Source: Actinoplanes nipponensis
GTDB lineage: Bacteria > Actinomycetota > Actinomycetes > Mycobacteriales > Micromonosporaceae
Direction of reading: 5' to 3'
Assembly: GCF_016862275.1 (NCBI RefSeq)
Contig: NZ_BOMQ01000032.1
Span: forward strand, 1 to 64,000
Length of the DNA: 64,000 bases
The position numbers and the translations under genes are program-made. The stretch's first letter is position 1; every line of letters starts with the position of its first letter. The notes beneath the pieces are model-generated. The model ran no database searches. It was not told the DNA's origin and saw only the letters and a list, made by a program, of their open reading frames with translations. Positions 1 through 64,000 of the stretch are shown in pieces.

Positions 1-205
1 CTCAGCAAAGCTTGGCGTCAGCCCAACCCAGACGGCGTCAGCCCAGCGGCGGCAGCCCCAGCCGGCTACCGCTGAGAACCAGGCAGCGACAGCAGCCAGC
101 CGGAACCACCAAAGAAGTCAGGCCGAGCAACTCCCCGATTCCCCCTGCGCCCGAAGTGAGAGGCATTCCCACCCGAAACCGGCCACCACCCAGAACCAAA
201 ATCAC
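1..205. other. gene-free edge segment downstream of pit
   Basis: No convincing gene is visible. A 66-codon frame on the + strand is Pro/Arg/Ser-rich and has no ribosome binding site, so I read it as noise. The only structure seen is a 12-bp direct repeat, GGCGTCAGCCCA, near positions 14 and 34. The segment follows the 3' end of the minus-strand pit gene, and I see no clear terminator hairpin. Confidence 0.5.
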
Positions 206-1213
206 TCACTGAAAGATCGGCCGAACCACGAAGTACACAGCACAAGCGATCGCCGCCGCCGCCGGGAAAGTCGTGATCCAAGCGATCACGATGTTGCCGG
301 CGACGTTCCAGCGGACCGCGCTGAGCCGCTTGGTCGCGCCCACGCCCATGATCGCCGAGGTGATGGTGTGGGTGGTGGAGATCGGCGCGTGCAGCACCAG
401 CGCGTTGAAGAACAGCACCGAGCTGGCCACCATCTCGGCGGCGAAGCCCTCCGCCGGACCCAGATCGATGATCTTGCGGCCCAGGGTTCGGATGATGCGC
501 CAGCCGCCGGCGTAGGTGCCCGCCGCGAGGACCGCCGCCGATGTCCAGAACACCCACCAGGGGATCTCGGTGGCGCTGTCCTGGAAGCCGCCGGTGTAGA
601 GCGCCAGCACGATGATGCCCATGGTCTTGGCCGCGTCCTGCATGCCGTGGCCGACCGACATGAACGCGGCCGAGACGGTCTGGGCGATGCGGAAACCGCG
701 GTTCAGTTTGCCCGGCTGGCCGCGGCGGAACGACCACATGATGGCGACCATGACCGCGAAGCCCAGCAGGAAGCCCACGAACGGCGAGGCGACCATCGGG
801 ATGAGCACCTTCTCCAGGATGGTGCCCCACTCGACGGTGCCCTCGGTCGCGAACAGGGTGGCGCCGACCAGGCCGCCGAAGAGCGCGTGCGACGAGGACG
901 ACGGCAGGCCGAAGTACCAGGTGATCAGGTTCCAGCAGATGGCGCCGACCACGCCGGCGAACACGACGCCCAGGCTGGGGATGCCGAGGGGCAGTTTGAC
1001 CAGGCCGTCGCCGACCGTCTTGGCCACCTCGGCGCCGAAGTGCGCGCCGACGAAGTTGCCGACCGCGGCCATCGCCAGGGCGACGCGCGGGGTCAGGGCC
1101 CGGGTGCTGACGCTGGTGGCGATGGCGTTCGCCGCGTCGTGGAAACCGTTGGTGTAGTCGAAGGCCATCGCGGCGATGATCACCGCGAGGACGGCGACGA
1201 GCTCAGCGGACAA
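206..1213 (-). CDS. pit: inorganic phosphate transporter, PiT family
   Basis: Low-affinity proton- or sodium-coupled phosphate (metal-phosphate) symporter of the cytoplasmic membrane, 335 aa. The two family signature repeats are visible: NGFHDAANAIATSV near residue 22 and STTHTITSAIMGVG in the C-terminal third, with about eight hydrophobic segments around them. The length is normal for the short actinobacterial members. The start is a TTG at 1213, supported by AAGGAG (1223-1228) 9 nt upstream inside the end of the preceding DUF47 gene. The two genes are separated by 3 nt, the standard arrangement in which the DUF47 protein modulates Pit. A PHO-box-like repeat lies upstream of the operon. Confidence 0.93.
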   Translation of the reverse strand: MSAELVAVLAVIIAAMAFDYTNGFHDAANAIATSVSTRALTPRVALAMAAVGNFVGAHFGAEVAKTVGDGLVKLPLGIPSLGVVFAGVVGAICWNLITWYFGLPSSSSHALFGGLVGATLFATEGTVEWGTILEKVLIPMVASPFVGFLLGFAVMVAIMWSFRRGQPGKLNRGFRIAQTVSAAFMSVGHGMQDAAKTMGIIVLALYTGGFQDSATEIPWWVFWTSAAVLAAGTYAGGWRIIRTLGRKIIDLGPAEGFAAEMVASSVLFFNALVLHAPISTTHTITSAIMGVGATKRLSAVRWNVAGNIVIAWITTFPAAAAIACAVYFVVRPIFQ

Positions 1214-1216
1214 GGC

Positions 1217-1843
1217 CTAGGACTCCTTGACCGTGATGGTCTCGACCGTGTTCGCCACCCGCTCGAAGGCGTCGCACGCGTCCTCGAGCTCGTCGGCGAC
1301 CTCCTTCATCTTCAGCACCGTCAGCGCGTCGTACTCGCCGGAGAAGAGCCGGACCAGCAGCATCCGGTACGCCCGGTCGCCGTCGTTCTCCAGGCGGTTG
1401 ATCTCGATCCAGTACTCCTCGAGGTTCTTCATCGTCTTGAGCCGCGGCATCGCGTCCGCCGTGATCTTGGCCTGCTGGTCGAGCACGGTGACCAGCTCGT
1501 GCATCTCGCGCGGCAGCGACGGCAGCTCGGTGAGGCCGTACAGGTAGAGCAGGTTGCCGACCGCCTCGAGGTGGTCCATGACGTCGTCGAGCTGCGAGCC
1601 CAGCGAGTAGATGTCCTCGCGGTCGAACGGCGTGATGAACGTCGAGTTGATCTTCTTGTACAGCTCGTGGGTGATCTGGTCGCTGTCGTGCTCGACGTCG
1701 GTCAGCCGGTCGCTGACCGACTGCACGTCCACCCCGGGCAGGGCGAGCTCGTTCAGCAGCTCGGTGCCGCGCACGAGGTTCTGCGCGGCCCGGGTGAACA
1801 GCTCGTAGAAGGCGCCCTCGGTGGGGCGGAAGGAGAACTTCAC
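1217..1843 (-). CDS. DUF47 family protein, PhoU-like Pit accessory
   Basis: A 208-aa soluble all-helical protein of the DUF47/PhoU-like family, whose members sit next to PiT transporters and are thought to regulate phosphate transport. The sequence is rich in charged heptad-like helices (for example DRLTDVEHDSDQITHELYKKI near residue 45 and NRLENDGDRAYRMLLVRLF near residue 150). The E/DxxxD pairs typical of PhoU-type metal sites are present. There is no membrane segment. It is the first gene of the two-gene operon with pit. The GTG start at 1843 has no strong Shine-Dalgarno. Confidence 0.9.
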   Translation of the reverse strand: MKFSFRPTEGAFYELFTRAAQNLVRGTELLNELALPGVDVQSVSDRLTDVEHDSDQITHELYKKINSTFITPFDREDIYSLGSQLDDVMDHLEAVGNLLYLYGLTELPSLPREMHELVTVLDQQAKITADAMPRLKTMKNLEEYWIEINRLENDGDRAYRMLLVRLFSGEYDALTVLKMKEVADELEDACDAFERVANTVETITVKES

Positions 1844-1923
1844 GGCGCGAACCTCGTTTGCGGGGTGGACGGGGCCTGGCGAATTCGAGGGAATGCTAGG
1901 TAATGCGTCCCCGGGTACAGAGC

Positions 1924-1979
1924 CCGCCTACCCCTGCTCAACAGCAGTTCAGGGGTCGTTCACTTGTTGTTAACCTGGA
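1924..1979 (-). promoter_or_regulatory. PHO-box-like direct repeats with possible -10 for the DUF47-pit operon
   Basis: Three contiguous 11-bp units read on the + strand: GTTCAGGGGTC (1947-1957), GTTCACTTGTT (1958-1968) and GTTAACCTGGA (1969-1979). Streptomyces PhoP binds 11-nt direct repeats with a GTTCACC-type core. A minus-strand TAGGCG at 1924-1929 lies about 17 nt from the box edge and could be the -10, with the box replacing the -35. The repeats point away from pit, which is a caveat. PhoP control is inferred. Confidence 0.55.
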
Positions 1980-2000
1980 AGGGTCACGTAACTGGATCTT

Positions 2001-2969
2001 TCAGACGACTGGTGCGATGTCCGAACGGGGCGTCGTCGCGCGCGGGGCCGGGGCGCCGGGCCGGGACGCCGGGCCGAGGACCACGCGCGCCGGCGCCTGC
2101 CGCCGTACCGGATGACGGCGCAGGTGCCGGGCCAGACCGGCCTGGTCGGCGTCGGCGATCACGTCCACGCCGGCCTCGCAGAGCTCCGTCCAGACCGCCT
2201 GCCGGACCCGCCGGGAACCGGCGGGCAGGCCCCCGATGCGTACGGTGCGCCCGTCCTCGTGCGCCGAGCGGACCAGCGCGTGCAGCAGGTGCCGCTCCTC
2301 GGCGGAGATCGGCTCGCGGCCGTCCCAGCCGAACCGGCGGGTCCACGGTTCGCTGATCATCGGCACCAGCTCCGGCGGGGCCGAGGCGGTGCCGATGTCG
2401 TCGAACGAGCCGTCGGCGAACGCGTACCGGCGGCTCTGGGTGGCGAGCAGGTCGCGGACGTCGACGATGCCGGCGACGGCCACGGTGACCGCACCCGGCT
2501 CCAGGCGCCCGTCGACGCAGCGGCTCAGCAGCGGGGCGTGGTCGCGCAGCTGCTGGTCGAGCATCCGGTACGCGCGCAGCAGCGTGTCCGCGTCCCGGAC
2601 CGGCCCGGAGAACTCGACCACCAGCCGGAACGGCACCCGCTGGTCGCGACAGAGCCGCCCGCCGCGCGCCTGGGCCCGGGCGAAGAGCGGGGTGAGCACC
2701 ATCCGGCGCAGCGTGCGGCCGGGCTGCAACGCCCCGGAGCCCAGGAACAGCTCGCCGTGCGGCCCCGGGCGTACCGGAACGGTGAGGCCGGCCAGTCCGC
2801 GCCGCAGCACGCCGGGCAGCGGGTCCGGGGCCCGGCTGCCGACCAGCGCGTGCCCGGCGGACAGGTACGGCCTCGGTCGGCGGGCCGCCGCGACGCCGAG
2901 TGTCGCCGCACCGGCGGCACCCGCCACTCCCGCCAGCCCGCCCAGCAGGGTCGCCACGTCGTCAGCCAC
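2001..2969 (-). CDS. GDPD/PI-PLC-fold protein with degenerate active site
   Basis: A 322-aa protein that I relate to the secreted PI-PLC/glycerophosphodiester phosphodiesterase-like family by the order of conserved blocks. These are RTLRRMVLTPLFAR (near 95), PFRLVVEFSG (near 120), the RYAFADG block (near 180), MISEPWTRRFGWDG (near 210), and a C-terminal AGVDVIADADQAGLARHL. The family's catalytic His-Asn/His pair and acidic metal ligands near the N-terminus are not recognisable: the equivalent stretch reads SAGHALVGSRAPDPL, then LTVPVRPGPHGELFLGSG. It is therefore probably a pseudoenzyme. One N-terminal hydrophobic segment suggests an anchor or export. I start at GTG 2969, with GGAGG at 2980-2984, rather than the upstream TTG at 3005. 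It sits beyond the Pit operon and divergent from the sigma factor. Confidence 0.6.
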   Translation of the reverse strand: MADDVATLLGGLAGVAGAAGAATLGVAAARRPRPYLSAGHALVGSRAPDPLPGVLRRGLAGLTVPVRPGPHGELFLGSGALQPGRTLRRMVLTPLFARAQARGGRLCRDQRVPFRLVVEFSGPVRDADTLLRAYRMLDQQLRDHAPLLSRCVDGRLEPGAVTVAVAGIVDVRDLLATQSRRYAFADGSFDDIGTASAPPELVPMISEPWTRRFGWDGREPISAEERHLLHALVRSAHEDGRTVRIGGLPAGSRRVRQAVWTELCEAGVDVIADADQAGLARHLRRHPVRRQAPARVVLGPASRPGAPAPRATTPRSDIAPVV

Positions 2970-3028
2970 CGTCTGCCCGCCTCCGTCTACGCGAAATAGG
3001 ACCAAATGCTCTTATCGCACTCACCACT

Positions 3029-3044
3029 GTGTCACATGTGACAC
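3029..3044. promoter_or_regulatory. perfect 16-bp palindrome with opposed TGTCACA motifs
   Basis: GTGTCACATGTGACAC is a perfect 16-bp palindrome in the 108-bp gap between the divergent GDPD-like gene and the SigJ-type sigma gene. It contains TGTCACA on both strands. From memory, TGTCACA is the -35 element described for ECF41 promoters, which suggests autoregulation by the adjacent sigma factor. I cannot place the matching CGTC -10 element at the usual spacing. It could equally be an operator for another dimeric regulator. Confidence 0.5.
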
Positions 3045-3077
3045 CTGTGGCCGGGCAATGTCGCGGAGAATTTCCCC

Positions 3078-3962
3078 ATGCCGTCGGACCCCTTCGAAGC
3101 TGAACGGCCACACCTGGTGGCTCTCGCGTACCGCATGCTCGGCAGCCGCGCCGAGGCCGAGGACGTGGTCCAGGAGGCCTGGCTGCGCTATCACAAGGCC
3201 CGGGGCGGCGGCGAGATCCACGACCTGCGCGGGTGGCTGACCACCATCACCGGCCGGATCTGCCTGGACGTGCTCAAGTCGGCGCGGGTGCGCCGGGAGG
3301 CCTACCCGGGACAGTGGCTGCCCGAGCCCGTGGTGTCGTTCCTCGACGACCCGGCCGAACGCGTGACCCAGCGCACCGAGGTCAGCCTGGCGCTGCTGGT
3401 CGTCATGGAGAAGCTCACCCCCGAGCAGCGGGTCGCGGTGGTGCTGCACGACGCCTTCGCGGTCCCGTTCGACGAGGTCGCCGCGGTGCTCGGCACCAGC
3501 GTCGCGGCGGCGCGCCAGCACGCCTCCCGGGGCCGGCGGGCGATCGCTGAGGGCCAGGCCCGGCACACCGCGGACAGCACCGAGCAGCGCAAGGTGCTGG
3601 ACGCCTTCCTGGCCGCGGCGGTCTCCGGCGACCTGCGCGCGCTCGCGGCCGTGCTCGCCCCCGACGTGGTGGCGATCGGCGACGGCGGCGGCGTGGTCAA
3701 CGCCGGGCTCAACCCGGTCTTCGGCCTCGACAAGGTGGCCCGCTTCTACGCCGGCATCCTCGGCCGCCGGGCCCGGGACACCCGCGACGTCACGGTCGAG
3801 CCGGTCCTGGTCAACGGCGACGCCGGCGTGCTGGTCCGCGGGGAGTACCTGGACGGGCGGCGGCTGCTCTTCGTGCTCACCGTGGCCGTCGCGGACGGCC
3901 GCGTCACGGCCGTCTACAACCAGCTCAACCCGGCCAAGCTCAGGTCACTCGACGACCGCTGA
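3078..3962 (+). CDS. sigJ: ECF sigma factor of the SigJ/ECF41 type
   Basis: RNA polymerase sigma factor, 294 aa. Region 2 (RMLGSRAEAEDVVQEAWLRY, residues about 20-40) and region 4 (about 110-165, including LTPEQRVAVVLHDAF and the HTH that follows) are clear. They are followed by a C-terminal SnoaL-like domain of about 120 residues with the DGGGxxNA-type motif (IGDGGGVVNAGLNPV near residue 195). In ECF41 factors this domain replaces an anti-sigma factor and tunes activity by contacting the core sigma. The ATG at 3078 has GGAGA 8 nt upstream. The gene overlaps the convergent DUF402 gene by 18 bp. The TGTCACA palindrome upstream suggests self-regulation. Confidence 0.92.
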   Translation: MPSDPFEAERPHLVALAYRMLGSRAEAEDVVQEAWLRYHKARGGGEIHDLRGWLTTITGRICLDVLKSARVRREAYPGQWLPEPVVSFLDDPAERVTQRTEVSLALLVVMEKLTPEQRVAVVLHDAFAVPFDEVAAVLGTSVAAARQHASRGRRAIAEGQARHTADSTEQRKVLDAFLAAAVSGDLRALAAVLAPDVVAIGDGGGVVNAGLNPVFGLDKVARFYAGILGRRARDTRDVTVEPVLVNGDAGVLVRGEYLDGRRLLFVLTVAVADGRVTAVYNQLNPAKLRSLDDR

Positions 3963-4451
3963 GAGCCATTTCCGGTACGCCGACGCGAACGGTTCCGTGG
4001 CGTCGCCCAGGGCCACGAACAGCCGCCCGGCCGCGGCCCGCGCCTCGGCGACCAGGTCGTCCGGGTAGCCGAACTGCACCCGGTGCACGGCGAACTCGTC
4101 CTCGTCGCGCAGCTCGACCACCCCGGTGTCCCGGCGTCGCGACACGTCCAGGTCGAGGTCGACGATGTGCACGGTGTCACCCTCCCAGCGCGCCGGGGTG
4201 GTGATGTCGCAGTACACCTCGCTGGTCCGCGGCGGCGGGTTGAACATCCCGGTCCACCAGGCGTGGTGGGGGATCAGCAGCACGAACGGGATCTGCTCGA
4301 CCGACGGCTGGCCGTGGTAGACCGACTCGGTGCCGCGGGTCACCCCGACCCAGACGCCCAGGTCGTCCTCGTTGAGCCGGCGGGCCGGGTAGTCGCGGTG
4401 GGCGGAGCCGTCGTACTTGGTGTAGACGACCCTGACCATCTCGCTCGGCAT
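3945..4451 (-). CDS. DUF402 domain-containing protein
   Basis: A 168-aa cytosolic protein matching the DUF402 (FomD/Ntdp-like) family, whose characterised relatives hydrolyse nucleoside diphosphates or act on phosphonate-nucleotide intermediates. The typical core is visible: HRDYPARRLNEDDLGVWVG near residue 20, a YCDITTPARWEGDTVHIVDLDLDV strand pair with acidic metal ligands at about residues 90-112, and a DEDEF segment near residue 126. The substrate here is unknown. Its ATG is preceded by TAGGGT and a 6-nt spacer, with no Shine-Dalgarno, so it is likely leaderless. It is divergent from the dinG-like gene and its 3' end overlaps the sigma factor gene. Confidence 0.85.
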   Translation of the reverse strand: MPSEMVRVVYTKYDGSAHRDYPARRLNEDDLGVWVGVTRGTESVYHGQPSVEQIPFVLLIPHHAWWTGMFNPPPRTSEVYCDITTPARWEGDTVHIVDLDLDVSRRRDTGVVELRDEDEFAVHRVQFGYPDDLVAEARAAAGRLFVALGDATEPFASAYRKWLSAVVE

Positions 4452-4457
4452 GACAAG

Positions 4458-4463
4458 ACCCTA
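4458..4463 (-). promoter_or_regulatory. TAGGGT -10 element, leaderless, for the DUF402 gene
   Basis: TAGGGT on the minus strand ends 6 nt before the ATG at 4451. The distance would place transcription initiation at or next to the start codon. No Shine-Dalgarno is present. Confidence 0.55.
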
Positions 4464-4494
4464 ACGGTGACACGGTTTCGTCGGTGGTGGCGGG

Positions 4495-4500
4495 TACGGT
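4495..4500 (+). promoter_or_regulatory. TACGGT -10 element, leaderless, for the dinG-like gene
   Basis: TACGGT followed by 7 nt and GTG 4508. No -35 match and no Shine-Dalgarno are seen. This supports GTG 4508 over the in-frame GTG 4484, which lies upstream of the hexamer. Confidence 0.55.
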
Positions 4501-4507
4501 CTCCGAC

Positions 4508-6541
4508 GTGACTGCCGCGACCCGTAAGAAGGCGACCGCCGCCCAGCTTCTCGCCGCCGCCGTCGGCGCCGTACCGGGGGGCTCCTCCCGGCCGGGCCAG
4601 GAGGAGATGGCCGCGGCCATCGAGCGGGCCGTCAAGGACCGCGAGCACCTGCTGGTGCAGGCCGGCACCGGCACGGGCAAGTCGCTGGCCTATCTGACGC
4701 CGGCGCTGCTGGTCGACGGGCCGGTGGTGGTCTCGACCGCGACGCTGGCCCTGCAGAACCAGCTCGTCGAGCACGACCTGCCCCGCCTGGCCGACGCGGT
4801 CGAGCCGGTGCTGGGCCGCCGCCCGACCTTCGCGGTGCTCAAGGGCCGCCACCACTACCTGTGCCTGGCCAAGCTCGAGCACGCCGACGAGGAGGCGCCC
4901 ACCGACACCCTCTTCGACGACGCGCCGCCGCGGGCCACCCAGTGGCTGGGCGAGGCGGGCAAGCTCGGCAAGCAGATCCTGCGGATGCAGGCGTGGGCCG
5001 AGAAGACGCAGACCGGCGACCGCGACGAGCTCGACCCCGGTGTGGACGAGACCGCCTGGCGGCAGGTGTCGATGCCGGCCCGCGACTGCGTCGGCGCGGC
5101 CCGCTGCCCGTACGGCGCGGAGTGCTTCGCGGAGGCGTCCCGGGTGCGCGCCCGCGAGGCCGACATCGTGGTGACCAACCACAGCCTGCTGGCGGTCGAC
5201 ATGCTGGCCGAGCGCAACATCGTCCCCCCGCACAAGCTGCTGATCGTCGACGAGGCCCACGAGCTGGCCGACCGGGTGTCCTCGGCGGCGCAGGCCGAGC
5301 TGACCCCCGAGGCGGTCGAGCGGGCCGCCCGGCGCGCCCGCCCGCTGGTCTCCCCGGCCGCCGCCGAGGCCCTGGCCGAGGCGGCCGACGCGCTCACCGT
5401 GGGCCTGGCCGACCTGCCGGCCGGGCGGCTCACCACCGGCCTGCCCCCGCTGCTGCACCAGGCCGTGCGGCTGATCGAATCGGCCACCCGGGCCGGCCTG
5501 GACGCGATCGGCGACGTCAAGAACGACGACCCCGACCCGGTCCGCAAGCAGCAGGCCAAGGCCGCGCTGGACGACATCTCCACCACGGCGCAGCGGCTGC
5601 TGGAGGCCAACGACTACGACGTGGCCTGGGTGGAGAAGTCCGACCTGGGCAACGGCCGCCGCGCGCTGGTGGTGGCCCCGCTCTCGGTCGCCGGCACCCT
5701 GGCCACCAGCCTGTACGACGAGCGCACGGTGGTCGCCACCTCGGCGACGCTGACCCTGGGCGGCCGCTTCGACACGGTGGCGCGGTCGCTCGGCCTCCCG
5801 GCGCCCGCCCCGGTGCCGGCCGCCCGTTCCGGTGGCGGCCTGACCCCGGAGGCCCCGGCGGTCAGCGGCGACGGCTGGAGCTCGCTGGACGTCGGCTCGC
5901 CGTTCGACTATCCCCGCCAGGGCATCCTGTACGTCGCCGCGCACCTGCCCCGCCCGGCCGCGTCCGGACTGCCCGAGCCCGCCGGCGAGGAGCTGCTCAA
6001 GCTGGTGGGCGCGCTCGGCGGCCGCACGCTGGGGCTGTTCTCGTCGCGGCGGGCGGCGACCCAGGCGGCCGAGCTGCTGCGGGCCCGTACCGACCTGCCG
6101 GTGCTGCTGCAGGGCGAGGAGTCGCTGCCGATCCTGGTCCGCAAGTTCCGGGAGCAGAAGGAGAGCTGCCTGTTCGGCGTGATGTCGCTGTGGCAGGGCG
6201 TGGACGTGCCCGGTGACGCCTGCCAGCTGGTGGTGATCGACCGCCTGCCGTTCCCCCGCCCGGACGAGCCGCTGGCCGCCGCCCGCGCCGCCGCGGTGGA
6301 CGCCACCGGCGGCTCGGGCTTCGCCTCGGTCAGCGTGCCGATCGCCGCGGTCCGCCTGGCCCAGGGCGTGGGCCGGCTGATCCGCTCCACCGGCGACAAG
6401 GGCGTGGTCGCGGTCCTGGACTCCCGCCTGGAGACGGCCCGCGGCTACGGCGCCTTCCTGCGCAAGTCGCTGCCCCCGTTCTGGTACACGACCCGGCCCG
6501 AGGTGGCGGTCGGCGCGCTGGAGCGGCTGGCGAAGTCCTGA
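4508..6541 (+). CDS. dinG: ATP-dependent DNA helicase, DinG/XPD-like
   Basis: Superfamily 2 helicase of the DinG/Rad3 type, 677 aa, expected to unwind DNA 5' to 3' in repair and in clearing R-loops or forked structures. Walker A is AGTGTGKS (near residue 55). The Walker B box is VDEAHE (near 247). Four Cys lie between them (YLCLAK near 118; CVGAARC and AECFAEA near 190-204), giving the iron-sulfur cluster pattern of the DEAD2 family. The C-terminal helicase motifs include VIDRLPFPRPDEPL and QGVGRLIRS (near 620). GTG 4508 is preferred because TACGGT lies 7 nt before it; an in-frame GTG at 4484 would add 8 residues. The gene stands alone. Confidence 0.9.
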   Translation: MTAATRKKATAAQLLAAAVGAVPGGSSRPGQEEMAAAIERAVKDREHLLVQAGTGTGKSLAYLTPALLVDGPVVVSTATLALQNQLVEHDLPRLADAVEPVLGRRPTFAVLKGRHHYLCLAKLEHADEEAPTDTLFDDAPPRATQWLGEAGKLGKQILRMQAWAEKTQTGDRDELDPGVDETAWRQVSMPARDCVGAARCPYGAECFAEASRVRAREADIVVTNHSLLAVDMLAERNIVPPHKLLIVDEAHELADRVSSAAQAELTPEAVERAARRARPLVSPAAAEALAEAADALTVGLADLPAGRLTTGLPPLLHQAVRLIESATRAGLDAIGDVKNDDPDPVRKQQAKAALDDISTTAQRLLEANDYDVAWVEKSDLGNGRRALVVAPLSVAGTLATSLYDERTVVATSATLTLGGRFDTVARSLGLPAPAPVPAARSGGGLTPEAPAVSGDGWSSLDVGSPFDYPRQGILYVAAHLPRPAASGLPEPAGEELLKLVGALGGRTLGLFSSRRAATQAAELLRARTDLPVLLQGEESLPILVRKFREQKESCLFGVMSLWQGVDVPGDACQLVVIDRLPFPRPDEPLAAARAAAVDATGGSGFASVSVPIAAVRLAQGVGRLIRSTGDKGVVAVLDSRLETARGYGAFLRKSLPPFWYTTRPEVAVGALERLAKS

Positions 6542-6662
6542 CTGGCACCCACCGTACGGCCGCGACTACTTTGCTCCGTTCCGCAACATAAGCACGGTCT
6601 CCTCCGTCTACAGGGTCAGGTGTTGATCGACACCGACGTGGACGTCGAAGGGACCCTGCTCC

Positions 6663-9410
6663 ATGACGGTGGCGGCCGGAGTGGAACCGAAATCGCAGCG
6701 CCGGCGGATCAAGCTGCCGCGTTGGTGTCGCCGCGCGGCGGCCGTCGTCGCGACCGGCGTGGTGGTGATCGCCGCCGGGGCGGCCGGCTACGTGGCCAGC
6801 GTCGACCTGCCACCGGACCCGGCCCCGCCGCAGGCGTCGGTCCTGTACTACCGGGACGGGCGCACGGTGCTCACCCGCATCGGCGCGACCGACCGCACCG
6901 ACGTGGGTCTCAGCCAGGTTCCGGTGCCGGTTCAGCGGGCGTTCCTGGCCGCCGAGGACCGGGGCTTCTACGACCACTCCGGCGTCTCGACCCGCGGGGT
7001 GCTGCGGGCGCTGTGGGCGAACATCGTCCACGACGGCGGGCAGGGCGCGTCCACCATCACCCAGCAGTACGTGCGCAACGCGTACCTCACGCAGGACCGT
7101 ACGGTCAGCCGCAAGGCCAAGGAGGCGGCCCTCGCGCTGAAGGTCGAGCACCGGTACACCAAGGACGAGATCCTCCAGCGGTACCTCAACACCATCTACT
7201 TCGGCCGCGGCGCGTACGGCATCCAGGCCGCGGCGCACGCCTACTTCGGCACCACCGTCGACCGGCTGACCGGCTTCCAGGGCGCCGTGCTGGCCGCCCT
7301 CATCAAGGACCCGACCCGGGGCGACCCGGCGGTCGACGCCGAATGGGCCCGGACCCGGTGGCGGTGGGTGCTGCGGGCGATGAGCGTGCAGGGCTGGCTG
7401 ACGGCGAGCGAGGCGGAGCAGACGCCGTACCCGGCCGTGGCCGCGGAGTCGGTCACGGCCAACAGCGTCGGGGGCGCCGCCGGGCTGATCGCCGACCGGG
7501 TCGAGGACGAGCTGGTCCGGGCCGGCATCAGCCGCCAGCAGGTACGCACCGGCGGGCTGCGGATCACCACCACGATCGACTTCACCGCCCAGGGCGCGGC
7601 CACCGACGCCATCGCCACCGCGCTGCGGGGCCAGCCCGCCGAGCTGCGGACCGCGCTGGTCGCCATCGACCCGGCCGACGGCGGGGTACGGGCGTACTAC
7701 GGCGGCGACCGCGGCCGCGGCTACTTCGACGACGCGCAGGCCGCCCGGCCGCCCGCCTCCACCTTCAAGCCGGTCGTCCTGGCCGCCGCCGAGGAGCGCG
7801 GCATCGGCTTCCGGTCGCTCTACAACGGCAGCTCGCCCCGCCAGTTCCCGAGCCGGTCCGGGGTGCCGCTCTACAACCAGCGCAACCTGCAGTGCCCGGT
7901 GTGCCCGCTGGACCGGGCCATGGTGCACTCGCTCAACACGCCGTTCTACGCGCTGGCCGAGGAGCTCGGGCCGGACACCATCCGGCGCCTGGCCCGGCAG
8001 CTCGGCGTGCCCGACCGGTACGGCAAGCAGCCGACCATGGTGGACGCCGCGGGCGACCCGGCCCCCGGACGCACCCGCCCCGACATCGCGCTCGGCCGCT
8101 ACCCGGTCGCCCCGGCCGACCTGGCCACCGTCTACGCCACCCTGGCCGACGAGGGACGCCACCGGGAGCGGCACTTCGTCACGTCGGTCATCACCGCCAA
8201 GGGCGCCGTCCTGCATCTGCAGGCCGGGAAGCCCCGGCGGGCGCTCTCGGCCGCCGTGGCCGCGGACGTGCGGACCGTGCTGGCGCAGGTCGTGGCCAAG
8301 GACGGGGAGGTCGCCGGGGTGGACGCGGCCGCCAAGACCGGCTCCCAGCAGTGGGGCGACACCACCGACTCGTCCGACGCGTGGACGGCCGGCTGGGCGC
8401 CGGGACTCGCCGCGGTGACGTGGATCGGCCGGGACAAGCCGGGACCCATCCGGGACCACGACGGCAAGGCCATCAACGGCGACGGCCTGCCGTACCGGAT
8501 CTGGCAGTCGTTCCTCGCCGCCGCGCTGCGCGGCCGACCCGCCCGGGCCGTGGTCCGCCCGTCGCACGTGGGCCGGCTGGTGACCACCGACCTGAGGACC
8601 CTCGGCGCCGCCATCAAGGCGCCGGTCGGCGCCGTCTTCCAGGGACCGCAGCCGGGCGACCAGGTCGACCGGTCGAAGGCGACCGGCTCCTGGAAGCAGC
8701 GCGCCGACCGGCTCGACAAGGCGCTGGACAGCTACGCCGCCGGCGCCGGCGAGTTCTCCGTCGCGGTCGTCGACCGCCGGACCGGCCACCGGTACAGCTA
8801 TCACGGCGGGCGCCGGCAGGAGTCGGCCAGCGTCATCAAGGTCGACCTGCTGGCGGCCCTGCTGCTGCGGGCCCAGGACAGCGGGCGCGAGCTGACCAAG
8901 GCCGAGCGGCGCCGGGTGACGAAGATGATCCGGGCCAGCGACAACGACGCGGCCAGCCAGGTGTACGCCGCGGTGGGCGGCGCCGACGGACTACGCGAGG
9001 CGGTCGAGCGCCTGGGCCTGAGCAGCACCGAACCGGCCGCGTCCTGGGGTCTGACCCGGACCACGGCGAACGACCGGGTCAAGCTGCTCGCCGCGCTGGC
9101 CGACCCGGACAGCGCCCTCGACCAGGACTCCCGGGAGTTCGCGCTCGGGCTCATGGCGTCGGTGAACGCCGACCAGAAGTGGGGGGTCAGCGCGGCCGCC
9201 CTGCCGGGCGACCGGGTGGCCCTGAAGAACGGCTGGGTGTCCCGCTCGGCCGAGAACGGCAAGTGGATCATCAACAGCGCGGGCCGGATCACCGGGACCG
9301 GCACCGACACCACCGTGGCCGTGCTGTCGCACGGCCACGGCGACAAGCAGGACGGCATCGACGCCGTCGAGCACATCAGCGCACTGACCCGCAGCTACCT
9401 GGGCTGGTGA
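6663..9410 (+). CDS. three-domain penicillin-binding protein: GT51 + transpeptidase + beta-lactamase-like
   Basis: Membrane-anchored cell-wall synthase, 915 aa. A single TM helix (about 27-50) is followed by a GT51 glycan polymerase domain with AAEDRGFYDHSG, ASTITQQYVRN and YFGRGAYGIQAAA. The transpeptidase domain has STFK (Ser366), SLN and KTG (Lys558). Class A PBPs usually end soon after. Here a third serine-hydrolase domain follows with class A beta-lactamase-type motifs: SVIK (Ser723), SDN (759-761), TTANDR, and KNGW (Lys855) where KTG is usual. The deacylation Glu of true beta-lactamases is not obvious, so the domain may be a DD-carboxypeptidase or a penicillin-binding sensor. It is one uninterrupted frame. 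It converges on the AI-2E-type gene with only 7 bp between stops. Confidence 0.9.
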   Translation: MTVAAGVEPKSQRRRIKLPRWCRRAAAVVATGVVVIAAGAAGYVASVDLPPDPAPPQASVLYYRDGRTVLTRIGATDRTDVGLSQVPVPVQRAFLAAEDRGFYDHSGVSTRGVLRALWANIVHDGGQGASTITQQYVRNAYLTQDRTVSRKAKEAALALKVEHRYTKDEILQRYLNTIYFGRGAYGIQAAAHAYFGTTVDRLTGFQGAVLAALIKDPTRGDPAVDAEWARTRWRWVLRAMSVQGWLTASEAEQTPYPAVAAESVTANSVGGAAGLIADRVEDELVRAGISRQQVRTGGLRITTTIDFTAQGAATDAIATALRGQPAELRTALVAIDPADGGVRAYYGGDRGRGYFDDAQAARPPASTFKPVVLAAAEERGIGFRSLYNGSSPRQFPSRSGVPLYNQRNLQCPVCPLDRAMVHSLNTPFYALAEELGPDTIRRLARQLGVPDRYGKQPTMVDAAGDPAPGRTRPDIALGRYPVAPADLATVYATLADEGRHRERHFVTSVITAKGAVLHLQAGKPRRALSAAVAADVRTVLAQVVAKDGEVAGVDAAAKTGSQQWGDTTDSSDAWTAGWAPGLAAVTWIGRDKPGPIRDHDGKAINGDGLPYRIWQSFLAAALRGRPARAVVRPSHVGRLVTTDLRTLGAAIKAPVGAVFQGPQPGDQVDRSKATGSWKQRADRLDKALDSYAAGAGEFSVAVVDRRTGHRYSYHGGRRQESASVIKVDLLAALLLRAQDSGRELTKAERRRVTKMIRASDNDAASQVYAAVGGADGLREAVERLGLSSTEPAASWGLTRTTANDRVKLLAALADPDSALDQDSREFALGLMASVNADQKWGVSAAALPGDRVALKNGWVSRSAENGKWIINSAGRITGTGTDTTVAVLSHGHGDKQDGIDAVEHISALTRSYLGW

Positions 9411-9417
9411 GGGCGGG

Positions 9418-10686
9418 TCAGGGCGCGGGGGCGGTGGCGCCCCCGGTCGGTACGACCACAGCGTCCGGCGGCACCTCGGGGCGCTGCCGGGCCAGCCGCC
9501 GTACCCCCGTGTTGAGCACCGCGATCAGCGGGACCGCCACCAGCGCGCCGATGATGCCGGCCAGCACCACGCCCGAGGCGATGCCGATGATCACGACCAG
9601 CGGGTGGATCGCCACCGCGCGACCCATGATCAGCGGTTGCAGGATGTGGCCCTCGACCTGCTGGACCAGGATCACCGCGCCCAGCACGATCAGGGCGACC
9701 ACCCAGCCCTGGTCCACCAGGGCGACCAGCACCGCCACCGCGCCCGACACGCTCGCGCCCACGATGGGGATGAAAGCCCCCAGGAACACCAGCGCGGCCA
9801 GCGGGAACGGGAACTGCACGTTGAGGATGACCAGCGCCAGCCCGATGCCGGTGGCGTCGATGAAGGCCACCAGCACCGTCGCGCGCACGTAGGAACCCAG
9901 CGTCGACCAGGAGGCGTCGCCCGCGTCGGCCAGGCTCCACCGGGCGTTGACCGGGAAGAGCCGCACCAGGAAACGCCAGATCTTGCGGCCGTCGCGGAGG
10001 AAGAAGAACGTCGCGAACAGCACCAGCAGCGTGCCGGTGAGCACCTCGAACAGGGTGGCCGCGGTGGCCACCCCGGTCTCGGTCAGCGACGACGTGTTCG
10101 AGTTGATCCAGTTCTGGGCCGAGTCGATGGCCTGGTTGACCTGGGCGTCGGACAGGTGCAGCGGGCCGGTGCGCAGCCATTCCTGGATCTGCCGGATGCC
10201 GCTGCTGGCCTTGGCGGTCAGGTCCGCGGCGCCGTCGAGGAACTGGTTGACCACCAGCGTCAGCGTGCCCGCGACGGCGGCGATCCCGCCGACCAGCACC
10301 AGGAACGTCGCCAGCGACGGGGGCAGCCGGTAGCGGCGCAGCCAGCCCACCGCGGGCGACAACAGCGCCGACAGCAGCAGCGAGATGGCGAGCGGGATCA
10401 CGACGATGCTGACGATGCCGATGAACCGCACCAGCACCCAGCCGACGACCCCGACCACGATCAGCCGCCACGACCAGGCGGCCGCGATCCGCAGCGAGTG
10501 CGGCACCTCGGCGTCGTCGCGGCTGGAGGTCGACCGGTGGTCGACCGGCGGATCGGGTGGCGGCAGCTCGAAGTCCACGCCGTTGTCCTCCGGCGCGGGG
10601 TGCTCCGCACGCGCCACCCGGACCGACTCGCGCCCGGCCTCGTACGCACGGCGCAGATTCGCCCGGACCCGTTGCAAGCGGTTCAA
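9418..10686 (-). CDS. AI-2E family transporter (PerM/DUF20)
   Basis: Polytopic membrane protein, 422 aa, of the AI-2E exporter-like/PerM family. Experimentally known members export autoinducer-2 or act as sodium(lithium)/proton antiporters; the substrate here is unknown. A hydrophilic N-terminus of about 80 residues precedes roughly eight TM helices. Family blocks include LAISLLLSALLSPAVGWLRR, GAFIPIVGASVSGAVAVLVAL, and a C-terminal segment with QQVEGHILQPLIMGRAVAIHPLVV (Q/E/H/P positions conserved). The frame is open further upstream, but I start at TTG 10686. It is preceded by a GAGGGGG Shine-Dalgarno-like run, and the upstream translation loses protein character. Confidence 0.85.
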   Translation of the reverse strand: MNRLQRVRANLRRAYEAGRESVRVARAEHPAPEDNGVDFELPPPDPPVDHRSTSSRDDAEVPHSLRIAAAWSWRLIVVGVVGWVLVRFIGIVSIVVIPLAISLLLSALLSPAVGWLRRYRLPPSLATFLVLVGGIAAVAGTLTLVVNQFLDGAADLTAKASSGIRQIQEWLRTGPLHLSDAQVNQAIDSAQNWINSNTSSLTETGVATAATLFEVLTGTLLVLFATFFFLRDGRKIWRFLVRLFPVNARWSLADAGDASWSTLGSYVRATVLVAFIDATGIGLALVILNVQFPFPLAALVFLGAFIPIVGASVSGAVAVLVALVDQGWVVALIVLGAVILVQQVEGHILQPLIMGRAVAIHPLVVIIGIASGVVLAGIIGALVAVPLIAVLNTGVRRLARQRPEVPPDAVVVPTGGATAPAP

Positions 10687-10797
10687 CCGCCGACCCCCTC
10701 GTCCGTTGTCACGCCCGACCCACCGTAGTGCAGACCCGCTCCCCCACCCGGCCAACCACCCCGCCACCACCCTCGACCGGTCCGGGGCCCGCAGGCG

Positions 10798-10803
10798 TAC
10801 CGT
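10798..10803 (+). promoter_or_regulatory. TACCGT -10 element, leaderless, for the GroES-like gene
   Basis: TACCGT followed by exactly 6 nt and GTG 10810, with no Shine-Dalgarno. No CIRCE-like GCACTC-N9-GAGTGC repeat is visible here, unlike the groEL gene in this window. Confidence 0.5.
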
Positions 10804-10809
10804 CCTGTC

Positions 10810-11148
10810 GTGAACACCGACACCCGTACCGAGGCCGGGCTGCCCATCCGCATGTTGCACGACCGCGTCCTCGTCCGGCTCGACGGCGGCGACGGGGAGC
10901 GCCGCTCCAGCGCCGGCATCGTCATCCCGGCCACCGCGTCGATGGGCCGCCGCCTGTCCTGGGCCAAGGCCGTCGGCGTGGGGCCGAACGTGCGCTCCAT
11001 CGTCGTCGGCGACCGGGTCCTGTTCGACCCGGACGACCGGGCGGAGGTGGAGCTGCACGGCCAGGAGTACGTGCTGCTGCGCGAGCGCGACGTGCACGCC
11101 GTCGCCGCCACCCGCGTCGAGTCCGACGGCACCGGGCTGTACCTGTAG
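10810..11148 (+). CDS. orphan GroES-like co-chaperonin (Cpn10 family)
   Basis: A 112-aa Cpn10/GroES-fold protein. Recognisable blocks are LHDRVLVRLD (N-terminal strand), SSAGIVIPATA (the position of the mobile loop), AVGVGPNVRSIVVGDRVLFDP and the closing LLRERDVHAV. Compared with canonical GroES, the mobile-loop region is GERRSSAGIVIPATASMGRR. The usual K-T-x-G-G-I-V-L-P pattern is altered, so partner binding may differ. It is not adjacent to a groEL. The groEL copy in this window lies about 10 kb away on the other strand, and the housekeeping groES-groEL pair is presumably elsewhere. It is likely a paralogue with a specialised partner. Confidence 0.8.
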   Translation: MNTDTRTEAGLPIRMLHDRVLVRLDGGDGERRSSAGIVIPATASMGRRLSWAKAVGVGPNVRSIVVGDRVLFDPDDRAEVELHGQEYVLLRERDVHAVAATRVESDGTGLYL

Positions 11149-11193
11149 CTACCGTCAGCAACGCGCCGGGCCGATGGCCCAGCTGTTTCGGGC

Positions 11194-13233
11194 TCAGCCC
11201 TGGTGGTTGGTGGGCGGGGGGTTCTCACCCGGGCCGGGCGGCGGCGGGTAGCTGTTCGGGGCGGCCTGGGCCGGGGGCTGACCGTGGTCGGGCTGGTCGT
11301 AGCCGGGCTGGCCGTAACCGGGCTGGCCGTAACCGGGCTGGCCATAGCCGGGCTGGCCATAGCCGGGCTGGCCGTTGTGGGGCTCGCCGGGCCCGAGCTG
11401 GCCGTAACCAGGCTGGCCGTTGTAGGGCTCGCCCGACCCGGGCTGGCCGTAGGCGGGAGCGCCGTAACCGGGCGGGCCGTAGCCTGGGACCCCGTATCCG
11501 GGCGGACCGTAATTCGGGGCAGCGTGACCCGGCGGGCCGTAGGCGGGAGCGCCGTAACCCGGCGGACCGTAGTTCGGAGTGCCGTGACCCGCCGGACCGT
11601 AGTTCGGGGCGCTGTAACCCGGCGGACCGTAACTCGGAGTGCCGTATGCGGGCGGACCGTAGTTCGGGGCACCGTATGCGGGCGGACCGTAGCCCGGGGC
11701 GCCGTACCCGGGAGGTCCGTAGCCGGGGGCGGCGTAGCTGACGACCGGCGCCGGCGGCAGCCGGACCGGCACCGGGACCACCGGCTCCGCCGGCGCGCCC
11801 ACCGTGCGGGTCACCCCGTCCGGGAACGCGATGCGGTACGTCGTGCCGTCCCAGAACGCCTGCGGCATCTGCGGGTCCCGGCCCACGAAGACCGACCGGT
11901 AGCCCGAGATCGCCGTCAGCAGGCGCTGCTCGTCCTCCATCGCCCGTTGCTGGTCCGCCACGCTGCCGCTGTGCAGCCCGCGCTGCATGCCGTCGCGCAG
12001 CAGGGCCAGCTTCGTCGACGTCGCCTGGAAGCCGCGCATCGCCCGTACGCCGGCGTCGCCCGCGACCCGCTTGGCCCACCGCCGGGCCGAGTGCCGGCGG
12101 CCCAGGCTGCCGAGCGTGGCCACCTCCGGCGGGGACAGCCAGCCGGCGCTCACGTAGCCCGGCAGCACCCGCTCGCTGAGCCGGCCCTCCCAGCCGCGCA
12201 GCGCGATGGCGAAGCCGACCACCAGGAAGAAGAACGGGACCATGAAGCCGAGGTAGCCGTACAGCATGATCAGGGTCTCGCCGGTGGCCACCGACAGCGT
12301 CGGCAGCAGGTTGAACGTGCCGTGCAGGATCATCGCCAGCAGCAGGCCGGCGATCGGGGCCAGCCACTTGACCCGGCGGTCCGCCGAGCGGGCGGACAGG
12401 CCCAGGCCGATGCCCGTCATCGAGGTGAACAGCGGGTGCGCGAAGCCGGTGAACAGGATCCGCACGATGAAGATCAGGAAAAGGTTCTGGATGCCGGTGG
12501 CCGGGCCGTACTGGTCGGCGCCCGCCGCATAGCCGTGCCCACCCAGGTAGAGCACGTTCTCGACCATGGCGAAGCCGAGCGCGGACAGGCCACAGTAGAC
12601 GATGCCGTCGGTGATGCCGGACCACTCGCGGCGGCGGCGCCAGAGCAGCAGGATCGGGCCGAGGGCCTTCATCGACTCCTCGATGAACGGCGCCACGATC
12701 ACCGCGACCAGCGCGTCGGGCAGGCCGATCCGGTCGAAGCCCCAGGCGGCCAGCGAGTTGACGCCGATCGCGACCAGCGTCGCCACCGCCGAACCCCAGG
12801 CGAAGCAGAAGATGAGGTACCGGCTCGGCTCCGGCTCGTAGCGGTCCAGCCACAGGAAGCAGCCGACCAGCACCGGCACCGGCAGGATCGCCGCGCCCAG
12901 GCCGATGGCCAGGCCCTGCGGACCGTTGCTGACGCCCAGGATGACCAGCATGGCGATGGCGCAGGCGGCGATGAAGGTGATCACCAGGGTCAGCGGCAGC
13001 CAGCGCGGCCACCGCGACCGCCGGCCGGGCCGCCCACCCTTGACGGCCTCGTCGGCCGCCACGGCCGCCGTGTCCGGCCCGACAGCCACGACACCACCCG
13101 CACCGGCGCCGTACGCGGTGTCCCCTCCCGCTCCCGCGCCCGGAGCGGCGGAAACGGGATCGGGCGCCGGGGAGGCCGGAGCCGCGGAGGTGGGTGCCGG
13201 GTCGGGCGACCCGCCGGGAGCTACGTCGGCCAT
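11194..13233 (-). CDS. PrsW family intramembrane protease with Tyr/Gly/Pro repeat tail
   Basis: 679 aa. An Ala/Pro/Gly-rich cytosolic leader (1-75) is followed by about eight TM helices forming a PrsW-type metalloprotease core. The conserved blocks are [10 protein letters not shown] (Glu-Glu), FAMVENVLY (Glu), FAHPLFTSM (His) and [10 protein letters not shown] (His), as in Bacillus PrsW, which cleaves an anti-sigma factor. After the core comes a charged linker of about 120 residues. From about residue 500 to the end follows a low-complexity tail of PPGYGAP / PNYGPP / PGYGQ units. TACGCT lies 6 nt before the ATG at 13233 with no Shine-Dalgarno, so the start is well placed. The tail could mediate multimerisation or binding; the substrate is unknown. 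Confidence 0.88.
11270..11735. repeat. tandem 15/30-bp coding repeat in the prsW-like gene
   Basis: Degenerate tandem repeats encode the C-terminal tail of the PrsW-like protein on the minus strand. One half (about 11285-11460) has a 15-bp period giving PGYGQ. The other (about 11460-11735) has a 15/30-bp period giving PPGYGAP and PNYGPPAYG variants. The repeats stay in frame throughout. Confidence 0.8.
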
Positions 13234-13239
13234 GCCGCC

Positions 13240-13245
13240 AGCGTA
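13240..13245 (-). promoter_or_regulatory. TACGCT -10 element, leaderless, for prsW-like gene
   Basis: TACGCT on the minus strand with a 6-nt spacer to the ATG at 13233, and no Shine-Dalgarno. Confidence 0.5.
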
Positions 13246-13316
13246 GCCACCCCGGCCGGCCCGGGCAGGCCCGCGGCGGCGGAAAAAGGATCAAGAGCCG
13301 AAAACCGCCCGGCCGG

Positions 13317-14525
13317 CTAGGAGGGGCCCCGGCCCGAGCTGCTGGGCCGGGCCCGGCCCGCGCCCTTCCGCGCCGTACGCCCCCGCCCGGGCCACCCGAC
13401 GGCCCGCCGCACCAGCCGCGGCGCCTCGGCGTACTCGATCCCGGTGGCCCGGAGCAGGTCGGACACCGTCGTGCGGACCTGCGCGACGACCACCCCGCCG
13501 GAGAAGCCGACCCCCTCGTCGTACGCGCGCCCGGACTCCGCCGCCGCCCGCAGCGCCCGTTCCCGGGTGGCGACCGGCTCGGCGCCCCGGGCCCACTCCT
13601 GGCGGAGCAGGTTCACCGCGTCGCCCAGCAACTCGACCGAGGACGGCAGGCACTGCGGTATCGCCTCGCCGTCGCCGAGCGCCGTCAGCACCCGGCGGGC
13701 CAGCACCCGCACGTTGCGCAGGGCGTACGTCACGTGGTCGGCGCCCTCGACGTACTGGCTCAGCGCGCCGCGGGTGCGCCACCGGGCCGGCGCGAAGGCC
13801 ACGTTCTCGCTCGCCGCGGCGGCCGCCTGGTCGAAGCCGGTGAAGGTCGCCTCGGCCGAGCGCAGCTGGTCCAGGGCGCCACCCACCGCGCCGGCGTCAC
13901 CGGCCCGCAGCGCCTCGGCGATGGCGTGCAGGCCGTCGGCGAGCGCCTGCAGCGCCGGGTCGGCCGCCCGCCGGATCACGGTCAGCGGGTTCAGCGGCAG
14001 CAGGAGGGTCATCACGGTCAGCCCGACCGCGCCGCCGACGAGCGCGTCGAAGAACCGGGTGTACGGCAGCCCCGTGCTCGGCGTCGTCAACGTGGCGACC
14101 AGCACCGCCGACGAGGCGGACTGCACCACCAGGGGCGTGCCGCCGCCGACCGCCGCCGCGGTCCCGATCGCCAGCACCACCACCAGGCCGACCTGCCAGG
14201 GCCCGGTGCCGATGAGCAGGATGATGCCGTCGCCGATGCCGATGCCGATGGCCACCCCGACGACCAGCTCGACCGTGCGCCGGGCCCGCTGCCCGACCGA
14301 CGAGGCGAGGGTGATGACGGCGGCGATCGGCGCGAAGAACGGGCTCGGCCGGCCGATCACGTCGTGCGCGATGAACCAGGCGATGCCGGCGCCCAGCCCG
14401 GCCTGGAGGGCGAGCGGGAAGCCGGCGCGTACCCGGGACCACCCGGCGCCGACCCCGGACCGGGACCGGCCGCGCAGCTCGGCCAGAACCGCAGTGAGTC
14501 CCCGCTGCGAGTCCAGGTCCGTCAT
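13317..14525 (-). CDS. FUSC family membrane protein
   Basis: A 402-aa protein of the fusaric-acid-resistance/aromatic-acid exporter-like (FUSC) family. About six TM helices lie in the N-terminal half (ALQAGLGAGIAWFIAHDVIG, FFAPIAAVITLASSVGQRARRTVELVVGV and following). The conserved P-F-F-A-P-I/A and G-x-R-x-x-R-T-x-E blocks are visible. A cytosolic helical domain and a basic tail follow. The substrate is unknown. The ATG at 14525 has TAGGGT 7 nt upstream; the longer open frame beyond it overlaps the divergent HD gene and is not coding. The two start codons are only 39 bp apart. Confidence 0.85.
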   Translation of the reverse strand: MTDLDSQRGLTAVLAELRGRSRSGVGAGWSRVRAGFPLALQAGLGAGIAWFIAHDVIGRPSPFFAPIAAVITLASSVGQRARRTVELVVGVAIGIGIGDGIILLIGTGPWQVGLVVVLAIGTAAAVGGGTPLVVQSASSAVLVATLTTPSTGLPYTRFFDALVGGAVGLTVMTLLLPLNPLTVIRRAADPALQALADGLHAIAEALRAGDAGAVGGALDQLRSAEATFTGFDQAAAAASENVAFAPARWRTRGALSQYVEGADHVTYALRNVRVLARRVLTALGDGEAIPQCLPSSVELLGDAVNLLRQEWARGAEPVATRERALRAAAESGRAYDEGVGFSGGVVVAQVRTTVSDLLRATGIEYAEAPRLVRRAVGWPGRGRTARKGAGRARPSSSGRGPS

Positions 14526-14532
14526 GGTGCCG

Positions 14533-14557
14533 ACCCTAACCGGGCGCGTGTCAGGAT
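14533..14557. promoter_or_regulatory. overlapping divergent leaderless promoters (FUSC / HD protein)
   Basis: Minus-strand TAGGGT (14533-14538) is 7 nt from the FUSC ATG at 14525. Plus-strand CAGGAT (14552-14557) is 7 nt from the HD gene GTG at 14565. Only 13 bp separate the two hexamers, so each promoter's -35 zone lies across the other promoter or inside the other gene. Simultaneous occupancy by two polymerases looks impossible. Confidence 0.5.
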
Positions 14558-14564
14558 GGCGGCC

Positions 14565-15203
14565 GTGACGACTCTTGTTGACCGGTGGGTCGCGGCCGCC
14601 CGCGGGGCCGGGGCGACCGCCGACGACGCCGATCTCGCCGCCGCCGGCGAGTACCTGCTGGCCCGCTGGTCCGAACCGCAGCGGCAGTACCACACCGTGG
14701 CCCACCTCACCGCCGTCCTCGACGTCGTCGACCGGCACGCCGAGCTGGCGCCGGGCGCCGACCGGGTGCGGCTGGCGGCCTGGCTGCACGACGCGGTCTA
14801 CGACCCGCGGGCGCTGGGCGACGCCAACGAGCGGGACAGCGCGGAGTTCGCGGCCGGGCTGCTGGCCACGCTGGGGGCGCCGGACGAGGTGGCCACGGAG
14901 GTGGCCCGGCTGGTCGGGCTCACCGCCGGGCACGCCACCGCGGACGACGACCCGGACGGCGAGCTGCTCTGCGACGCCGACCTGGCCGTCCTGGCCATCG
15001 ACCCGGACGGGTACGCGGCGTACACCGCCGCCATCCGCCGGGAGTACGCCCACGTGCCGGACGACGCCTTCCGCGGCGGCCGGACCCAGGTGCTCAAGGC
15101 CCTGCTGGAGCTGCCGTCGATCTACCGGCACGCGCCGCTGCGGGCGGCCTGGGAGGAGCGGGCCCGGGCCAACCTGGAGGCCGAGCTCAAGAGCCTGGGC
15201 TGA
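14565..15203 (+). CDS. HD-superfamily metal-dependent phosphohydrolase-like protein
   Basis: A 212-aa predicted HD-type hydrolase of the COG4339-like group (often annotated as predicted metal-dependent HD superfamily phosphohydrolase). Diagnostic blocks are QRQYHTVAHLTAVLDVVD (about residues 40-57), LAAWLHDAVYDPRALGDANERDSA (the HD pair near 76-77) and CDADLAVLAIDPDGYAAY. The substrate is unknown. I prefer GTG 14565, which has CAGGAT 7 nt upstream (also readable as AGGA 8 nt away), over the ATG at 14556. Its 3' end overlaps the convergent DUF4031 gene by 17 bp. Confidence 0.85.
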   Translation: MTTLVDRWVAAARGAGATADDADLAAAGEYLLARWSEPQRQYHTVAHLTAVLDVVDRHAELAPGADRVRLAAWLHDAVYDPRALGDANERDSAEFAAGLLATLGAPDEVATEVARLVGLTAGHATADDDPDGELLCDADLAVLAIDPDGYAAYTAAIRREYAHVPDDAFRGGRTQVLKALLELPSIYRHAPLRAAWEERARANLEAELKSLG

Positions 15204-15456
15204 GGTGCTTGGGGCGGCGCAGCCCGGCCGCGCGCAGCCGGGTGGAGAGCTCGCGGGAGCGCACCAGCGTGGCGCCGAGCCACAACGCCATCGGGAAGCG
15301 GACGTCCGGGATGTCGTAGTGGTCCCGGTCGAAGGCCCGCCGGGGCGCGCCCAGCATCTCCGCGAAGGTGTGCAGCTCGGCGTAGGACAGGTCGCTGACC
15401 AGGTGGGACCAGAGCCGGCCGCGGGCGGGCCAGCGGGGCTCGTCGACGAGGATCAA
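15187..15456 (-). CDS. DUF4031 domain-containing small protein
   Basis: An 89-aa protein matching DUF4031: VDEPRWPARGRLWSHLVSDL at the N-terminus, then ELHTFAEMLGAPRRAFDRDHYDIP and a C-terminal LRAAGLRRPKHL. The function is unknown; the conserved Trp, His and Asp residues and the small size are typical. It starts at TTG 15456, which overlaps the TGA stop of glpD in a TTGA tetranucleotide, so it is probably translationally coupled to GlpD. The convergent HD gene overlaps its 3' end. Confidence 0.82.
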   Translation of the reverse strand: MILVDEPRWPARGRLWSHLVSDLSYAELHTFAEMLGAPRRAFDRDHYDIPDVRFPMALWLGATLVRSRELSTRLRAAGLRRPKHLSPGS

Positions 15457-17252
15457 AGGTCCACGTCGAGCAGGTCGGTGCCGCGGTCGGCGGCGTAGCC
15501 CCGCACGTCCGGGACGCCCAGCCGGGCCGCGTCGGCGGTGAGGTCGTCGGGCATCTTCTGCGACTGCCGTTCGGCCTCGACCCGGGCCAGGTAGTGCTCG
15601 ATCTCCCGGGCCCGGACCGCGGCGTCCCAGCCCAGCGCGTCGCCCATCACGGCGGCGGCGTGCGCGGCGGTCTCGGCCCCGCGGTGGGCCGTCTCGAACG
15701 AGATCCGGGTGCGCCGGGTGAGCACGTCGTCGAGGTGCAGGGCGCCCTCGGCCTGGGCCGCGTACGCGACCTCGGCGGCCAGGTACTCCGGGGCGCCGGC
15801 GAGCGGGACGGCCAGCGCCGGATCCGCCTCGATCATCGCCAGCAGGTGCACGGTGAGGGTGCCGTACCGCTCCAGCAGGTGTTCGATCACCCCGGCGGCG
15901 ACGCCGTGCCGGCGGGCGATGTCGAGCCGGTCGCGCCAGGCGGCGGCGAAGCCGTCGGCGCCGAGCAGCGGAAGCTGGTCGGTGCGCGAGGGCTGGGCGG
16001 GCCCGCCGAGCCGGCGCACGGCCCGGTCGATGACGTCGGCGGCCATCACCCGGTACGTCGTGTACTTGCCCCCGGCCACCAGCAGCAGACCCAGCATCGG
16101 CTCGACCACCGCGTGCTCGCGGGACAGCTTCGAGGTGGAGTCGGCCTCGCCGGAGAGCAGCGGGCGCAGCCCGGCGTAGACGCCCTCGATGTCGTCGGCG
16201 GTCAACGGCCGGTCGAGCACGGTGTTGACCTGGTCCAGCAGGTAGCGGATGTCCCGGGCGGACGCGGCCGGGTGCGAGCGGTCCAGCTCCCAGTCGGTGT
16301 CGGTGGTGCCGATGATCCAGTGCCCGCCCCACGGGATGACGAAGAGCACCGAGGTGGGCGTGCGCAGGATCAGCCCGGCCTCGCCGGTGATGGCCGAGCG
16401 CGGCACCACCAGGTGCACCCCCTTGGAGGCCCGCACCCGCAGGCCGGGGCGGACGCCGACGTCGCGCAGCATCCGGGACATGTCGTCGCTCCACACCCCG
16501 GTGGCGGCGACGACGGTGCGGGCCCGCACCTCGAACTCGGGTGAGCCGGGCGCCTCCAGGTCGCGCACCTTGACGCCGACCACCTCGCGGGCCTGGCGCA
16601 CGAAGCCGGTGACCCGGGCGCTGGTGACCACGGCGGCGCCGAGGCTGGCGGCGGTGCGGGCCAGGTTGACCACCAGGCGCGCGTCGTCCACCTGCCCGTC
16701 GTAGTAGCGGATCGCCCCGGTGATCTTGTCGGCCCGCAGGCTCGGGAACAGGTGCCGGGCGCCGTCGCGGGTGAGGTGGCGGTGCAGCGGCATGCCCCGC
16801 CCGGTGCCGAAGACGCCCGCGAAGGCGTCGTACGCCGCGACGCCGAGGCCGTAGTAGGCCCGCTGCCAGACCCGGGCGGCCGGCGAGGCGGTGGGCAGCG
16901 GCACCAGGATCGGCACCGGCCGGACCAGGTGCGGGGCGAGCCGGCTGGTCAGCAGGCCGCGCTCGGTCAGCGCCTCGTGCACCAGGTGCAGCTCGAGCTG
17001 CTCGAGATAGCGCAGGCCGCCGTGGATGAGCTTGCTGGACCGGCTGGAGGTGCCGGCGGCCAGGTCACGGGCCTCGACCATTGCGACGCTCAGGCCGCGG
17101 GACGCGGCGTCCAGGGCGGCGCCGGCACCGGTGACGCCGCCGCCGATGACCAGGACGTCGAACTGCTCGTCCCGCAGCCGGCGCAGGTCGGCGACGCGGC
17201 GGATGGGTGAGAGCCGGCCGGCGGCGTATCGGGACTCGGAGGGAGAGCGCAC
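15453..17252 (-). CDS. glpD: aerobic glycerol-3-phosphate dehydrogenase
   Basis: FAD-dependent oxidation of sn-glycerol 3-phosphate to dihydroxyacetone phosphate at the membrane, passing electrons to quinone; 599 aa. The FAD dinucleotide-binding motif is FDVLVIGGGVTGAGAALDAASRGL (residues about 32-55), followed by the family signature SSRSSKLIHGGLRYLE (near 80). The C-terminal domain (about 400-580) matches the GlpD cap, with the SFETAHRGAETAAHAAAVMG segment near its start. GTG 17252 has TACCGT 6 nt upstream; the longer frame runs into the HxlR gene region and is spurious. It forms a unit with the DUF4031 gene. No glycerol kinase is nearby. Confidence 0.93.
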   Translation of the reverse strand: MRSPSESRYAAGRLSPIRRVADLRRLRDEQFDVLVIGGGVTGAGAALDAASRGLSVAMVEARDLAAGTSSRSSKLIHGGLRYLEQLELHLVHEALTERGLLTSRLAPHLVRPVPILVPLPTASPAARVWQRAYYGLGVAAYDAFAGVFGTGRGMPLHRHLTRDGARHLFPSLRADKITGAIRYYDGQVDDARLVVNLARTAASLGAAVVTSARVTGFVRQAREVVGVKVRDLEAPGSPEFEVRARTVVAATGVWSDDMSRMLRDVGVRPGLRVRASKGVHLVVPRSAITGEAGLILRTPTSVLFVIPWGGHWIIGTTDTDWELDRSHPAASARDIRYLLDQVNTVLDRPLTADDIEGVYAGLRPLLSGEADSTSKLSREHAVVEPMLGLLLVAGGKYTTYRVMAADVIDRAVRRLGGPAQPSRTDQLPLLGADGFAAAWRDRLDIARRHGVAAGVIEHLLERYGTLTVHLLAMIEADPALAVPLAGAPEYLAAEVAYAAQAEGALHLDDVLTRRTRISFETAHRGAETAAHAAAVMGDALGWDAAVRAREIEHYLARVEAERQSQKMPDDLTADAARLGVPDVRGYAADRGTDLLDVDL

Positions 17253-17258
17253 AACCCC

Positions 17259-17264
17259 ACGGTA
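17259..17264 (-). promoter_or_regulatory. TACCGT -10 element, leaderless, for glpD
   Basis: TACCGT on the minus strand with a 6-nt spacer (AACCCC on the + strand) to GTG 17252. Confidence 0.5.
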
Positions 17265-17329
17265 GCGCTGCCGGGGGCGGCCCGGCGCGCCGCCGCCGGT
17301 TACTGCGGGGGATGCGCGACCGGGCGGGC

Positions 17330-18166
17330 TCAGGCGCGGTCGCGGACCAGATCCAGCATCTCGGTCACCGAGGCGGCCGGGTCGGTGATCGGGAACTGCA
17401 CCGACCTGATGACCGCCTCCGCGTCGGCCAGCAGGGTCAGGCGCTTGAGGCGGTCCGCCCCCGCGATCCGGAACGTCGGCAGGCGCAGCGCCGCCGCCAG
17501 CCTCCCGTCCTGGTCCGACAGCAGCGGGAACGGCAGTCCCGCGTGCGCGGCGAAGGCTTCCAGCTGGTCCGGGCGCTGGGTGCTGACGCCGCGGATCTGG
17601 GCGCCGGCCGCCGCGAAGTCGGCGGCTCTGGCCGCGTACGTCATCGATTCGAGCGTGCAGCCGGCCGCACCGGGGATGTCGGCCCAGCCCGGCGGGTAGC
17701 CCGGGGTGTCCGGCGCGAAGGCGCCGGGGAAGAAGTAGAGGACCGTCCAGGTCTCCAGCCGCAGGTCCGGGATCCGGCGGCCGACCAGGTCGTGCACCCG
17801 ATGGGCCTCCGCGGAGGCCGGTTCCGCCGTCGCGGTGAGCGAGCCGTCGCCGAGCACGTGCCGGTCGCCCCACTCCTGCAACGCGATCAGCACCGGCAGC
17901 AGGCCCTCGCCCTTCGCGGTGAGCACGTAGTCGTGGCGGGGCGGGCGTTCGGAATAACGGACCTTGCGCAGCACCCCGTGCTCGACCAGCGCGGTCAGCC
18001 GCTCGGTCAGCGCGCGCCGGCTCATCCCGAGCGACCTCTGCAGCCCCTCGAACCGGGTCACGCCGCCCGCGACGTCCCGGACCACGAGGAACGTCCACCA
18101 GTCGGTGAGCACGCCGAGGGCCTGCTCGATGCCGCAGTCGGCATCAATGAGTTCGACCCTGCGCAC
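17330..18166 (-). CDS. HxlR-type regulator fused to a peroxiredoxin-like domain
   Basis: 278 aa. Residues 1-105 are a winged-helix HxlR/MarR-like DNA-binding domain: GVLTDWWTFLVVRDVAGG, RFEGLQRSLGMSRRALTERLTALVEHGVL, and the wing RPPRHDYVLTAKG. Cys11 sits where HxlR-family redox sensors such as YodB and HypR have their reactive Cys. Residues about 125-278 form an AhpC/TSA-like redoxin domain: VLYFFPGAFAPDTPGYPPGW, PGAAGCTLES with Cys170 at the peroxidatic position, and PFPLLSDQDGRLAAALRLP. The second Cys of the related CTPQSC motif is absent (CTLESM). This suggests a peroxide- or thiol-responsive one-component repressor. GTG 18166 follows TATACT by 7 nt. It is divergent from an MFS exporter, with a perfect palindrome between them. 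Confidence 0.88.
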   Translation of the reverse strand: MRRVELIDADCGIEQALGVLTDWWTFLVVRDVAGGVTRFEGLQRSLGMSRRALTERLTALVEHGVLRKVRYSERPPRHDYVLTAKGEGLLPVLIALQEWGDRHVLGDGSLTATAEPASAEAHRVHDLVGRRIPDLRLETWTVLYFFPGAFAPDTPGYPPGWADIPGAAGCTLESMTYAARAADFAAAGAQIRGVSTQRPDQLEAFAAHAGLPFPLLSDQDGRLAAALRLPTFRIAGADRLKRLTLLADAEAVIRSVQFPITDPAASVTEMLDLVRDRA

Positions 18167-18173
18167 GCGCTCC

Positions 18174-18179
18174 AGTATA
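18174..18179 (-). promoter_or_regulatory. TATACT -10 element, leaderless, for the HxlR fusion gene
   Basis: TATACT on the minus strand with a 7-nt spacer to GTG 18166, the best -10 match in the window. A GGAG lies only 3 nt from the start, too close for normal use. The palindrome at 18184-18198 lies in the -10/-35 interval. Confidence 0.65.
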
Positions 18180-18183
18180 GTCC

Positions 18184-18198
18184 GTTCCAGTTTGGAAC
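18184..18198. promoter_or_regulatory. palindromic operator GTTCCA-N3-TGGAAC between HxlR fusion and MFS genes
   Basis: GTTCCAGTTTGGAAC has perfect 6-bp arms around a 3-bp centre and lies in the 55-bp divergent intergenic region. It sits directly upstream of the TATACT -10 of the regulator and 23 bp before the MFS start. It is a natural dimeric site for the HxlR-type protein, controlling itself and the exporter. Binding is inferred. Confidence 0.65.
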
Positions 18199-18221
18199 TT
18201 ACTCGAACGGGGGCGAGGACC

Positions 18222-19454
18222 GTGAGCGTGTTCTGGCGGTGGTGGGCGGCCGGAACCAGCAGTGACCTGGGCTCGGCGGTCGGCGGGGTGGCGCTGCCGC
18301 TGACCGCGCTCGCGGTCCTCGACGCGACCCCGTTCGAGATGGGCCTGATCGCCGCGGCCGGCTACGTCGCCTGGCTGGTCATCGGGCTGCCCGCCGGCGT
18401 CATCGTGCAGCGGCTGCCGCTGCGCGGCACCCAGATCGGCATGGATCTGGTACGCGCGCTGGCCGTCGCGTCGATCCCGGTGGCCTGGTGGCTCGGCCGG
18501 CTGACCGTGGCCCAGCTGGTCGTCGTCGCCCTGACCGTGAGCTTCGCGCACGTGCTGTTCTTCGTCGCCAACACCACGTTCCTGCCCGAGATCGTCAGCC
18601 GGGACCAGTTGCAGTCGCGCAACAGCCTCACCTCCGGCACCCACGCCACCACCCAGCTCGCCGGCCCCTCCCTGGGCGGCCTCGCGGTCCAGCTCCTCGG
18701 CGCCGTGCCGACCCTGCTGATCGACGCGGTCAGCTACCTCGTCTCGGCCGCGCTGATGCGGACGCTGCCGGCCCGGCAGCAGCACCGGCCGCAGCAGCCC
18801 ACGCCGATGGGGGCGATGATCCGCGCGGGCTGGGCCTACGTGACCAGGCACCCGATGATGGGCCCGGCCATGTGGTCGGCCACCGCCTCGAACTTCGTCA
18901 GCGGCGCCTACCTGGCGCTCTTCCCGCTCTACCTGGTCCGGGAGCTGCACGCCCCGGCCGGCGTGGTGGGCCTGCTGCTGGCCGTCGACGGTGTCGGCAC
19001 CCTGATCGGCGCGACGCTGACCACCCGGGCCACCAACGCCCTCGGCACCGCCCGGGGACTGATCATCCTGGGCTTCGCGGAGGCGGCCGGCGCCTTCGTC
19101 ATCCCGCTGGGCACGGGCTGGGCGGCGTACCTGTCGTTCACGGCCGGCGTGCTGATCTTCGCCGGCACCGGCGTGGTCTTCAGCGTGACCACCCGGACGT
19201 ACCGGCAGATCGCCAGCCCGCCGGAGCTGCTGTCACGGGTGATGGCGACGGTCCGCTTCGTCTCCTGGGGCGCCATTCCCGTCGGCGGGCTGGTCGCCGG
19301 CGCGCTCGCCGGGCCGCTCGGCGCCCGGACCACCCTGCTGCTCTTCGCGGCGGCCGCGGTGCTCGCGCCGCTCGCGCTGCTGTGCTCCCCGGTACGCCAT
19401 CACCGCGACCTGGTCGACACCACCGCACCGGAGCCGGCCGCCGTCGCGGGGTAG
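18222..19454 (+). CDS. MFS transporter, putative drug/siderophore exporter type
   Basis: A 410-aa major facilitator with twelve predicted TM helices, of the MFS_3/enterobactin-exporter-like group common in actinobacteria. Visible features are FWRWWAAGTSSDLGSAVGGVAL at the N-terminus, FFVANTTFLPEIVSRDQLQSRNS after TM4 (a typical FLPxxVxxxxLxxANS block) and RTYRQIASPPELLSRVMATVRFVSWG before TM10-11. GTG 18222 lies 2 nt from GAGGA (18215-18219), while GTG 18228 has an 8-nt spacing and is equally possible. The gene is divergent from the HxlR-peroxiredoxin fusion, so its substrate may be an electrophile or redox-active compound sensed by that regulator. Confidence 0.87.
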   Translation: MSVFWRWWAAGTSSDLGSAVGGVALPLTALAVLDATPFEMGLIAAAGYVAWLVIGLPAGVIVQRLPLRGTQIGMDLVRALAVASIPVAWWLGRLTVAQLVVVALTVSFAHVLFFVANTTFLPEIVSRDQLQSRNSLTSGTHATTQLAGPSLGGLAVQLLGAVPTLLIDAVSYLVSAALMRTLPARQQHRPQQPTPMGAMIRAGWAYVTRHPMMGPAMWSATASNFVSGAYLALFPLYLVRELHAPAGVVGLLLAVDGVGTLIGATLTTRATNALGTARGLIILGFAEAAGAFVIPLGTGWAAYLSFTAGVLIFAGTGVVFSVTTRTYRQIASPPELLSRVMATVRFVSWGAIPVGGLVAGALAGPLGARTTLLLFAAAAVLAPLALLCSPVRHHRDLVDTTAPEPAAVAG

Positions 19455-19523
19455 CCCCCGCGCACGTCACCGGCCTCCCACCGCACCCGGGCGGGCGGCG
19501 ATCGTTGGGTAGGTTCGGCGGTT

Positions 19524-20528
19524 GTGGACAGCGAGTTCTGGATCTCCGAACTGACCGACGACGACGTGCCCGCCGTGGTGGCCCTCTGCCGGACCGCCCT
19601 GGACCTGCCCGAGGACGCCGCCGAGGCCGCGGAGATCGTGCTGCGACTGCGCGAGACCACCGGCACCGACGGCTGGTCGGCCACGCCGCGGCGGATCGCC
19701 GGCTTCCTCGCCCTGAGCTCGGCCGGGGCCGGGACCGGGGCGGAGTCCGCCGGCGAGCCGGTCCCGGTGACCGGCGGGCGGGTGATCGGCGTGGTGCTGG
19801 GCTCGGTGTCGCACCGGGACCGCTCGATCGGCCACATCGACCTGCTCGCCGTGGACCCGCGGGAACGGCGCCGGGGCGTGGCGCGGGCCCTGGTGTCCCG
19901 GATCGAGGGCGCGCTGGCCGGGCTCGGCGCCGGCGACGTGGTCATCGCCGGCAATGCCCCGTACTACGCCTGGCCCGGCATCGACGTGCGCTACACCCCG
20001 GCGATCTGCGCCGCCATGGCGTTCGGCTTCGAGCAGGACCAGCCGGCCTGGAACATGACCGTGGACGTGACCCGGCCGGCGACCGGGGCGACCCCGGAAG
20101 CGCTCGCCGGGGACGAGACGAGGCTGGCCGGGACGGGCCTGACGATCCGCCGGGCGGTGGCCGCGGACGTGCCGGCGCTGGTCCGGTTCTCGCTGGCCAA
20201 CTTCGGCGAGGGCTGGGGCGGGGAGATCACCCACTCCGTCGGGCGGGACCGGGCCGGGTGCCACCTGGCGCTGGCCGCGGACGGCACGATCGTGGGCTTC
20301 GCCGCGTACGGGTCGTCGCGGCCGTCCTGGTTCGGCCCGATGGGCACCGCCCCGGCCGCCCGCGGGTCCGGTGTCGGCGCCCTGCTGCTGCGCCGGTGCC
20401 TGGTTGACCAGCGGGCCGCCGGTCACGACCGGGTGCAGATCGGCTGGGTCGGGCCGCTGCCGTTCTACGCCAAGGCCGTCGGGGCCCGGGTCGAGCGGGT
20501 CTTCCTGCTGTACCGCAAGCAGCTCTGA
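19524..20528 (+). CDS. tandem GNAT acetyltransferase
   Basis: 334 aa with two GNAT folds. The first (about 5-175) contains IDLLAVDPRERRRGVARALVSRIEG with the acetyl-CoA pyrophosphate-binding R-R-x-G-V-A turn. The second (about 205-330) contains MGTAPAARGSGVGALLLRRCL with G-S-G-V-G. FYAKAVGARVERVFLLYRKQL ends the protein in the manner of the final GNAT strands. The substrate is unknown. GTG 19524 is preceded by TAGGTT 8 nt upstream with no Shine-Dalgarno, a slightly long leaderless spacing. A shared terminator separates it from the convergent groEL. Confidence 0.85.
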   Translation: MDSEFWISELTDDDVPAVVALCRTALDLPEDAAEAAEIVLRLRETTGTDGWSATPRRIAGFLALSSAGAGTGAESAGEPVPVTGGRVIGVVLGSVSHRDRSIGHIDLLAVDPRERRRGVARALVSRIEGALAGLGAGDVVIAGNAPYYAWPGIDVRYTPAICAAMAFGFEQDQPAWNMTVDVTRPATGATPEALAGDETRLAGTGLTIRRAVAADVPALVRFSLANFGEGWGGEITHSVGRDRAGCHLALAADGTIVGFAAYGSSRPSWFGPMGTAPAARGSGVGALLLRRCLVDQRAAGHDRVQIGWVGPLPFYAKAVGARVERVFLLYRKQL

Positions 20529-20540
20529 CCCCGGGCACGG

Positions 20541-20574
20541 GAAAGGCGGGCCGCCCGGAGGCGACCCGCCTTTC
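20541..20574. terminator. bidirectional terminator between GNAT gene and groEL
   Basis: GAAAGGCGGG (20541-20550) and CCCGCCTTTC (20565-20574) form a perfect 10-bp stem with a 14-nt loop. The A-run in the left arm and T-run in the right arm serve both convergent genes. Confidence 0.8.
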
Positions 20575-20593
20575 TCCGATCAGGTGACTGGAC

Positions 20594-22441
<1,848 letters not shown>

Positions 22442-22468
22442 TTAGCACTCTGCTGGGGCGAGTGCAAG
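22442..22468. promoter_or_regulatory. CIRCE element 2 (HrcA operator, imperfect)
   Basis: TTAGCACTC-N9-GAGTGCAAG. The left arm is the exact consensus half-site and the right arm departs at the last three positions. It lies 9 bp from the first CIRCE element, giving a tandem pair upstream of groEL. Confidence 0.8.
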
Positions 22469-22567
22469 CAGAACGACCGCCACCCGGGGCGCCGGGCGGG
22501 ACGCCCGCAAGGTCGTAATTCGGCGTCCGGCTTGCCCCGACCTGGGCGACGCGGTAGGCAGGGCAGC

Positions 22568-23086
22568 ATGACCAGCACCGTCGCGCCCACCATGACCGTG
22601 CGCCGGGTCACCGCCGAGGACACCGGCCGGATGCGCGCGCTGCGACTGGAGATGCTGGCCGACAGCCCCCTCGCCTTCCTGGAGACGCTGGCCCAGGCGG
22701 CGGCCCGGCCGCACGCGGACTACCGGCGGCGGATCGTGCAGGCCTCGGCCGGCGGCCAGCTCGCCCAGTTCGTGGCCGATCCCGGCGGCCCGCTGATCGG
22801 CCACGCGGGGGGCACGGTGCTGCCCGAGGACCCGCGCACGACGATCGTCTTCGCGGTCTACATCACACCCGCCCGGCGCGGCCGGGGCGTGTTGCGTGAG
22901 CTGGTCGAGGCGGTGGCCGGCTGGTCGGTGGCGATGGGGCGCGACGAGCTGATGCTGGAGGTCGTGGTCGGCAACGACCGTGCGGTGCGGGCGTACGAGC
23001 GGCTCGGGTTCTCCGACACCGGGGTCCGCGTGCCGCACCCCGTGATACCGGGCCTGCTGGAGCTCCAGATGCGCCGGCGGGCCTGA
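22568..23086 (+). CDS. GNAT family N-acetyltransferase
   Basis: A 172-aa single GNAT domain. VYITPARRGRGVLRELVEAVAGW carries the acetyl-CoA binding R-R-G-R-G-V turn (about 100-108). LEVVVGNDRAVRAYERLGFSDTGVRVPH is the classic C-terminal block (N-x-x-A-x-x-x-Y-x-x-x-G-F). The substrate is unknown. ATG 22568 has TAGGCA 7 nt upstream, a near match to the leaderless pattern. The HExxH protein gene follows after 3 nt and probably shares the transcript. Confidence 0.88.
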   Translation: MTSTVAPTMTVRRVTAEDTGRMRALRLEMLADSPLAFLETLAQAAARPHADYRRRIVQASAGGQLAQFVADPGGPLIGHAGGTVLPEDPRTTIVFAVYITPARRGRGVLRELVEAVAGWSVAMGRDELMLEVVVGNDRAVRAYERLGFSDTGVRVPHPVIPGLLELQMRRRA

Positions 23087-23089
23087 GCG

Positions 23090-23587
23090 ATGCCCGCCGC
23101 CCGCCGCTGGCCCGTGGCCCGCACCCTGCTCACCGCCGTCAACGGCACGACGCTGGTCGGCCTCGGCATCGCCGTGCTGACCCGCACCAGGGTGCGCCGC
23201 GGCCCCGGCGGGATCCTCATCGCCGAGGGGTACCGCCTCAAGGCGCCCCCCGCGACCTGCTTCACCATCGGATCGGTGATCATCACCCGGCGCACGGCCG
23301 ACTGGCTGCTGCACGAGAGCCGGGCCGAGCTGCTGACCCACGAGAGCCGGCACGCGGGGCAGTACGCGGTGCTGGGCCCGCTGTTCTGGCCGGCCTACTG
23401 GGTGTCGTGCGGCTACTCGTGGGCGATGACCGGCAGCTACGGCACCCGCAACGCCTTCGAGCGGCACGCGGGCCTGGCCCACGGCGGCTACCGGGAGGCG
23501 CCGCTGCGGCCGGCCCTGCGCCGGTTCAGTCGGTCAGCTGCCACTGGATCCACCGATCCACCGGCCGGAAGCCCACCTCCCGGTTGA
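23090..23587 (+). CDS. small membrane-associated protein with HExxH motif
   Basis: 165 aa, family not named with certainty. An N-terminal hydrophobic stretch (about 10-30) is followed by a segment with HESRH near residue 84 in the context [20 protein letters not shown]. It matches HExxH and resembles uncharacterised bacterial proteins with a HExGHxxQ...LGPLYLP pattern. A later FERHA near residue 125 could supply a third ligand. The function may be a small metallopeptidase or a metal-binding membrane protein. It starts 3 nt after the GNAT stop. The last 62 bp overlap the convergent GNAT gene, and the final 25 residues are low-complexity, so that tail is probably unstructured. Confidence 0.65.
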
Positions 23588-24542
23588 TCCGGAGCATGTG
23601 GTCGTTCTGCGCGGCGTTGAAGGTGTCGATCTCGCGCAGCCCGGGACGGCCGGCGCGGGCGTACGCCAGGTTCTGGATCTTGATGGTCAGGCCCAGGCGG
23701 CGCCCGCGGTGCGCGGGGTCGACCATCGTGATGCCCTGCCAGGCGTGCCGGGCGTGCCCGGCCCGGCCCGAGATCACGGTCCAGGCGACGAGCCGCCCGC
23801 CGGCCTCGTCCACGGCGCCGGTGTGGAAGGTGACGCAGCCGCGGGCGCGCAGCATCTCCTCGGTGGCGCGGACCCGGGCGGCATCGACCCGGGTGGGCTC
23901 CCAGGCCAGGTCGCCGACGGGGGCGTCCAGGTTCAGCCGGCTGTCCAGGTAGCCGACGTCGTCCAGGTACTCGCCCGGCGGTGTCCCGGTCCAGCGCACG
24001 ATCCGGTAGCCGGGCGGAGGCGGAACGTCGGCGGGCGCGGCGGCGGTGACGTCCAGGCGGCTACGCAGCTCCACCAGGCCGGGCACCGCGCCCACAGCCG
24101 CCGCGAAGGCCGCACCGTCGGAGACAGGGCCGCCGGGCCCGGCCGGGCCGCCACCGCCGGAAGGCCCGGACGGGGAGGAGGCCGGGCCGCCGGCGGAGGC
24201 CCCGATGAGGTGCCGCCGGCCGAGCGCCCGGGCCCGCTCGATCGCGAAGGTCAGCATCGCCCGCCCGGCCCCGGCCCGTCGCTCCGCCGGAAGCACGCAG
24301 AGCAGCATGTTGACGTTGTCCCGATTGTCGAGCTGAGGCAGCCCCAGCTCCAGGTGACCGACCGGCGCCCCGTCCCGGACGGCCAGGTACTGCTCCAGCT
24401 CCTGGCTCGGCCACGGATACCGCAGCCGGGCGCGATAGCCCTCGAGCGTGTCGAACGGGATGTCGGGCGCGTCCAGCTCGGCGACGGTCCGGTCGATCGC
24501 ATGGGCGGCGCGTTCATCGGTGAGGGGGACTATCCGCAGCAT
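23526..24542 (-). CDS. tandem GNAT-fold acetyltransferase
   Basis: 338 aa with two GNAT-like halves joined by a Gly/Pro/Ser-rich linker (about residues 115-145). The N-terminal half has [23 protein letters not shown] (acetyl-CoA loop R-A-G-A-G). The C-terminal half has [22 protein letters not shown] (R-G-R-R-L-G) and ends with [18 protein letters not shown]. Similar two-domain proteins are common in actinomycetes and none of the close ones I recall has a fixed substrate. The ATG at 24542 has CAGGCT 6 nt upstream. An inverted-repeat element lies further upstream. Confidence 0.85.
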
Positions 24543-24588
24543 CCCGACAGCCTGGGCCGCGGGGCGTCACACCGCGAGGGAATTTGGT

Positions 24589-24691
24589 CGGGAGGACGCG
24601 CGCACAGCGCCTCCGGCACTGGGTCGTTGGGCCCCTAGGAGATTGTCGCCAAGCTCGAAGGTGGGGCCACGTACGGCGTCGCGTCCTCCCG
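24589..24691. ncRNA. candidate structured element in the gap between GNAT gene and thrC
   Basis: Perfect 12-bp arms CGGGAGGACGCG (24589-24600) and CGCGTCCTCCCG (24680-24691) enclose 79 nt. Inside these, GGCCCC and GGGGCC form a smaller nested pairing. The element sits in a 238-bp gene-free stretch, upstream of the minus-strand GNAT gene and downstream of thrC. It may be a leader structure, a small RNA or a terminator region. I do not recognise the family. Confidence 0.35.
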
Positions 24692-24780
24692 CGTAGAGCA
24701 TCCTGCCGACCCCGCGATCCCGGCGCAAGTCCTCACGGGAAGGAATTCTCGACGTTAGGCAGACTGCCGATTACGCTGCG

Positions 24781-26061
24781 TCACCCCAGCAGGCCGGCGT
24801 CCCGGGCCCCGCGCAGCGACGGCTTGATCCGGTGGGTGGGCCCGACCTGGCCGGCCACGGCGTCCAGTGTCTTGAGACCCTCGCCGGTGTTGTAGACGAC
24901 GGTCTCCTTCTCCGGGTCGAGCTTGCCGCTGGCCACCAGCTTCTTCAGCACCGCCACGGTGACGCCGCCCGCGGTCTCGGCGAAGACGCCGGTGGTGCGG
25001 GCGAGCAGCTGGATGGCGTCGCGGATCTCGTCGTCGTCGGCGTAGTCCATCCAGCCGCCGGTGCGGCTCACGGCCTCGATGGCGTACGCGCCGGCCGCCG
25101 GGTCGCCGATGTTGAGCGACTTGGCGATGCCGGTCGGCTTCACCGGGATGATCTGGTCGGTGCCGTTGTGCAGCGCGGTGGCGATGGGGTTGCAGCCGGC
25201 CGACTGGGCGCCGAAGACGGTCCAGCCGCCCTCGGGGGCCTCCACCAGCCCGATCTCCACCAGCTCGGCGAACGCCTTGTCGATCTTGGTGAGCAGCTCG
25301 CCGCTGGCCATCGGCACGACCACCTGGGCCGGGATCCGCCAGCCGAGCTGCTCGGCCACCTCGTAACCCAGCGTCTTCGAACCCTCGGCGTAGAACGGCC
25401 GGACGTTGACGTTGACGAAGGCGGTGTCCTCGAACTCGTCGGTCTCGACCAGTTCACCGCAGAGCCGGTTCACGTCGTCGTAGGAGCCGTCGATGGCCAC
25501 CAGGTCGCCGCCGTACACCGCGGTGGTGATGACCTTGCCCTGCTCGAGGTCGCCGGGGATGAACACGATCGAGGGCACCCCGGCCCGGGCGGCGTGCGCG
25601 GCCACGGAGTTGGCCAGGTTGCCGGTCGAGGCGCAGGCGAAGCGGGTGAAGCCCAGCTCCCGGGCGGCGGTCAGGGCCACCGACACGACCCGGTCCTTGA
25701 ACGAGTGGGTCGGGTTGGCCGAGTCGTCCTTGACCCACAGCGGCGCCCGCAGGCCGACCTCGGCGGCCAGCGCCCCGGCGGCGACCAGCGGGGTCAGGCC
25801 CGGATCGAGGGTGACGCGGGTGGCCGGGTCCTGGCCGGTGGGCAGCAGGGCGGCGTAGCGCCAGATGTTCTGCGGGCCGGCCTCGATCTGCTCGCGGGTG
25901 ACCGCGGCCAGCGCGGCGGCGTCGTAGGCGACCTCGAGGGGGCCGAAACACTCGTAACACGCGTGCTGCGCGGCCAGCGGGAACTCGGCGCCGCAACCAC
26001 GGCAGACGAGGGCCCGGGCGGGGCTGGTGGACTGGCGGGGGGCGTCGACGGTGGACGTCAC
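24781..26061 (-). CDS. thrC: threonine synthase
   Basis: PLP-dependent conversion of O-phosphohomoserine to threonine, 426 aa. An N-terminal zinc-ribbon-like Cys4 element (CRGCG near residue 20 and CYECF near 35) precedes the fold-type II core. PLP-lysine motif SANPTHSFKDR lies near 115-125 and the phosphate-binding STGNLANS near 145. GGDLVAIDGSYDDV and the late ETAGGVTVAVLKKL block fit class 1 threonine synthases. GTG 26061 is fixed by AAGGAG 7 nt upstream, and that ribosome site directly follows the SAM-I riboswitch. Because phosphohomoserine is the branch point to methionine in related pathways, SAM control makes metabolic sense. An upstream frame extension to 26130 would run into the riboswitch and is rejected. 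Confidence 0.95.
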   Translation of the reverse strand: MTSTVDAPRQSTSPARALVCRGCGAEFPLAAQHACYECFGPLEVAYDAAALAAVTREQIEAGPQNIWRYAALLPTGQDPATRVTLDPGLTPLVAAGALAAEVGLRAPLWVKDDSANPTHSFKDRVVSVALTAARELGFTRFACASTGNLANSVAAHAARAGVPSIVFIPGDLEQGKVITTAVYGGDLVAIDGSYDDVNRLCGELVETDEFEDTAFVNVNVRPFYAEGSKTLGYEVAEQLGWRIPAQVVVPMASGELLTKIDKAFAELVEIGLVEAPEGGWTVFGAQSAGCNPIATALHNGTDQIIPVKPTGIAKSLNIGDPAAGAYAIEAVSRTGGWMDYADDDEIRDAIQLLARTTGVFAETAGGVTVAVLKKLVASGKLDPEKETVVYNTGEGLKTLDAVAGQVGPTHRIKPSLRGARDAGLLG

Positions 26062-26074
26062 AATGAGGCTCCTT

Positions 26075-26209
26075 CTCATCTTTCCCCGGCGTCGGTGGAC
26101 GCTCGCGGGGACGGAATTAGCACCTGCCACACGGTGGGCCTCGCCATCGAGACATGTGTGGTGGTTGCCGGGGCGTCATCGGGCCGTTCCCTCAGCCCCT
26201 CTGGATGAG
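26075..26209 (-). ncRNA. SAM-I (S-box) riboswitch upstream of thrC
   Basis: Read on the minus strand, the element starts CTCATCCAGAGGGG, continues GCTGAGGGA, ACGGCCCGATGA and CCCCGGCAACC, then GGTGCTAATTCC, and closes with AAAGATGAG. These are the conserved S-box blocks in the right order, with a P1 helix CTCATC/GATGAG (26204-26209 with 26075-26080). The thrC Shine-Dalgarno AAGGAG (26069-26074) abuts the 3' strand of P1. No terminator hairpin separates them, so control is probably at translation initiation. Confidence 0.93.
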
Positions 26210-26304
26210 GTATTCAGTTGTGACCCTCACCTTACGGGGTGACCGCCGAAAGCGCTGCCGACGATCCCGAGGTGTGAGCTTCAGCTCGCGCACAGGGTGA
26301 CGGC

Positions 26305-27294
26305 GTGAGCGCCGTCCTCGAGATCCAGGGGTTACGCAAGACGTACCGGAGCCGGCGCGGGGTCCGCCGGGCCCTCGACGGCTTCGACATGGCCGTCGAG
26401 GCCGGGCAGGTGCACGGCTTCCTCGGCCCCAACGGCAGCGGCAAGACCACCACCCTGCGCACGCTGCTCGGCCTGATCAAGGCCGACGGCGGCCGGATGA
26501 GCCTGCTCGGCCGGGCGGTGCCGCAGGCGCTGCCCGAGGTGGCCGGCCAGGTCGGCGCGATCGTGGAGAGCCCGCAGTTCTTCGGCAACTTCTCCGCCCG
26601 CGACACCCTCTCGCTGCTGGCCGACGCGGGCGGCGTGCCGCAGTCCCGGGTCGCCGAGGTGCTCGAGCTGGTCGGGTTGCGCGACCGGGCCGGCGAGAGG
26701 GTCAAGACGTACTCGCTGGGCCTGAAGCAGCGGCTGGCGGTCGGGTCCGCGCTGCTCAAGAACCCGCGGCTGCTGATCCTGGACGAGCCGGCGAACGGCC
26801 TGGACCCCGGCGGCATCCGGGAGATGCGCACGCTGATGCGCACCCTGGCCGGGTCGGGCATGACGGTGCTGCTCTCCAGCCACATCCTCGGCGAGATCCA
26901 GCTGATCTGCGACTCCGTCACGATCATCTCGGCCGGGCGGCGGGTCGCCGCCGGCACCGTCGCCGACGTGCTGGCCCGGCACGCCACCTCCGCGGTCCGG
27001 GTCCGCGTCGAGTCGGTCGCCGACCTGACCAGCTCGGCGGGCGCCCTGCGCGAGATCGGCGCCCGGGTCTCGGTCGAGCCGGACCACCTCGTGGTCGGCG
27101 GCATCGCCCAGCCCGGCGCGATCACCCGTACGCTCGCCGCCCGCGGCATCTACGTCAGCGAGCTGGCCCCGGTCGCGGTCGACCTGGAGAGCGTCTTCCT
27201 CGAACTCACCGGCACCACGCCGGTCGAGGGCGAGCACCGCCAGGTGGACCAGTCCACCGCGACGCCGGCGGTCCACGGCGGGTGGGGTCAGTGA
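26305..27294 (+). CDS. ABC-2 type exporter ATP-binding protein
   Basis: Cytoplasmic ATPase of a BcrA/drug-export type ABC system, 329 aa. Walker A is GPNGSGKTTT (near residue 42). The signature is YSLGLKQRL in place of the usual LSGGQ. Walker B is LLILDEPANGLDP and the switch His is in LLSSHIL. The extra C-terminal 100 residues are typical of this subfamily. The GTG start follows CAGGGT by 6 nt. Its stop overlaps the permease start in GTGA, so the two are translationally coupled. The substrate is unknown; family members export lipids or antibiotics. Confidence 0.9.
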   Translation: MSAVLEIQGLRKTYRSRRGVRRALDGFDMAVEAGQVHGFLGPNGSGKTTTLRTLLGLIKADGGRMSLLGRAVPQALPEVAGQVGAIVESPQFFGNFSARDTLSLLADAGGVPQSRVAEVLELVGLRDRAGERVKTYSLGLKQRLAVGSALLKNPRLLILDEPANGLDPGGIREMRTLMRTLAGSGMTVLLSSHILGEIQLICDSVTIISAGRRVAAGTVADVLARHATSAVRVRVESVADLTSSAGALREIGARVSVEPDHLVVGGIAQPGAITRTLAARGIYVSELAPVAVDLESVFLELTGTTPVEGEHRQVDQSTATPAVHGGWGQ

Positions 27295-28298
27295 GCCTCT
27301 TCCGGGCGGAGACCCGACGGCTGGCCAAGCGCCGGTTCATCCGGCTCTTCGCGCTCGGCACGCTGCTGGTGCTGGCCGCCATCGTGACCGGCATGTTCCT
27401 CAGCCACCACCAGCCGTCGCCCGCCCTGCTCGCCCGGGCGCAGGTCGAGGCCGACCAGGGGTACGAGATCGCGTTGCGGCAAGCAGCGCGGGAGACCGCC
27501 AACTGCCGGGCGGCGCAGGGCACCGCGGCGGCCCGGGACTACCCGCCGTGCGACCAGATCTACCAGCCGGCGCGGGCGGACTTCCGCGCCGGGTGGAACC
27601 TGCCGCCGGCCTTCGATTTCCGGGCGGAGTTCGGCTTCCTGGTGACCACGCTGGCGGCGCTGCTGGCGGTGATGGCGTACGTGATCGGGGCGACCTGTGT
27701 GGGCGCCGAGTGGAGCAGCGGCGGGATGATGAACCTGCTGCTGTGGCGGCCGCGGCGGCTGGAGGTGCTCGGCACCAAGCTGGCCGCGCTGCTGGCCGGC
27801 CTGGCCGCGTTCACCGTGGTGGTCTCCGCGCTGTGGACCGCCCTGTTCGCGCTCACCGCGCAGCTGCGCGGCACGCTGGCCGGGATGACCGCCGGGGCGT
27901 GGCAGTCGGTCGTGCTCATGGAGCTGCGCGGGCTGGTGCTCGTGCTGGTGGCGGGCGCGATCGGCTTCGGGCTGGCCTCGCTGGGCCGGCACACGGCGAC
28001 CGCGCTGGGCGCGGCCATCGGCGCGATCATCGTGTTGCAGTTCGGGCTGGCCAACGTGCTCTCGATGGCCAAGGCGCCGTACGTGGAGGCGTACCTGGCG
28101 CCGGTCTGGGTGCAGGCCTGGCTGGACAAGTCGGCGGTGGCCACCGACTGGGAGTCGTGCGACTACTCCAGCACCCAGGGCTGCGCGGCGACCACGATCA
28201 CCCTGACCTGGCCGATGGCCGGCGGCGTGCTGGCCGTGGTCACCCTCCTCGTTGTGGGGGCAGCCATGTGGACTATGTGTAGTCGGGACATCACTTAA
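27291..28298 (+). CDS. ABC-2 type permease subunit
   Basis: A 335-aa membrane partner of the preceding ATPase. One TM lies at the N-terminus (FALGTLLVLAAIVTGMFL). An extracellular stretch of about 75 residues with Cys follows (TANCRAAQG and DYPPCDQIY). Then come TM helices beginning with FLVTTLAALLAVMAYVIGATCVGAEWSSGGMMNLLLWRPRR (the family E-W-x-x-G-x-x-x-x-L-L block). A second extracellular loop near the C-terminus has two Cys (WESCDYSSTQGCAAT). Paired Cys residues in outer loops suggest disulfides. The start GTG 27291 overlaps the previous stop by 4 nt. Confidence 0.87.
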   Translation: MSLFRAETRRLAKRRFIRLFALGTLLVLAAIVTGMFLSHHQPSPALLARAQVEADQGYEIALRQAARETANCRAAQGTAAARDYPPCDQIYQPARADFRAGWNLPPAFDFRAEFGFLVTTLAALLAVMAYVIGATCVGAEWSSGGMMNLLLWRPRRLEVLGTKLAALLAGLAAFTVVVSALWTALFALTAQLRGTLAGMTAGAWQSVVLMELRGLVLVLVAGAIGFGLASLGRHTATALGAAIGAIIVLQFGLANVLSMAKAPYVEAYLAPVWVQAWLDKSAVATDWESCDYSSTQGCAATTITLTWPMAGGVLAVVTLLVVGAAMWTMCSRDIT

Positions 28299-28408
28299 GG
28301 TAGTTTCGGCTGCACCGGCGCACATGGACGGCGGGGATCGGCGGCTGCCACTATGCTGACGATCCCCTTCGTACATCTGTGCGTGCTCTCCCACCGCCCA
28401 GGAGCGCC

Positions 28409-28711
28409 ATGCAGCCCGACGCCTCTCTCAACCAGCAGTCCGTGCCGGCGCCCCGCGAGGAGACGCCGGCCGAGCCACCCGCTCTCACCGAGCGCGAGGT
28501 GCAGATCCTCGCGTTCGAGAGCAAGTGGTGGAAGCACGCCGGCGCCAAGGAACAGGCCGTCCGCGACGCCTTCGGCCTCTCCTCGACGCGCTACTACCAG
28601 CTCCTCAACGCCCTGCTGGACAACCCGGCCGCGCTGGCCCACGACCCGGTCCTGATCGGCCGGCTGCGCCGGCTGCGCTCGACCCGGGCCCGCACCCGCC
28701 GGCGCAGCTAG
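28409..28711 (+). CDS. DUF3263 domain-containing protein
   Basis: A 100-aa protein. LTEREVQILAFESKWWKHAGAKEQAVRDAFGLSSTRYYQLLNALLDNP (about 28-75) is the DUF3263 signature, a helix-turn-helix-like fold found only in actinobacteria, where it sits beside envelope and cell-wall genes such as LytR-CpsA-Psr members. A basic tail (LRRLRSTRARTRRRS) could bind nucleic acid. The ATG at 28409 has AGGAG 5 nt upstream. Its 3' end overlaps the convergent CDC48-type gene by 4 bp. A DNA-binding role is inferred, not shown. Confidence 0.88.
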   Translation: MQPDASLNQQSVPAPREETPAEPPALTEREVQILAFESKWWKHAGAKEQAVRDAFGLSSTRYYQLLNALLDNPAALAHDPVLIGRLRRLRSTRARTRRRS

Positions 28712-30921
28712 CCCGGCGCGTGCGTGGTGGCGTAGGCCTCCAGCCACGCCACCTGCACCGGATCGAGCGAGGCCCGCACCCGCCGGCGGGCGGTCGCCAC
28801 GTGCTCGGCGGTCACGGTGGAGGCGTCCAGCGACTCCCGCATCGCCGACAGCGCCGCCTCACGGATCAGCGCGGCACAGTCGGCGGCCGAGAAGCCCTCC
28901 AGTTCCGCGCCCAGCTCGGTCAGGTCGACCGCGCTGTCCAGCGGCACCGACTTCGCCGAGGCGCGCAGGATGGCCGCGCGGGCCTCGGCGTCCGGCGGCG
29001 GCACGAAGACCAGCCGCTCCAGCCGGCCCGGCCGCAGCAGCGCCGGGTCGATCAGGTCGGGCCGGTTGGTCGCGCCGATCACCACCACGTTGCGCAGCGA
29101 CTCCACGCCGTCCAGCTCGGTCAGCAGCGCGGCGACCACCCGGTCGGTCGTACCGCCGTCGGTGGACTGGCCGCGGGTCGGCGCCAGCGCGTCCACCTCG
29201 TCCAGGAAGACCAGGGTGGGCGCCGCCTCGCGGGCCCGCCGGAACAGCTCGCGGACCGCCCGCTCGCTCTCGCCCACCCACTTGTTCAGCAGCTCGGCGC
29301 CCTTGACCGACAGCACGTTGGCCTTGCCGGTGCCGGCGATCGCCTTGACCAGGTAGGTCTTGCCGCAGCCGGGCGGGCCGTAGAGCAGCACCCCGCGCGG
29401 CGGCTGCACCCCCAGCCGGGCGAACGTGTCCGGATAGGTCAGCGGCCACAGCACCGACTCGGTCAGGGTCTGCTTCACCTCGGCCATGTCGCCGACGTCG
29501 TCCAGCGTCACCTGGGCGACCTCCAGGGTCGACTCGGCCATCGAGGTCGGCCGGATCACGTCCAGGGCGGCCTCGAAGTCGGCCATGGTCACCGTCGGCG
29601 ACTCGGCGTCCTTCTGCCGCAGCGCGGCCCGCACCCCGGCCTCGCGGGCCAGCGCGCCCAGGTCGGCCGCCACGAAACCGGGGGTACGCCCGGCCACGTC
29701 GTCCAGCCGCACGTCCTCGGCCAGCGGCATGCCCCGGGTCAGCACCCGCAGCTGCTCGCGCCGCATCGCCGCGTCCGGCAGCGGCACCGCGAGCTGCACC
29801 GCCAGCAGGTCCGGCGAGCGCAGCCCCGGATCCACCGACTCGGGCCGGCTGGTCGTGCACACCACCGCCCCGCCGGCGCGCAACAGCTCGTCCAGCACCT
29901 GCCGGAACACCGTGGCCAGCGGGCCCGGCTCGGCGCGCGGCGCGAGCGCCTCGACGTCGGCGACCAGCAGCACGGCCGGGGCGCCCGCACGGACGTCGCG
30001 GGCCAGCCCCCGCAGCCGGGTCGCCGCGGCGTCGTTGGTCAGCGCCGCCAGCTCGGGTCCCCAGACCGCCAGCACGCTCGCGCCGACGTTGGCCGCGACC
30101 GCGCGCACCAGCGCCGACTTGCCCGAACCGGCCGGGCCGGTGACCAGCACGCCGAGCGAGACCGTGGTGCCGAGCCGGCCCAGCACCTCGCCGTGGTGGA
30201 AGCCGAGGTCGAGCAGCTCGGTCAACTCCTGCGCCTGGGCCCTGAGCCCGGGCAGGTCGTCCAGGCTGGGCGGCGGCGTCTCCGGGTCGGTGGAGGCGGG
30301 CCGCTGCGCCGCCGCGGCCGCCGGCGCCGGCTGGTCCCGTACGGTCGAGAACTGCCCGTCCTGCCAGCCGACCACCGTGTCCATGGTGACCAGCGCGGCA
30401 TCGGCGTCCTCCACCGCGACCACCGTGAGCAGGGTGCTGGTCCAGGCGTAGCCGACCCGGTTGGCCAGGCTGCGCCGGGCGGCCTCGACCAGCGACCTGT
30501 TCCCCGCGTCCAGCAGCACGTCCTGCGGCAGCAGCGAGACGTTGTCGCCCGCGGTGACCACCTTGCCCAGCAGCGCCAGGCGCAGCATCTCGGGCGACAC
30601 CACCGCGACGATCTCGGCCGGGCCGGTCAGCGTCACCCGCCGGGCCTGCACCACCGGCACGGGCGTCACGGTCACCTGGCCGCCGTCGCGCAGCCCCAGG
30701 TTGCCGATCATCAGGTCGTCGGCGTACAGCAGGGCCCGGCTCGCCGTCGCTTCGGCCCGCGCGGCCAGGCCCGCGGTGGTCCGCCGGCCCGCCAGGCGCA
30801 GCGGGTCGCCCGGGTTGATGGCCAGCGCGGCCATCACCTCGGGGTGCAGGCGCACGATGCCGCGGCGCGCGTCGAGGGCCGCTGTCCGCTGGGTCACGGT
30901 CAGCGTGAGGTCTTCTGGCAC
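28708..30921 (-). CDS. CDC48/VCP-type double AAA+ ATPase
   Basis: A 737-aa hexameric unfoldase-like protein: an N-terminal double-psi barrel domain (1-180), then AAA D1 and D2. D1 has Walker A GPAGSGKSALV (near 265), but its Walker B reads VLLVADVEAL, lacking the catalytic Glu directly after Asp, so D1 probably binds ATP without hydrolysing it. D2 is complete: GPPGCGKTYLVKAI, LVFLDEVDAL, GATNRPDLIDPALLRPGRLERLVF. Actinobacterial relatives have been linked to the Pup-proteasome context, but no proteasome genes are here. GTG 30921 has GGAGG about 8 nt upstream. It is convergent with the DUF3263 gene. Confidence 0.9.
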   Translation of the reverse strand: MPEDLTLTVTQRTAALDARRGIVRLHPEVMAALAINPGDPLRLAGRRTTAGLAARAEATASRALLYADDLMIGNLGLRDGGQVTVTPVPVVQARRVTLTGPAEIVAVVSPEMLRLALLGKVVTAGDNVSLLPQDVLLDAGNRSLVEAARRSLANRVGYAWTSTLLTVVAVEDADAALVTMDTVVGWQDGQFSTVRDQPAPAAAAAQRPASTDPETPPPSLDDLPGLRAQAQELTELLDLGFHHGEVLGRLGTTVSLGVLVTGPAGSGKSALVRAVAANVGASVLAVWGPELAALTNDAAATRLRGLARDVRAGAPAVLLVADVEALAPRAEPGPLATVFRQVLDELLRAGGAVVCTTSRPESVDPGLRSPDLLAVQLAVPLPDAAMRREQLRVLTRGMPLAEDVRLDDVAGRTPGFVAADLGALAREAGVRAALRQKDAESPTVTMADFEAALDVIRPTSMAESTLEVAQVTLDDVGDMAEVKQTLTESVLWPLTYPDTFARLGVQPPRGVLLYGPPGCGKTYLVKAIAGTGKANVLSVKGAELLNKWVGESERAVRELFRRAREAAPTLVFLDEVDALAPTRGQSTDGGTTDRVVAALLTELDGVESLRNVVVIGATNRPDLIDPALLRPGRLERLVFVPPPDAEARAAILRASAKSVPLDSAVDLTELGAELEGFSAADCAALIREAALSAMRESLDASTVTAEHVATARRRVRASLDPVQVAWLEAYATTHAPG

Positions 30922-30999
30922 CGGGGAGGCCTCCGTTTGGACGAGGGGACTAGGTTGACACGCTAGCCGCCGTTCGCCGCCCGGGGAGGCACCACCGCA

Positions 31000-31701
31000 A
31001 TGAGGCTCCGTCACGCCACTTTGGCCGTTGCCGCGCTGACCCTGCTCGGCGTCGCCGCATGCGGTGACGACTCCGACGACAAGGGCTCGGCCGCGCCGGC
31101 GGCCGGCGTGTCCGCGGGCCCGTCCGCCGGCGGCGCGCTCGGCGGCCCCGGCGCCTCGGCCGCGCCGGGCGCCTCGGCGCCGGGGATCCCGCCGACCGAG
31201 GGCACCTCCCCGACGAAGCCGCCCAAGAAGGGCGGCGGGGCCGCCCAGGGCCCGGCCGGCAAGCCGAAGATCTCCCCCGACGTGCTGACCGCCGCCGGGA
31301 TCGGGCCGTACACGGCCGGCGTGGCGCAGAGCGAGCTGAAGTCGGCCGACCTGATCGGCAAGGTCACCGCGACCAAGGACACCTGCACGACCGCCAAGGG
31401 CCTCGGTGAGTACCACACCCCCGCCCTGGCCTTCGCCGCCGGCCGGCTCCAGCGGGTGACCGTGACCAGCCCGGAGGTCGCCACCCCGGCGGGCGCCAAG
31501 GTCGGCACCGGCTACGCCGGGCTGAAGGCCCTGTACCCGAACGGCAAGCAGCTCGACGACTGGCTGGGCGCCAGCGCCTGGTACGCGGTCGACGGCGGCA
31601 ACGCCCTGCTGTTCCGGATCAAGGCCGACAAGGTGGCGGCGATCGACGCGGGCGCCGCCACGGCCGTGCAGTTCTTCTACACCGACAAGCAGGGCTGCTA
31701 G
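31000..31701 (+). CDS. lipoprotein of unknown function
   Basis: 233 aa. The signal peptide ends in the lipobox LGVAAC (Cys21). An acidic and Ala/Gly/Pro/Ser-rich linker extends to about residue 85, including a Pro-Lys patch, PPKKGGG. A folded domain follows (about 88-233) of the kind ILTAAGIGPYTAGV...LKSADLIGKV, with two Cys (DTCTTAKG and the terminal QGC) that may form a disulfide. I do not recognise the family. It probably sits on the outer face of the membrane. Located between the divergent CDC48 gene and the hydrolase-ABC system, it may be a partner of the latter. Confidence 0.8.
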   Translation: MRLRHATLAVAALTLLGVAACGDDSDDKGSAAPAAGVSAGPSAGGALGGPGASAAPGASAPGIPPTEGTSPTKPPKKGGGAAQGPAGKPKISPDVLTAAGIGPYTAGVAQSELKSADLIGKVTATKDTCTTAKGLGEYHTPALAFAAGRLQRVTVTSPEVATPAGAKVGTGYAGLKALYPNGKQLDDWLGASAWYAVDGGNALLFRIKADKVAAIDAGAATAVQFFYTDKQGC

Positions 31702-31735
31702 CGACGTTCACAGCTCCCGCTCAGCGGCCCGCGGC

Positions 31736-31741
31736 TAGCGT
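31736..31741 (+). promoter_or_regulatory. TAGCGT -10 element, leaderless, for the hydrolase-ABC gene
   Basis: TAGCGT with a 6-nt spacer (GGGCGC) to ATG 31748, and no Shine-Dalgarno. It also implies the operon starts here and not with the lipoprotein. Confidence 0.5.
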
Positions 31742-31747
31742 GGGCGC

Positions 31748-34486
31748 ATGTCTGCCCTCACGACCCGGCTCCGCCGTGCCCTGCCCCGAGTGACGCGGCG
31801 GCGGGTGGTGGCCGGTTCGGTGGCCCTCGTCCTGGTCGCCGCCCTGGTCGGCTGGGCCGCGCTGCCCGAACGCCGCTCCTGGACGGCGACGGACCAGCGC
31901 CTGACCGTGCTGTCCGGCCCGTCCGGCACCGAGCCGGTCGCTCTGGACACCCGGCTGTACCTGCCGTCCGACGGCGGCAAGGTGCCGGCGGTCCTGCTGG
32001 GCCACGGCTTCGGCGGCACCAAGAACTCGGTGCGCGACGACGCCGAGTCGCTGGCCGACCGCGGGTACGCCGTCCTGACCTGGACCGCGCGCGGCTTCGG
32101 AGCCAGCGGCGGCGAGATCCACCTGAACAGCCCGGACTACGAGGTCAGGGACGCGCAGCGGCTGCTGGACTGGCTCGCCGCCCAGCCCCGGGTGCGGACC
32201 GACGCCGCCGGGGACCCGCGGGTCGGGGTGGTCGGCGGCTCGTACGGCGGCGCCCTCGCGCTGCTGCTGGCCGCCCAGGACCCGCGCGTCGACGCGATCG
32301 TCCCGCTGATCACCTGGAACGACCTCGGCCGGGCCTTCTTCCCCCAGTCGGCGGCGGAGGTGACCACCCCCGGCGTCTTCAAGAAGAACTGGGCGGGACT
32401 GTTCTTCGGCAGCGGCGCGGAGTCCCCCGGCGGCCGGACGGACCCCGCCTGCGGCCGGTTCGCCGCCGACGTCTGCGCGGCGTACCTGAAGATGGCGACC
32501 ACCGGCACGCCGGACGCCGCCACCACCGCGCTGCTGCAGCGCTCCAGCCCCGCCCCGGTGCTGAACCGGATCAAGGCCCCCACGCTGCTCATCCAGGGCG
32601 CGGTGGACACGCTGTTCCCGCTGTCGGAGGCCGACGCCAACGCCAAGGGCATCGCCGCGACCGGCACGCCGGTCCGGGTCGCCTGGTTCACCGGCGGCCA
32701 CGACGGCGGCTCCGGCCCGCAGACCGACCAGGACCGCACCAAGTTCCTCACCGCCCAGTGGCTCGACCACTACGTGAGCCGGGACGGCGCGGCCCCGGAG
32801 AACAGCTTCACCTACTCGCGGGTGGCCGGGTTCAGCGCGCTGGACCGGGGGCTGGTCACCAACGGCTACTCCGACCCGGCGTACCCGGGGCTGACCGGGA
32901 CCGGCCGCGCGGACGTCACGGTGCGCGGCGCGGCGCAGCCGATCGCCAACCCGCCGAACGGCAACCCGGGCGGGCTCTCCTCGCTGCCCGGCGTGGGCGG
33001 CCAGCTCAGCTCGCTGCTCGGCAGCGTCGCCGGCGACCTGCCGGGCCAGCACGCGCAGTTCGACTCGGCGCCGGTCGCGGACGCGATCGAGGTGGTCGGC
33101 GCGCCCACCGTACGGCTGCGCGCGGCCTCGCCGACCGGCTCGGCGACGCTGTTCGTCAAGCTCTACGACGTCGACCCGAACGGCACCGCCACGCTCAGCG
33201 GCGGCCTGATCGCCCCGGTGCGGCTCACCGGGCTGCCCACCGACGTGGCCGCCGCCCGGCCGGTCACCGTGACGCTGCCGGCGATCGTCCGGCGGATCGA
33301 CGCCGGTCACCTCGTGCGGGTCACCGTGGCGACCTCGGACCAGGCGTTCCTGACCCCGCCGGATCCGGTCACCTACACGGTGGCGGTCGAGCCGGCGGTC
33401 ACCCTGCCCACGGCGGTGGGCACGCCGATCGCGAACCCCCAGGTGGTCTGGCGGTACGTGCTGCTGGCGGTGCTCGGGCTCATCGTCGCCGGGCTCGTGG
33501 TGGTGCTGATCGTGCGGCGCCGCCGGCTGCGGCGCCAGGACGCCCCGACGGTCGACGAATACGCCGAGACCCCGCTCGTCGTCCGGGGCCTGCGCAAGGC
33601 GTACGGGGACGGCTTCGTCGCCGTCGAGCGCGTCGACTTCACCGTCGAACGCGGCCAGGTCGTCGGCCTGCTCGGCCCCAACGGCGCCGGTAAGACGACG
33701 ACGCTGCGGGTGCTGATGGGCCTGACCATGCCGACCGAGGGCGACGCGCTGGTCTTCGGGCACCGCCTCGAGCCCGGCTCGCCGGTGCTGTCGCGGGTCG
33801 GCGCGCTGGTCGAGGGGCCGGGCTTCCTGCCGCACCTGACCGGGCTGCAGAACCTGCACGCGTACTGGCAGGCGACCGGCCGGCCGGCCGCGGACGCCCG
33901 CTTCGACGAGGCGTTGGAGATCGCCGGGCTGGGCGACTCGGTGCACCGCAGGACGAAGAACTACAGCCACGGCATGCGGCAGCGGCTGGCCATCGCCCAG
34001 GCCATGCTGGGCCTGCCCGAGCTGCTGGTGCTGGACGAGCCGACCGACGGGCTGGACCCGCCGCAGATCGCCGAGATGCGCCGGGTGCTGAAGCGCTACG
34101 CCACCGACGGCCGGGCGGTGCTGGTCTCCAGCCACCTGCTGGCCGAGGTCGAGCAGACCTGCACGCACGCGGTGGTGGTGAACAAGGGCCGGATCGTGGC
34201 GGCCGGCCCGGTCGAGGACATCGTCGGCGAGTCCCCGTCGGTGCAGCTCGACGTCTCCGACGTGGCGGCGGCCGAGCAGGTGCTGGCCGGGCTCAACGTG
34301 CGGTCGGTGACCCCGGAGGGCGCCACCGGGCTGATCGTCGACATGAACGGCACGCCGCGTACCGAGGTGGTCGCCTCGCTGGTGCGCGCCGGCGTCGGGG
34401 TGGACCGGGTGGTGCCCCGGCGGCGCCTGGAGGACGCGTTCCTGGCCCTGGTGGGCGACAACTCGCGAGGAAGTGGAGACCGATGA
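31748..34486 (+). CDS. secreted alpha/beta hydrolase fused to an ABC exporter ATPase
   Basis: 912 aa in one frame. TM1 (about 20-42) anchors an extracytoplasmic alpha/beta hydrolase of the CocE/S15 peptidase type: oxyanion segment LLGHGFGG (near 83), nucleophile GGSYGG (Ser165), an acid in the DTLFPLSEAD block and a His in FTGGHDGG. A jelly-roll-like C-terminal region runs to about residue 560. TM2 (about 568-590) is followed by a basic stop (RRRRLRRQ). The cytoplasmic half is an ABC ATPase: Walker A GPNGAGKTTT (near 645), signature YSHGMRQRL, Walker B LLVLDEPTDGLDP, and SSHLL. ATGA couples it to the next permease. The likely job is coupled export and processing or release of a product; the substrate is unknown. 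Confidence 0.92.
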   Translation: MSALTTRLRRALPRVTRRRVVAGSVALVLVAALVGWAALPERRSWTATDQRLTVLSGPSGTEPVALDTRLYLPSDGGKVPAVLLGHGFGGTKNSVRDDAESLADRGYAVLTWTARGFGASGGEIHLNSPDYEVRDAQRLLDWLAAQPRVRTDAAGDPRVGVVGGSYGGALALLLAAQDPRVDAIVPLITWNDLGRAFFPQSAAEVTTPGVFKKNWAGLFFGSGAESPGGRTDPACGRFAADVCAAYLKMATTGTPDAATTALLQRSSPAPVLNRIKAPTLLIQGAVDTLFPLSEADANAKGIAATGTPVRVAWFTGGHDGGSGPQTDQDRTKFLTAQWLDHYVSRDGAAPENSFTYSRVAGFSALDRGLVTNGYSDPAYPGLTGTGRADVTVRGAAQPIANPPNGNPGGLSSLPGVGGQLSSLLGSVAGDLPGQHAQFDSAPVADAIEVVGAPTVRLRAASPTGSATLFVKLYDVDPNGTATLSGGLIAPVRLTGLPTDVAAARPVTVTLPAIVRRIDAGHLVRVTVATSDQAFLTPPDPVTYTVAVEPAVTLPTAVGTPIANPQVVWRYVLLAVLGLIVAGLVVVLIVRRRRLRRQDAPTVDEYAETPLVVRGLRKAYGDGFVAVERVDFTVERGQVVGLLGPNGAGKTTTLRVLMGLTMPTEGDALVFGHRLEPGSPVLSRVGALVEGPGFLPHLTGLQNLHAYWQATGRPAADARFDEALEIAGLGDSVHRRTKNYSHGMRQRLAIAQAMLGLPELLVLDEPTDGLDPPQIAEMRRVLKRYATDGRAVLVSSHLLAEVEQTCTHAVVVNKGRIVAAGPVEDIVGESPSVQLDVSDVAAAEQVLAGLNVRSVTPEGATGLIVDMNGTPRTEVVASLVRAGVGVDRVVPRRRLEDAFLALVGDNSRGSGDR

Positions 34487-35337
34487 GCGCGGCTGCGACG
34501 GGCTACCGGGCAACGGCCACGATGCCGATCCTGGCCGAGGTACGCCGGCAGGCCTCCCGCCGCCGGACCCAGCTGGCCCTGGGCTTCATGGCCCTGCTGC
34601 CGGTGATCATCCTGCTGGCCTTCGAGTTCGGCGGGGACGGCGACGACGACAACGGCGGCGGGGCGTTCGCCAGCCTGGTCGACCTGGCCACCTCGGGCGG
34701 GCTGAACTTCGCCCTGTTCAGCATCTTCGTGTCGGCCGGCTTCCTGCTGGTCGTGGTGGTCGCGCTGTTCTGCGGCGACACGGTGGCCAGCGAGGCGAGC
34801 TGGGGCAGCCTGCGGTACCTGCTGGCCGTACCGGTGCCGCGGGCCCGGCTGCTCGGCGTCAAGCTCATCGTGGCCCTGGGCTACTCGCTGCTGGCGCTGC
34901 TGACCCTGGCCGGCACGGCTCTGCTGATCGGCACCCTGCGGTACGGCTGGCACCCGCTGGGCAGCACGGTGGCGGCGGAGATCCCGGCCGGCGAGGGGGT
35001 GCTGCGCCTGCTGGCGATCCTCGGCTACCTGGCGGTGGTGCTGCTGGTGGTGGCCGGGCTGGCCTTCCTGCTGTCGGTGCTGACGGACGCGGCGCTGGGC
35101 GCGGTGGGCGGGGCGGTGCTGCTCTGGATCCTCTCCGGCATCCTCGACCAGATCACGGCGCTGGGCTCGATCCGCAACTTCCTGCCGACGCACTACAGCG
35201 ACGCGTGGCTGGGCCTGCTGTCGACGCCGGTGCAGACGGATGACGTGGTGAAGGGCGCGATCTCGGCGGTCTGCTACGCGACGGTGTTCTGGGCGCTGGC
35301 GTTCTACCGCTTCACCCGCAAGGACATCACCTCCTGA
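34483..35337 (+). CDS. ABC-2 type permease partner of the hydrolase-ABC protein
   Basis: A 284-aa membrane protein with about six TM segments: LALGFMALLPVIILLAFEFG, then an extracytoplasmic acidic loop DGDDDNGGG, FALFSIFVSAGFLLVVVVALF, and the E-A-S-W-G-S-L-R-Y-L-L family block after it. It ends ALAFYRFTRKDIT, a usual permease end. It overlaps the preceding ATPase by ATGA, so the two subunits are made together. As a single half-size permease it would be expected to dimerise. No further transporter subunit is nearby. Confidence 0.9.
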   Translation: MSAAATGYRATATMPILAEVRRQASRRRTQLALGFMALLPVIILLAFEFGGDGDDDNGGGAFASLVDLATSGGLNFALFSIFVSAGFLLVVVVALFCGDTVASEASWGSLRYLLAVPVPRARLLGVKLIVALGYSLLALLTLAGTALLIGTLRYGWHPLGSTVAAEIPAGEGVLRLLAILGYLAVVLLVVAGLAFLLSVLTDAALGAVGGAVLLWILSGILDQITALGSIRNFLPTHYSDAWLGLLSTPVQTDDVVKGAISAVCYATVFWALAFYRFTRKDITS

Positions 35338-35350
35338 GGGTGCCCTCGGT

Positions 35351-35365
35351 GTGCGATTATCGCAC
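35351..35365. promoter_or_regulatory. perfect palindrome before the XRE-ImmA gene
   Basis: GTGCGATTATCGCAC has perfect 7-bp arms around a single central base and ends 1 bp before the ATG at 35367. It contains the AT-rich GATTAT that could act as -10. A perfect XRE-type operator in this position predicts tight autorepression of the two-gene unit. Confidence 0.7.
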
Positions 35366-35366
35366 C

Positions 35367-36452
35367 ATGGGGCAGCAGGACTGGAGCGACGTCGGCGATC
35401 GCGTGCAGGCCGCGCGGACGGCTGCGGGCATGTCGCAGGGCGAGCTGGCCGACGCCATCGGACTCGATCGCACCATGGTCGCGAAGATCGAGTCGGGTGC
35501 CCGCCGGGTGGACGCCCTGGAGCTCGCCCGGCTGGCTGCCACCCTGCGGGTCCCGATGGCGCACTTCCTAGAGGCTCAGCCGGTCGTCCTCTCGCGGCGC
35601 GCCGTCGCGCTGACCAACGACACCGACAGCGAAGCCGGCCGCGAATCGAACCTGCTCGATGTCGCCCTCGAGGGGTGGATCCGCGAATTGCGGCAACTCA
35701 TCGGCCTGGGCCTGCTCACGCCCGGCCGGATCCTGGCGTACCCCTCGCCCGTCGCTTCCGCCGACGACGCGCGCCGAGCGGCCCGCTGGCTCCGTGACAA
35801 GCTGGGGGCCGGCAGCGAGCCGGTGGACAGCCTGGTACGCCTGTGCCAGCAGGCCGGCCAGTACGTGCTCGTCACCGAACTGCGCGGCGACGGAGCGTCC
35901 GCCGTCGACGGCGATCTGGGCGCTGCCGTGGTCAGCAGCAAAGGCGACCCGGGACGTCGTCGTGCCACGGCCGCTCACGAACTCGGCCACCTCGTGCTCG
36001 GTGACGAGTATTCGAGTGACATCGGCGTCCATGCCTCACGCGCGGAGCGGGAGGCGATCATCGATGCGTTCGCCGCCGAGGTGCTCCTGCCGATCGCCAC
36101 GTTCCCCGGAGCCGACCGGAGCGGAGCCGTTTCTCGTGATCAGCTCCTGCATCTCGCGGCCACGTACCGGACCTCGTGGTCCCTGACGATCAAGCAGGCG
36201 GAGGCCGCAGGGCTCGACGTCCCGAAGCGATGGGCACGGACGAATCCCACGAAGGCGGAGTTCCTGGAGGCGCTGGGCTGGACGCCGCAACCCGACCTGG
36301 AGTCGGTTCGGGTGCCGCCGGCCTTCGCCCACGCCGTCATGCAGGCATGGCGAACCGGCCGGATCACCCGGCGCCGGGCGGTGGAGCTGATGCACGGTCA
36401 GATCCAGGAAGGTGACCTGCCCCCTGAAGCGGAAGCCGACCTCGCCCCATGA
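35367..36452 (+). CDS. XRE-ImmA/IrrE regulator-peptidase
   Basis: 361 aa. The Cro/C1-type HTH at residues about 8-65 (VQAARTAAGMSQGELADAIG, LDRTMVAKIESGARRV) is followed by an ImmA/IrrE (DUF955) metallopeptidase domain at about 130-260 with AAHELGHLVLG (HExxH near 204). A downstream DAFAAEVLLP carries the third ligand Glu region. Such two-domain proteins act as antitoxins or as switches for mobile elements. ATG 35367 follows a perfect palindrome that doubles as promoter; an upstream GTG in-frame start would include that palindrome. Codon third positions are less GC-rich than in neighbours, suggesting transfer. It overlaps the PIN gene by ATGA. Confidence 0.9.
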   Translation: MGQQDWSDVGDRVQAARTAAGMSQGELADAIGLDRTMVAKIESGARRVDALELARLAATLRVPMAHFLEAQPVVLSRRAVALTNDTDSEAGRESNLLDVALEGWIRELRQLIGLGLLTPGRILAYPSPVASADDARRAARWLRDKLGAGSEPVDSLVRLCQQAGQYVLVTELRGDGASAVDGDLGAAVVSSKGDPGRRRATAAHELGHLVLGDEYSSDIGVHASRAEREAIIDAFAAEVLLPIATFPGADRSGAVSRDQLLHLAATYRTSWSLTIKQAEAAGLDVPKRWARTNPTKAEFLEALGWTPQPDLESVRVPPAFAHAVMQAWRTGRITRRRAVELMHGQIQEGDLPPEAEADLAP

Positions 36453-37006
36453 GCGCGTCGAACCCCGCCATGCCGGTCACGCACCGACTGTTCTTCGACA
36501 CGATGTGCCTGTCCCATTTCGCCCGCACCGATCGGCTCGACGTCCTGCACGACCTGTTCATCGAACACGAATGCTGGACCACGACGGTGGTCCGGAGTGA
36601 ACTCGCGGACGGAACGGCAACGCACCCGTCGCTGGGACAAGTGCTCAACCTCGAATGGCTGCGGACGGCGAGCCTGGATGCCTTGGCCGATCTTCGCTGC
36701 TTCGTCAAATGGACCGACCGGCTGGGCTCCGTCGAGCGAGGTCTGGGGGAAGCCAGCGTGTTCGCGGCCGCGGAGTTGCGCAACGGCACCGCGATCACCG
36801 ATGACCGGGACGCCACCAAGGTGGCCCGTCAGTACGGCGCTGAGGTCCACGGCACCGTCTGGCTTCTCGCGCAGGCTTGCCGATCGGGCAAGCTGACTCC
36901 CGTGGCAGCAGGAAATGTCATCGACGCCCTGCGCGGCGAAGGAGCCCGGCTGCCGTGCACCGGTAGCGAGTTCCCGGGCTTCGCCACCCGGCACGGGATC
37001 CTCTGA
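36449..37006 (+). CDS. PIN-domain protein, probable toxin partner of XRE-ImmA
   Basis: 185 aa. HRLFFDTMCLSHFAR places an Asp in the first strand. GLGEASVFAAAELRNGTAITDDRDATKVAR gives the central E...E and the D-D-x-D block of PIN nucleases, and the fold ends before a Gly-rich tail. PIN toxins cut RNA; antitoxin pairing with an ImmA-type protein is seen in other bacteria. It is translationally coupled to the preceding gene and followed by a terminator, so the two make a closed bicistronic unit. Toxicity is inferred. Base composition resembles its partner rather than the flanks. Confidence 0.82.
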   Translation: MSASNPAMPVTHRLFFDTMCLSHFARTDRLDVLHDLFIEHECWTTTVVRSELADGTATHPSLGQVLNLEWLRTASLDALADLRCFVKWTDRLGSVERGLGEASVFAAAELRNGTAITDDRDATKVARQYGAEVHGTVWLLAQACRSGKLTPVAAGNVIDALRGEGARLPCTGSEFPGFATRHGIL

Positions 37007-37014
37007 GACGCGAA

Positions 37015-37046
37015 GCGGCGGCCCACCCCGCCAGGTGGACCGCCGC
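37015..37046. terminator. hairpin between PIN gene and DUF305 gene
   Basis: GCGGCGGCCCACC (37015-37027) pairs with GGTGGACCGCCGC (37034-37046), one C-A mismatch, loop of 6 nt. It lies between two convergent genes and can end both transcripts. Confidence 0.65.
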
Positions 37047-37061
37047 TGGTCTGGTTGCCGC

Positions 37062-37649
37062 TCAGCTGTTCATGAGCTGCAGCATCTGCTTGATCTGATC
37101 CGCCCGCGACGCCCGCACCCGCTCCGCGAACGCCTTCGCCTCCGCGTTGCTGCCCTTGGTCGTCTCCAGCTGAGCCATCTCCACCGCATTGTGCTGGTGG
37201 GCGACGAACAAGTTCAGGAACGCCGTCTCGAACGCCGCGCCCTTGGCCTGCTTCAGGGCCGCGATCTCCTCGTCCCCGGTCGCCGGGAGGCCGCCGTGGT
37301 CGGCGTGGGCGCTCGGGGCGTGGTCCACTGTGGCCGGCGCCGACCACTGCTGGAGCCAGCCGGTCATCAGCTTGACCTCGTCGGCCTGGGTCACGTCGAT
37401 GGCCTGGGCCAGGGTACGGATCTCGGCGCGGGTCGCCTTCCGCTCGGCCAGCCGGACCATGTCCAGGCCCTGCTGGTGGTGGGCCACCATCATCTGCAGG
37501 TACATCACGTCGGTGGCGTTGTGCGCGCCCTCGGCCTGCACCACCGCCTCGGCCGCCGTCACCTGGGCGGGCTGCGCCTGTTTGGCCGTGCCGCATCCGC
37601 CGAGCAGCAGGGCGCCCGCGAGCAGGACCGTCGCGTACCGGTGCTTCAC
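37062..37649 (-). CDS. DUF305 lipoprotein
   Basis: 195 aa. The signal peptide ends in LLLGGC (lipobox Cys19). The DUF305 four-helix-like core follows with its paired His blocks: MMVAHHQQGLDMVRLAE (near 55) and LFVAHQHNAVEMAQLE (near 150). Methionine-rich motifs suit metal binding; copper binding is known for related secreted DUF305 proteins such as CopM. GTG 37649 overlaps the stop of the upstream lytic polysaccharide monooxygenase gene by GTGA, so the two are translated together. A role in supplying or buffering copper for the monooxygenase is inferred. It ends at the shared terminator with the PIN gene. Confidence 0.9.
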   Translation of the reverse strand: MKHRYATVLLAGALLLGGCGTAKQAQPAQVTAAEAVVQAEGAHNATDVMYLQMMVAHHQQGLDMVRLAERKATRAEIRTLAQAIDVTQADEVKLMTGWLQQWSAPATVDHAPSAHADHGGLPATGDEEIAALKQAKGAAFETAFLNLFVAHQHNAVEMAQLETTKGSNAEAKAFAERVRASRADQIKQMLQLMNS

Positions 37650-38440
37650 AGCGGCAGCCAGAGGGCGAGGGTGTAGATCGACGGCTCCCAGCTGCGGATC
37701 GACGAGTGCGACTGGCGGCACTGGTACGTCTTGCCGGCGTAGGTCACCTTGTCGCCGGTGCGGTACGCCACGCCCGGCGCCCAGGCCGCGCCCGGCTGGG
37801 CGATGGGGACCGCGGGCGCCTTGGTGATCGGAGCCGTGGTCGGCTTGACGGTCGGCGGAGCGGTGGTCGGTGCGGTGGTGGGAGCGGTGGTGGGAGCGGT
37901 GGGCGGGGTCGTGCCGCCGGAGCCGCCGCTGCCGCCCACGTTCAGGTCGATGCAGCTGTAGAACGCCATCGGGGTGTCGCCGATGTTCCAGACCGCCAGC
38001 ACCTTCTGCCGGCCCGGGAACGCGCTCAGGTCGACGTTGTGCGTGACGACCGCGTCGGGCTGGGCGTTGCCGCCGTCGACCGTCGCCACCTTCTTGTCGC
38101 CGATGAAGTATTCCCAGTTGCTGGTGCGGTGCCGGGCCGTCATCACCCAGGTGAAGGTGACCTTGGAGCCGACCGCCTTGGCCGGCCAGTTGCGGCTCTC
38201 GTCGGCCAGCACCGAGAAGCCGGCCACGCCGCCGTTGCAGGACCGCTGTCCCTTGGGGGCCTCGACGCTCTGCGGCTCGAACTGGATGGCGCCGCAGTCG
38301 GCGACCGCACCGGACGCGCACAGCGCCTGCCGGCTGGGCGGGGCGGAGACGTAGCCGTGCGCCAGGGCGGGCGAGGCCGCGACCAGGGTCGAGCCGAGTG
38401 CTCCCGCTACCACCAGCGGATAGGCGATGGACCTGCGCAT
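37646..38440 (-). CDS. AA10 lytic polysaccharide monooxygenase with C-terminal chitin-binding module
   Basis: 264 aa. The signal peptide (1-27, cut after ASPALA) exposes His28, the N-terminal copper ligand of the histidine brace, starting HGYVSAPPSRQALC. The second ligand is in TARHRTSNWEYF (about 125). Copper-dependent oxidative cleavage of chitin or cellulose is the family activity. A Gly/Ser/Thr/Pro linker with PTTAPTTAP repeats (about 190-215) leads to a CBM5/12 module (WAPGVAYRTGDKVTYAGKTYQC to the end). ATG 38440 begins a clean signal peptide; upstream in-frame residues do not fit one. It is coupled by GTGA to the DUF305 gene downstream. Confidence 0.94.
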   Translation of the reverse strand: MRRSIAYPLVVAGALGSTLVAASPALAHGYVSAPPSRQALCASGAVADCGAIQFEPQSVEAPKGQRSCNGGVAGFSVLADESRNWPAKAVGSKVTFTWVMTARHRTSNWEYFIGDKKVATVDGGNAQPDAVVTHNVDLSAFPGRQKVLAVWNIGDTPMAFYSCIDLNVGGSGGSGGTTPPTAPTTAPTTAPTTAPPTVKPTTAPITKAPAVPIAQPGAAWAPGVAYRTGDKVTYAGKTYQCRQSHSSIRSWEPSIYTLALWLPL

Positions 38441-38531
38441 CGTCGCGTGTCTCCCCACATGTCGTCCGGTGCTGACGGCGGGAAACGTAACGGGGCTTTC
38501 CATAAAGAAGCCTTAACGGAACCGGAAACAA

Positions 38532-39857
38532 TCATGAAGCGGCGCCCCGGCGGCGCCGGCCCGGCGGGGCGGCCACGACCCGGTCACCCTCCGGTACGGG
38601 CAACCGCATCGCGATCCGGGCGCCGCCGAGCGGGCCGCGCTCGATGACCAGCCGCCCACCGGCCGCCTCGGCGACCCGGCGCACGATGTCCAGGCCGAGC
38701 CCCGACGAGCCGGCCCCGCTGACCCCCCGTTGCACCGCGGCGGCCGGATCGCTGATCCCCGGCCCGGCGTCGTCCACGAGCAGGCCCTCGTCGGAGACCG
38801 TGACCCGGAAGGCCACCCCCTCGGGAGTGTGCGCGAAGACGTTGCCGAGCAGGGCGTCCACGGCCAGGATCAGCTCGCTGCGGGGCAGCGGCACCGGTAC
38901 GGGATGATCGCCGCCCACCACCTGCCACGGCCGCGCCTGGTCCTCGGCCAGCGCGGACCAGAACGCCAGCCGCTCGGCCAGCACCTCGACCAGGTCCGAA
39001 CGCTGCGCGCCGCGGGCCTCGACGCCGAGCCGGGCCCCCGCGATGATCGCTTCGAGTTCCTCGTCGAGCATGTCGCAGGCCTGGCGCATCCGGTCCGCGA
39101 TCAGGCCGGGCGGCATCGTCTCCGCGTCCAGCCGCAGCGCGGTCAGCGGCGTCCGCAGCCGGTGCGACAGGTCGGCCGCCAGTTCCCGTTCGGCGTCCAG
39201 CAGCCGGCGCAGGTCACCGGCCATCGCGTTGAAGGCCATGGCGGCGTCCCGCAGCTCGGGCGGCCCGGACGGGGTGACCCGGGCGGTGAGCTCGCCCGCG
39301 CCGAGCCGGCGGCTGGAGCCGGCCAGCTCCCGGGTGGCCCGCACCAGCTTGCTGCCGAGCCGGTCGGCCACCAGCACCGAGCCGGCCACCAGCGCCACGG
39401 CCAGGCCGCCCAGCGCCAGCCAGGCCGGCCACACCCCGCGCCGCATCTCGGCTTCGGGCACGTACACCTCGATGACCACGGCCCGGCCGTCGCTGAGCAC
39501 GCTGGGTTGCAGGTAGGCGACGCCGCCGGCGGCGGTGGCGGTCACCGGCCGCCGGTACGCGGTCGCCGAGGCCACGTCCGCGCCGGTCACGTGGGTGGCG
39601 CCGACCGGGGCGATGCCGGGCAGGTGCACCGCCAGCCGCCCGGCGCTGCCGGCCACCGTGCTGGCCACCGCGCTGGTCAGCAGCTTCGGGTCGGCGTCCA
39701 CGGCCAGCGCGGCGACCATGGCCGCGGCCTGCTGGCGGGCGTCGCCGATGGCCCGGTCGTGGGCGATCTGCCGGGTCGCGAAGGTCAGCGGCACCAGGAA
39801 GGCCAGCGCCACCATGGAGGTGATGGCCAGCGCGAGCCGGTTCAGTTCCCACCTCAC
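38532..39857 (-). CDS. HAMP-type sensor histidine kinase
   Basis: 441 aa. Two TM helices (about 10-30 and 140-165) bracket an extracytoplasmic sensor of about 110 residues. A HAMP linker follows (RLGAGELTARVTPSGPPELRDAAMAFN near 195). The H box is LAADLSHRLRTPLTALRLD (phospho-His near 231) and the catalytic domain has an N box around ALLGNVFAHTPEG, a G box in DAGPGISDP and G2 in SGLGLDIVRRVAEAAGG. GTG 39857 overlaps the response regulator stop by GTGA, so the pair is co-translated. Stimulus unknown. Confidence 0.93.
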   Translation of the reverse strand: MRWELNRLALAITSMVALAFLVPLTFATRQIAHDRAIGDARQQAAAMVAALAVDADPKLLTSAVASTVAGSAGRLAVHLPGIAPVGATHVTGADVASATAYRRPVTATAAGGVAYLQPSVLSDGRAVVIEVYVPEAEMRRGVWPAWLALGGLAVALVAGSVLVADRLGSKLVRATRELAGSSRRLGAGELTARVTPSGPPELRDAAMAFNAMAGDLRRLLDAERELAADLSHRLRTPLTALRLDAETMPPGLIADRMRQACDMLDEELEAIIAGARLGVEARGAQRSDLVEVLAERLAFWSALAEDQARPWQVVGGDHPVPVPLPRSELILAVDALLGNVFAHTPEGVAFRVTVSDEGLLVDDAGPGISDPAAAVQRGVSGAGSSGLGLDIVRRVAEAAGGRLVIERGPLGGARIAMRLPVPEGDRVVAAPPGRRRRGAAS

Positions 39858-40540
39858 CGCGGGTCGACCATCATCACTCCGACCCCGCGCACGGTGTGCA
39901 GGAAGCGTGGCGCGGCGGCCGTCTCGCCGAGCTTGCGGCGCAGCCAGGAGATGTGCACGTCGATGGTCTGCTCCTCACCGATCCGCGACTGGTTCCACAC
40001 CTCGGTCAGCAGCTCGCGCCGGCTGACCACCTGCCCCACCCGCTCGGCCAGGTACGTCAGCACGTCGAACTCGCGCCGGGTCAGCTGCAGCGGCTCGCCG
40101 TGCAGCGACGCCTTGCGCTGCCGCGGGCTGATCACCAGCTCACCCACCGTGATGGTGTTCGGCGTGGTCTCGGCGGCCACGCGGGTGCGGCGCAGCACCG
40201 CCGCGATCCGGGCCAGGATGTGCCCGCTGGAGAACGGCTTGGTCACATAGTCGTCCGCGCCGGCGCTCAGCAGCGTGATGATGTCGGCCTCGGAGCGCCG
40301 GGCGGTGGCCACGATGACCGGCACCTCGGAGACCGACCGCATCATCCGCAGCGCGTCGGTGCCGTCGATGTCCGGCAGGCCCAGATCGAGGATCACCAGG
40401 TCGGGGCGCTCCTCGGTGAGGATCCGCAGGGCCTCGGCGGCCTGGCCGACCGGCCGGACCACGTGCCCGGCGTCGGACAACGCCCGGGTCAGGGCGGCCG
40501 TGATGTTCCGGTCGTCCTCGACCAGCAGGATCAGCGCCAT
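39854..40540 (-). CDS. OmpR/PhoB-family response regulator
   Basis: 228 aa. Receiver domain with the acidic pocket EDD (residues 8-10), phospho-acceptor Asp52 (LVILDLGLPDIDG), Thr-region VATAR and Lys in YVTKPFSSG. The winged-helix output domain (about 135-228) contains LTRREFDVLTYLAERVGQVVSRRELL and a final HTVRGVGVMM. It pairs with the kinase translated after it. The start is ATG 40540: TAGGGT ends 6 nt upstream, whereas the in-frame GTG at 40546 overlaps that hexamer. Targets are unknown; the divergent secreted-protein gene is an obvious candidate. Confidence 0.93.
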   Translation of the reverse strand: MALILLVEDDRNITAALTRALSDAGHVVRPVGQAAEALRILTEERPDLVILDLGLPDIDGTDALRMMRSVSEVPVIVATARRSEADIITLLSAGADDYVTKPFSSGHILARIAAVLRRTRVAAETTPNTITVGELVISPRQRKASLHGEPLQLTRREFDVLTYLAERVGQVVSRRELLTEVWNQSRIGEEQTIDVHISWLRRKLGETAAAPRFLHTVRGVGVMMVDPR

Positions 40541-40546
40541 GGGCAC

Positions 40547-40552
40547 ACCCTA
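40547..40552 (-). promoter_or_regulatory. TAGGGT -10 element, leaderless, for the response regulator
   Basis: TAGGGT on the minus strand with a 6-nt spacer to ATG 40540. Same hexamer and geometry as three other genes in the window. Confidence 0.55.
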
Positions 40553-40575
40553 GAACCAAGTGGGATCATGGTCCG

Positions 40576-41181
40576 GTGCGATCTCCCCGGATGGCCCCCG
40601 TGCTCGGCTGGTGCGCCGCGACCGTCTCCAGCGTGGCGCTGGCCTCGGTGGCCATGCTGCCCGTGCTGCGCACCGCGACGCCGGACGAGAGCTCGCTGGT
40701 CTCCGTCGACCAGCTGCGCGACTCCGGGGAGGCCGCGCCCGCGCCGGCGCCGCCACCCAGCACGACCCCCACCGCGGAGCCGGAGCCGGAACCGGAGCCC
40801 AGCGCCACGACGACCCGGACGTCCAAGCGGACCACCGAGCCCACCCGCACGTCGGCCGCGCCGTCGCCCGCCCGGACGACCACGGCCGCCGAGAGCACCA
40901 CCACGACCGAGGACGGCTGGACGGTGACCACCGACGGCGACGGCGCCAGGACGTACGTGCGCTCGTTCCGGGTCGAGGGCGGCTCGGCGGTGATCCGGGT
41001 GACCGAGGACGTGGTGAAGGTGGTCACCGCGACGCCCAGCGACGGCTACTCGGTGGCGACGGTCCAGAACAGCCCGGACAACCTCGCGGTCTACTTCAAC
41101 GAGGTGAACCACAGCTTCGTCATCCACGTGGCCTGGAACATCAACAAGCCGTTCGCCGAGGTCAGCGAGGTCGGCCAGTAG
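40576..41181 (+). CDS. membrane-anchored or secreted protein with Thr/Pro/Glu linker
   Basis: 201 aa of no family I recognise. An N-terminal hydrophobic helix (about 8-30) reads as an uncleaved signal or an anchor. Residues about 50-115 are a low-complexity Pro/Glu/Thr/Ser linker with EPEPEPE and TTT runs. A compact C-terminal domain of about 80 residues follows (TTDGDGARTYVRSFRVEGGSAVIRV..., ending AEVSEVGQ). It is divergent from the two-component operon, separated by 35 bp, and may be a signal input or target of it. It is convergent with the DeoR gene, 4 bp between stops. Confidence 0.7.
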   Translation: MRSPRMAPVLGWCAATVSSVALASVAMLPVLRTATPDESSLVSVDQLRDSGEAAPAPAPPPSTTPTAEPEPEPEPSATTTRTSKRTTEPTRTSAAPSPARTTTAAESTTTTEDGWTVTTDGDGARTYVRSFRVEGGSAVIRVTEDVVKVVTATPSDGYSVATVQNSPDNLAVYFNEVNHSFVIHVAWNINKPFAEVSEVGQ

Positions 41182-41185
41182 GGCG

Positions 41186-41971
41186 TCAGGCGCAGACCAC
41201 CTGGACGCCGGCGTCGCGGAAGCCGGCCAGCACCTCCTCGGTCGCGCCGGAGTCGGTGACCAGCGTCTCCACCTTGCTGATCGGGCAGATCCGGGCGAAG
41301 GCGTGCCCGCCCAGCTTGGACGAGTCGGCGATCACCACGACCCGCTTGGCCCGGGCCACCATCAGGCTGTTCATCGCCGCCTCGCCCTCGTGGTGCGCGG
41401 CGGCGCCCAGCTCGACGTCGAGCGCGTCCACGCCGAGCAGCACGATGTCGAGGGTGACCTCCTTGAGCAGCGCCCCGCCGAGCGGGCCGACCAGCTCGAA
41501 GGACTGCGGGCGGACCACCCCGCCGGCCACCACGATCTTCATCCGGGACCGGACCAGCAGCTCGTTGGCGATGTTCAGCGCGTTGGTGACGACGGTGAGC
41601 TGGGCGCCGTCCCCGCTGGTGTTGAGGTCGGGACGCACCGCCAGCGCGCGGGCCACCTCGGTCATCGTGGTGCCGCCGTTGAGGCCGACCACGGTGCCGG
41701 GCACCACCAGGTTGGCCGCCGCCTCGCCGATGCGCTGCTTCTCCGCCGAGTGCTTGGCGCTCTTGTAGCGCAGCGGCAGGTCGTACGAGACGCCGTTGGC
41801 CACCGCCCCGCCGCGGGTCCTGGTGATCATCTGTTGCTGCGCGAGCTGGTCGAAGTCGCGGCGGATGGTCGCCTGCGAGACCTCGAGCCGGCCGGCCGCG
41901 TCCTCGACACTGACCCGGCCACTCTCGGCGAGTAACTCGAGCAGGGCATTCCACCGCGCGTACCGGTCCAC
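41186..41971 (-). CDS. DeoR/GlpR-family (AgaR-like) transcriptional regulator
   Basis: 261 aa. The N-terminal HTH (RVSVEDAAGRLEVSQATIRRDFDQLA, about 20-45) and the wing ITRTRGGA are typical of the DeoR group. The C-terminal sugar-phosphate sensing domain has GLNGGTTMTEVARAL and VVIADSSKLGG (Lys-containing K-x-G block). GTG 41971 with GGGAG about 6 nt upstream is the chosen start. It is divergent from an amino-sugar operon (SIS, ROK, NagA), the probable target, with an amino-sugar phosphate as likely inducer. Confidence 0.9.
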   Translation of the reverse strand: MDRYARWNALLELLAESGRVSVEDAAGRLEVSQATIRRDFDQLAQQQMITRTRGGAVANGVSYDLPLRYKSAKHSAEKQRIGEAAANLVVPGTVVGLNGGTTMTEVARALAVRPDLNTSGDGAQLTVVTNALNIANELLVRSRMKIVVAGGVVRPQSFELVGPLGGALLKEVTLDIVLLGVDALDVELGAAAHHEGEAAMNSLMVARAKRVVVIADSSKLGGHAFARICPISKVETLVTDSGATEEVLAGFRDAGVQVVCA

Positions 41972-42159
41972 CCGAGCTCCCTGCTGCACGTACCGTGATA
42001 AGAGTGTGCACATTAGTGCGCGAAACCTCACGAAGCAAAGAGCGTGCCTGCTCGAACACGCTCCGGTGGTTGCGGATGCGCAGACCTTCCACGCAGAATG
42101 ACGCTCGAAATACCGGTGAACCGAGCGCTTCTGCGCAGGCGATTGTAGGGAAAACTGCC
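41972..42159. promoter_or_regulatory. divergent control region of the amino-sugar cluster
   Basis: A 188-bp gap between the DeoR-type gene and the SIS gene. It contains a repeated GCTCGAA (about 42048-42055 and 42112-42118), which may be half-sites, and otherwise no obvious palindrome. I do not see the TGGTCTAGACCA-type DasR site. The region contains both promoters by position, but I cannot place them with confidence. Confidence 0.35.
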
Positions 42160-43083
42160 ATGAGTCACGTCAAGGTGGAGATCGCCAGCCAGCCCGACTG
42201 CTGGCTGCAGGCCGCGAAGCTCGCCGACGCCCCGGGACTACCCGGCCGCGGCGAGCGGGTGGCCGTCGTGGGGTGCGGCACCTCCTGGTTCATGGCGAAG
42301 GCGTACGCCGCCCTGCGTGAGCAGGCCGCCCTGGGCGAGACCGACGCCTTCCAGGCCTCCGAGTTCCCGCTCGGCCGCCACTACGACCGGGTCGTCGCGA
42401 TCACCCGGTCCGGCACCACCACCGAGGTCATCCAGCTGCTGGACGCCCTGGACGGCCGGACGCCGACCACGGTCGTCACCGCCGACGGCGCCGAGCCGGC
42501 CGCCGCGCTGGCCCAGCACGCCGTGGTGCTCGACTTCGCCGACGAGCTCTCCGTCGTGCAGACCCGCTTCGCCACCAGCACCCTGGCGCTGCTGCGGGCC
42601 CACCTCGGCGCGGACCTGGAGCCGATCGTCGCCGACGGCGAGGTGGCCGTGCGCCTCCCGCTGCCCGTACACCCGGCGCTGGCCCAGCAGATCACCTTCC
42701 TGGGCCGCGGCTGGACCGTCGGGCTCGCCGAGGAGGCCGCCCTCAAGTGCCGCGAGGCGGCCGGGTGGTGGGCCGAGGCGTACCCGGCGATGGACTACCG
42801 GCACGGGCCCATCTCCATCGCCGCGCCCGGCCGGGTGGTCTGGGCCTTCGGCGAGATCCCGCCCGGGCTGGCCGACGACGTGGAGGCCACCGGCGCGTCG
42901 TTCGTGCACAGCCGCTACAACGGCGGCTACGCCGCGCTGGGCCGGTGGGGCGCCGGGCGGGCCCCGCTCGACCCGATGGCCGACCTGGTCGTGGCCCAGC
43001 GGGTGGCCGTGCTGCTGGCCACCAGCCAGGGCCTGGACCCCGACCACCCGCGCAACCTCACCCGCTCGGTCGTCCTGAAGTGA
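42160..43083 (+). CDS. SIS-domain sugar-phosphate isomerase/deaminase-like protein
   Basis: 307 aa with two SIS domains. The first has VVGCGTSWFMAKAYAALRE (near 35) and ITRSGTTTEVIQLLDAL (sugar-phosphate Ser/Thr loop, near 83). The second has FLGRGWTVGLAEEAALKCREAAGWWAEAY with the catalytic-type Glu, and MDYRHGP. The protein resembles the isomerase half of GlmS and AgaS/NagB-II type deaminases. It is the first gene of a SIS-ROK-NagA operon, so conversion of glucosamine-6-phosphate to fructose-6-phosphate is the natural inference. ATG 42160 has AGGGA about 10 nt upstream. Confidence 0.82.
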   Translation: MSHVKVEIASQPDCWLQAAKLADAPGLPGRGERVAVVGCGTSWFMAKAYAALREQAALGETDAFQASEFPLGRHYDRVVAITRSGTTTEVIQLLDALDGRTPTTVVTADGAEPAAALAQHAVVLDFADELSVVQTRFATSTLALLRAHLGADLEPIVADGEVAVRLPLPVHPALAQQITFLGRGWTVGLAEEAALKCREAAGWWAEAYPAMDYRHGPISIAAPGRVVWAFGEIPPGLADDVEATGASFVHSRYNGGYAALGRWGAGRAPLDPMADLVVAQRVAVLLATSQGLDPDHPRNLTRSVVLK

Positions 43084-43111
43084 CCACGTCCCGGCGGCCC
43101 GGGGTGCGGCG

Positions 43112-44038
43112 GTGAGCGACGACGCCGTGGTGGCGCTCGACGTGGGCGGCACCGGGATGAAATGCGCGCTGGTCCGCCCCGACGGCACGGTTCACCACGC
43201 CGAACGGCACCCCACGCTGGCGGCGCGCGGCCCCGAGGCGGTCACCGCCAACATCCTCGACGTCGCCGCCGGCCTGGCCGCCCGCGCCCGCGCGGACGGG
43301 CTCAACCCGGTCGCGGCCGGCGTCGCGGTACCCGGTGTCGTCGACGAGGCGACCGGCACGGCCGTCTGGTCCAGCAACGTCGGCTTCCGCGACGTACCGC
43401 TGCGGGACCTGGTCGCGGACCGCCTCGGGCTGCCCGCCGCGCTCGGCCACGACGTCCGGGTCGGTGGCATGGCCGAGGCCCGCCTCGGCGCGGGCCGCGA
43501 CCAGCGGCACGTGCTGTTCATCGCGATCGGCACCGGCATCGCGGCCGCGCACGTGGTGGACGGCAAGGCGTTCGCCGGCGCGCACGGCGCGGCCGGCGAG
43601 GTCGGCCACGTCATCGTGCGGCCCGGCGGGCCGCCGTGCGGCTGCGGGGCCCGCGGCTGCCTCGAATCGGTGGCGTCGGCGTCCGCGGTCGGCCGCCGGT
43701 ACGTGGAGCTGTCCGGCCTCGCCGGGGTCACCGCCTCGGACGTGGTCGCGCGCGCCGCGGCCGGCGAGGAGCTGGCCCGCACCGTCTGGACCGAGGCGAT
43801 CGAGGCGTTCGCCGACGGCCTGCTCACCGCGCAGGCGCTGTACGACGCCGGGATCGTGGTGCTCGGCGGCGGGCTCGCCGAATCCGGGGAGGCGCTGCTC
43901 GCGCCGCTGCGCACCGCCCTGGACGCCCGGATCACGTTCCACCGGATGCCGCGGATCGTGCGCGCGGCCCTCGGCGACACCGCGGGCTGCCTCGGCGCGG
44001 CCCTGCTGGCCCTCGACACCCTGGAGGCACCCTCGTGA
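43112..44038 (+). CDS. ROK-family sugar kinase, probable N-acetylglucosamine kinase
   Basis: 308 aa. ALDVGGTGMKCALV is the ATP phosphate-1 motif; the zinc-binding ROK signature is CGCGARGCLE (near 175), preceded by GEVGHVIVRPGG. VVLGGGLAESGEALL is the adenosine motif. The family phosphorylates hexoses; between SIS and NagA genes, N-acetylglucosamine or a related amino sugar is the likely substrate. GTG 43112 begins 28 nt after the SIS stop. Its stop overlaps the NagA start by GTGA. Confidence 0.88.
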   Translation: MSDDAVVALDVGGTGMKCALVRPDGTVHHAERHPTLAARGPEAVTANILDVAAGLAARARADGLNPVAAGVAVPGVVDEATGTAVWSSNVGFRDVPLRDLVADRLGLPAALGHDVRVGGMAEARLGAGRDQRHVLFIAIGTGIAAAHVVDGKAFAGAHGAAGEVGHVIVRPGGPPCGCGARGCLESVASASAVGRRYVELSGLAGVTASDVVARAAAGEELARTVWTEAIEAFADGLLTAQALYDAGIVVLGGGLAESGEALLAPLRTALDARITFHRMPRIVRAALGDTAGCLGAALLALDTLEAPS

Positions 44039-45132
44039 CGGAGATCAGCGGCCGCGTCGTGCGGCCCGGGGCCGTGGTCCCCGGGACCGTCGAAGTGGAC
44101 GGGCCGACGATTCTGGACGTCACGGAACGGGGGCGCCCCGGCGACGACATCATCGTCCCGGGCTTCGTGGACCTGCACTGCCACGGCGGCGGCGGGCACA
44201 CGTTCACCACGGGCGACGCCGCGGCGGCCCGGGCGGCGGCCGCCTTCCACCTGCGGCACGGCACCACGACGATGCTGGCCAGCCTGGTCAGCTCCCCGTA
44301 CGAGCTGATGCGTGACGCCACGGCCGGCTACCGGCCGCTGGTCGCCGACGGCACGATCGCCGGGGTGCACTTCGAGGGGCCGTACCTGTCGCACGCCCGC
44401 TGCGGCGCGCAGAACCCGGCGTTCCTGCGCGAGCCGTCGCTCGCGGAGCTCACGGCCCTGGTCGAGCTGGGAGCGGGCGCGGTCCGCATGGTCACCATCG
44501 CCCCGGAGCTGCCCGGCGCGCTGGACGCGGTGCGGTTCCTGGTGAGCCGGGGGGTCGTTGCGGCGCTCGGGCACACCGACGCGACGTACGAGCAGGCCCG
44601 GGCCGGGGTCGCGGCCGGCGCGACCGTCGGCACCCACCTGTGCAACGGCATGCGGCCCGCGCACCACCGGGAGCCGGGCCCGATCGTCGCCCTGCTGGAC
44701 TCCCCCTCGGTCGTCTGCGAGCTGGTGGCCGACGGCATCCACCTGCACGACGGGATGCTGCGCTTCGCGGCGCACGCCGCCGGGCCGGACCGGGCGGCGC
44801 TGATCACCGACGCGATGGACGCGGCGGGGATGCCCGACGGGCGGTACGAGCTGGGCGGCCAGGAGGTGACGGTGGCCGACCGGGTGGCCCGGCTGGCCCG
44901 GGACGGCTCGATCGCGGGCAGCACGCTGACCATGGACGCGGCGTTCCGGCAGGCGGTGGGCGCGGGGCTGGACCTGCCGACGGCCGCGGCGATGGCCGCG
45001 ACCACCCCCGCGCGGGTCCTCGGGCTCACCGACGAGGTCGGGGCGCTGGAGGCCGGGCTGCGGGCGGACCTGGTCGTGCTGGCGCCGGACCTGACGGTCA
45101 AGCGCGTGATGCGGGCGGGGGCCTGGGTCTAG
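44035..45132 (+). CDS. nagA: N-acetylglucosamine-6-phosphate deacetylase
   Basis: 365 aa amidohydrolase that releases acetate from GlcNAc-6-phosphate. Metal-site motif DLHCHGGGG (near 45) departs from HxH by having HCH followed by a Gly run, as in NagA. Other blocks are HFEGPYLS (Glu ligand, near 112), LGHTDAT (His), THLCNGM (His) and LITDAMDAAG (catalytic Asp, near 261). GTG 44035 overlaps the kinase stop by 4 nt. Together with the SIS and ROK proteins this completes GlcNAc to fructose-6-phosphate. A hairpin follows. Confidence 0.94.
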   Translation: MTEISGRVVRPGAVVPGTVEVDGPTILDVTERGRPGDDIIVPGFVDLHCHGGGGHTFTTGDAAAARAAAAFHLRHGTTTMLASLVSSPYELMRDATAGYRPLVADGTIAGVHFEGPYLSHARCGAQNPAFLREPSLAELTALVELGAGAVRMVTIAPELPGALDAVRFLVSRGVVAALGHTDATYEQARAGVAAGATVGTHLCNGMRPAHHREPGPIVALLDSPSVVCELVADGIHLHDGMLRFAAHAAGPDRAALITDAMDAAGMPDGRYELGGQEVTVADRVARLARDGSIAGSTLTMDAAFRQAVGAGLDLPTAAAMAATTPARVLGLTDEVGALEAGLRADLVVLAPDLTVKRVMRAGAWV

Positions 45133-45154
45133 GCCGAGGACCGGGGCTGCGCGA

Positions 45155-45177
45155 CCGTCCCGCGCCGGGCGGGACGG
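45155..45177. terminator. hairpin after nagA
   Basis: CCGTCCCGC (45155-45163) and GCGGGACGG (45169-45177), perfect 9-bp stem with a 5-nt loop, between the convergent nagA and membrane-protein genes. No T-run, as is common in high-GC hosts. Confidence 0.7.
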
Positions 45178-45185
45178 CCCGAGCG

Positions 45186-46157
45186 TCACTGCACCGGGAA
45201 CGGCTGGCCCAGCGGCCGCTTCGCCAGCTCGTCCAGCACCTTCCGGCAGTCGATGTTGTGCGAGTCGTACGGGTGGCCCCGCAACGCCTCGAACAGCGGC
45301 CGGTCGCCGTGCAGCTGGTCCTGCTCGTTGTGGCAGGTCAGCCGGAATTGAATCTGTTTCTGCGGTATCCGCATGATGTAACGGGTGTCCGCGTGCAACA
45401 CCGTCACCCATTCCTCGTTCTCGGCGATGGGATATCCGACGAAGCGGTTGGCGGTCTCGATGGAGATCTCGTTGTCCCGTTCCTTCTTGTTCTGGGTGGA
45501 CACGACCGTCGGATCGGTCACCTGGAACGTCTGCGCCGACACCCACGGCACGTCGAGGCTGAACAGGAAGAGGCCGGCCAGCGCGCCGGCCCCCAGGTAC
45601 ACGATGGACTGTCCGCGCAGGCTGGCGAGGATCCGCCGCCGCCGCTGGTACCGCTCGCCGCTCCGGGCGGCCCATGCGCGCCGGTACCGGCGCATCACCA
45701 TCTCCGCCCACAGGGCCACGACCAGCACGGCCAGGCCGCGGATGAGGTAAGTGAGCGGTGAGGCCAGGGCGGCCACGCCGGCCACGATTCCGATGAGCGG
45801 CCACCAGGACGGCCGCACGCGGTCGCGGAGCAGGACGGCGAACCAGACGGTGCCGATCGCGACGGCCGGCAGGACGTAGTAGGCGTAGATGGTGACCGTA
45901 CCCAGCGCCACCTGACTCGGCGTCGCCACCAGCAGGGCGGTCGTCGTGGTCAGCGAATAGCGCGCGACCCCGTAGGACTTGATGATGAACAGCAGGAGCA
46001 GCAACGCCGATCCGGCCGCCACCACGTCCCGGAACTCCACACCGCCGGCGGTTTCCCTTTCCGGCCCGGAATTCTCCGCCGGGCGGGCCCGGGGGACGAC
46101 GGCCACGGGGTGATCAATGGTGCGGGGACGGCGCCGGGACGTGCGGGGAAGGGTCAT
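45186..46157 (-). CDS. multi-pass membrane protein of unknown function
   Basis: 323 aa of no family I recognise. A cytosolic basic N-terminus (1-45) precedes TM helices: one near 46-65 (VVAAGSALLLLLFIIKSYG), one near 90, a pair between 105 and 145, and one near 185 (GQSIVYLGAGALAGLFLFSLDV). A C-terminal domain of about 130 residues outside the membrane contains two Cys (LTCHNEQ, NIDCRKV) likely to be oxidised. ATG 46157 has GAGAGGA about 7 nt upstream. Local base use (about 45330-45530) is less GC-rich than the flanks, which may indicate recent acquisition. Confidence 0.75.
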   Translation of the reverse strand: MTLPRTSRRRPRTIDHPVAVVPRARPAENSGPERETAGGVEFRDVVAAGSALLLLLFIIKSYGVARYSLTTTTALLVATPSQVALGTVTIYAYYVLPAVAIGTVWFAVLLRDRVRPSWWPLIGIVAGVAALASPLTYLIRGLAVLVVALWAEMVMRRYRRAWAARSGERYQRRRRILASLRGQSIVYLGAGALAGLFLFSLDVPWVSAQTFQVTDPTVVSTQNKKERDNEISIETANRFVGYPIAENEEWVTVLHADTRYIMRIPQKQIQFRLTCHNEQDQLHGDRPLFEALRGHPYDSHNIDCRKVLDELAKRPLGQPFPVQ

Positions 46158-46241
46158 CGAGTTTCCTCTCGGAACCACGTGAGGGCCCTGACGCCCCGAA
46201 GGGTAAGTGGACGGCGCAATCATTCACCGGCGGGACCACGA

Positions 46242-47237
46242 TCAATGAATCGCGCCGAACTCGGCGAGCAGCTCGCGTTCCCGTTCCGGGCTGAGGCCGG
46301 CCCGGCGCGGCCGGTCGAGGCCCTCCGCCCGTTCGTAGGCCAGCACGTCGGAGACCACCTCGGCCCGGTCGCGGTGGCGCAGGCCGGCGGCGACGGCGGC
46401 CGCCCCGGTACGGGTGCACCAGCCCTCCCACCCCGGCTCGACGAGCCACATGGCCAGCGAGTCCACGCCCATGTACTGCTCGACGCCCCGGTCGACCAGC
46501 CACTTGCGGGGCACGGGCACCACCGGGCCGGTGTGGCCGCCGATCCGGCGGCACAGGTCGACCCAGGCGCCGAACGGCACCGTGGGGCCGACGACGTCGT
46601 ACGCGCCGGTGGCGCCCCGCTCGGCGCCGTCGAGCATCCAGGCCACCTGGTCACGGACGTCGACGACCTGGGTGGGCAGCTCCGGGGTGTCGGGCACGAG
46701 CATCGGCTCCTCGGGCGCGCGGGCGGCCCGGGCCACCCAGGCGCCGGACCGGCCGCTGGCGTCACCGGGGCCGCCGATCAGGCCGGACCGGGCGATGAGC
46801 AGCCGGTCGCCGAGGGCCGCCGCGGTGGCCTGTTCGCAGGCGACCTTGGCCTCGCCGTAGAGCTCCCGGTCGACCTCGTCGCGGTCGGTGGGCGCCCGCA
46901 GCGGGGACGACTCGTCCGCGCCCGGGGTGTCGAAGGCCGCATAGGCGTTGATCGACGACACGTAGGTCCAGTGCCCGGCCCGGCCGGCCAGGGCGTCCAG
47001 GGCGGCCCGGACGAACCCGGGCTGCCAGGAGACCTCGACGACGGCGTCCCACGACCGGCGCCGGACCTCGTCGTAGGCGGCCGGCTCGCGGCGGTCGGCC
47101 GCGATCAGCCGGGCCCCGGGCGTCGGCGCTCCACTGTGGCCGCGGGCGAGGCAGGTGACGGTGTGGCCGCGGTCGACAGCCTGACGGGCGGTCTCCCGGC
47201 CGAGCCACTGGGTGCCGCCGAGGATGAGAAGGTCCAT
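46242..47237 (-). CDS. NAD-dependent epimerase/reductase-like SDR protein
   Basis: 331 aa extended-SDR fold. The nucleotide-binding loop is [21 protein letters not shown], the GG-T-x-x-L-G variant used by atypical SDRs, and the Tyr-region reads [12 protein letters not shown] (YxxxK near 130). [15 protein letters not shown] gives the Ser strand. The substrate is unknown; similar proteins are listed as NAD-dependent epimerase/dehydratase or SDR family oxidoreductases. It stands alone on the minus strand. A weak TCGACT lies 6 nt before the ATG. Confidence 0.85.
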
Positions 47238-47300
47238 CGGCCCAGTCGATCAGCGGGAACCGCGGCGCGCCAGCCCGGTTCGCAGGCGGCGTAACCGCGG

Positions 47301-48032
47301 CTACAGTCCGGCGGGACGCTCGGCGCCGCGGGGCAGGCGGGGCAGCGGGATCGCGTCCCACGGGACCCGGGACAGCAGGCGGGTCAGGATCAGCCCCAGC
47401 AGCAGCCCGGCCACCGAGTCGGTGATCCAGTGGAAGGTCAGCCAGGTCGTCGTGACGAACACGATCGCCGGCGGGAGGATACGCAGCGCCGCGTACACCC
47501 GGGGCGCCAGCACCGGCCGGTCGAGCGACCGCAGCAGCGCGTTGAGCAGCACCGCGATGACGCCGTACCAGGCCAGCGCGTTGGCCACGTGCCCGGACGG
47601 GTAGCTCATCGCCTCGGTCCCGGCGGCGTACGGGTTGAAGAGCACCAGCCGGTCCGGGCCGTCGAAGGCCGGCGCCGCCCGGTCCAGCCAGATCTTCAGC
47701 GGGCCGATCGTCACGTAGGTCAGCACGAACGCCGCGGCGAAGACCAGCAGCGGCCGGACCGACTGCCGGCGCCAGGCCACCAGCGCGGCCAGCACCAGCG
47801 CCACGGGCATCAGCACCTGGCCGCCCTGGCCCAGGTAGTTCAGGATCCGCAGGAGCACGTAGAGCGGCGTGGGCCGGTGCTCCCCGGCCCACCCGGCCAC
47901 CCGCTCGTCGAGGGCGAGCAGGTGGCCGCTGGCCAGCACGACGGTCAGCGCCACGAAGCCGGCGAGCAGCGCGAGGTCGACGACCCAGGGCTGCCACCCG
48001 CGTCTGGTCCGCATCGCCGCCTCTGCCCGCAT
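47301..48032 (-). CDS. PAP2-superfamily membrane phosphatase
   Basis: 243 aa with about six TM helices. The phosphatase signature is complete: KIWLDRAAP (motif 1), YPSGH (motif 2) and TWLTFHWITDSVAG (motif 3, with His and Asp). The family removes phosphate from lipid phosphates such as phosphatidate or undecaprenyl pyrophosphate on the outer face of the membrane. ATG 48032 is supported by TACCGT 7 nt upstream; an internal ATG at 48014 is less likely. It stands between the SDR gene and the secreted protease on the same strand. Confidence 0.9.
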   Translation of the reverse strand: MRAEAAMRTRRGWQPWVVDLALLAGFVALTVVLASGHLLALDERVAGWAGEHRPTPLYVLLRILNYLGQGGQVLMPVALVLAALVAWRRQSVRPLLVFAAAFVLTYVTIGPLKIWLDRAAPAFDGPDRLVLFNPYAAGTEAMSYPSGHVANALAWYGVIAVLLNALLRSLDRPVLAPRVYAALRILPPAIVFVTTTWLTFHWITDSVAGLLLGLILTRLLSRVPWDAIPLPRLPRGAERPAGL

Positions 48033-48039
48033 GGGGCAT

Positions 48040-48045
48040 ACGGTA
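48040..48045 (-). promoter_or_regulatory. TACCGT -10 element, leaderless, for the PAP2 gene
   Basis: TACCGT on the minus strand with a 7-nt spacer to ATG 48032. The hexamer overlaps the end of the region just before the protease stop codon (48048). Confidence 0.5.
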
Positions 48046-48047
48046 CG

Positions 48048-49445
48048 TCAGAGATACGACTTGATCTTGGCGACGAGCAGGTCGGCGCGGACCCCCGAGT
48101 TCGGGCAGCCGCCGAAGTGGTGCAGCGCCACCACCCGGTTCGTCCGGCGGGAGAGCACCGGGCTGCCGCTGGAGCCGCCCTCCGTGTCGCAGTAGTACGA
48201 GACGTCGGAGTCGCGGGCGTACCCGTCGAAGGCCGGGTCGACGACCGCGCAGGTCCCGGCCCGCTCGCCGCGGCGCCCGGCGATCCGGGTCGGCTCGCCG
48301 GCCGGGTGCTGCGGCACGTAGAGCTCCTGTCCGCGGGCCGGGCGGATCCGGTCCAGGGTCAGGTAGCCGAACTTCTGCACCGACCGGAAGTTGCCCACCG
48401 TGAACAGCGTGTAGTCGAGCACGTGCTCGGTGGCCAGCACCTTGTCGCCCCAGACCTTCGTCGGCCGGAACACCTCGAAGCCGCCGCAGGTGGCGCACTG
48501 GTAGTTGAACCAGACCTCGGTCTCGTACGCGTTGGCCGAGCTGTCGAAGCAGTGGTTGTTGGTCAGCATCCGGTTCTTGGCGCCGACCCGCCAGCCGGTG
48601 CACAGCTCGGTCCCGTTGATCAGCAGCCGGGCGATCGCCTTGGAGCGGGTGTAGGCCACCGGGTCGGCCGATCGGTAGCAGACCGCGTCCGAGCTCTGGT
48701 TGGAGCCGCAGACCGACTCCTCGCGGCCGGTCCGCCCGGGCGCGGTCAGCTGCTCCTCGGGGATCCGGGCCTGCTCCTCGTGCGTGTAGCCGCGGGCCAC
48801 CCGGTCCACGTTCACGCCGAGCCGGCCGAGCAGCGAGCCGACCAGGCTCCCGCCGCCGCGGTGCATCTCGACCACGGCGGTGTCGCCGGTGATCGACATC
48901 GCCCACCGGCCGGCGGCCCCGCGAGCCGCCGGCTTCGGCGCGTCGTAGCGGTGGGACTCCTCACCCCGGGCGTCGGAGACCGTCAGGTAGTCGCCGGGCA
49001 GCATCGCCATGCGGCTGAAGTGCACCTTGACGTAGGACGCCCGCGGGTAGCGGAAGACCTCGCGCTCGGGTGCGCCGTACCCCAGCAGCTTGTCGGTGGA
49101 CAGCAGCTCGCCGACCTGCTGCCGGCCGTCGCTGCGCACTCGAGCGGACTCGGGCGTCCCGGCCCCGGGCTGCGCGGCCGGGGTCGCGGGCGAGGCCGGG
49201 GGTGAAGCGGAGGCGGACGCGGGCCCCTGCGGCTCCGCGGCCCCGGGGCCGGCCGTCGCGGCCGCGCCGCCGGTCGCGGGCTGCTCCGCGGAGACGGGGG
49301 TACGGGACGAGCCCGCCTCCCGCCAGGTGCCGACCGGGCGACCCTCGTCCGCCGAGTACTTCCAGGCCGCCGCCCCAGCCGTGCCGGCCAGGGCCAGGGC
49401 CGCACTCGCCCCGACGACGATGCTCACCGCGCGTCGCAAATCCAC
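48048..49445 (-). CDS. secreted trypsin-like serine protease
   Basis: 465 aa. N-terminal signal/anchor (AVSIVVGASAALALAGTAGA, about 6-25), then an Ala/Pro/Ser-rich stretch to about residue 100 and a propeptide-like region with GDYLTVSDARGEESHRYD. The peptidase S1 domain is C-terminal: catalytic His in MLTNNHCF (near 303), Asp in VLDYTLFTV (near 345) and Ser in EGGSSGSPVLS (near 435), with several Cys pairs. Probably an exported or wall-associated protease that is processed at maturation. GTG 49445 with GAGGGG upstream is chosen; the longer open frame lacks a signal peptide start. Confidence 0.88.
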   Translation of the reverse strand: MDLRRAVSIVVGASAALALAGTAGAAAWKYSADEGRPVGTWREAGSSRTPVSAEQPATGGAAATAGPGAAEPQGPASASASPPASPATPAAQPGAGTPESARVRSDGRQQVGELLSTDKLLGYGAPEREVFRYPRASYVKVHFSRMAMLPGDYLTVSDARGEESHRYDAPKPAARGAAGRWAMSITGDTAVVEMHRGGGSLVGSLLGRLGVNVDRVARGYTHEEQARIPEEQLTAPGRTGREESVCGSNQSSDAVCYRSADPVAYTRSKAIARLLINGTELCTGWRVGAKNRMLTNNHCFDSSANAYETEVWFNYQCATCGGFEVFRPTKVWGDKVLATEHVLDYTLFTVGNFRSVQKFGYLTLDRIRPARGQELYVPQHPAGEPTRIAGRRGERAGTCAVVDPAFDGYARDSDVSYYCDTEGGSSGSPVLSRRTNRVVALHHFGGCPNSGVRADLLVAKIKSYL

Positions 49446-49557
49446 TCCCGCCCCTCGAGTCACATCACCGACATAAGAAACATTCCGGCGATCTCGCTTC
49501 TGTGTAACGAGCCACGTGCGGCAGCGACGCGCGCCCCGGACCGTGCACACTGGGCTC

Positions 49558-50763
49558 GTGCGCATCACGTCCGCCCTAGTCGACCCGGCACTGCTGGACC
49601 TGCCGTGGCACGTGCCGCTCGAGGAGTGGCCGGCCGAGCACCTGGTCGCGCTGCCGCAGGGCATCTCGCGGCACATCGTCCGGTTCGTCAAGCTCAACGA
49701 CACCGTCTACGCCCTCAAGGAGACCCGGGAACGGATCGCCGAGAAGGAGTACGACCTGCTCCGCGCGCTGGAACGGATCGACTTCCCGGCGGTCGAGGCG
49801 GTCGCCATCGTCAACGACCGCCAGGACGACGAGGGCGAGCCGCTGGAATCGGTGCTGATCACCCGGCACCTGCAGTTCTCGCTGCCGTACCGGGCGCTGT
49901 TCTCCCACACGCTGCGGCCCGAGACGATGAACAGGCTGCTCGACGCGCTCGCCGCGCTGATCGTCCGGATGCACCTGACCGGCTTCTCGTGGGGCGACTG
50001 CTCGCTGTCCAACACGCTGTTCCGGCGGGACGCGGGCGCCTTCGCGGCGTACCTGGTCGACGCCGAGACGGGCAACCTCTACCCGAAACTGTCCGAGGGC
50101 CAGCGCAGCGAGGACATCGAGATCCTGCGGCTGAACATCTTCGGCGAGTGCCTCGACCTGGAGGCCGCCGAGCTGCTGCACGAGGCGATCGACCCGGAGG
50201 CCGTGGTCGACGACATCGTGGCCCGCTACGAGCGGCTGTGGCACGAGGTCACGTACGAGCAGGAGGTGTCCCGCGACGCCCGGCACGACATCGAGGGCCG
50301 CATCCGCCGGCTCAACGAGCTGGGCTTCGACGTCGCCGAGGTGGACATGTCCACGGTGGACGGCGGCTACCGGGTGCGCCCCAAGGTGGTCGACGCGGGC
50401 TACCACACCCGCCGGCTGCTGCGCCTGACCGGCCTGGACGCCGAGGAGAACCAGGCCCGGCAGCTGCTCAACGACCTGGACGCGTACCGGGCCGAGTCGG
50501 ACCTGATCGACGAGCAGCAGGCCGCGCACCGCTGGCTGACCGAGGTCTTCGAGCCGGTGGTCCGGGCGGTGCCGGCCCACCTGCGCCGCAAGCTGGAGCC
50601 CCAGGAGATCTTCTCCCAGATCATCCAGCACAAGTGGCTGCTCTCCGAGCGGGCCGGTCGCGACGTCGGCATGGCGCCGGCCGTGCAGTCGTATCTGACC
50701 GACGTGCTCGCCCACAAGCCGGACGAGCAGGCGGTGCTGGGCGTCGAGGTCAGCGCGCTCTGA
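49558..50763 (+). CDS. DUF4032 protein with kinase-like N-terminus
   Basis: 401 aa. The N-terminal half resembles lipopolysaccharide/aminoglycoside kinase folds: VYALKETRERIAEKEYDLLRALE (possible nucleotide Lys), and a loop GFSWGDCSLSNTLFR near 140 with the catalytic-type D...N, followed by LVDAETGNLY (DxE-type metal site). The C-terminal half (about 220-401) is the DUF4032 domain of actinobacterial proteins. The substrate is unknown. GTG 49558 has CACACT 6 nt upstream and no Shine-Dalgarno. It is divergent from the protease and convergent with the channel gene. Confidence 0.87.
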   Translation: MRITSALVDPALLDLPWHVPLEEWPAEHLVALPQGISRHIVRFVKLNDTVYALKETRERIAEKEYDLLRALERIDFPAVEAVAIVNDRQDDEGEPLESVLITRHLQFSLPYRALFSHTLRPETMNRLLDALAALIVRMHLTGFSWGDCSLSNTLFRRDAGAFAAYLVDAETGNLYPKLSEGQRSEDIEILRLNIFGECLDLEAAELLHEAIDPEAVVDDIVARYERLWHEVTYEQEVSRDARHDIEGRIRRLNELGFDVAEVDMSTVDGGYRVRPKVVDAGYHTRRLLRLTGLDAEENQARQLLNDLDAYRAESDLIDEQQAAHRWLTEVFEPVVRAVPAHLRRKLEPQEIFSQIIQHKWLLSERAGRDVGMAPAVQSYLTDVLAHKPDEQAVLGVEVSAL

Positions 50764-50788
50764 CCGCGTTCCGCGGCGGCCACGGTCC

Positions 50789-52567
50789 TCAGTGGTCGTC
50801 CAGCAGCATCGGCTCGGCCGGCGGCGTCGCCTGCTCGACCAGCGCGCGCAGCCCGGCGCGGCGGGCCACGATCATCACCCGGTCCCCGGCGGTCAGCACC
50901 CGCCGCGCATCCGGGGTCCAGTCCACCCACTCCTTGCCGGCCGCGGCCAGGCCGATCACCCGTACGCTCAGCGGCCGGTCGGCCCGGCTCAGCGGCCCGC
51001 CGTCCAGCGGTGAGCCGGCGTGGACCTGCACGCTCGCCACCAGCAGGGCGTGCCGGTCGACCGGGATCGTGGCGAGCACGTCGCGGTCCAGCATCGCCGC
51101 CGCGAACGCGGGCGCGGCCAGCCGCGACACGCTGCGCGAGATGTCGATGCTGAAGGCGGTCTGCACCCGCCGGGCGAAGTCGTCGTCGAACAGCCGCAAA
51201 ACCACCCGCAGGTCCGGGCGGACCGCCCGCGCGTTCAGCGCCGCCTGCAGGTTGGTGACGTCGTCGGTGGAGAGCACCACCAGCGCCTTGCTGGTGCCGA
51301 TGGAGGCCGCCCGCAGCGTTTCCTCCCGGGCGGCGTCCCCGACGATGAACGGCACGCCCAGCTGCTCGGCGATCTTGGCGCCACGGGCGTCGGCGGCCCG
51401 GTCGATGGCGACCACCTGGAGCCCCAGGTCGACGAGCTGGCGCAGTACCCGGGTGCCGACGTTGCCGAGCCCCACCACCACGATGTGGTCCTCGTAGTCC
51501 GCCGTGGCGGTGCCGCGGGACAGCGCCAGCCGGGCGTTCACCATGCCCTCGACCACGGCCGCCGTGATCAGCGGCAGCAGCGCGAGCCCGGCGATCGTGA
51601 GCACGAGCTGTGCGGCCTGCGCTACGCCGTTGCGGTTGATCTCCACATCGGACGATCCCACGGCGGTCAGCAGCGTCACGTAGATGGACTTCCAGAACCC
51701 GTTCACGGGGTCGGCGTGCACCAGCACCGCCCCCGACACCACGGTGACGATCAACGTGGCCAGGACGGCGATGCCGAGCTTGCGGCTCAGCGCGGCCCGG
51801 ACCGCCCGGCCCAGCACCCGCAGCGGGCGCCGGCGCCGGCGGGCCCGGACCAGCCGCTGGGCGGCCACCGCCTGCCCGGCGGGCCGCCCGGTCGCCTCGG
51901 CCAGCACCAGGTCGGCGGGCCGCCGCAGCTCCGGCGCCGGCTCGGCCGGCAGCACATCGACCCGGCCGGCGCCGTCCGCGGCGGTCAGCGCGCAGACCAC
52001 GTGCTCGGGGCGTACGTCGGCCCGGCGGGCCAGGTACAGCGTGCGGCCGGCCAGGCGGACGTGGGTCGGCGCGACCTCGCCCAGTGAGGCGGCGACGAAG
52101 GCCGGGGCGGCCATCGCCGCGTCGGAGAGCACCGCGCAGTCGGCGAACAGGCGGCGCACGCCGTAGCCCAGGCCCGTGTTGAACATCCGGATGACCAGCC
52201 GCAGGTCCGGCTCCACGGCCTGGGCGCAGAGCGCCGCGTGCAGGTTGACCACGTCGTCGGGCATCACCAGGGCCAGCGCCGCCGCGCCGGTCAGCCCGGC
52301 CGCGCGGAACGCGCGCTCGTCCAGGCGGTCGGCCCGGATCACCCGGACGCCGCGCAGGGTGGCCAGATCCGGTACGTCGGCCCGCAACCGCGCCGGCACG
52401 ATCACCGTGAGCCGGATCCGGTGACCGGCGTTGGCCAGCTCCTCCGCGACGGTGTAGACGAGCGGATCGGCGCCGCAGATCACGAAGTGCGGGCGGGCGT
52501 CGCCGGTACGCCGCAGCCGCGAGACCAGCGACCGGCCGGGTGGTTCACGGACGGGTTCGACGGCCAT
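50789..52567 (-). CDS. 2TM cation channel-like protein with two NAD-binding (TrkA-N/RCK) domains
   Basis: 592 aa. An N-terminal Rossmann RCK-like domain (about 25-160, PHFVICGADPLVYTVAEEL) precedes a short channel core: TM1 near 272 (KLGIAVLATLIVTVVSGAVLV), a pore segment FWKSIYVTLLTAVGSSDVE (near 305) and TM2 near 330. A second RCK-like unit (about 365-510, HIVVVGLGNVGTRVLRQL) and a TrkA-C-type tail follow. The pore has TAVGSSD where K+ channels have T-V-G-Y-G-D, so potassium selectivity is uncertain. ATG 52567 has TACGAT 6 nt upstream. Confidence 0.88.
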   Translation of the reverse strand: MAVEPVREPPGRSLVSRLRRTGDARPHFVICGADPLVYTVAEELANAGHRIRLTVIVPARLRADVPDLATLRGVRVIRADRLDERAFRAAGLTGAAALALVMPDDVVNLHAALCAQAVEPDLRLVIRMFNTGLGYGVRRLFADCAVLSDAAMAAPAFVAASLGEVAPTHVRLAGRTLYLARRADVRPEHVVCALTAADGAGRVDVLPAEPAPELRRPADLVLAEATGRPAGQAVAAQRLVRARRRRRPLRVLGRAVRAALSRKLGIAVLATLIVTVVSGAVLVHADPVNGFWKSIYVTLLTAVGSSDVEINRNGVAQAAQLVLTIAGLALLPLITAAVVEGMVNARLALSRGTATADYEDHIVVVGLGNVGTRVLRQLVDLGLQVVAIDRAADARGAKIAEQLGVPFIVGDAAREETLRAASIGTSKALVVLSTDDVTNLQAALNARAVRPDLRVVLRLFDDDFARRVQTAFSIDISRSVSRLAAPAFAAAMLDRDVLATIPVDRHALLVASVQVHAGSPLDGGPLSRADRPLSVRVIGLAAAGKEWVDWTPDARRVLTAGDRVMIVARRAGLRALVEQATPPAEPMLLDDH

Positions 52568-52573
52568 GGCCGC

Positions 52574-52579
52574 ATCGTA
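52574..52579 (-). promoter_or_regulatory. TACGAT -10 element, leaderless, for the channel gene
   Basis: TACGAT on the minus strand with a 6-nt spacer to ATG 52567. Confidence 0.5.
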
Positions 52580-52686
52580 GCCAGCCGATCACCGCCGCCC
52601 CGCCCGGTCGCGCCCCGAACCCTCCCCGCGGAAGGCTCGTTGCCCTTGCCGACTGTTCTGTCCGCATTCCTGCTGGAGGATTTTCG

Positions 52687-53232
52687 ATGCGCAAGTGGTT
52701 CTACGCCGGGGCAGTGGCCGGCGGTCTCCTGCTGCTCGGCGCGGCGCCCGCGCACGCCGACGGGGTCCCGGCGCCGGCCGGCGGCCTCCTCGGGTCCCTG
52801 GACGGCGAGCCGGGCAGCGGCCTGACCAGCCTCGTCCCGGCCAATCTGCTCGGCGGCGGCCTGATCGGTGGCGGCCCCACCGCCGACGGCCGCACGGCAC
52901 CGGCCTCGGCACGCCAGGAGTCGGCGCTGTTCGACGGCGGCGTGCCGCTGCTCGGCGGCCTCGGCGGGCTGCTGCCGGCGAACGAATCGCCGCGCACGCT
53001 GCCCGGGGCCGGCTACGACACCCTCTCCGGCCTGCCCGCCGGCGGCACACCGGTCGACCCGACCCTGGTGGACCCCGCCCCGACGGATTCAGCCGGCGCC
53101 GCGGCGGCGAACCAGCCGGTCGACGACCCGCGGCTGCACGAGGAGCCGATCGACGACGAGGCCGGGGGCCGGAAGCGGACCTTCTCCGCCGGTGGCCGGC
53201 CGATCGCCGGCGAGGACCGGGACTTCCGCTAG
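52687..53232 (+). CDS. secreted Gly/Leu-rich protein of unknown function
   Basis: 181 aa. A clean signal peptide (KWFYAGAVAGGLLLLGAAPAHA, about 3-24) has an A-x-A cut before DGVPAP. The mature part is rich in Gly, Leu, Ala and Pro with short near-repeats (LLGGGLIGGG, LLGGLGGLLP) and ends in an acidic then basic stretch (EEPIDDEAGGRKRTF). It has no Cys and no recognised domain. ATG 52687 has GGAGGA 6 nt upstream, so the start is firm. Exported, and probably wall- or spore-surface associated; the role is unknown. Confidence 0.75.
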   Translation: MRKWFYAGAVAGGLLLLGAAPAHADGVPAPAGGLLGSLDGEPGSGLTSLVPANLLGGGLIGGGPTADGRTAPASARQESALFDGGVPLLGGLGGLLPANESPRTLPGAGYDTLSGLPAGGTPVDPTLVDPAPTDSAGAAAANQPVDDPRLHEEPIDDEAGGRKRTFSAGGRPIAGEDRDFR

Positions 53233-53296
53233 TCCGGCGCCGCCCGGGCGGCGTCGCCGCGGCGCGGCCCGGGACGCCATGGCGGAGGATCACCGC

Positions 53297-53767
53297 ATGC
53301 AGACCTTTCTCCCCTACCCGGACTTCCGGGCGAGCGCCCGGGCGCTGGATCAGAAGCGGCTCGGCAAACAGCGGGTGGAGACGGTCCAGGTGCTGCGCGG
53401 CCTGACGGTGCCCACCTACGGCTGGCGGCACCATCCGGCGGTGAAGATGTGGATCGGCTACGAGGAGGCCCTCGTCCGCTACGGCCTCGACATGTGCGAG
53501 GTGTGGGTGGCCGCCGGCCGGGCCGACACGACCGCCGCCACGATGCGCGCCGATGTCGCCGCCGCCCGGGGCCTCACCGTGATCCGCGACCAGGCCGAGC
53601 TGGCGGCGGCCGGCGAGCTGCCGCCGTGGCTGGGCGACGAGGCGCTGCACCGGAGCCACCGCTCGGCCCTGTTCCGCAAGGACCCGGAGTTCTACCGGCC
53701 GCTGTTCGGGGCGGTGCCGGACGACCTGCCGTACGTGTGGCCGCCCTCGGACCGCCCGGTCCGGTGA
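53297..53767 (+). CDS. MSMEG_6728-type protein, pyrimidine-dimer glycosylase-like fold
   Basis: 156 aa. The start MQTFLPYPDFRASARALDQ and the blocks RLGKQRVETVQVLRGL and YGWRHHPAVKMWIGYEEAL match the MSMEG_6728 family, which is related to the T4 endonuclease V-like pyrimidine dimer DNA glycosylase fold. The family's DNA-repair activity has not, to my knowledge, been shown for this branch. ATG 53297 with GGAGGA (53284-53289) 7 nt upstream is preferred over the in-frame ATG at 53279. It ends 3 bp before the convergent GNAT stop. Confidence 0.85.
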   Translation: MQTFLPYPDFRASARALDQKRLGKQRVETVQVLRGLTVPTYGWRHHPAVKMWIGYEEALVRYGLDMCEVWVAAGRADTTAATMRADVAAARGLTVIRDQAELAAAGELPPWLGDEALHRSHRSALFRKDPEFYRPLFGAVPDDLPYVWPPSDRPVR

Positions 53768-53770
53768 CCG

Positions 53771-54199
53771 TCACGACGGCTGCTCGCCCCCGGCCAGATC
53801 CCAGTTGAGCAGCAGGAAAGGCGTCTCCTCGGTGGCCCCGGCCCGGCGGTACGTGGCCTGCGCGGCCTCGTTGTCGACCTCGGTGGCCACCCACATGCCG
53901 TAGCAGCCGCGCTCCCGGGCGATCACGGCCAGCGCGCGCACGAGCGCCGTCCCCACACCCTGCAACCGGGCCACGGGCGCGACGCCGAGCTCGTAGACGA
54001 ACATCTCCGTACCCTTGTCCGGGTGGGTCATCTCCACGCCGGAGACCATGCCGACCGCCCGGTCGCCGAGATAGGCGAAGAGCAGATGGTGGTCCGGCCG
54101 GGTGAGGAACCGCTCGGTCGCGTCCGCCAGCGGCGGCGCGTCGAAGAGATCAGCGGCGAGGTGTACGGCCGCGGCGTCCACGACCCGCTCGATGCGCAT
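53771..54199 (-). CDS. GNAT family N-acetyltransferase
   Basis: 142 aa. LGVAPVARLQGVGTALVRALAVIARERG is the acetyl-CoA binding block (R-L-Q-G-V-G near 85) and MWVATEVDNEAAQATYRRAGATEE is the typical C-terminal stretch. The N-terminus RIERVVDAAAVHLAADLFDAP fits aminoglycoside-acetyltransferase-like GNATs of this size (AAC(3)-I is similar in length), but the substrate is not known. ATG 54199 is preceded by TAGGGT with a 6-nt spacer. It sits just before tRNA-Thr. Confidence 0.85.
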   Translation of the reverse strand: MRIERVVDAAAVHLAADLFDAPPLADATERFLTRPDHHLLFAYLGDRAVGMVSGVEMTHPDKGTEMFVYELGVAPVARLQGVGTALVRALAVIARERGCYGMWVATEVDNEAAQATYRRAGATEETPFLLLNWDLAGGEQPS

Positions 54200-54205
54200 G
54201 GCGTC

Positions 54206-54211
54206 ACCCTA
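54206..54211 (-). promoter_or_regulatory. TAGGGT -10 element, leaderless, for the GNAT gene
   Basis: TAGGGT on the minus strand with a 6-nt spacer to ATG 54199. It lies 7 bp from the 3' end of the tRNA gene. Confidence 0.5.
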
Positions 54212-54218
54212 GGGCGAA

Positions 54219-54295
54219 TGGAGCCCCCGGTCGGAATCGAACCGACGACATCCTGTTTACAAGACAGGTGCTCTGGCCAACTGAGCTACAGGGGC
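54219..54295 (-). tRNA. tRNA-Thr (anticodon TGT)
   Basis: A 77-nt tRNA with encoded CCA. Acceptor GCCCCTG pairs with CGGGGGC (one T-G wobble). The D arm is GCTC/GAGC, the anticodon stem CCTGT/ACAGG carries loop CTTGTAA with anticodon TGT, and the T arm is GTCGG-TTCGATT-CCGAC. The only RNA gene of translation found in the window. Confidence 0.96.
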
Positions 54296-54357
54296 GCGGG
54301 AATCAGCATACCGGTTGCCCCCTGACAGGCCGAAACGCCCTTTAGCGGGCGCTCGCC

Positions 54358-54386
54358 TTGGCAGTACGGGAAAAACCATTTACGGT
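54358..54386 (+). promoter_or_regulatory. possible promoter of msiK
   Basis: TTGGCA (54358-54363), 17-bp spacer, TACGGT (54381-54386), about 75 nt before the start of the msiK ribosome site. Both hexamers fit sigma-70-type promoters, but the -35 is only partly consensus. Confidence 0.4.
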
Positions 54387-54468
54387 GACGGCGTGTGGCT
54401 CACCACACGGTTCCTCCCACTCGGATCGTCCGGCACGTTCCTGCCGGTGGAAAGGAAGTCGGTTCACC

Positions 54469-55551
<1,083 letters not shown>

Positions 55552-55580
55552 GCCGGGTAGGCAGCTGAACAGGCTCGACG

Positions 55581-55611
55581 GCCGGGCGGTTCCCTTCGGG
55601 GGCCGCCCGGC
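55581..55611. terminator. bidirectional hairpin between msiK and the Hsp70-like gene
   Basis: GCCGGGCGG (55581-55589) and CCGCCCGGC (55603-55611), perfect 9-bp stem around a 13-nt loop. It serves the convergent msiK and hsp70-like genes. Confidence 0.8.
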
Positions 55612-55616
55612 TCCCG

Positions 55617-58600
55617 TTATCCGGCGAACCGCTGGATGAGGAAGTCCTCGTCGGCGACGCAGGCCACGTGACTGGTGTCCCAGGCGCAGCTCGCGGACCG
55701 CACCCCGGCCAGCGCGCCGAGCGGCACCGCGTCGTCGCCGACGTGCTCGCCGGCCAGCGCCGGGTCGTCCGCCGTGGTCGACAGCGGCTTGGAGAACTGC
55801 AGCGTGTTGCCGGCGTCGAGCCGGGCGACGACGCCGGGCCGGGTCCAGGCGACGCGGCCTTCGCCGTCCAGCAGGCTCACCTGGGCCGGCGCGGTGTTCC
55901 GCCGGACGAGAACGGCCTCACCCACCGCGACGATGTCGTCGGCGTCGGCCACGGCGCGGCGCCACACGACCCCGCCCTTCGCCGCGTCCACGGCCACGAC
56001 CTGCGCGGTGGCGGTCTCGTAGCCGGTGGTCTCGACGAGACAGATCCGGTCCTTCCCGCACGGCGTCAGGTGGTCGAGCCGGGCGTTGCCGGTGGCCGGC
56101 GTGTAGAGCACGGTGGGGCCGAGCTTCTCCAGGTCGTACGCGAAGAGCCGGTGGGCGTCGCGGGACTCGGCCACGAACAGCCGGCCGTTGTGCGCGACCA
56201 TCTTGTCGTCGGTCTGGGCCACGCCGGGCCGGGGACCCGCCACCACGTCACCGGACTCCGCGTCGATGACCCGGGCCGACTCGTCGGCGCCGACCTGCAC
56301 GATCCGCTGGTCGTCGTCCAGCCGGTCGGCGAACGGCACGCCGCCGGGGGTGGCCGGGCCGGCGACGTCCTCCTCGGTGGTCACGGCGACGACCGCGGTG
56401 GTGGTCAGGTCGTACGTGCTCTTGGGGTTCTTCAGCTCCCAGCTGCCCCGGCCCTTGGCGCCGATCTCGAGCCCGACCAGGCGGCCCTCCTTGCTGTCGG
56501 AGAGCACCACCCTGCCGCCGGCGAAGGTCAGGCCGTCGTCCCGCGCGATCGTGCGCTCCCAGAGCTTGTGGCCGTTACCGGGATCGAGCAGCACCATCCG
56601 GCGCATGCTGGTGCCGGAGTCGGTGGCGGTGATCGCGACGACCGCGTCCGGCAGCGCGAGGAAGAACTCCCAGCGGCTCGCGGTGCCGGCCTCGGTGCTG
56701 CTCCACAGGGTCTTGCCGGTGTCGGTGGCCGCCGCGACGACCCCGAGCGTGCCGTTGTCGTCCGCGCCCGCGAAGTAGGCCCGGCCGTCCCGCAGCGCGG
56801 TGGCGTTGAAGGCCGACGTGACCGGCACGGCCGGCTTGATCCGGTGCAGCTCGGCCAGCGGCCGGTAGTCCAGCCCCGGGTACCGCGGCCAGACCAGCGC
56901 GACCACGGTCGCGGCGATCCCCAGCACGACGACCGTCGCGGCCGCGACGATCCAGAGACCCTTGCGCCGGTACGCCGGAAGCACGGCGCGCGCCGCCGGT
57001 TCGCCGGACGGCGCGGGATCGGGATGCGTCGAGGCCAGCCACGACTCGGCCCCGGACGGCGCCGGACCGGCCGACACCGGGCTCGCCGACCCGGGGGCGC
57101 CGGACACCGGGTGCAGCATCGGGCCACCGCCCACGTTGCCGAAGGCGGCGGCCTCGCCGGTGGCCCACGGGTCGACGGGCTCGGCGTAGTGCGGCTCCGC
57201 ACCACCCTGCGGCCCGGCGGTGTGCTGCCCGGGGGCCTGATGCCCGGGGGCCTGCTGCCCGGGGGCCTGCGATGGACCGGCAGAAGGTGGGGCGGCAGGC
57301 GATGGGGCGGCCGGAGGCGCCCCCGTCACGCTCGAAGCCGAAGCCCGCTGCGGGAGATCGGGGAACGCAGCAGGCTCGCCCGCTGCCACGTCCGTTTCCG
57401 TGACGGCGACGGCCGGGGGGCCGATGGCCTCGGTGGCGAGCAGCGGAGCCGCCGCGGCCGTGGGCCGGTCCAAGCCGGCCCCTTCCCGGCCGGCGGGCTC
57501 GGCCGCAGCCGCGACCAACCGGCCGACGGGGCCGCCGGCAGCGGGAACCGACCGGCCGACGGCATCGCCGGCAGCCGCGACCGGCCGGCCGGCGGTTCCG
57601 GCGCTCTCCGCATCCGGCCGGTCGCCGGCCGAGACGGCGGCGGCGTCCCGATCCACGGAGGCCGGAGCACCGTCCGGGACCGGGTGGGCCATCGTGTCGG
57701 TCGGCGGGGGCACCGCGGCCGGGCGCATCGGCTCGGCCGGCGTCACCGCGTTGTCGCCCGGCGCCGGGGCGGCCACGATGATCGCGCCCTCCGCCACCGG
57801 CAGCTCCGGCTGCTCCAGCACGGTCGGCGCGATGCCCAGCTCGCCGTGCAGCAGCCGGGCCACCTGCGGCACCCGCGACGAGCCACCGACCAGGAACAAC
57901 CCGGCCAGTTCGGTCGGCGCCACCCCGGCCGCGCCGATCACCGCGGCGGCCTCGGCCACCCCGCGGCGCAGCAGCGGACCCGCCACCGCCTCGAACTCGT
58001 CGCGGGTCAGGTGCGCCGCGTGCTCCACGCCCGGGATCGGGACCGGCGCCAGCGCCGTACGCGACAGCATCTCCTTGGCCCCGCGGACGTCCTCCCAGAA
58101 CTGCCGCCGGGCCCGCCACTGGGCCAGCGTCACCGGCTCGGTCAGCGCCGCCCACGCGGCCGGCTCGCCGCGGGACAGCTCGGCCCCCAGGTGCTCGACC
58201 AGCGCCGCGTCCAGGTCCAGGCCGCCGAGGTCGTCGACGCCGCCGGACGCCGCCACCGTGAACCGGGGCAGCCCGTCCGGGGTCACCCCCGCGTTGCGGA
58301 CCACGGCGATGTCCAGCGTGCCGCCGCCGAAGTCGAAGACCGCCAGCGCCGACCCGACCGGCACCGGGCGGCGCAGCACGTCGGCGAAGTAGCGCGCCGC
58401 GGCGACCGGCTCGGGCACCAGCGCCGTGGCCGGGGGCCAGCCGGCCCGGGCCAGCGCGGTGGTCAGGACCTCCCGGCGCCGCGCGCCCCAGGCCGCCGGG
58501 TAGGTCAGCACGGCCGGCGGCAGGAAGCCCGCGGCCGCCACGGCCTCCCGGGCCACCGCCCCGAGCAATGCGGCCAGCAGGTCGGCCGTCGGCACGTCGG

Positions 58601-58868
58601 CCCCGCCGAGCAGCACCGTCTCGGCGTCCACGTGGCGTTTCGGGTGCGGCTCCAGCCGGCCCGGCTCGGCCTGACCGAGCCGGACCGCGTCCCGGCCGAC
58701 GTGCAGCCGGCCGGTGGTGTCCAGGTAGACCGCGGAGGGCAGCAGCGGCTGGCCGTCGAAGAGCAGCGGCCGGGTGCGGCCGTCGGGCCGGCGCAGCATC
58801 GCCACCGTGTGCGAGGTGCCGAGATCCACGCCGAGCAGCCAGCCGTCGCGCGCCAAGCCGTCGGTCAT
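55617..58868 (-). CDS. transmembrane Hsp70-like protein with extracellular beta-propeller
   Basis: 1083 aa. The N-terminus is an Hsp70/DnaK-type actin-fold ATPase: GVDLGTSHTVAMLR (phosphate 1), AVFDFGGGTLDIAVVRN (phosphate 2) and LFLVGGSSRVPQVARLL (adenosine). There is no DnaK substrate-binding domain. A Pro/Ala-rich linker of about 250 residues with AAGEPA-type runs leads to a TM helix (about 634-660, WIVAAATVVVLGIAATVVALVW). A large outer domain of about 420 residues follows with a PQQ/WD40-like repeated pattern (TGKTLWSST; DPGNGHKLWERT; AKGGVVWRRAV). ATG 58868 has GAGGAG 6 nt upstream. The architecture resembles a receptor whose outside propeller is coupled to an inside ATPase. Confidence 0.9.
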   Translation of the reverse strand: MTDGLARDGWLLGVDLGTSHTVAMLRRPDGRTRPLLFDGQPLLPSAVYLDTTGRLHVGRDAVRLGQAEPGRLEPHPKRHVDAETVLLGGADVPTADLLAALLGAVAREAVAAAGFLPPAVLTYPAAWGARRREVLTTALARAGWPPATALVPEPVAAARYFADVLRRPVPVGSALAVFDFGGGTLDIAVVRNAGVTPDGLPRFTVAASGGVDDLGGLDLDAALVEHLGAELSRGEPAAWAALTEPVTLAQWRARRQFWEDVRGAKEMLSRTALAPVPIPGVEHAAHLTRDEFEAVAGPLLRRGVAEAAAVIGAAGVAPTELAGLFLVGGSSRVPQVARLLHGELGIAPTVLEQPELPVAEGAIIVAAPAPGDNAVTPAEPMRPAAVPPPTDTMAHPVPDGAPASVDRDAAAVSAGDRPDAESAGTAGRPVAAAGDAVGRSVPAAGGPVGRLVAAAAEPAGREGAGLDRPTAAAAPLLATEAIGPPAVAVTETDVAAGEPAAFPDLPQRASASSVTGAPPAAPSPAAPPSAGPSQAPGQQAPGHQAPGQHTAGPQGGAEPHYAEPVDPWATGEAAAFGNVGGGPMLHPVSGAPGSASPVSAGPAPSGAESWLASTHPDPAPSGEPAARAVLPAYRRKGLWIVAAATVVVLGIAATVVALVWPRYPGLDYRPLAELHRIKPAVPVTSAFNATALRDGRAYFAGADDNGTLGVVAAATDTGKTLWSSTEAGTASRWEFFLALPDAVVAITATDSGTSMRRMVLLDPGNGHKLWERTIARDDGLTFAGGRVVLSDSKEGRLVGLEIGAKGRGSWELKNPKSTYDLTTTAVVAVTTEEDVAGPATPGGVPFADRLDDDQRIVQVGADESARVIDAESGDVVAGPRPGVAQTDDKMVAHNGRLFVAESRDAHRLFAYDLEKLGPTVLYTPATGNARLDHLTPCGKDRICLVETTGYETATAQVVAVDAAKGGVVWRRAVADADDIVAVGEAVLVRRNTAPAQVSLLDGEGRVAWTRPGVVARLDAGNTLQFSKPLSTTADDPALAGEHVGDDAVPLGALAGVRSASCAWDTSHVACVADEDFLIQRFAG

Positions 58869-58924
58869 GCCCTGCTCCTCCGCGCCACGGTCCACCGGGC
58901 CGTCACGTTACAGGCCGGGCCCGG

Positions 58925-60051
58925 CTACCCGTAGATGCGGCGGCGGGACACTTCCGCCAGGGTGACCGCGGCGGCGACGCTGGCGTTCAGCGACTCCACC
59001 TCGGACATCATCGGGATGCTGACCCGCAGGTCGCAGGTCTCGCCGACCAGGCGGGACAGCCCGCGACCCTCGGAGCCGACGACCACCAGCAGCGGGCCCA
59101 CGGCCGCCTCGAGCTGGTAGAGGTCGGTCTCGCCGTCCGCGTCCAGGCCGATCGCGGTGAAACCGGCCTGCTGGGCGGCCTTGATCGCCCGGGTCAGGTT
59201 GACCACCTGCGACACCGGCACCCGCGCGGCCGCGCCGGCGCTGGTGCGCCACGCGGTCGCCGTGATGCCGGCCGCCCGGCGCTCGGTCATGAAGACGCCG
59301 TGCGCGCCGAACGCGGCCACCGAGCGGATCACCGCGCCCAGGTTGCGCGGGTCGGTCACCCCGTCGAGGGCCACCAGCAGCGGCGCGGTCTGCTCCATCG
59401 CCGCGGCCAGCAGGTCCTCGAAGTTCTCGTACGCGAACGGGGGCACCTGCAGGCCCACGCCCTGGTGCAGGACGCCGCCGGTCATCCGGTCGAGCTCGAG
59501 CCGGCTGATCTCCAGGATCGGGATGCCCCGGTCGCCGGCCGTGCGGACGATCTCGGTGACCCGGTCGTCGATGTCGATGCCCTGGGCGACGTACAGGGCC
59601 GTCGCGGGGATCGACGCGCGCAGCGCCTCGGTCACCGGGTTGCGGCCGAGCAGCAGCTCCGGACCCTCCCGGGTCGGGTTGGACTTGCGCCCGGGGGCGA
59701 CCCGGGGACCGGTGCGACCCTGCGCCCGGGCGCCGCGCTGCTGCGCCGGCCGGCCGGTGGTGCCCCGGCCGCCGCCGCGACCCCAGGTGGTGTCCTTGGT
59801 GCCCGGGATGCCGACCTTGGGCGCCCGGCCCTCGGCGGCCGCCGCGCGGCGTTCCTTCTCCTGCTTGCGGGCGGTCTTGTCGGGCAGCTTCTCGGTGCCG
59901 GAGTAGCCCTTGTGCCAGGGCCGCTCGTCGGCGGGCAGGGTCTTGCCGCGGCCCTTGAGGCCCGAGCTCGAACGGTTCTTGCCGCCGGAGCCGGCGGTCG
60001 CGCCCTTCTTGGCCGTGACGCGCTTGCTCACATTGAACGAATTACCCGGCA

Positions 60052-60052
<1 letters not shown>
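58925..60052 (-). CDS. rlmB: 23S rRNA 2'-O-methyltransferase RlmB
   Basis: 375 aa SpoU/TrmH-family enzyme that methylates G2251 of 23S rRNA. A basic, disordered N-terminal extension of about 125 residues (many Lys, Gly, Arg) precedes the substrate-binding domain ([14 protein letters not shown] near 135) and the SPOUT knot: [25 protein letters not shown] (motif 1), [12 protein letters not shown] (motif 2) and [21 protein letters not shown] (motif 3). ATG 60052 overlaps the cysS stop by one base (TGATG), so the pair is co-translated. It is followed by the hsp70-like gene. Confidence 0.93.
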
Positions 60053-61467
<1,415 letters not shown>

Positions 61468-61473
61468 CGTACA

Positions 61474-61479
61474 AGGGTA
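61474..61479 (-). promoter_or_regulatory. TACCCT -10 element, leaderless, for cysS
   Basis: TACCCT on the minus strand with a 6-nt spacer to GTG 61467, and no Shine-Dalgarno. Confidence 0.5.
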
Positions 61480-61497
61480 CCGACCTCCGCCAGCCGG

Positions 61498-61534
61498 TAA
61501 CCTCCCGCCCGAGTGACCCCCGGGCGGGAGGTTA
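61498..61534. terminator. strong terminator hairpin after the subtilase gene
   Basis: TAACCTCCCGCCCG (61498-61511) pairs perfectly with CGGGCGGGAGGTTA (61521-61534), a 14-bp stem with a 9-nt loop. It lies 5 bp past the subtilase stop and insulates it from the cysS promoter. Confidence 0.85.
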
Positions 61535-61538
61535 GCGC

Positions 61539-63179
61539 TCAGCGCCCGCCGACCGCCGCGTAGGCGTCGACGATGCCGTGCCCGTAGAAGCCGTTGAACT
61601 TCTTCGGCCCGGCGCAGTACGCGTCGAACGACGCCGCGTAGCCCTCCTGGGCGTAGCTGCGCAGCCGCGGCTCCGGGCAGGCCGTCTCGGTCGCCGAGCG
61701 GTACAGCCGCCGCTCGACCTGGTCCGGGTTCATGGTCAGCCCGCCGCGCCACCAGTCGCGGTGGCCGTACCGGCTGATGATCAGGGCGGCGACGCCGGCC
61801 GCGTGCGGCGCGGCCATCGAGGTGCCCGCCAGGTACGTGTAGTAGCCGCAGGTGCCGCTGGAGCAGTCCTTGAAGACCGTGGGCCGGGTCGGCTCGCCGT
61901 TGGCGTCGACCGCGCCGCTCTCCTGGAGCACCTTGAGCGGGTACGCCGACAGGATGTTGTTGGCCGCCGAGTTGTACTGCGGCGTGCCGAAGAAGTCCCG
62001 GGTGAAGCCGCCCGGCGCGGCCACCGAGATCTGCTCCAGCCCGTAGTTGGAGTAGTGCGACTTGGCCTTGGACGGGCCGACGGCCGAGACGCCGATGACG
62101 TGCGGGCCCTCCGCCGGCATGCTCAGGCAGTCAGCATTGTCGATGTCCCGGGGGTACGGCGCGGAGCCGTAGTCCGGGCTCGTCGGGTCGTCCTGGGGGT
62201 CGCCGAGGTCGGTGTGCTCGTTGCCGAGCGCGCCGACCAGCGTGACCCCGCGGGCGTGGGCGTACCGCAGGGCGCGCTTCATGGCGGCGACGATGGCCCG
62301 CTGCTCGGCCTGGGCCTCCGGGCCGTCGGCGGCGTTGGACCGGCAGTTGTAGAGCCACGGGTCGACGTAGAAGGACATGTTGACCACGTCCAGGCCGGCG
62401 TCGCCCGCGTAGGTGAGCGCGTTGACCACCGGGTCGAGGAAGAAGTAGCCCGAGTCCTGGCCGCCCTTGAGCTCGACCAGCGTCACCTTGGGGGCGACGC
62501 CGGTGACCCCGGAGCCGTTGGCCGCCGCGGCGATGGTGCCGGCGACGTGGGTGCCGTGGCCGCCGTCGTCGGTGCCGACCGGGTCGACGCAGCCGGCCAC
62601 CTCGCAGGGCCCGTCGACGTCGACCAGGTCCGGGGCGAAGTTGCGGGAGAGCCGGCGGCTGAAGTTGGGCGCCAGGTCGGGGTTGCTCGCGTCGAGGCCG
62701 GTGTCCAGGACGCCGACGGTGACCCCGCGGTCACCCTGCTCGATGGTGTGGGCCTTGTCGGCCCTGATCATCGTGAGGCCCCAGAGCTTGTCGTCGAGCG
62801 GGTCGGCGGCGACCCCCCGGGGCGGCCGGCCCTGGGTGGCGGTGGTGATCGGCTGCTCGACCGCCGGCGAGGTCCGCGGCGCACGGCCGATGGGCTTGCT
62901 GACCGAGGCCCCGATCAGCCCGGCGGACCGGGCGGCCTTCATCTTGAAGTCGGCGGCGGACGACGACACGCGGTAGGTGCCCACGGCCGCGTTGCTGCCG
63001 AGCACGGTGCCGCCGGCGGCGGTGATGGCGGCGATCGCGTCGGCGGCCGACACCCCCTCGTCCGCGACGACGGTGTAATCGACGGTGGCAGCTGCGGCGG
63101 CGGGCGAGGTGGGCAGGCCGACGAGCAGGGCCAGGCCCGTCGCGGTGGCGACGGCCCCGGCCGTCAGGCGTCTTCTCAT
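61539..63179 (-). CDS. secreted S8 (subtilisin-type) serine peptidase
   Basis: 546 aa. A signal peptide (1-34: RRRLTAGAVATATGLALLVG..., cut after the Ala run) is followed by a short pro-domain with VVADEGVSAADAIAAITAAGG typical of inhibitor I9-like propeptides. The S8 catalytic triad is complete: Asp in VGVLDTGLD (near 156), His in GGHGTHVAGT (near 202) and Ser in LAGTSMAAPHAAG (near 461). Cys pairs are numerous (CEVAGC, CSSGTC). An extracellular protease, probably nutritional or developmental. ATG 63179 starts a clean signal peptide. It is downstream of fumC on the same strand, 62 bp apart. Confidence 0.94.
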   Translation of the reverse strand: MRRRLTAGAVATATGLALLVGLPTSPAAAAATVDYTVVADEGVSAADAIAAITAAGGTVLGSNAAVGTYRVSSSAADFKMKAARSAGLIGASVSKPIGRAPRTSPAVEQPITTATQGRPPRGVAADPLDDKLWGLTMIRADKAHTIEQGDRGVTVGVLDTGLDASNPDLAPNFSRRLSRNFAPDLVDVDGPCEVAGCVDPVGTDDGGHGTHVAGTIAAAANGSGVTGVAPKVTLVELKGGQDSGYFFLDPVVNALTYAGDAGLDVVNMSFYVDPWLYNCRSNAADGPEAQAEQRAIVAAMKRALRYAHARGVTLVGALGNEHTDLGDPQDDPTSPDYGSAPYPRDIDNADCLSMPAEGPHVIGVSAVGPSKAKSHYSNYGLEQISVAAPGGFTRDFFGTPQYNSAANNILSAYPLKVLQESGAVDANGEPTRPTVFKDCSSGTCGYYTYLAGTSMAAPHAAGVAALIISRYGHRDWWRGGLTMNPDQVERRLYRSATETACPEPRLRSYAQEGYAASFDAYCAGPKKFNGFYGHGIVDAYAAVGGR

Positions 63180-63241
63180 CCCCGCATTTGATCGAAGATC
63201 GCCATCATCCACAAGGGTTGACCGGGCGCGCCGTCCGCTCG

Positions 63242-64000
63242 TCACGGCCGGGTCATCCGCAGCACGTCCAGGGCCGCGTCGAGCTGTTCCTCGGTGAGGG
63301 CGCCGTTCGCCACGTGACCGCGCTCGATGACGACCGCGCGGATGGTCTTGTCCTCCTTCAGCGCCTGCTTGGCGATGGCCGCCGCCTCGTCGTAGCCGAG
63401 GAAGCGGTTGAGCGGCGTGACGATGGACGGCGAGCCCTCGGCGTACGAGCGGACCACGTCCTCGTTGACCTCCAGGCCGTCGACGCAGCGGTCGGCCAGC
63501 ATCTTCGCGGCCGCGGCCAGCAGCTTGATCGATTCCAGCAGGTTGCGGGCCATCACCGGCAGCATGACGTTGAGCTCGAAGTCGCCCTGGGTGCCGGCGA
63601 AGGCGACCGCGGCGTCGTTGCCGATCACCTGGGCGGCGACCTGGCGGACCGACTCGGGCACGACCGGGTTCACCTTGCCCGGCATGATCGACGAGCCCGG
63701 CTGCAGGTCGGGCAGGCGCAGCTCGCGCAGGCCGGCCCGCGGGCCGGAGCCCATCCAGCGGATGTCGTTCACGATCTTGTAGAGGCTGACCGCGACCACC
63801 CGGAGCTGCCCGGACGCCTCGACCAGCGCGTCGCGGGCGCCCTGGGCCTCGAAGTGGTTGCGCGCCTCGCTCAGCGGCAGGCCGGTCATCTCCCTGAGCA
63901 GCGAGATCACCGCGGGGGCGAAGCCGGGCGGGGTGTTCACCCCGGTGCCGACCGCGGTGCCGCCGAGCGGCAGCTCGGCGAGCCGCGGGAGGGTGTCGGT
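63242..64000 (-). CDS. fumC: class II fumarate hydratase, 5' part outside the window
   Basis: About 252 C-terminal residues are inside the window, and the N-terminal part lies beyond position 64000. Fumarase/aspartase signature [15 protein letters not shown] is present, as is [20 protein letters not shown] and the C-terminal [12 protein letters not shown] and [20 protein letters not shown]. The last block is the Lys/Arg-rich end typical of FumC rather than of aspartase. TCA-cycle interconversion of fumarate and malate. Edge-truncated, not a pseudogene as far as seen. Confidence 0.94.

Follow-up and report, generated by a model that had tools for sequence, protein, structure and literature searches.

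A SAM-I riboswitch abutting the ribosome-binding site of a 'threonine synthase' gene that is very probably metM in Actinoplanes nipponensis

A SAM-I riboswitch in front of a gene labelled 'threonine synthase' raises the question of why SAM should govern the synthesis of threonine. We analysed such a locus within a 64,000-nt stretch of Actinoplanes nipponensis DNA (contig NZ_BOMQ01000032.1, positions 1 to 64,000), hereafter the window. An earlier note, made from the sequence alone, had proposed that SAM switches the competing threonine branch at this locus and had left the sign of the control open.

The aptamer, its layout and its conservation

A cmscan of the whole 64,000-nt window against all of Rfam gave three matches above the cut-off, RF00162 (SAM-I) among them. 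The S-box core that the earlier note had recognised before the gene on the minus strand was borne out by this search, with a significant Infernal match over the full model at 74.4 bits against a gathering score of 44.4 bits. No other RF00162 match turned up in the genome (8.95 Mb) among the 150 candidates scored out of the 380 that a first look had given. Elsewhere in the window, an msiK RNA motif (RF01747) was present at 54404-54460 on the plus strand (46.6 bits). The features of the SAM-I locus are as follows.

24781..26061, minus strand: metM orthologue of 426 aa, a PLP-dependent enzyme with the generic label 'threonine synthase' (profiles, orthology, tree)
26062..26067, minus strand: CTCATT, which can pair with the P1 3' strand over six pairs (anti-P1 hairpin with the Shine-Dalgarno sequence in its loop; script)
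26069..26074, minus strand: Shine-Dalgarno sequence AAGGAG, 0 nt after P1 and 7 nt before the start codon (sequence, script)
26073..26211, minus strand: SAM-I (S-box) aptamer, RF00162, 74.4 bits, E 1.4e-15, model positions 1-108
26075..26080, minus strand: P1 3' strand GATGAG, P1 having six pairs (Rfam alignment and sequence)
26204..26209, minus strand: P1 5' strand CTCATC (Rfam alignment and sequence)
26217..26221, minus strand: leader sequence ACAAC, on the 5' side of the aptamer match at a distance of 10 nt
26229..26234, minus strand: TAAGGT, a possible -10 box (TANNNT) judged from the sequence

The Shine-Dalgarno (SD) sequence directly follows the 3' strand of P1 (26074-26069 after 26080-26075), as had been proposed, and the GTG start codon of metM at 26061 lies 13 nt beyond P1. 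As the earlier note had stated, a terminator helix was not seen: a terminator scan of 25900-26400 found no intrinsic terminator, and the spacing of 13 nt is too short for one to fit between P1 and GTG. Translational control, which the same note had suggested, is probable, with the SD sequence abutting P1 and no terminator found. The start codon lies within the 15 nt after the end of P1 that Barrick and Breaker set as their criterion for direct translation control. The accessible portion of their paper (2007, PMC2258182) describes SAM-I riboswitches with the ribosome-binding site within the 3' side of P1 ('direct translation attenuation'), and the window shares this layout in its SD sequence at the end of P1, the short distance to the start codon and the lack of a detected terminator; the anti-P1 hairpin is a feature of the window and is not mentioned in that portion. 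According to the accessible part of Seliverstov et al. (2005, PMC1262725), riboswitch base stems directly overlap the initiation site only in Actinobacteria, and conserved RNA structures were not reported there before actinobacterial methionine or threonine operons.

The layout was compared at 100 first-ranked SAM-I loci: that of the window, 31 more from its family (Micromonosporaceae) and 68 from the class sample beyond that family. Sixty of the 99 further loci came from two lists, each contributing its 30 best-scoring entries, and the rest were picked across families; the best-scoring aptamers are over-represented, and the loci are related, so that the counts are not independent. The comparison covered SAM-I copies of families other than f2, with second copies taken from Micromonosporaceae. 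A metM orthologue (56-88% identical) was found downstream at all 100 loci. In line with the leader survey that the earlier note had suggested, RF00162 was present in at least 116 of the 121 Micromonosporaceae genomes, and its first-ranked copy was located upstream of metM in 31 of 31 further loci. Named genomes yielded at least 593 orthologous metM loci, of which the 80 best were taken (the nearest being from Nucisporomicrobium and Actinoplanes). An S-box core pattern, sought up to 400 nt upstream with two substitutions allowed and counted without a chance control, was present in 79 of them; the 80th is cut by a contig end.

The linkers between aptamer and gene were similarly uniform. A script assigned the start codons, in some loci (e.g., L032) doubtfully. 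Two loci were dropped (a run of N and a shifted start), leaving 98, and one more had no recognised SD sequence, leaving 97. The start codon followed P1 at a median of 14.5 nt (5-95% range 10-19, extremes 8-20; 98 loci). The SD sequence overlapped P1 in 26 and abutted it in 23 of the 97 loci (49 in all), began 1-3 nt past P1 in 39 and 4-6 nt past it in 9, and was thus no more than 3 nt after P1 in 88. With the SD sequence and start codon so near P1, a terminator or an additional hairpin for sequestration could hardly be accommodated.

A sigma-70 promoter scan around the window leader found no promoter. In 55 of the 100 loci, against 4.0 expected from shuffling, the 25 nt preceding the aptamer contained the sequence ACAAC, and in 52 of those 55 it lay at 10-15 nt; a TANNNT box was located within 18 nt upstream of ACAAC in 33 of the 55 (a raw count without control). 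ACAAC is probably a conserved 5' end of the transcript. A seven-pair helix, GTCACAA/TTGTGAC, joining the probable transcript start to the start codon was set aside, as by eye it was present in the window only and not in its relatives.

The second SAM-I copies of Micromonosporaceae genomes had other genes downstream, with metM in none of eight. In seven genomes (L124, L126-L131) the second aptamer was shorter (about 90 nt), and in six of the seven it was followed by ORFs resembling a polar amino-acid ABC transporter (substrate-binding protein, permease and ATPase); the transporter profiles were run on L129 only, and in L128 the permease alone passed the filter. The gap between aptamer and transporter in L129 held a small ORF similar to Cys-rich leader peptides (NF042934, 22.3 bits, under the cut-off of 27), which possibly reflects control by SAM and cysteine in tandem. 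In L125, the second SAM-I copy was located directly 5' of a gene that by eye is GNAT-like, and its GATGAG ran into the ribosome site.

The gene under the aptamer

The window protein scored 239.9 bits against TIGR00260 (thrC; cut-off 167.1), a profile that fails to separate the MetM group from ThrC. The canonical ThrC of the same genome (L009, contig C84) is a protein of 349 aa that scored 313.7 bits with this profile and whose gene adjoins hom; the two proteins are 34% identical and are products of two different genes. They have the PLP fold (PF00291) and the TIGR00260 label in common. Unlike MetM, the hom-linked ThrC lacks (by eye) the N-terminal stretch with four cysteines, which were invariant (C20, C23, C35, C38) in 20 of 20 aligned MetM proteins, and the hom-linked thrC type, unlike metM, was downstream of none of the examined SAM-I copies. 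Fourteen named Streptomyces orthologues, used for this comparison rather than S. albulus MetM itself, shared 58-59% identity with the window protein. In the tree it was placed among the MetM rows, together with Micromonosporaceae members; the two ThrC-type rows formed very long branches, and only the place of the window protein among the MetM rows is readable. Three other clear relatives of the window protein were found in its own genome (E 3e-45 to 1e-34), the hom-linked ThrC being one of them. Two further threonine-synthase-like paralogues were noted at L008:4390-5616 (C89; PRK08197, 611 bits) and L010:3684-4802 (C51). The name thrC, given in the earlier note, holds as a generic annotation (TIGR00260) and fails as an identity, since the hom-linked thrC is a different gene. 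The 'threonine synthase' of the window is very probably metM, encoding a methionine-making enzyme.

Hasebe et al. (2024) reportedly described MetM, a Streptomyces homologue of threonine synthase that converts O-phosphohomoserine to homocysteine with the help of a sulfur carrier, MetO. The accessible part of PMC12172450, where that work is cited, describes Streptomyces MetM as a homocysteine synthase with O-phosphohomoserine as its substrate and, in S. albulus, a metO gene and a SAM riboswitch upstream of metM; in the window, too, a ThrC-like gene is preceded by a SAM riboswitch. Outside Micromonosporaceae, a ThiS-type carrier gene followed metM at 56 of 68 loci (27/30 and 29/38; two of the misses were truncated where their DNA stops), and among the best 80 of at least 593 named loci it did so at 36, including 14 of 14 from Streptomyces. 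This downstream ThiS-type gene matches the metM-metO arrangement of Streptomyces. A further parallel is provided by S. lividans TK24, for which Table 3 of PMC8079986, as far as that source was accessible, lists RF00162 before the two-gene unit SLIV_16930-SLIV_16925 under 'Threonine biosynthesis'; 21 of 22 RNA elements are given there as transcribed, a total for the set rather than a result per element. We infer that SLIV_16930 is metM. Its unit differs from the window locus, in which no carrier gene follows metM.

The methionine genes of the genome pointed in the same direction. Searches of the A. nipponensis genome gave only weak matches for MetX (best E 1e-6; by comparison, each of the 177 MetX-positive genomes had a match with E below 1e-75), and no MetA was found there. 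Across 296 genomes of the class, MetX was present in 85 of the 94 without SAM-I versus 92 of the 202 with SAM-I. Presence was called at E <= 1e-60, six genomes with intermediate values of about 1e-39 to 1e-48 (G019, G053, G136, G172, G201 and G208) being counted as lacking MetX; the SAM-I and MetX surveys used strict filters or a limited number of matches, and absence in them is no proof. Because MetX matches are weak and no MetA was found in this genome, and because MetX is rarer in genomes with SAM-I, metM is very probably the organism's route to homocysteine. Control by SAM is to be expected of a gene that belongs to the methionine branch, and in the case of metM it very probably amounts to plain end-product feedback.

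The proposal that SAM controls the competing threonine branch was accordingly rejected: a separate thrC exists beside hom, and the gene under the aptamer is a paralogue of the metM type. It could still be argued that this gene encodes a second, real threonine synthase and that SAM represses or activates threonine synthesis through it. The TIGR00260 score above cut-off and the filing of the S. lividans operon under threonine biosynthesis both lean that way, as does a cyanobacterial relative, 51.6% identical to S. albulus MetM, which shows both threonine synthase and deaminase activity and, in the cell, was judged to fall short of full MetM function (PMC12172450, accessible part). Set against these are the hom-linked thrC, the lack of a convincing MetX and of any detected MetA, and the ThiS-type gene beside most orthologues outside Micromonosporaceae, which together make a second threonine synthase improbable.

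Anti-P1 pairing and the sign of the switch

The best explanation that we can offer starts from the aptamer, its geometry and conservation, the orthology, the separate hom-linked thrC and the results for MetX and MetA. It is highly likely that the SAM-I switch controls the translation of metM, the presumed gene of an O-phosphohomoserine-using homocysteine synthase, and that P1, when closed by SAM, keeps the ribosome off. Plentiful SAM would bind the aptamer and hold P1 closed against the SD sequence; since the latter begins at the end of P1 and the start codon follows 13 nt on, the ribosome would be excluded, and less homocysteine and methionine would be made. At low SAM, P1 would open and its 3' strand would pair instead with CTCATT before the start codon, and this anti-P1 hairpin would leave the SD sequence in its loop and allow metM to be translated.

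The predicted anti-P1 pairing exceeded chance. Its score in the window was 13, compared to 7.3 for shuffled linkers. The mean over 98 loci was 10.83. Shuffled linkers averaged 7.11, with no replicate mean out of 200 exceeding 7.76, and sampling of the ribosome-binding regions of 110 other genes gave 8.30, with none out of 200 exceeding 8.89. A permutation control was weaker, GATGAG ranking 7 among its 60 permutations for fit to the linkers. The pairing was formed by lineage-specific sequences, such as GAGG/CCTC, GAGGA/TCCTC, ATGAGA/TCTCAT and AGCGAGA/TTTCGCT. Of 97 loci, 63 had the entire SD sequence in the loop of the anti-P1 hairpin, and in the other 34 some or all of it belonged to the stem. 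The literature listing indicates that anti-P1 helices have already been considered for the TPP riboswitches of E. coli.

Folding calculations gave two measures of accessibility. Opening the linker and start codon was on average 2.58 kcal/mol dearer without P1 than with it; the difference exceeded 0.5 kcal/mol in this direction in 80 of 98 loci and in the reverse direction in 9. For shuffled linkers the mean was 0.43 kcal/mol, with 49 of 98 dearer without P1 and 33 the reverse. The SD bases, on the other hand, were less open with P1 than without it in 56 of 97 loci and more open in 14, the window itself having an SD sequence that was more open with P1 (0.53 versus 0.32). Start codons showed no trend (33 loci more open with P1, 29 less). 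The two measures are opposite in direction, and base pairing alone would fit activation as well.

Activation would mean that, without SAM, the 3' strand of P1 hides the ribosome-binding site of the actinobacterial metM genes and that the SAM-closed P1 frees it, a layout that resembles the add adenine riboswitch. The above-chance anti-P1 pairing, the cost of opening without P1 and the more open SD sequence of the window with P1 are all compatible with such a switch. An end product that turns on its own synthesis makes little sense, however, and the position of the SD sequence wholly in the loop at 63 loci, the SD bases that are more open without P1 at 56 and the rank of GATGAG, only 7 among its 60 permutations, speak against it. 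Anti-P1 helices are also found in the E. coli TPP switches, which repress, and we know of no SAM-activated SAM-I switch. We regard activation as a slim prospect and repression as much the likelier sign. That the aptamer is a chance or decayed match without function is barely conceivable: the ligand-free minimum-energy fold of the leader differs from the aptamer fold (z -1.42), but the match spans the full model at 74.4 bits and recurs before metM throughout the first-ranked Micromonosporaceae loci examined.

The sulfur carrier and the meaning of the locus

The SAM riboswitch on metM has already been reported in related bacteria, and both the layout and, for S. lividans, the pairing with a gene that is probably metM are in print; less familiar are the competing P1 hairpin and the unlinked metO of Micromonosporaceae. 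Whereas S. albulus has a metO gene (PMC12172450, accessible part), none adjoins metM in the window or, as far as they were seen, at the other Micromonosporaceae loci, a point against the MetM reading. A ThiS search found no match on the contig of the window. An overlooked metO directly downstream of metM was considered and rejected, the 238-nt gap before the next gene holding one coding-strand ORF of at least 40 aa (53 aa). No metO-type gene followed metM within the approximately 2.9 kb seen in L084, the approximately 0.2 kb seen in 30 other Micromonosporaceae loci, or the stretches of up to 2.5 kb (8 nt in one case) seen in named loci of Micromonosporaceae, Glycomyces and Blastococcus.

Elsewhere in the A. 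nipponensis genome, a CysO-CysM-type pair on contig C69 (L011:1489-2774) was the only close metO relative found, and a weaker CysO-type relative (ThiS-like) was present on contig C77. Twelve genomes were compared. Four (family f20, taken as Streptomyces-like) had a metM-linked carrier and a separate CysO-type carrier, six from Micromonosporaceae had an unlinked carrier only, plus a weak relative in five, and two (family f19) had an unlinked carrier only. Because the Micromonosporaceae genomes showed only unlinked carriers, MetM may borrow CysO in this family. Our literature search, which left subscription papers mostly outside, returned no paper evidently on anti-P1 pairing in SAM-I or on the sulfur carrier of MetM, which Hasebe et al. 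(2024) may discuss.

With the gene assigned to metM, the apparent puzzle of SAM governing threonine synthesis is removed. The locus also exposes a labelling trap: a 'threonine synthase' under an S-box in many actinobacteria is probably the methionine enzyme MetM, and the conserved aptamer can be used as a marker of metM. For Micromonosporaceae, the missing metO raises the question of which protein supplies MetM with sulfur; CysO, the carrier used in cysteine synthesis, is perhaps the one.
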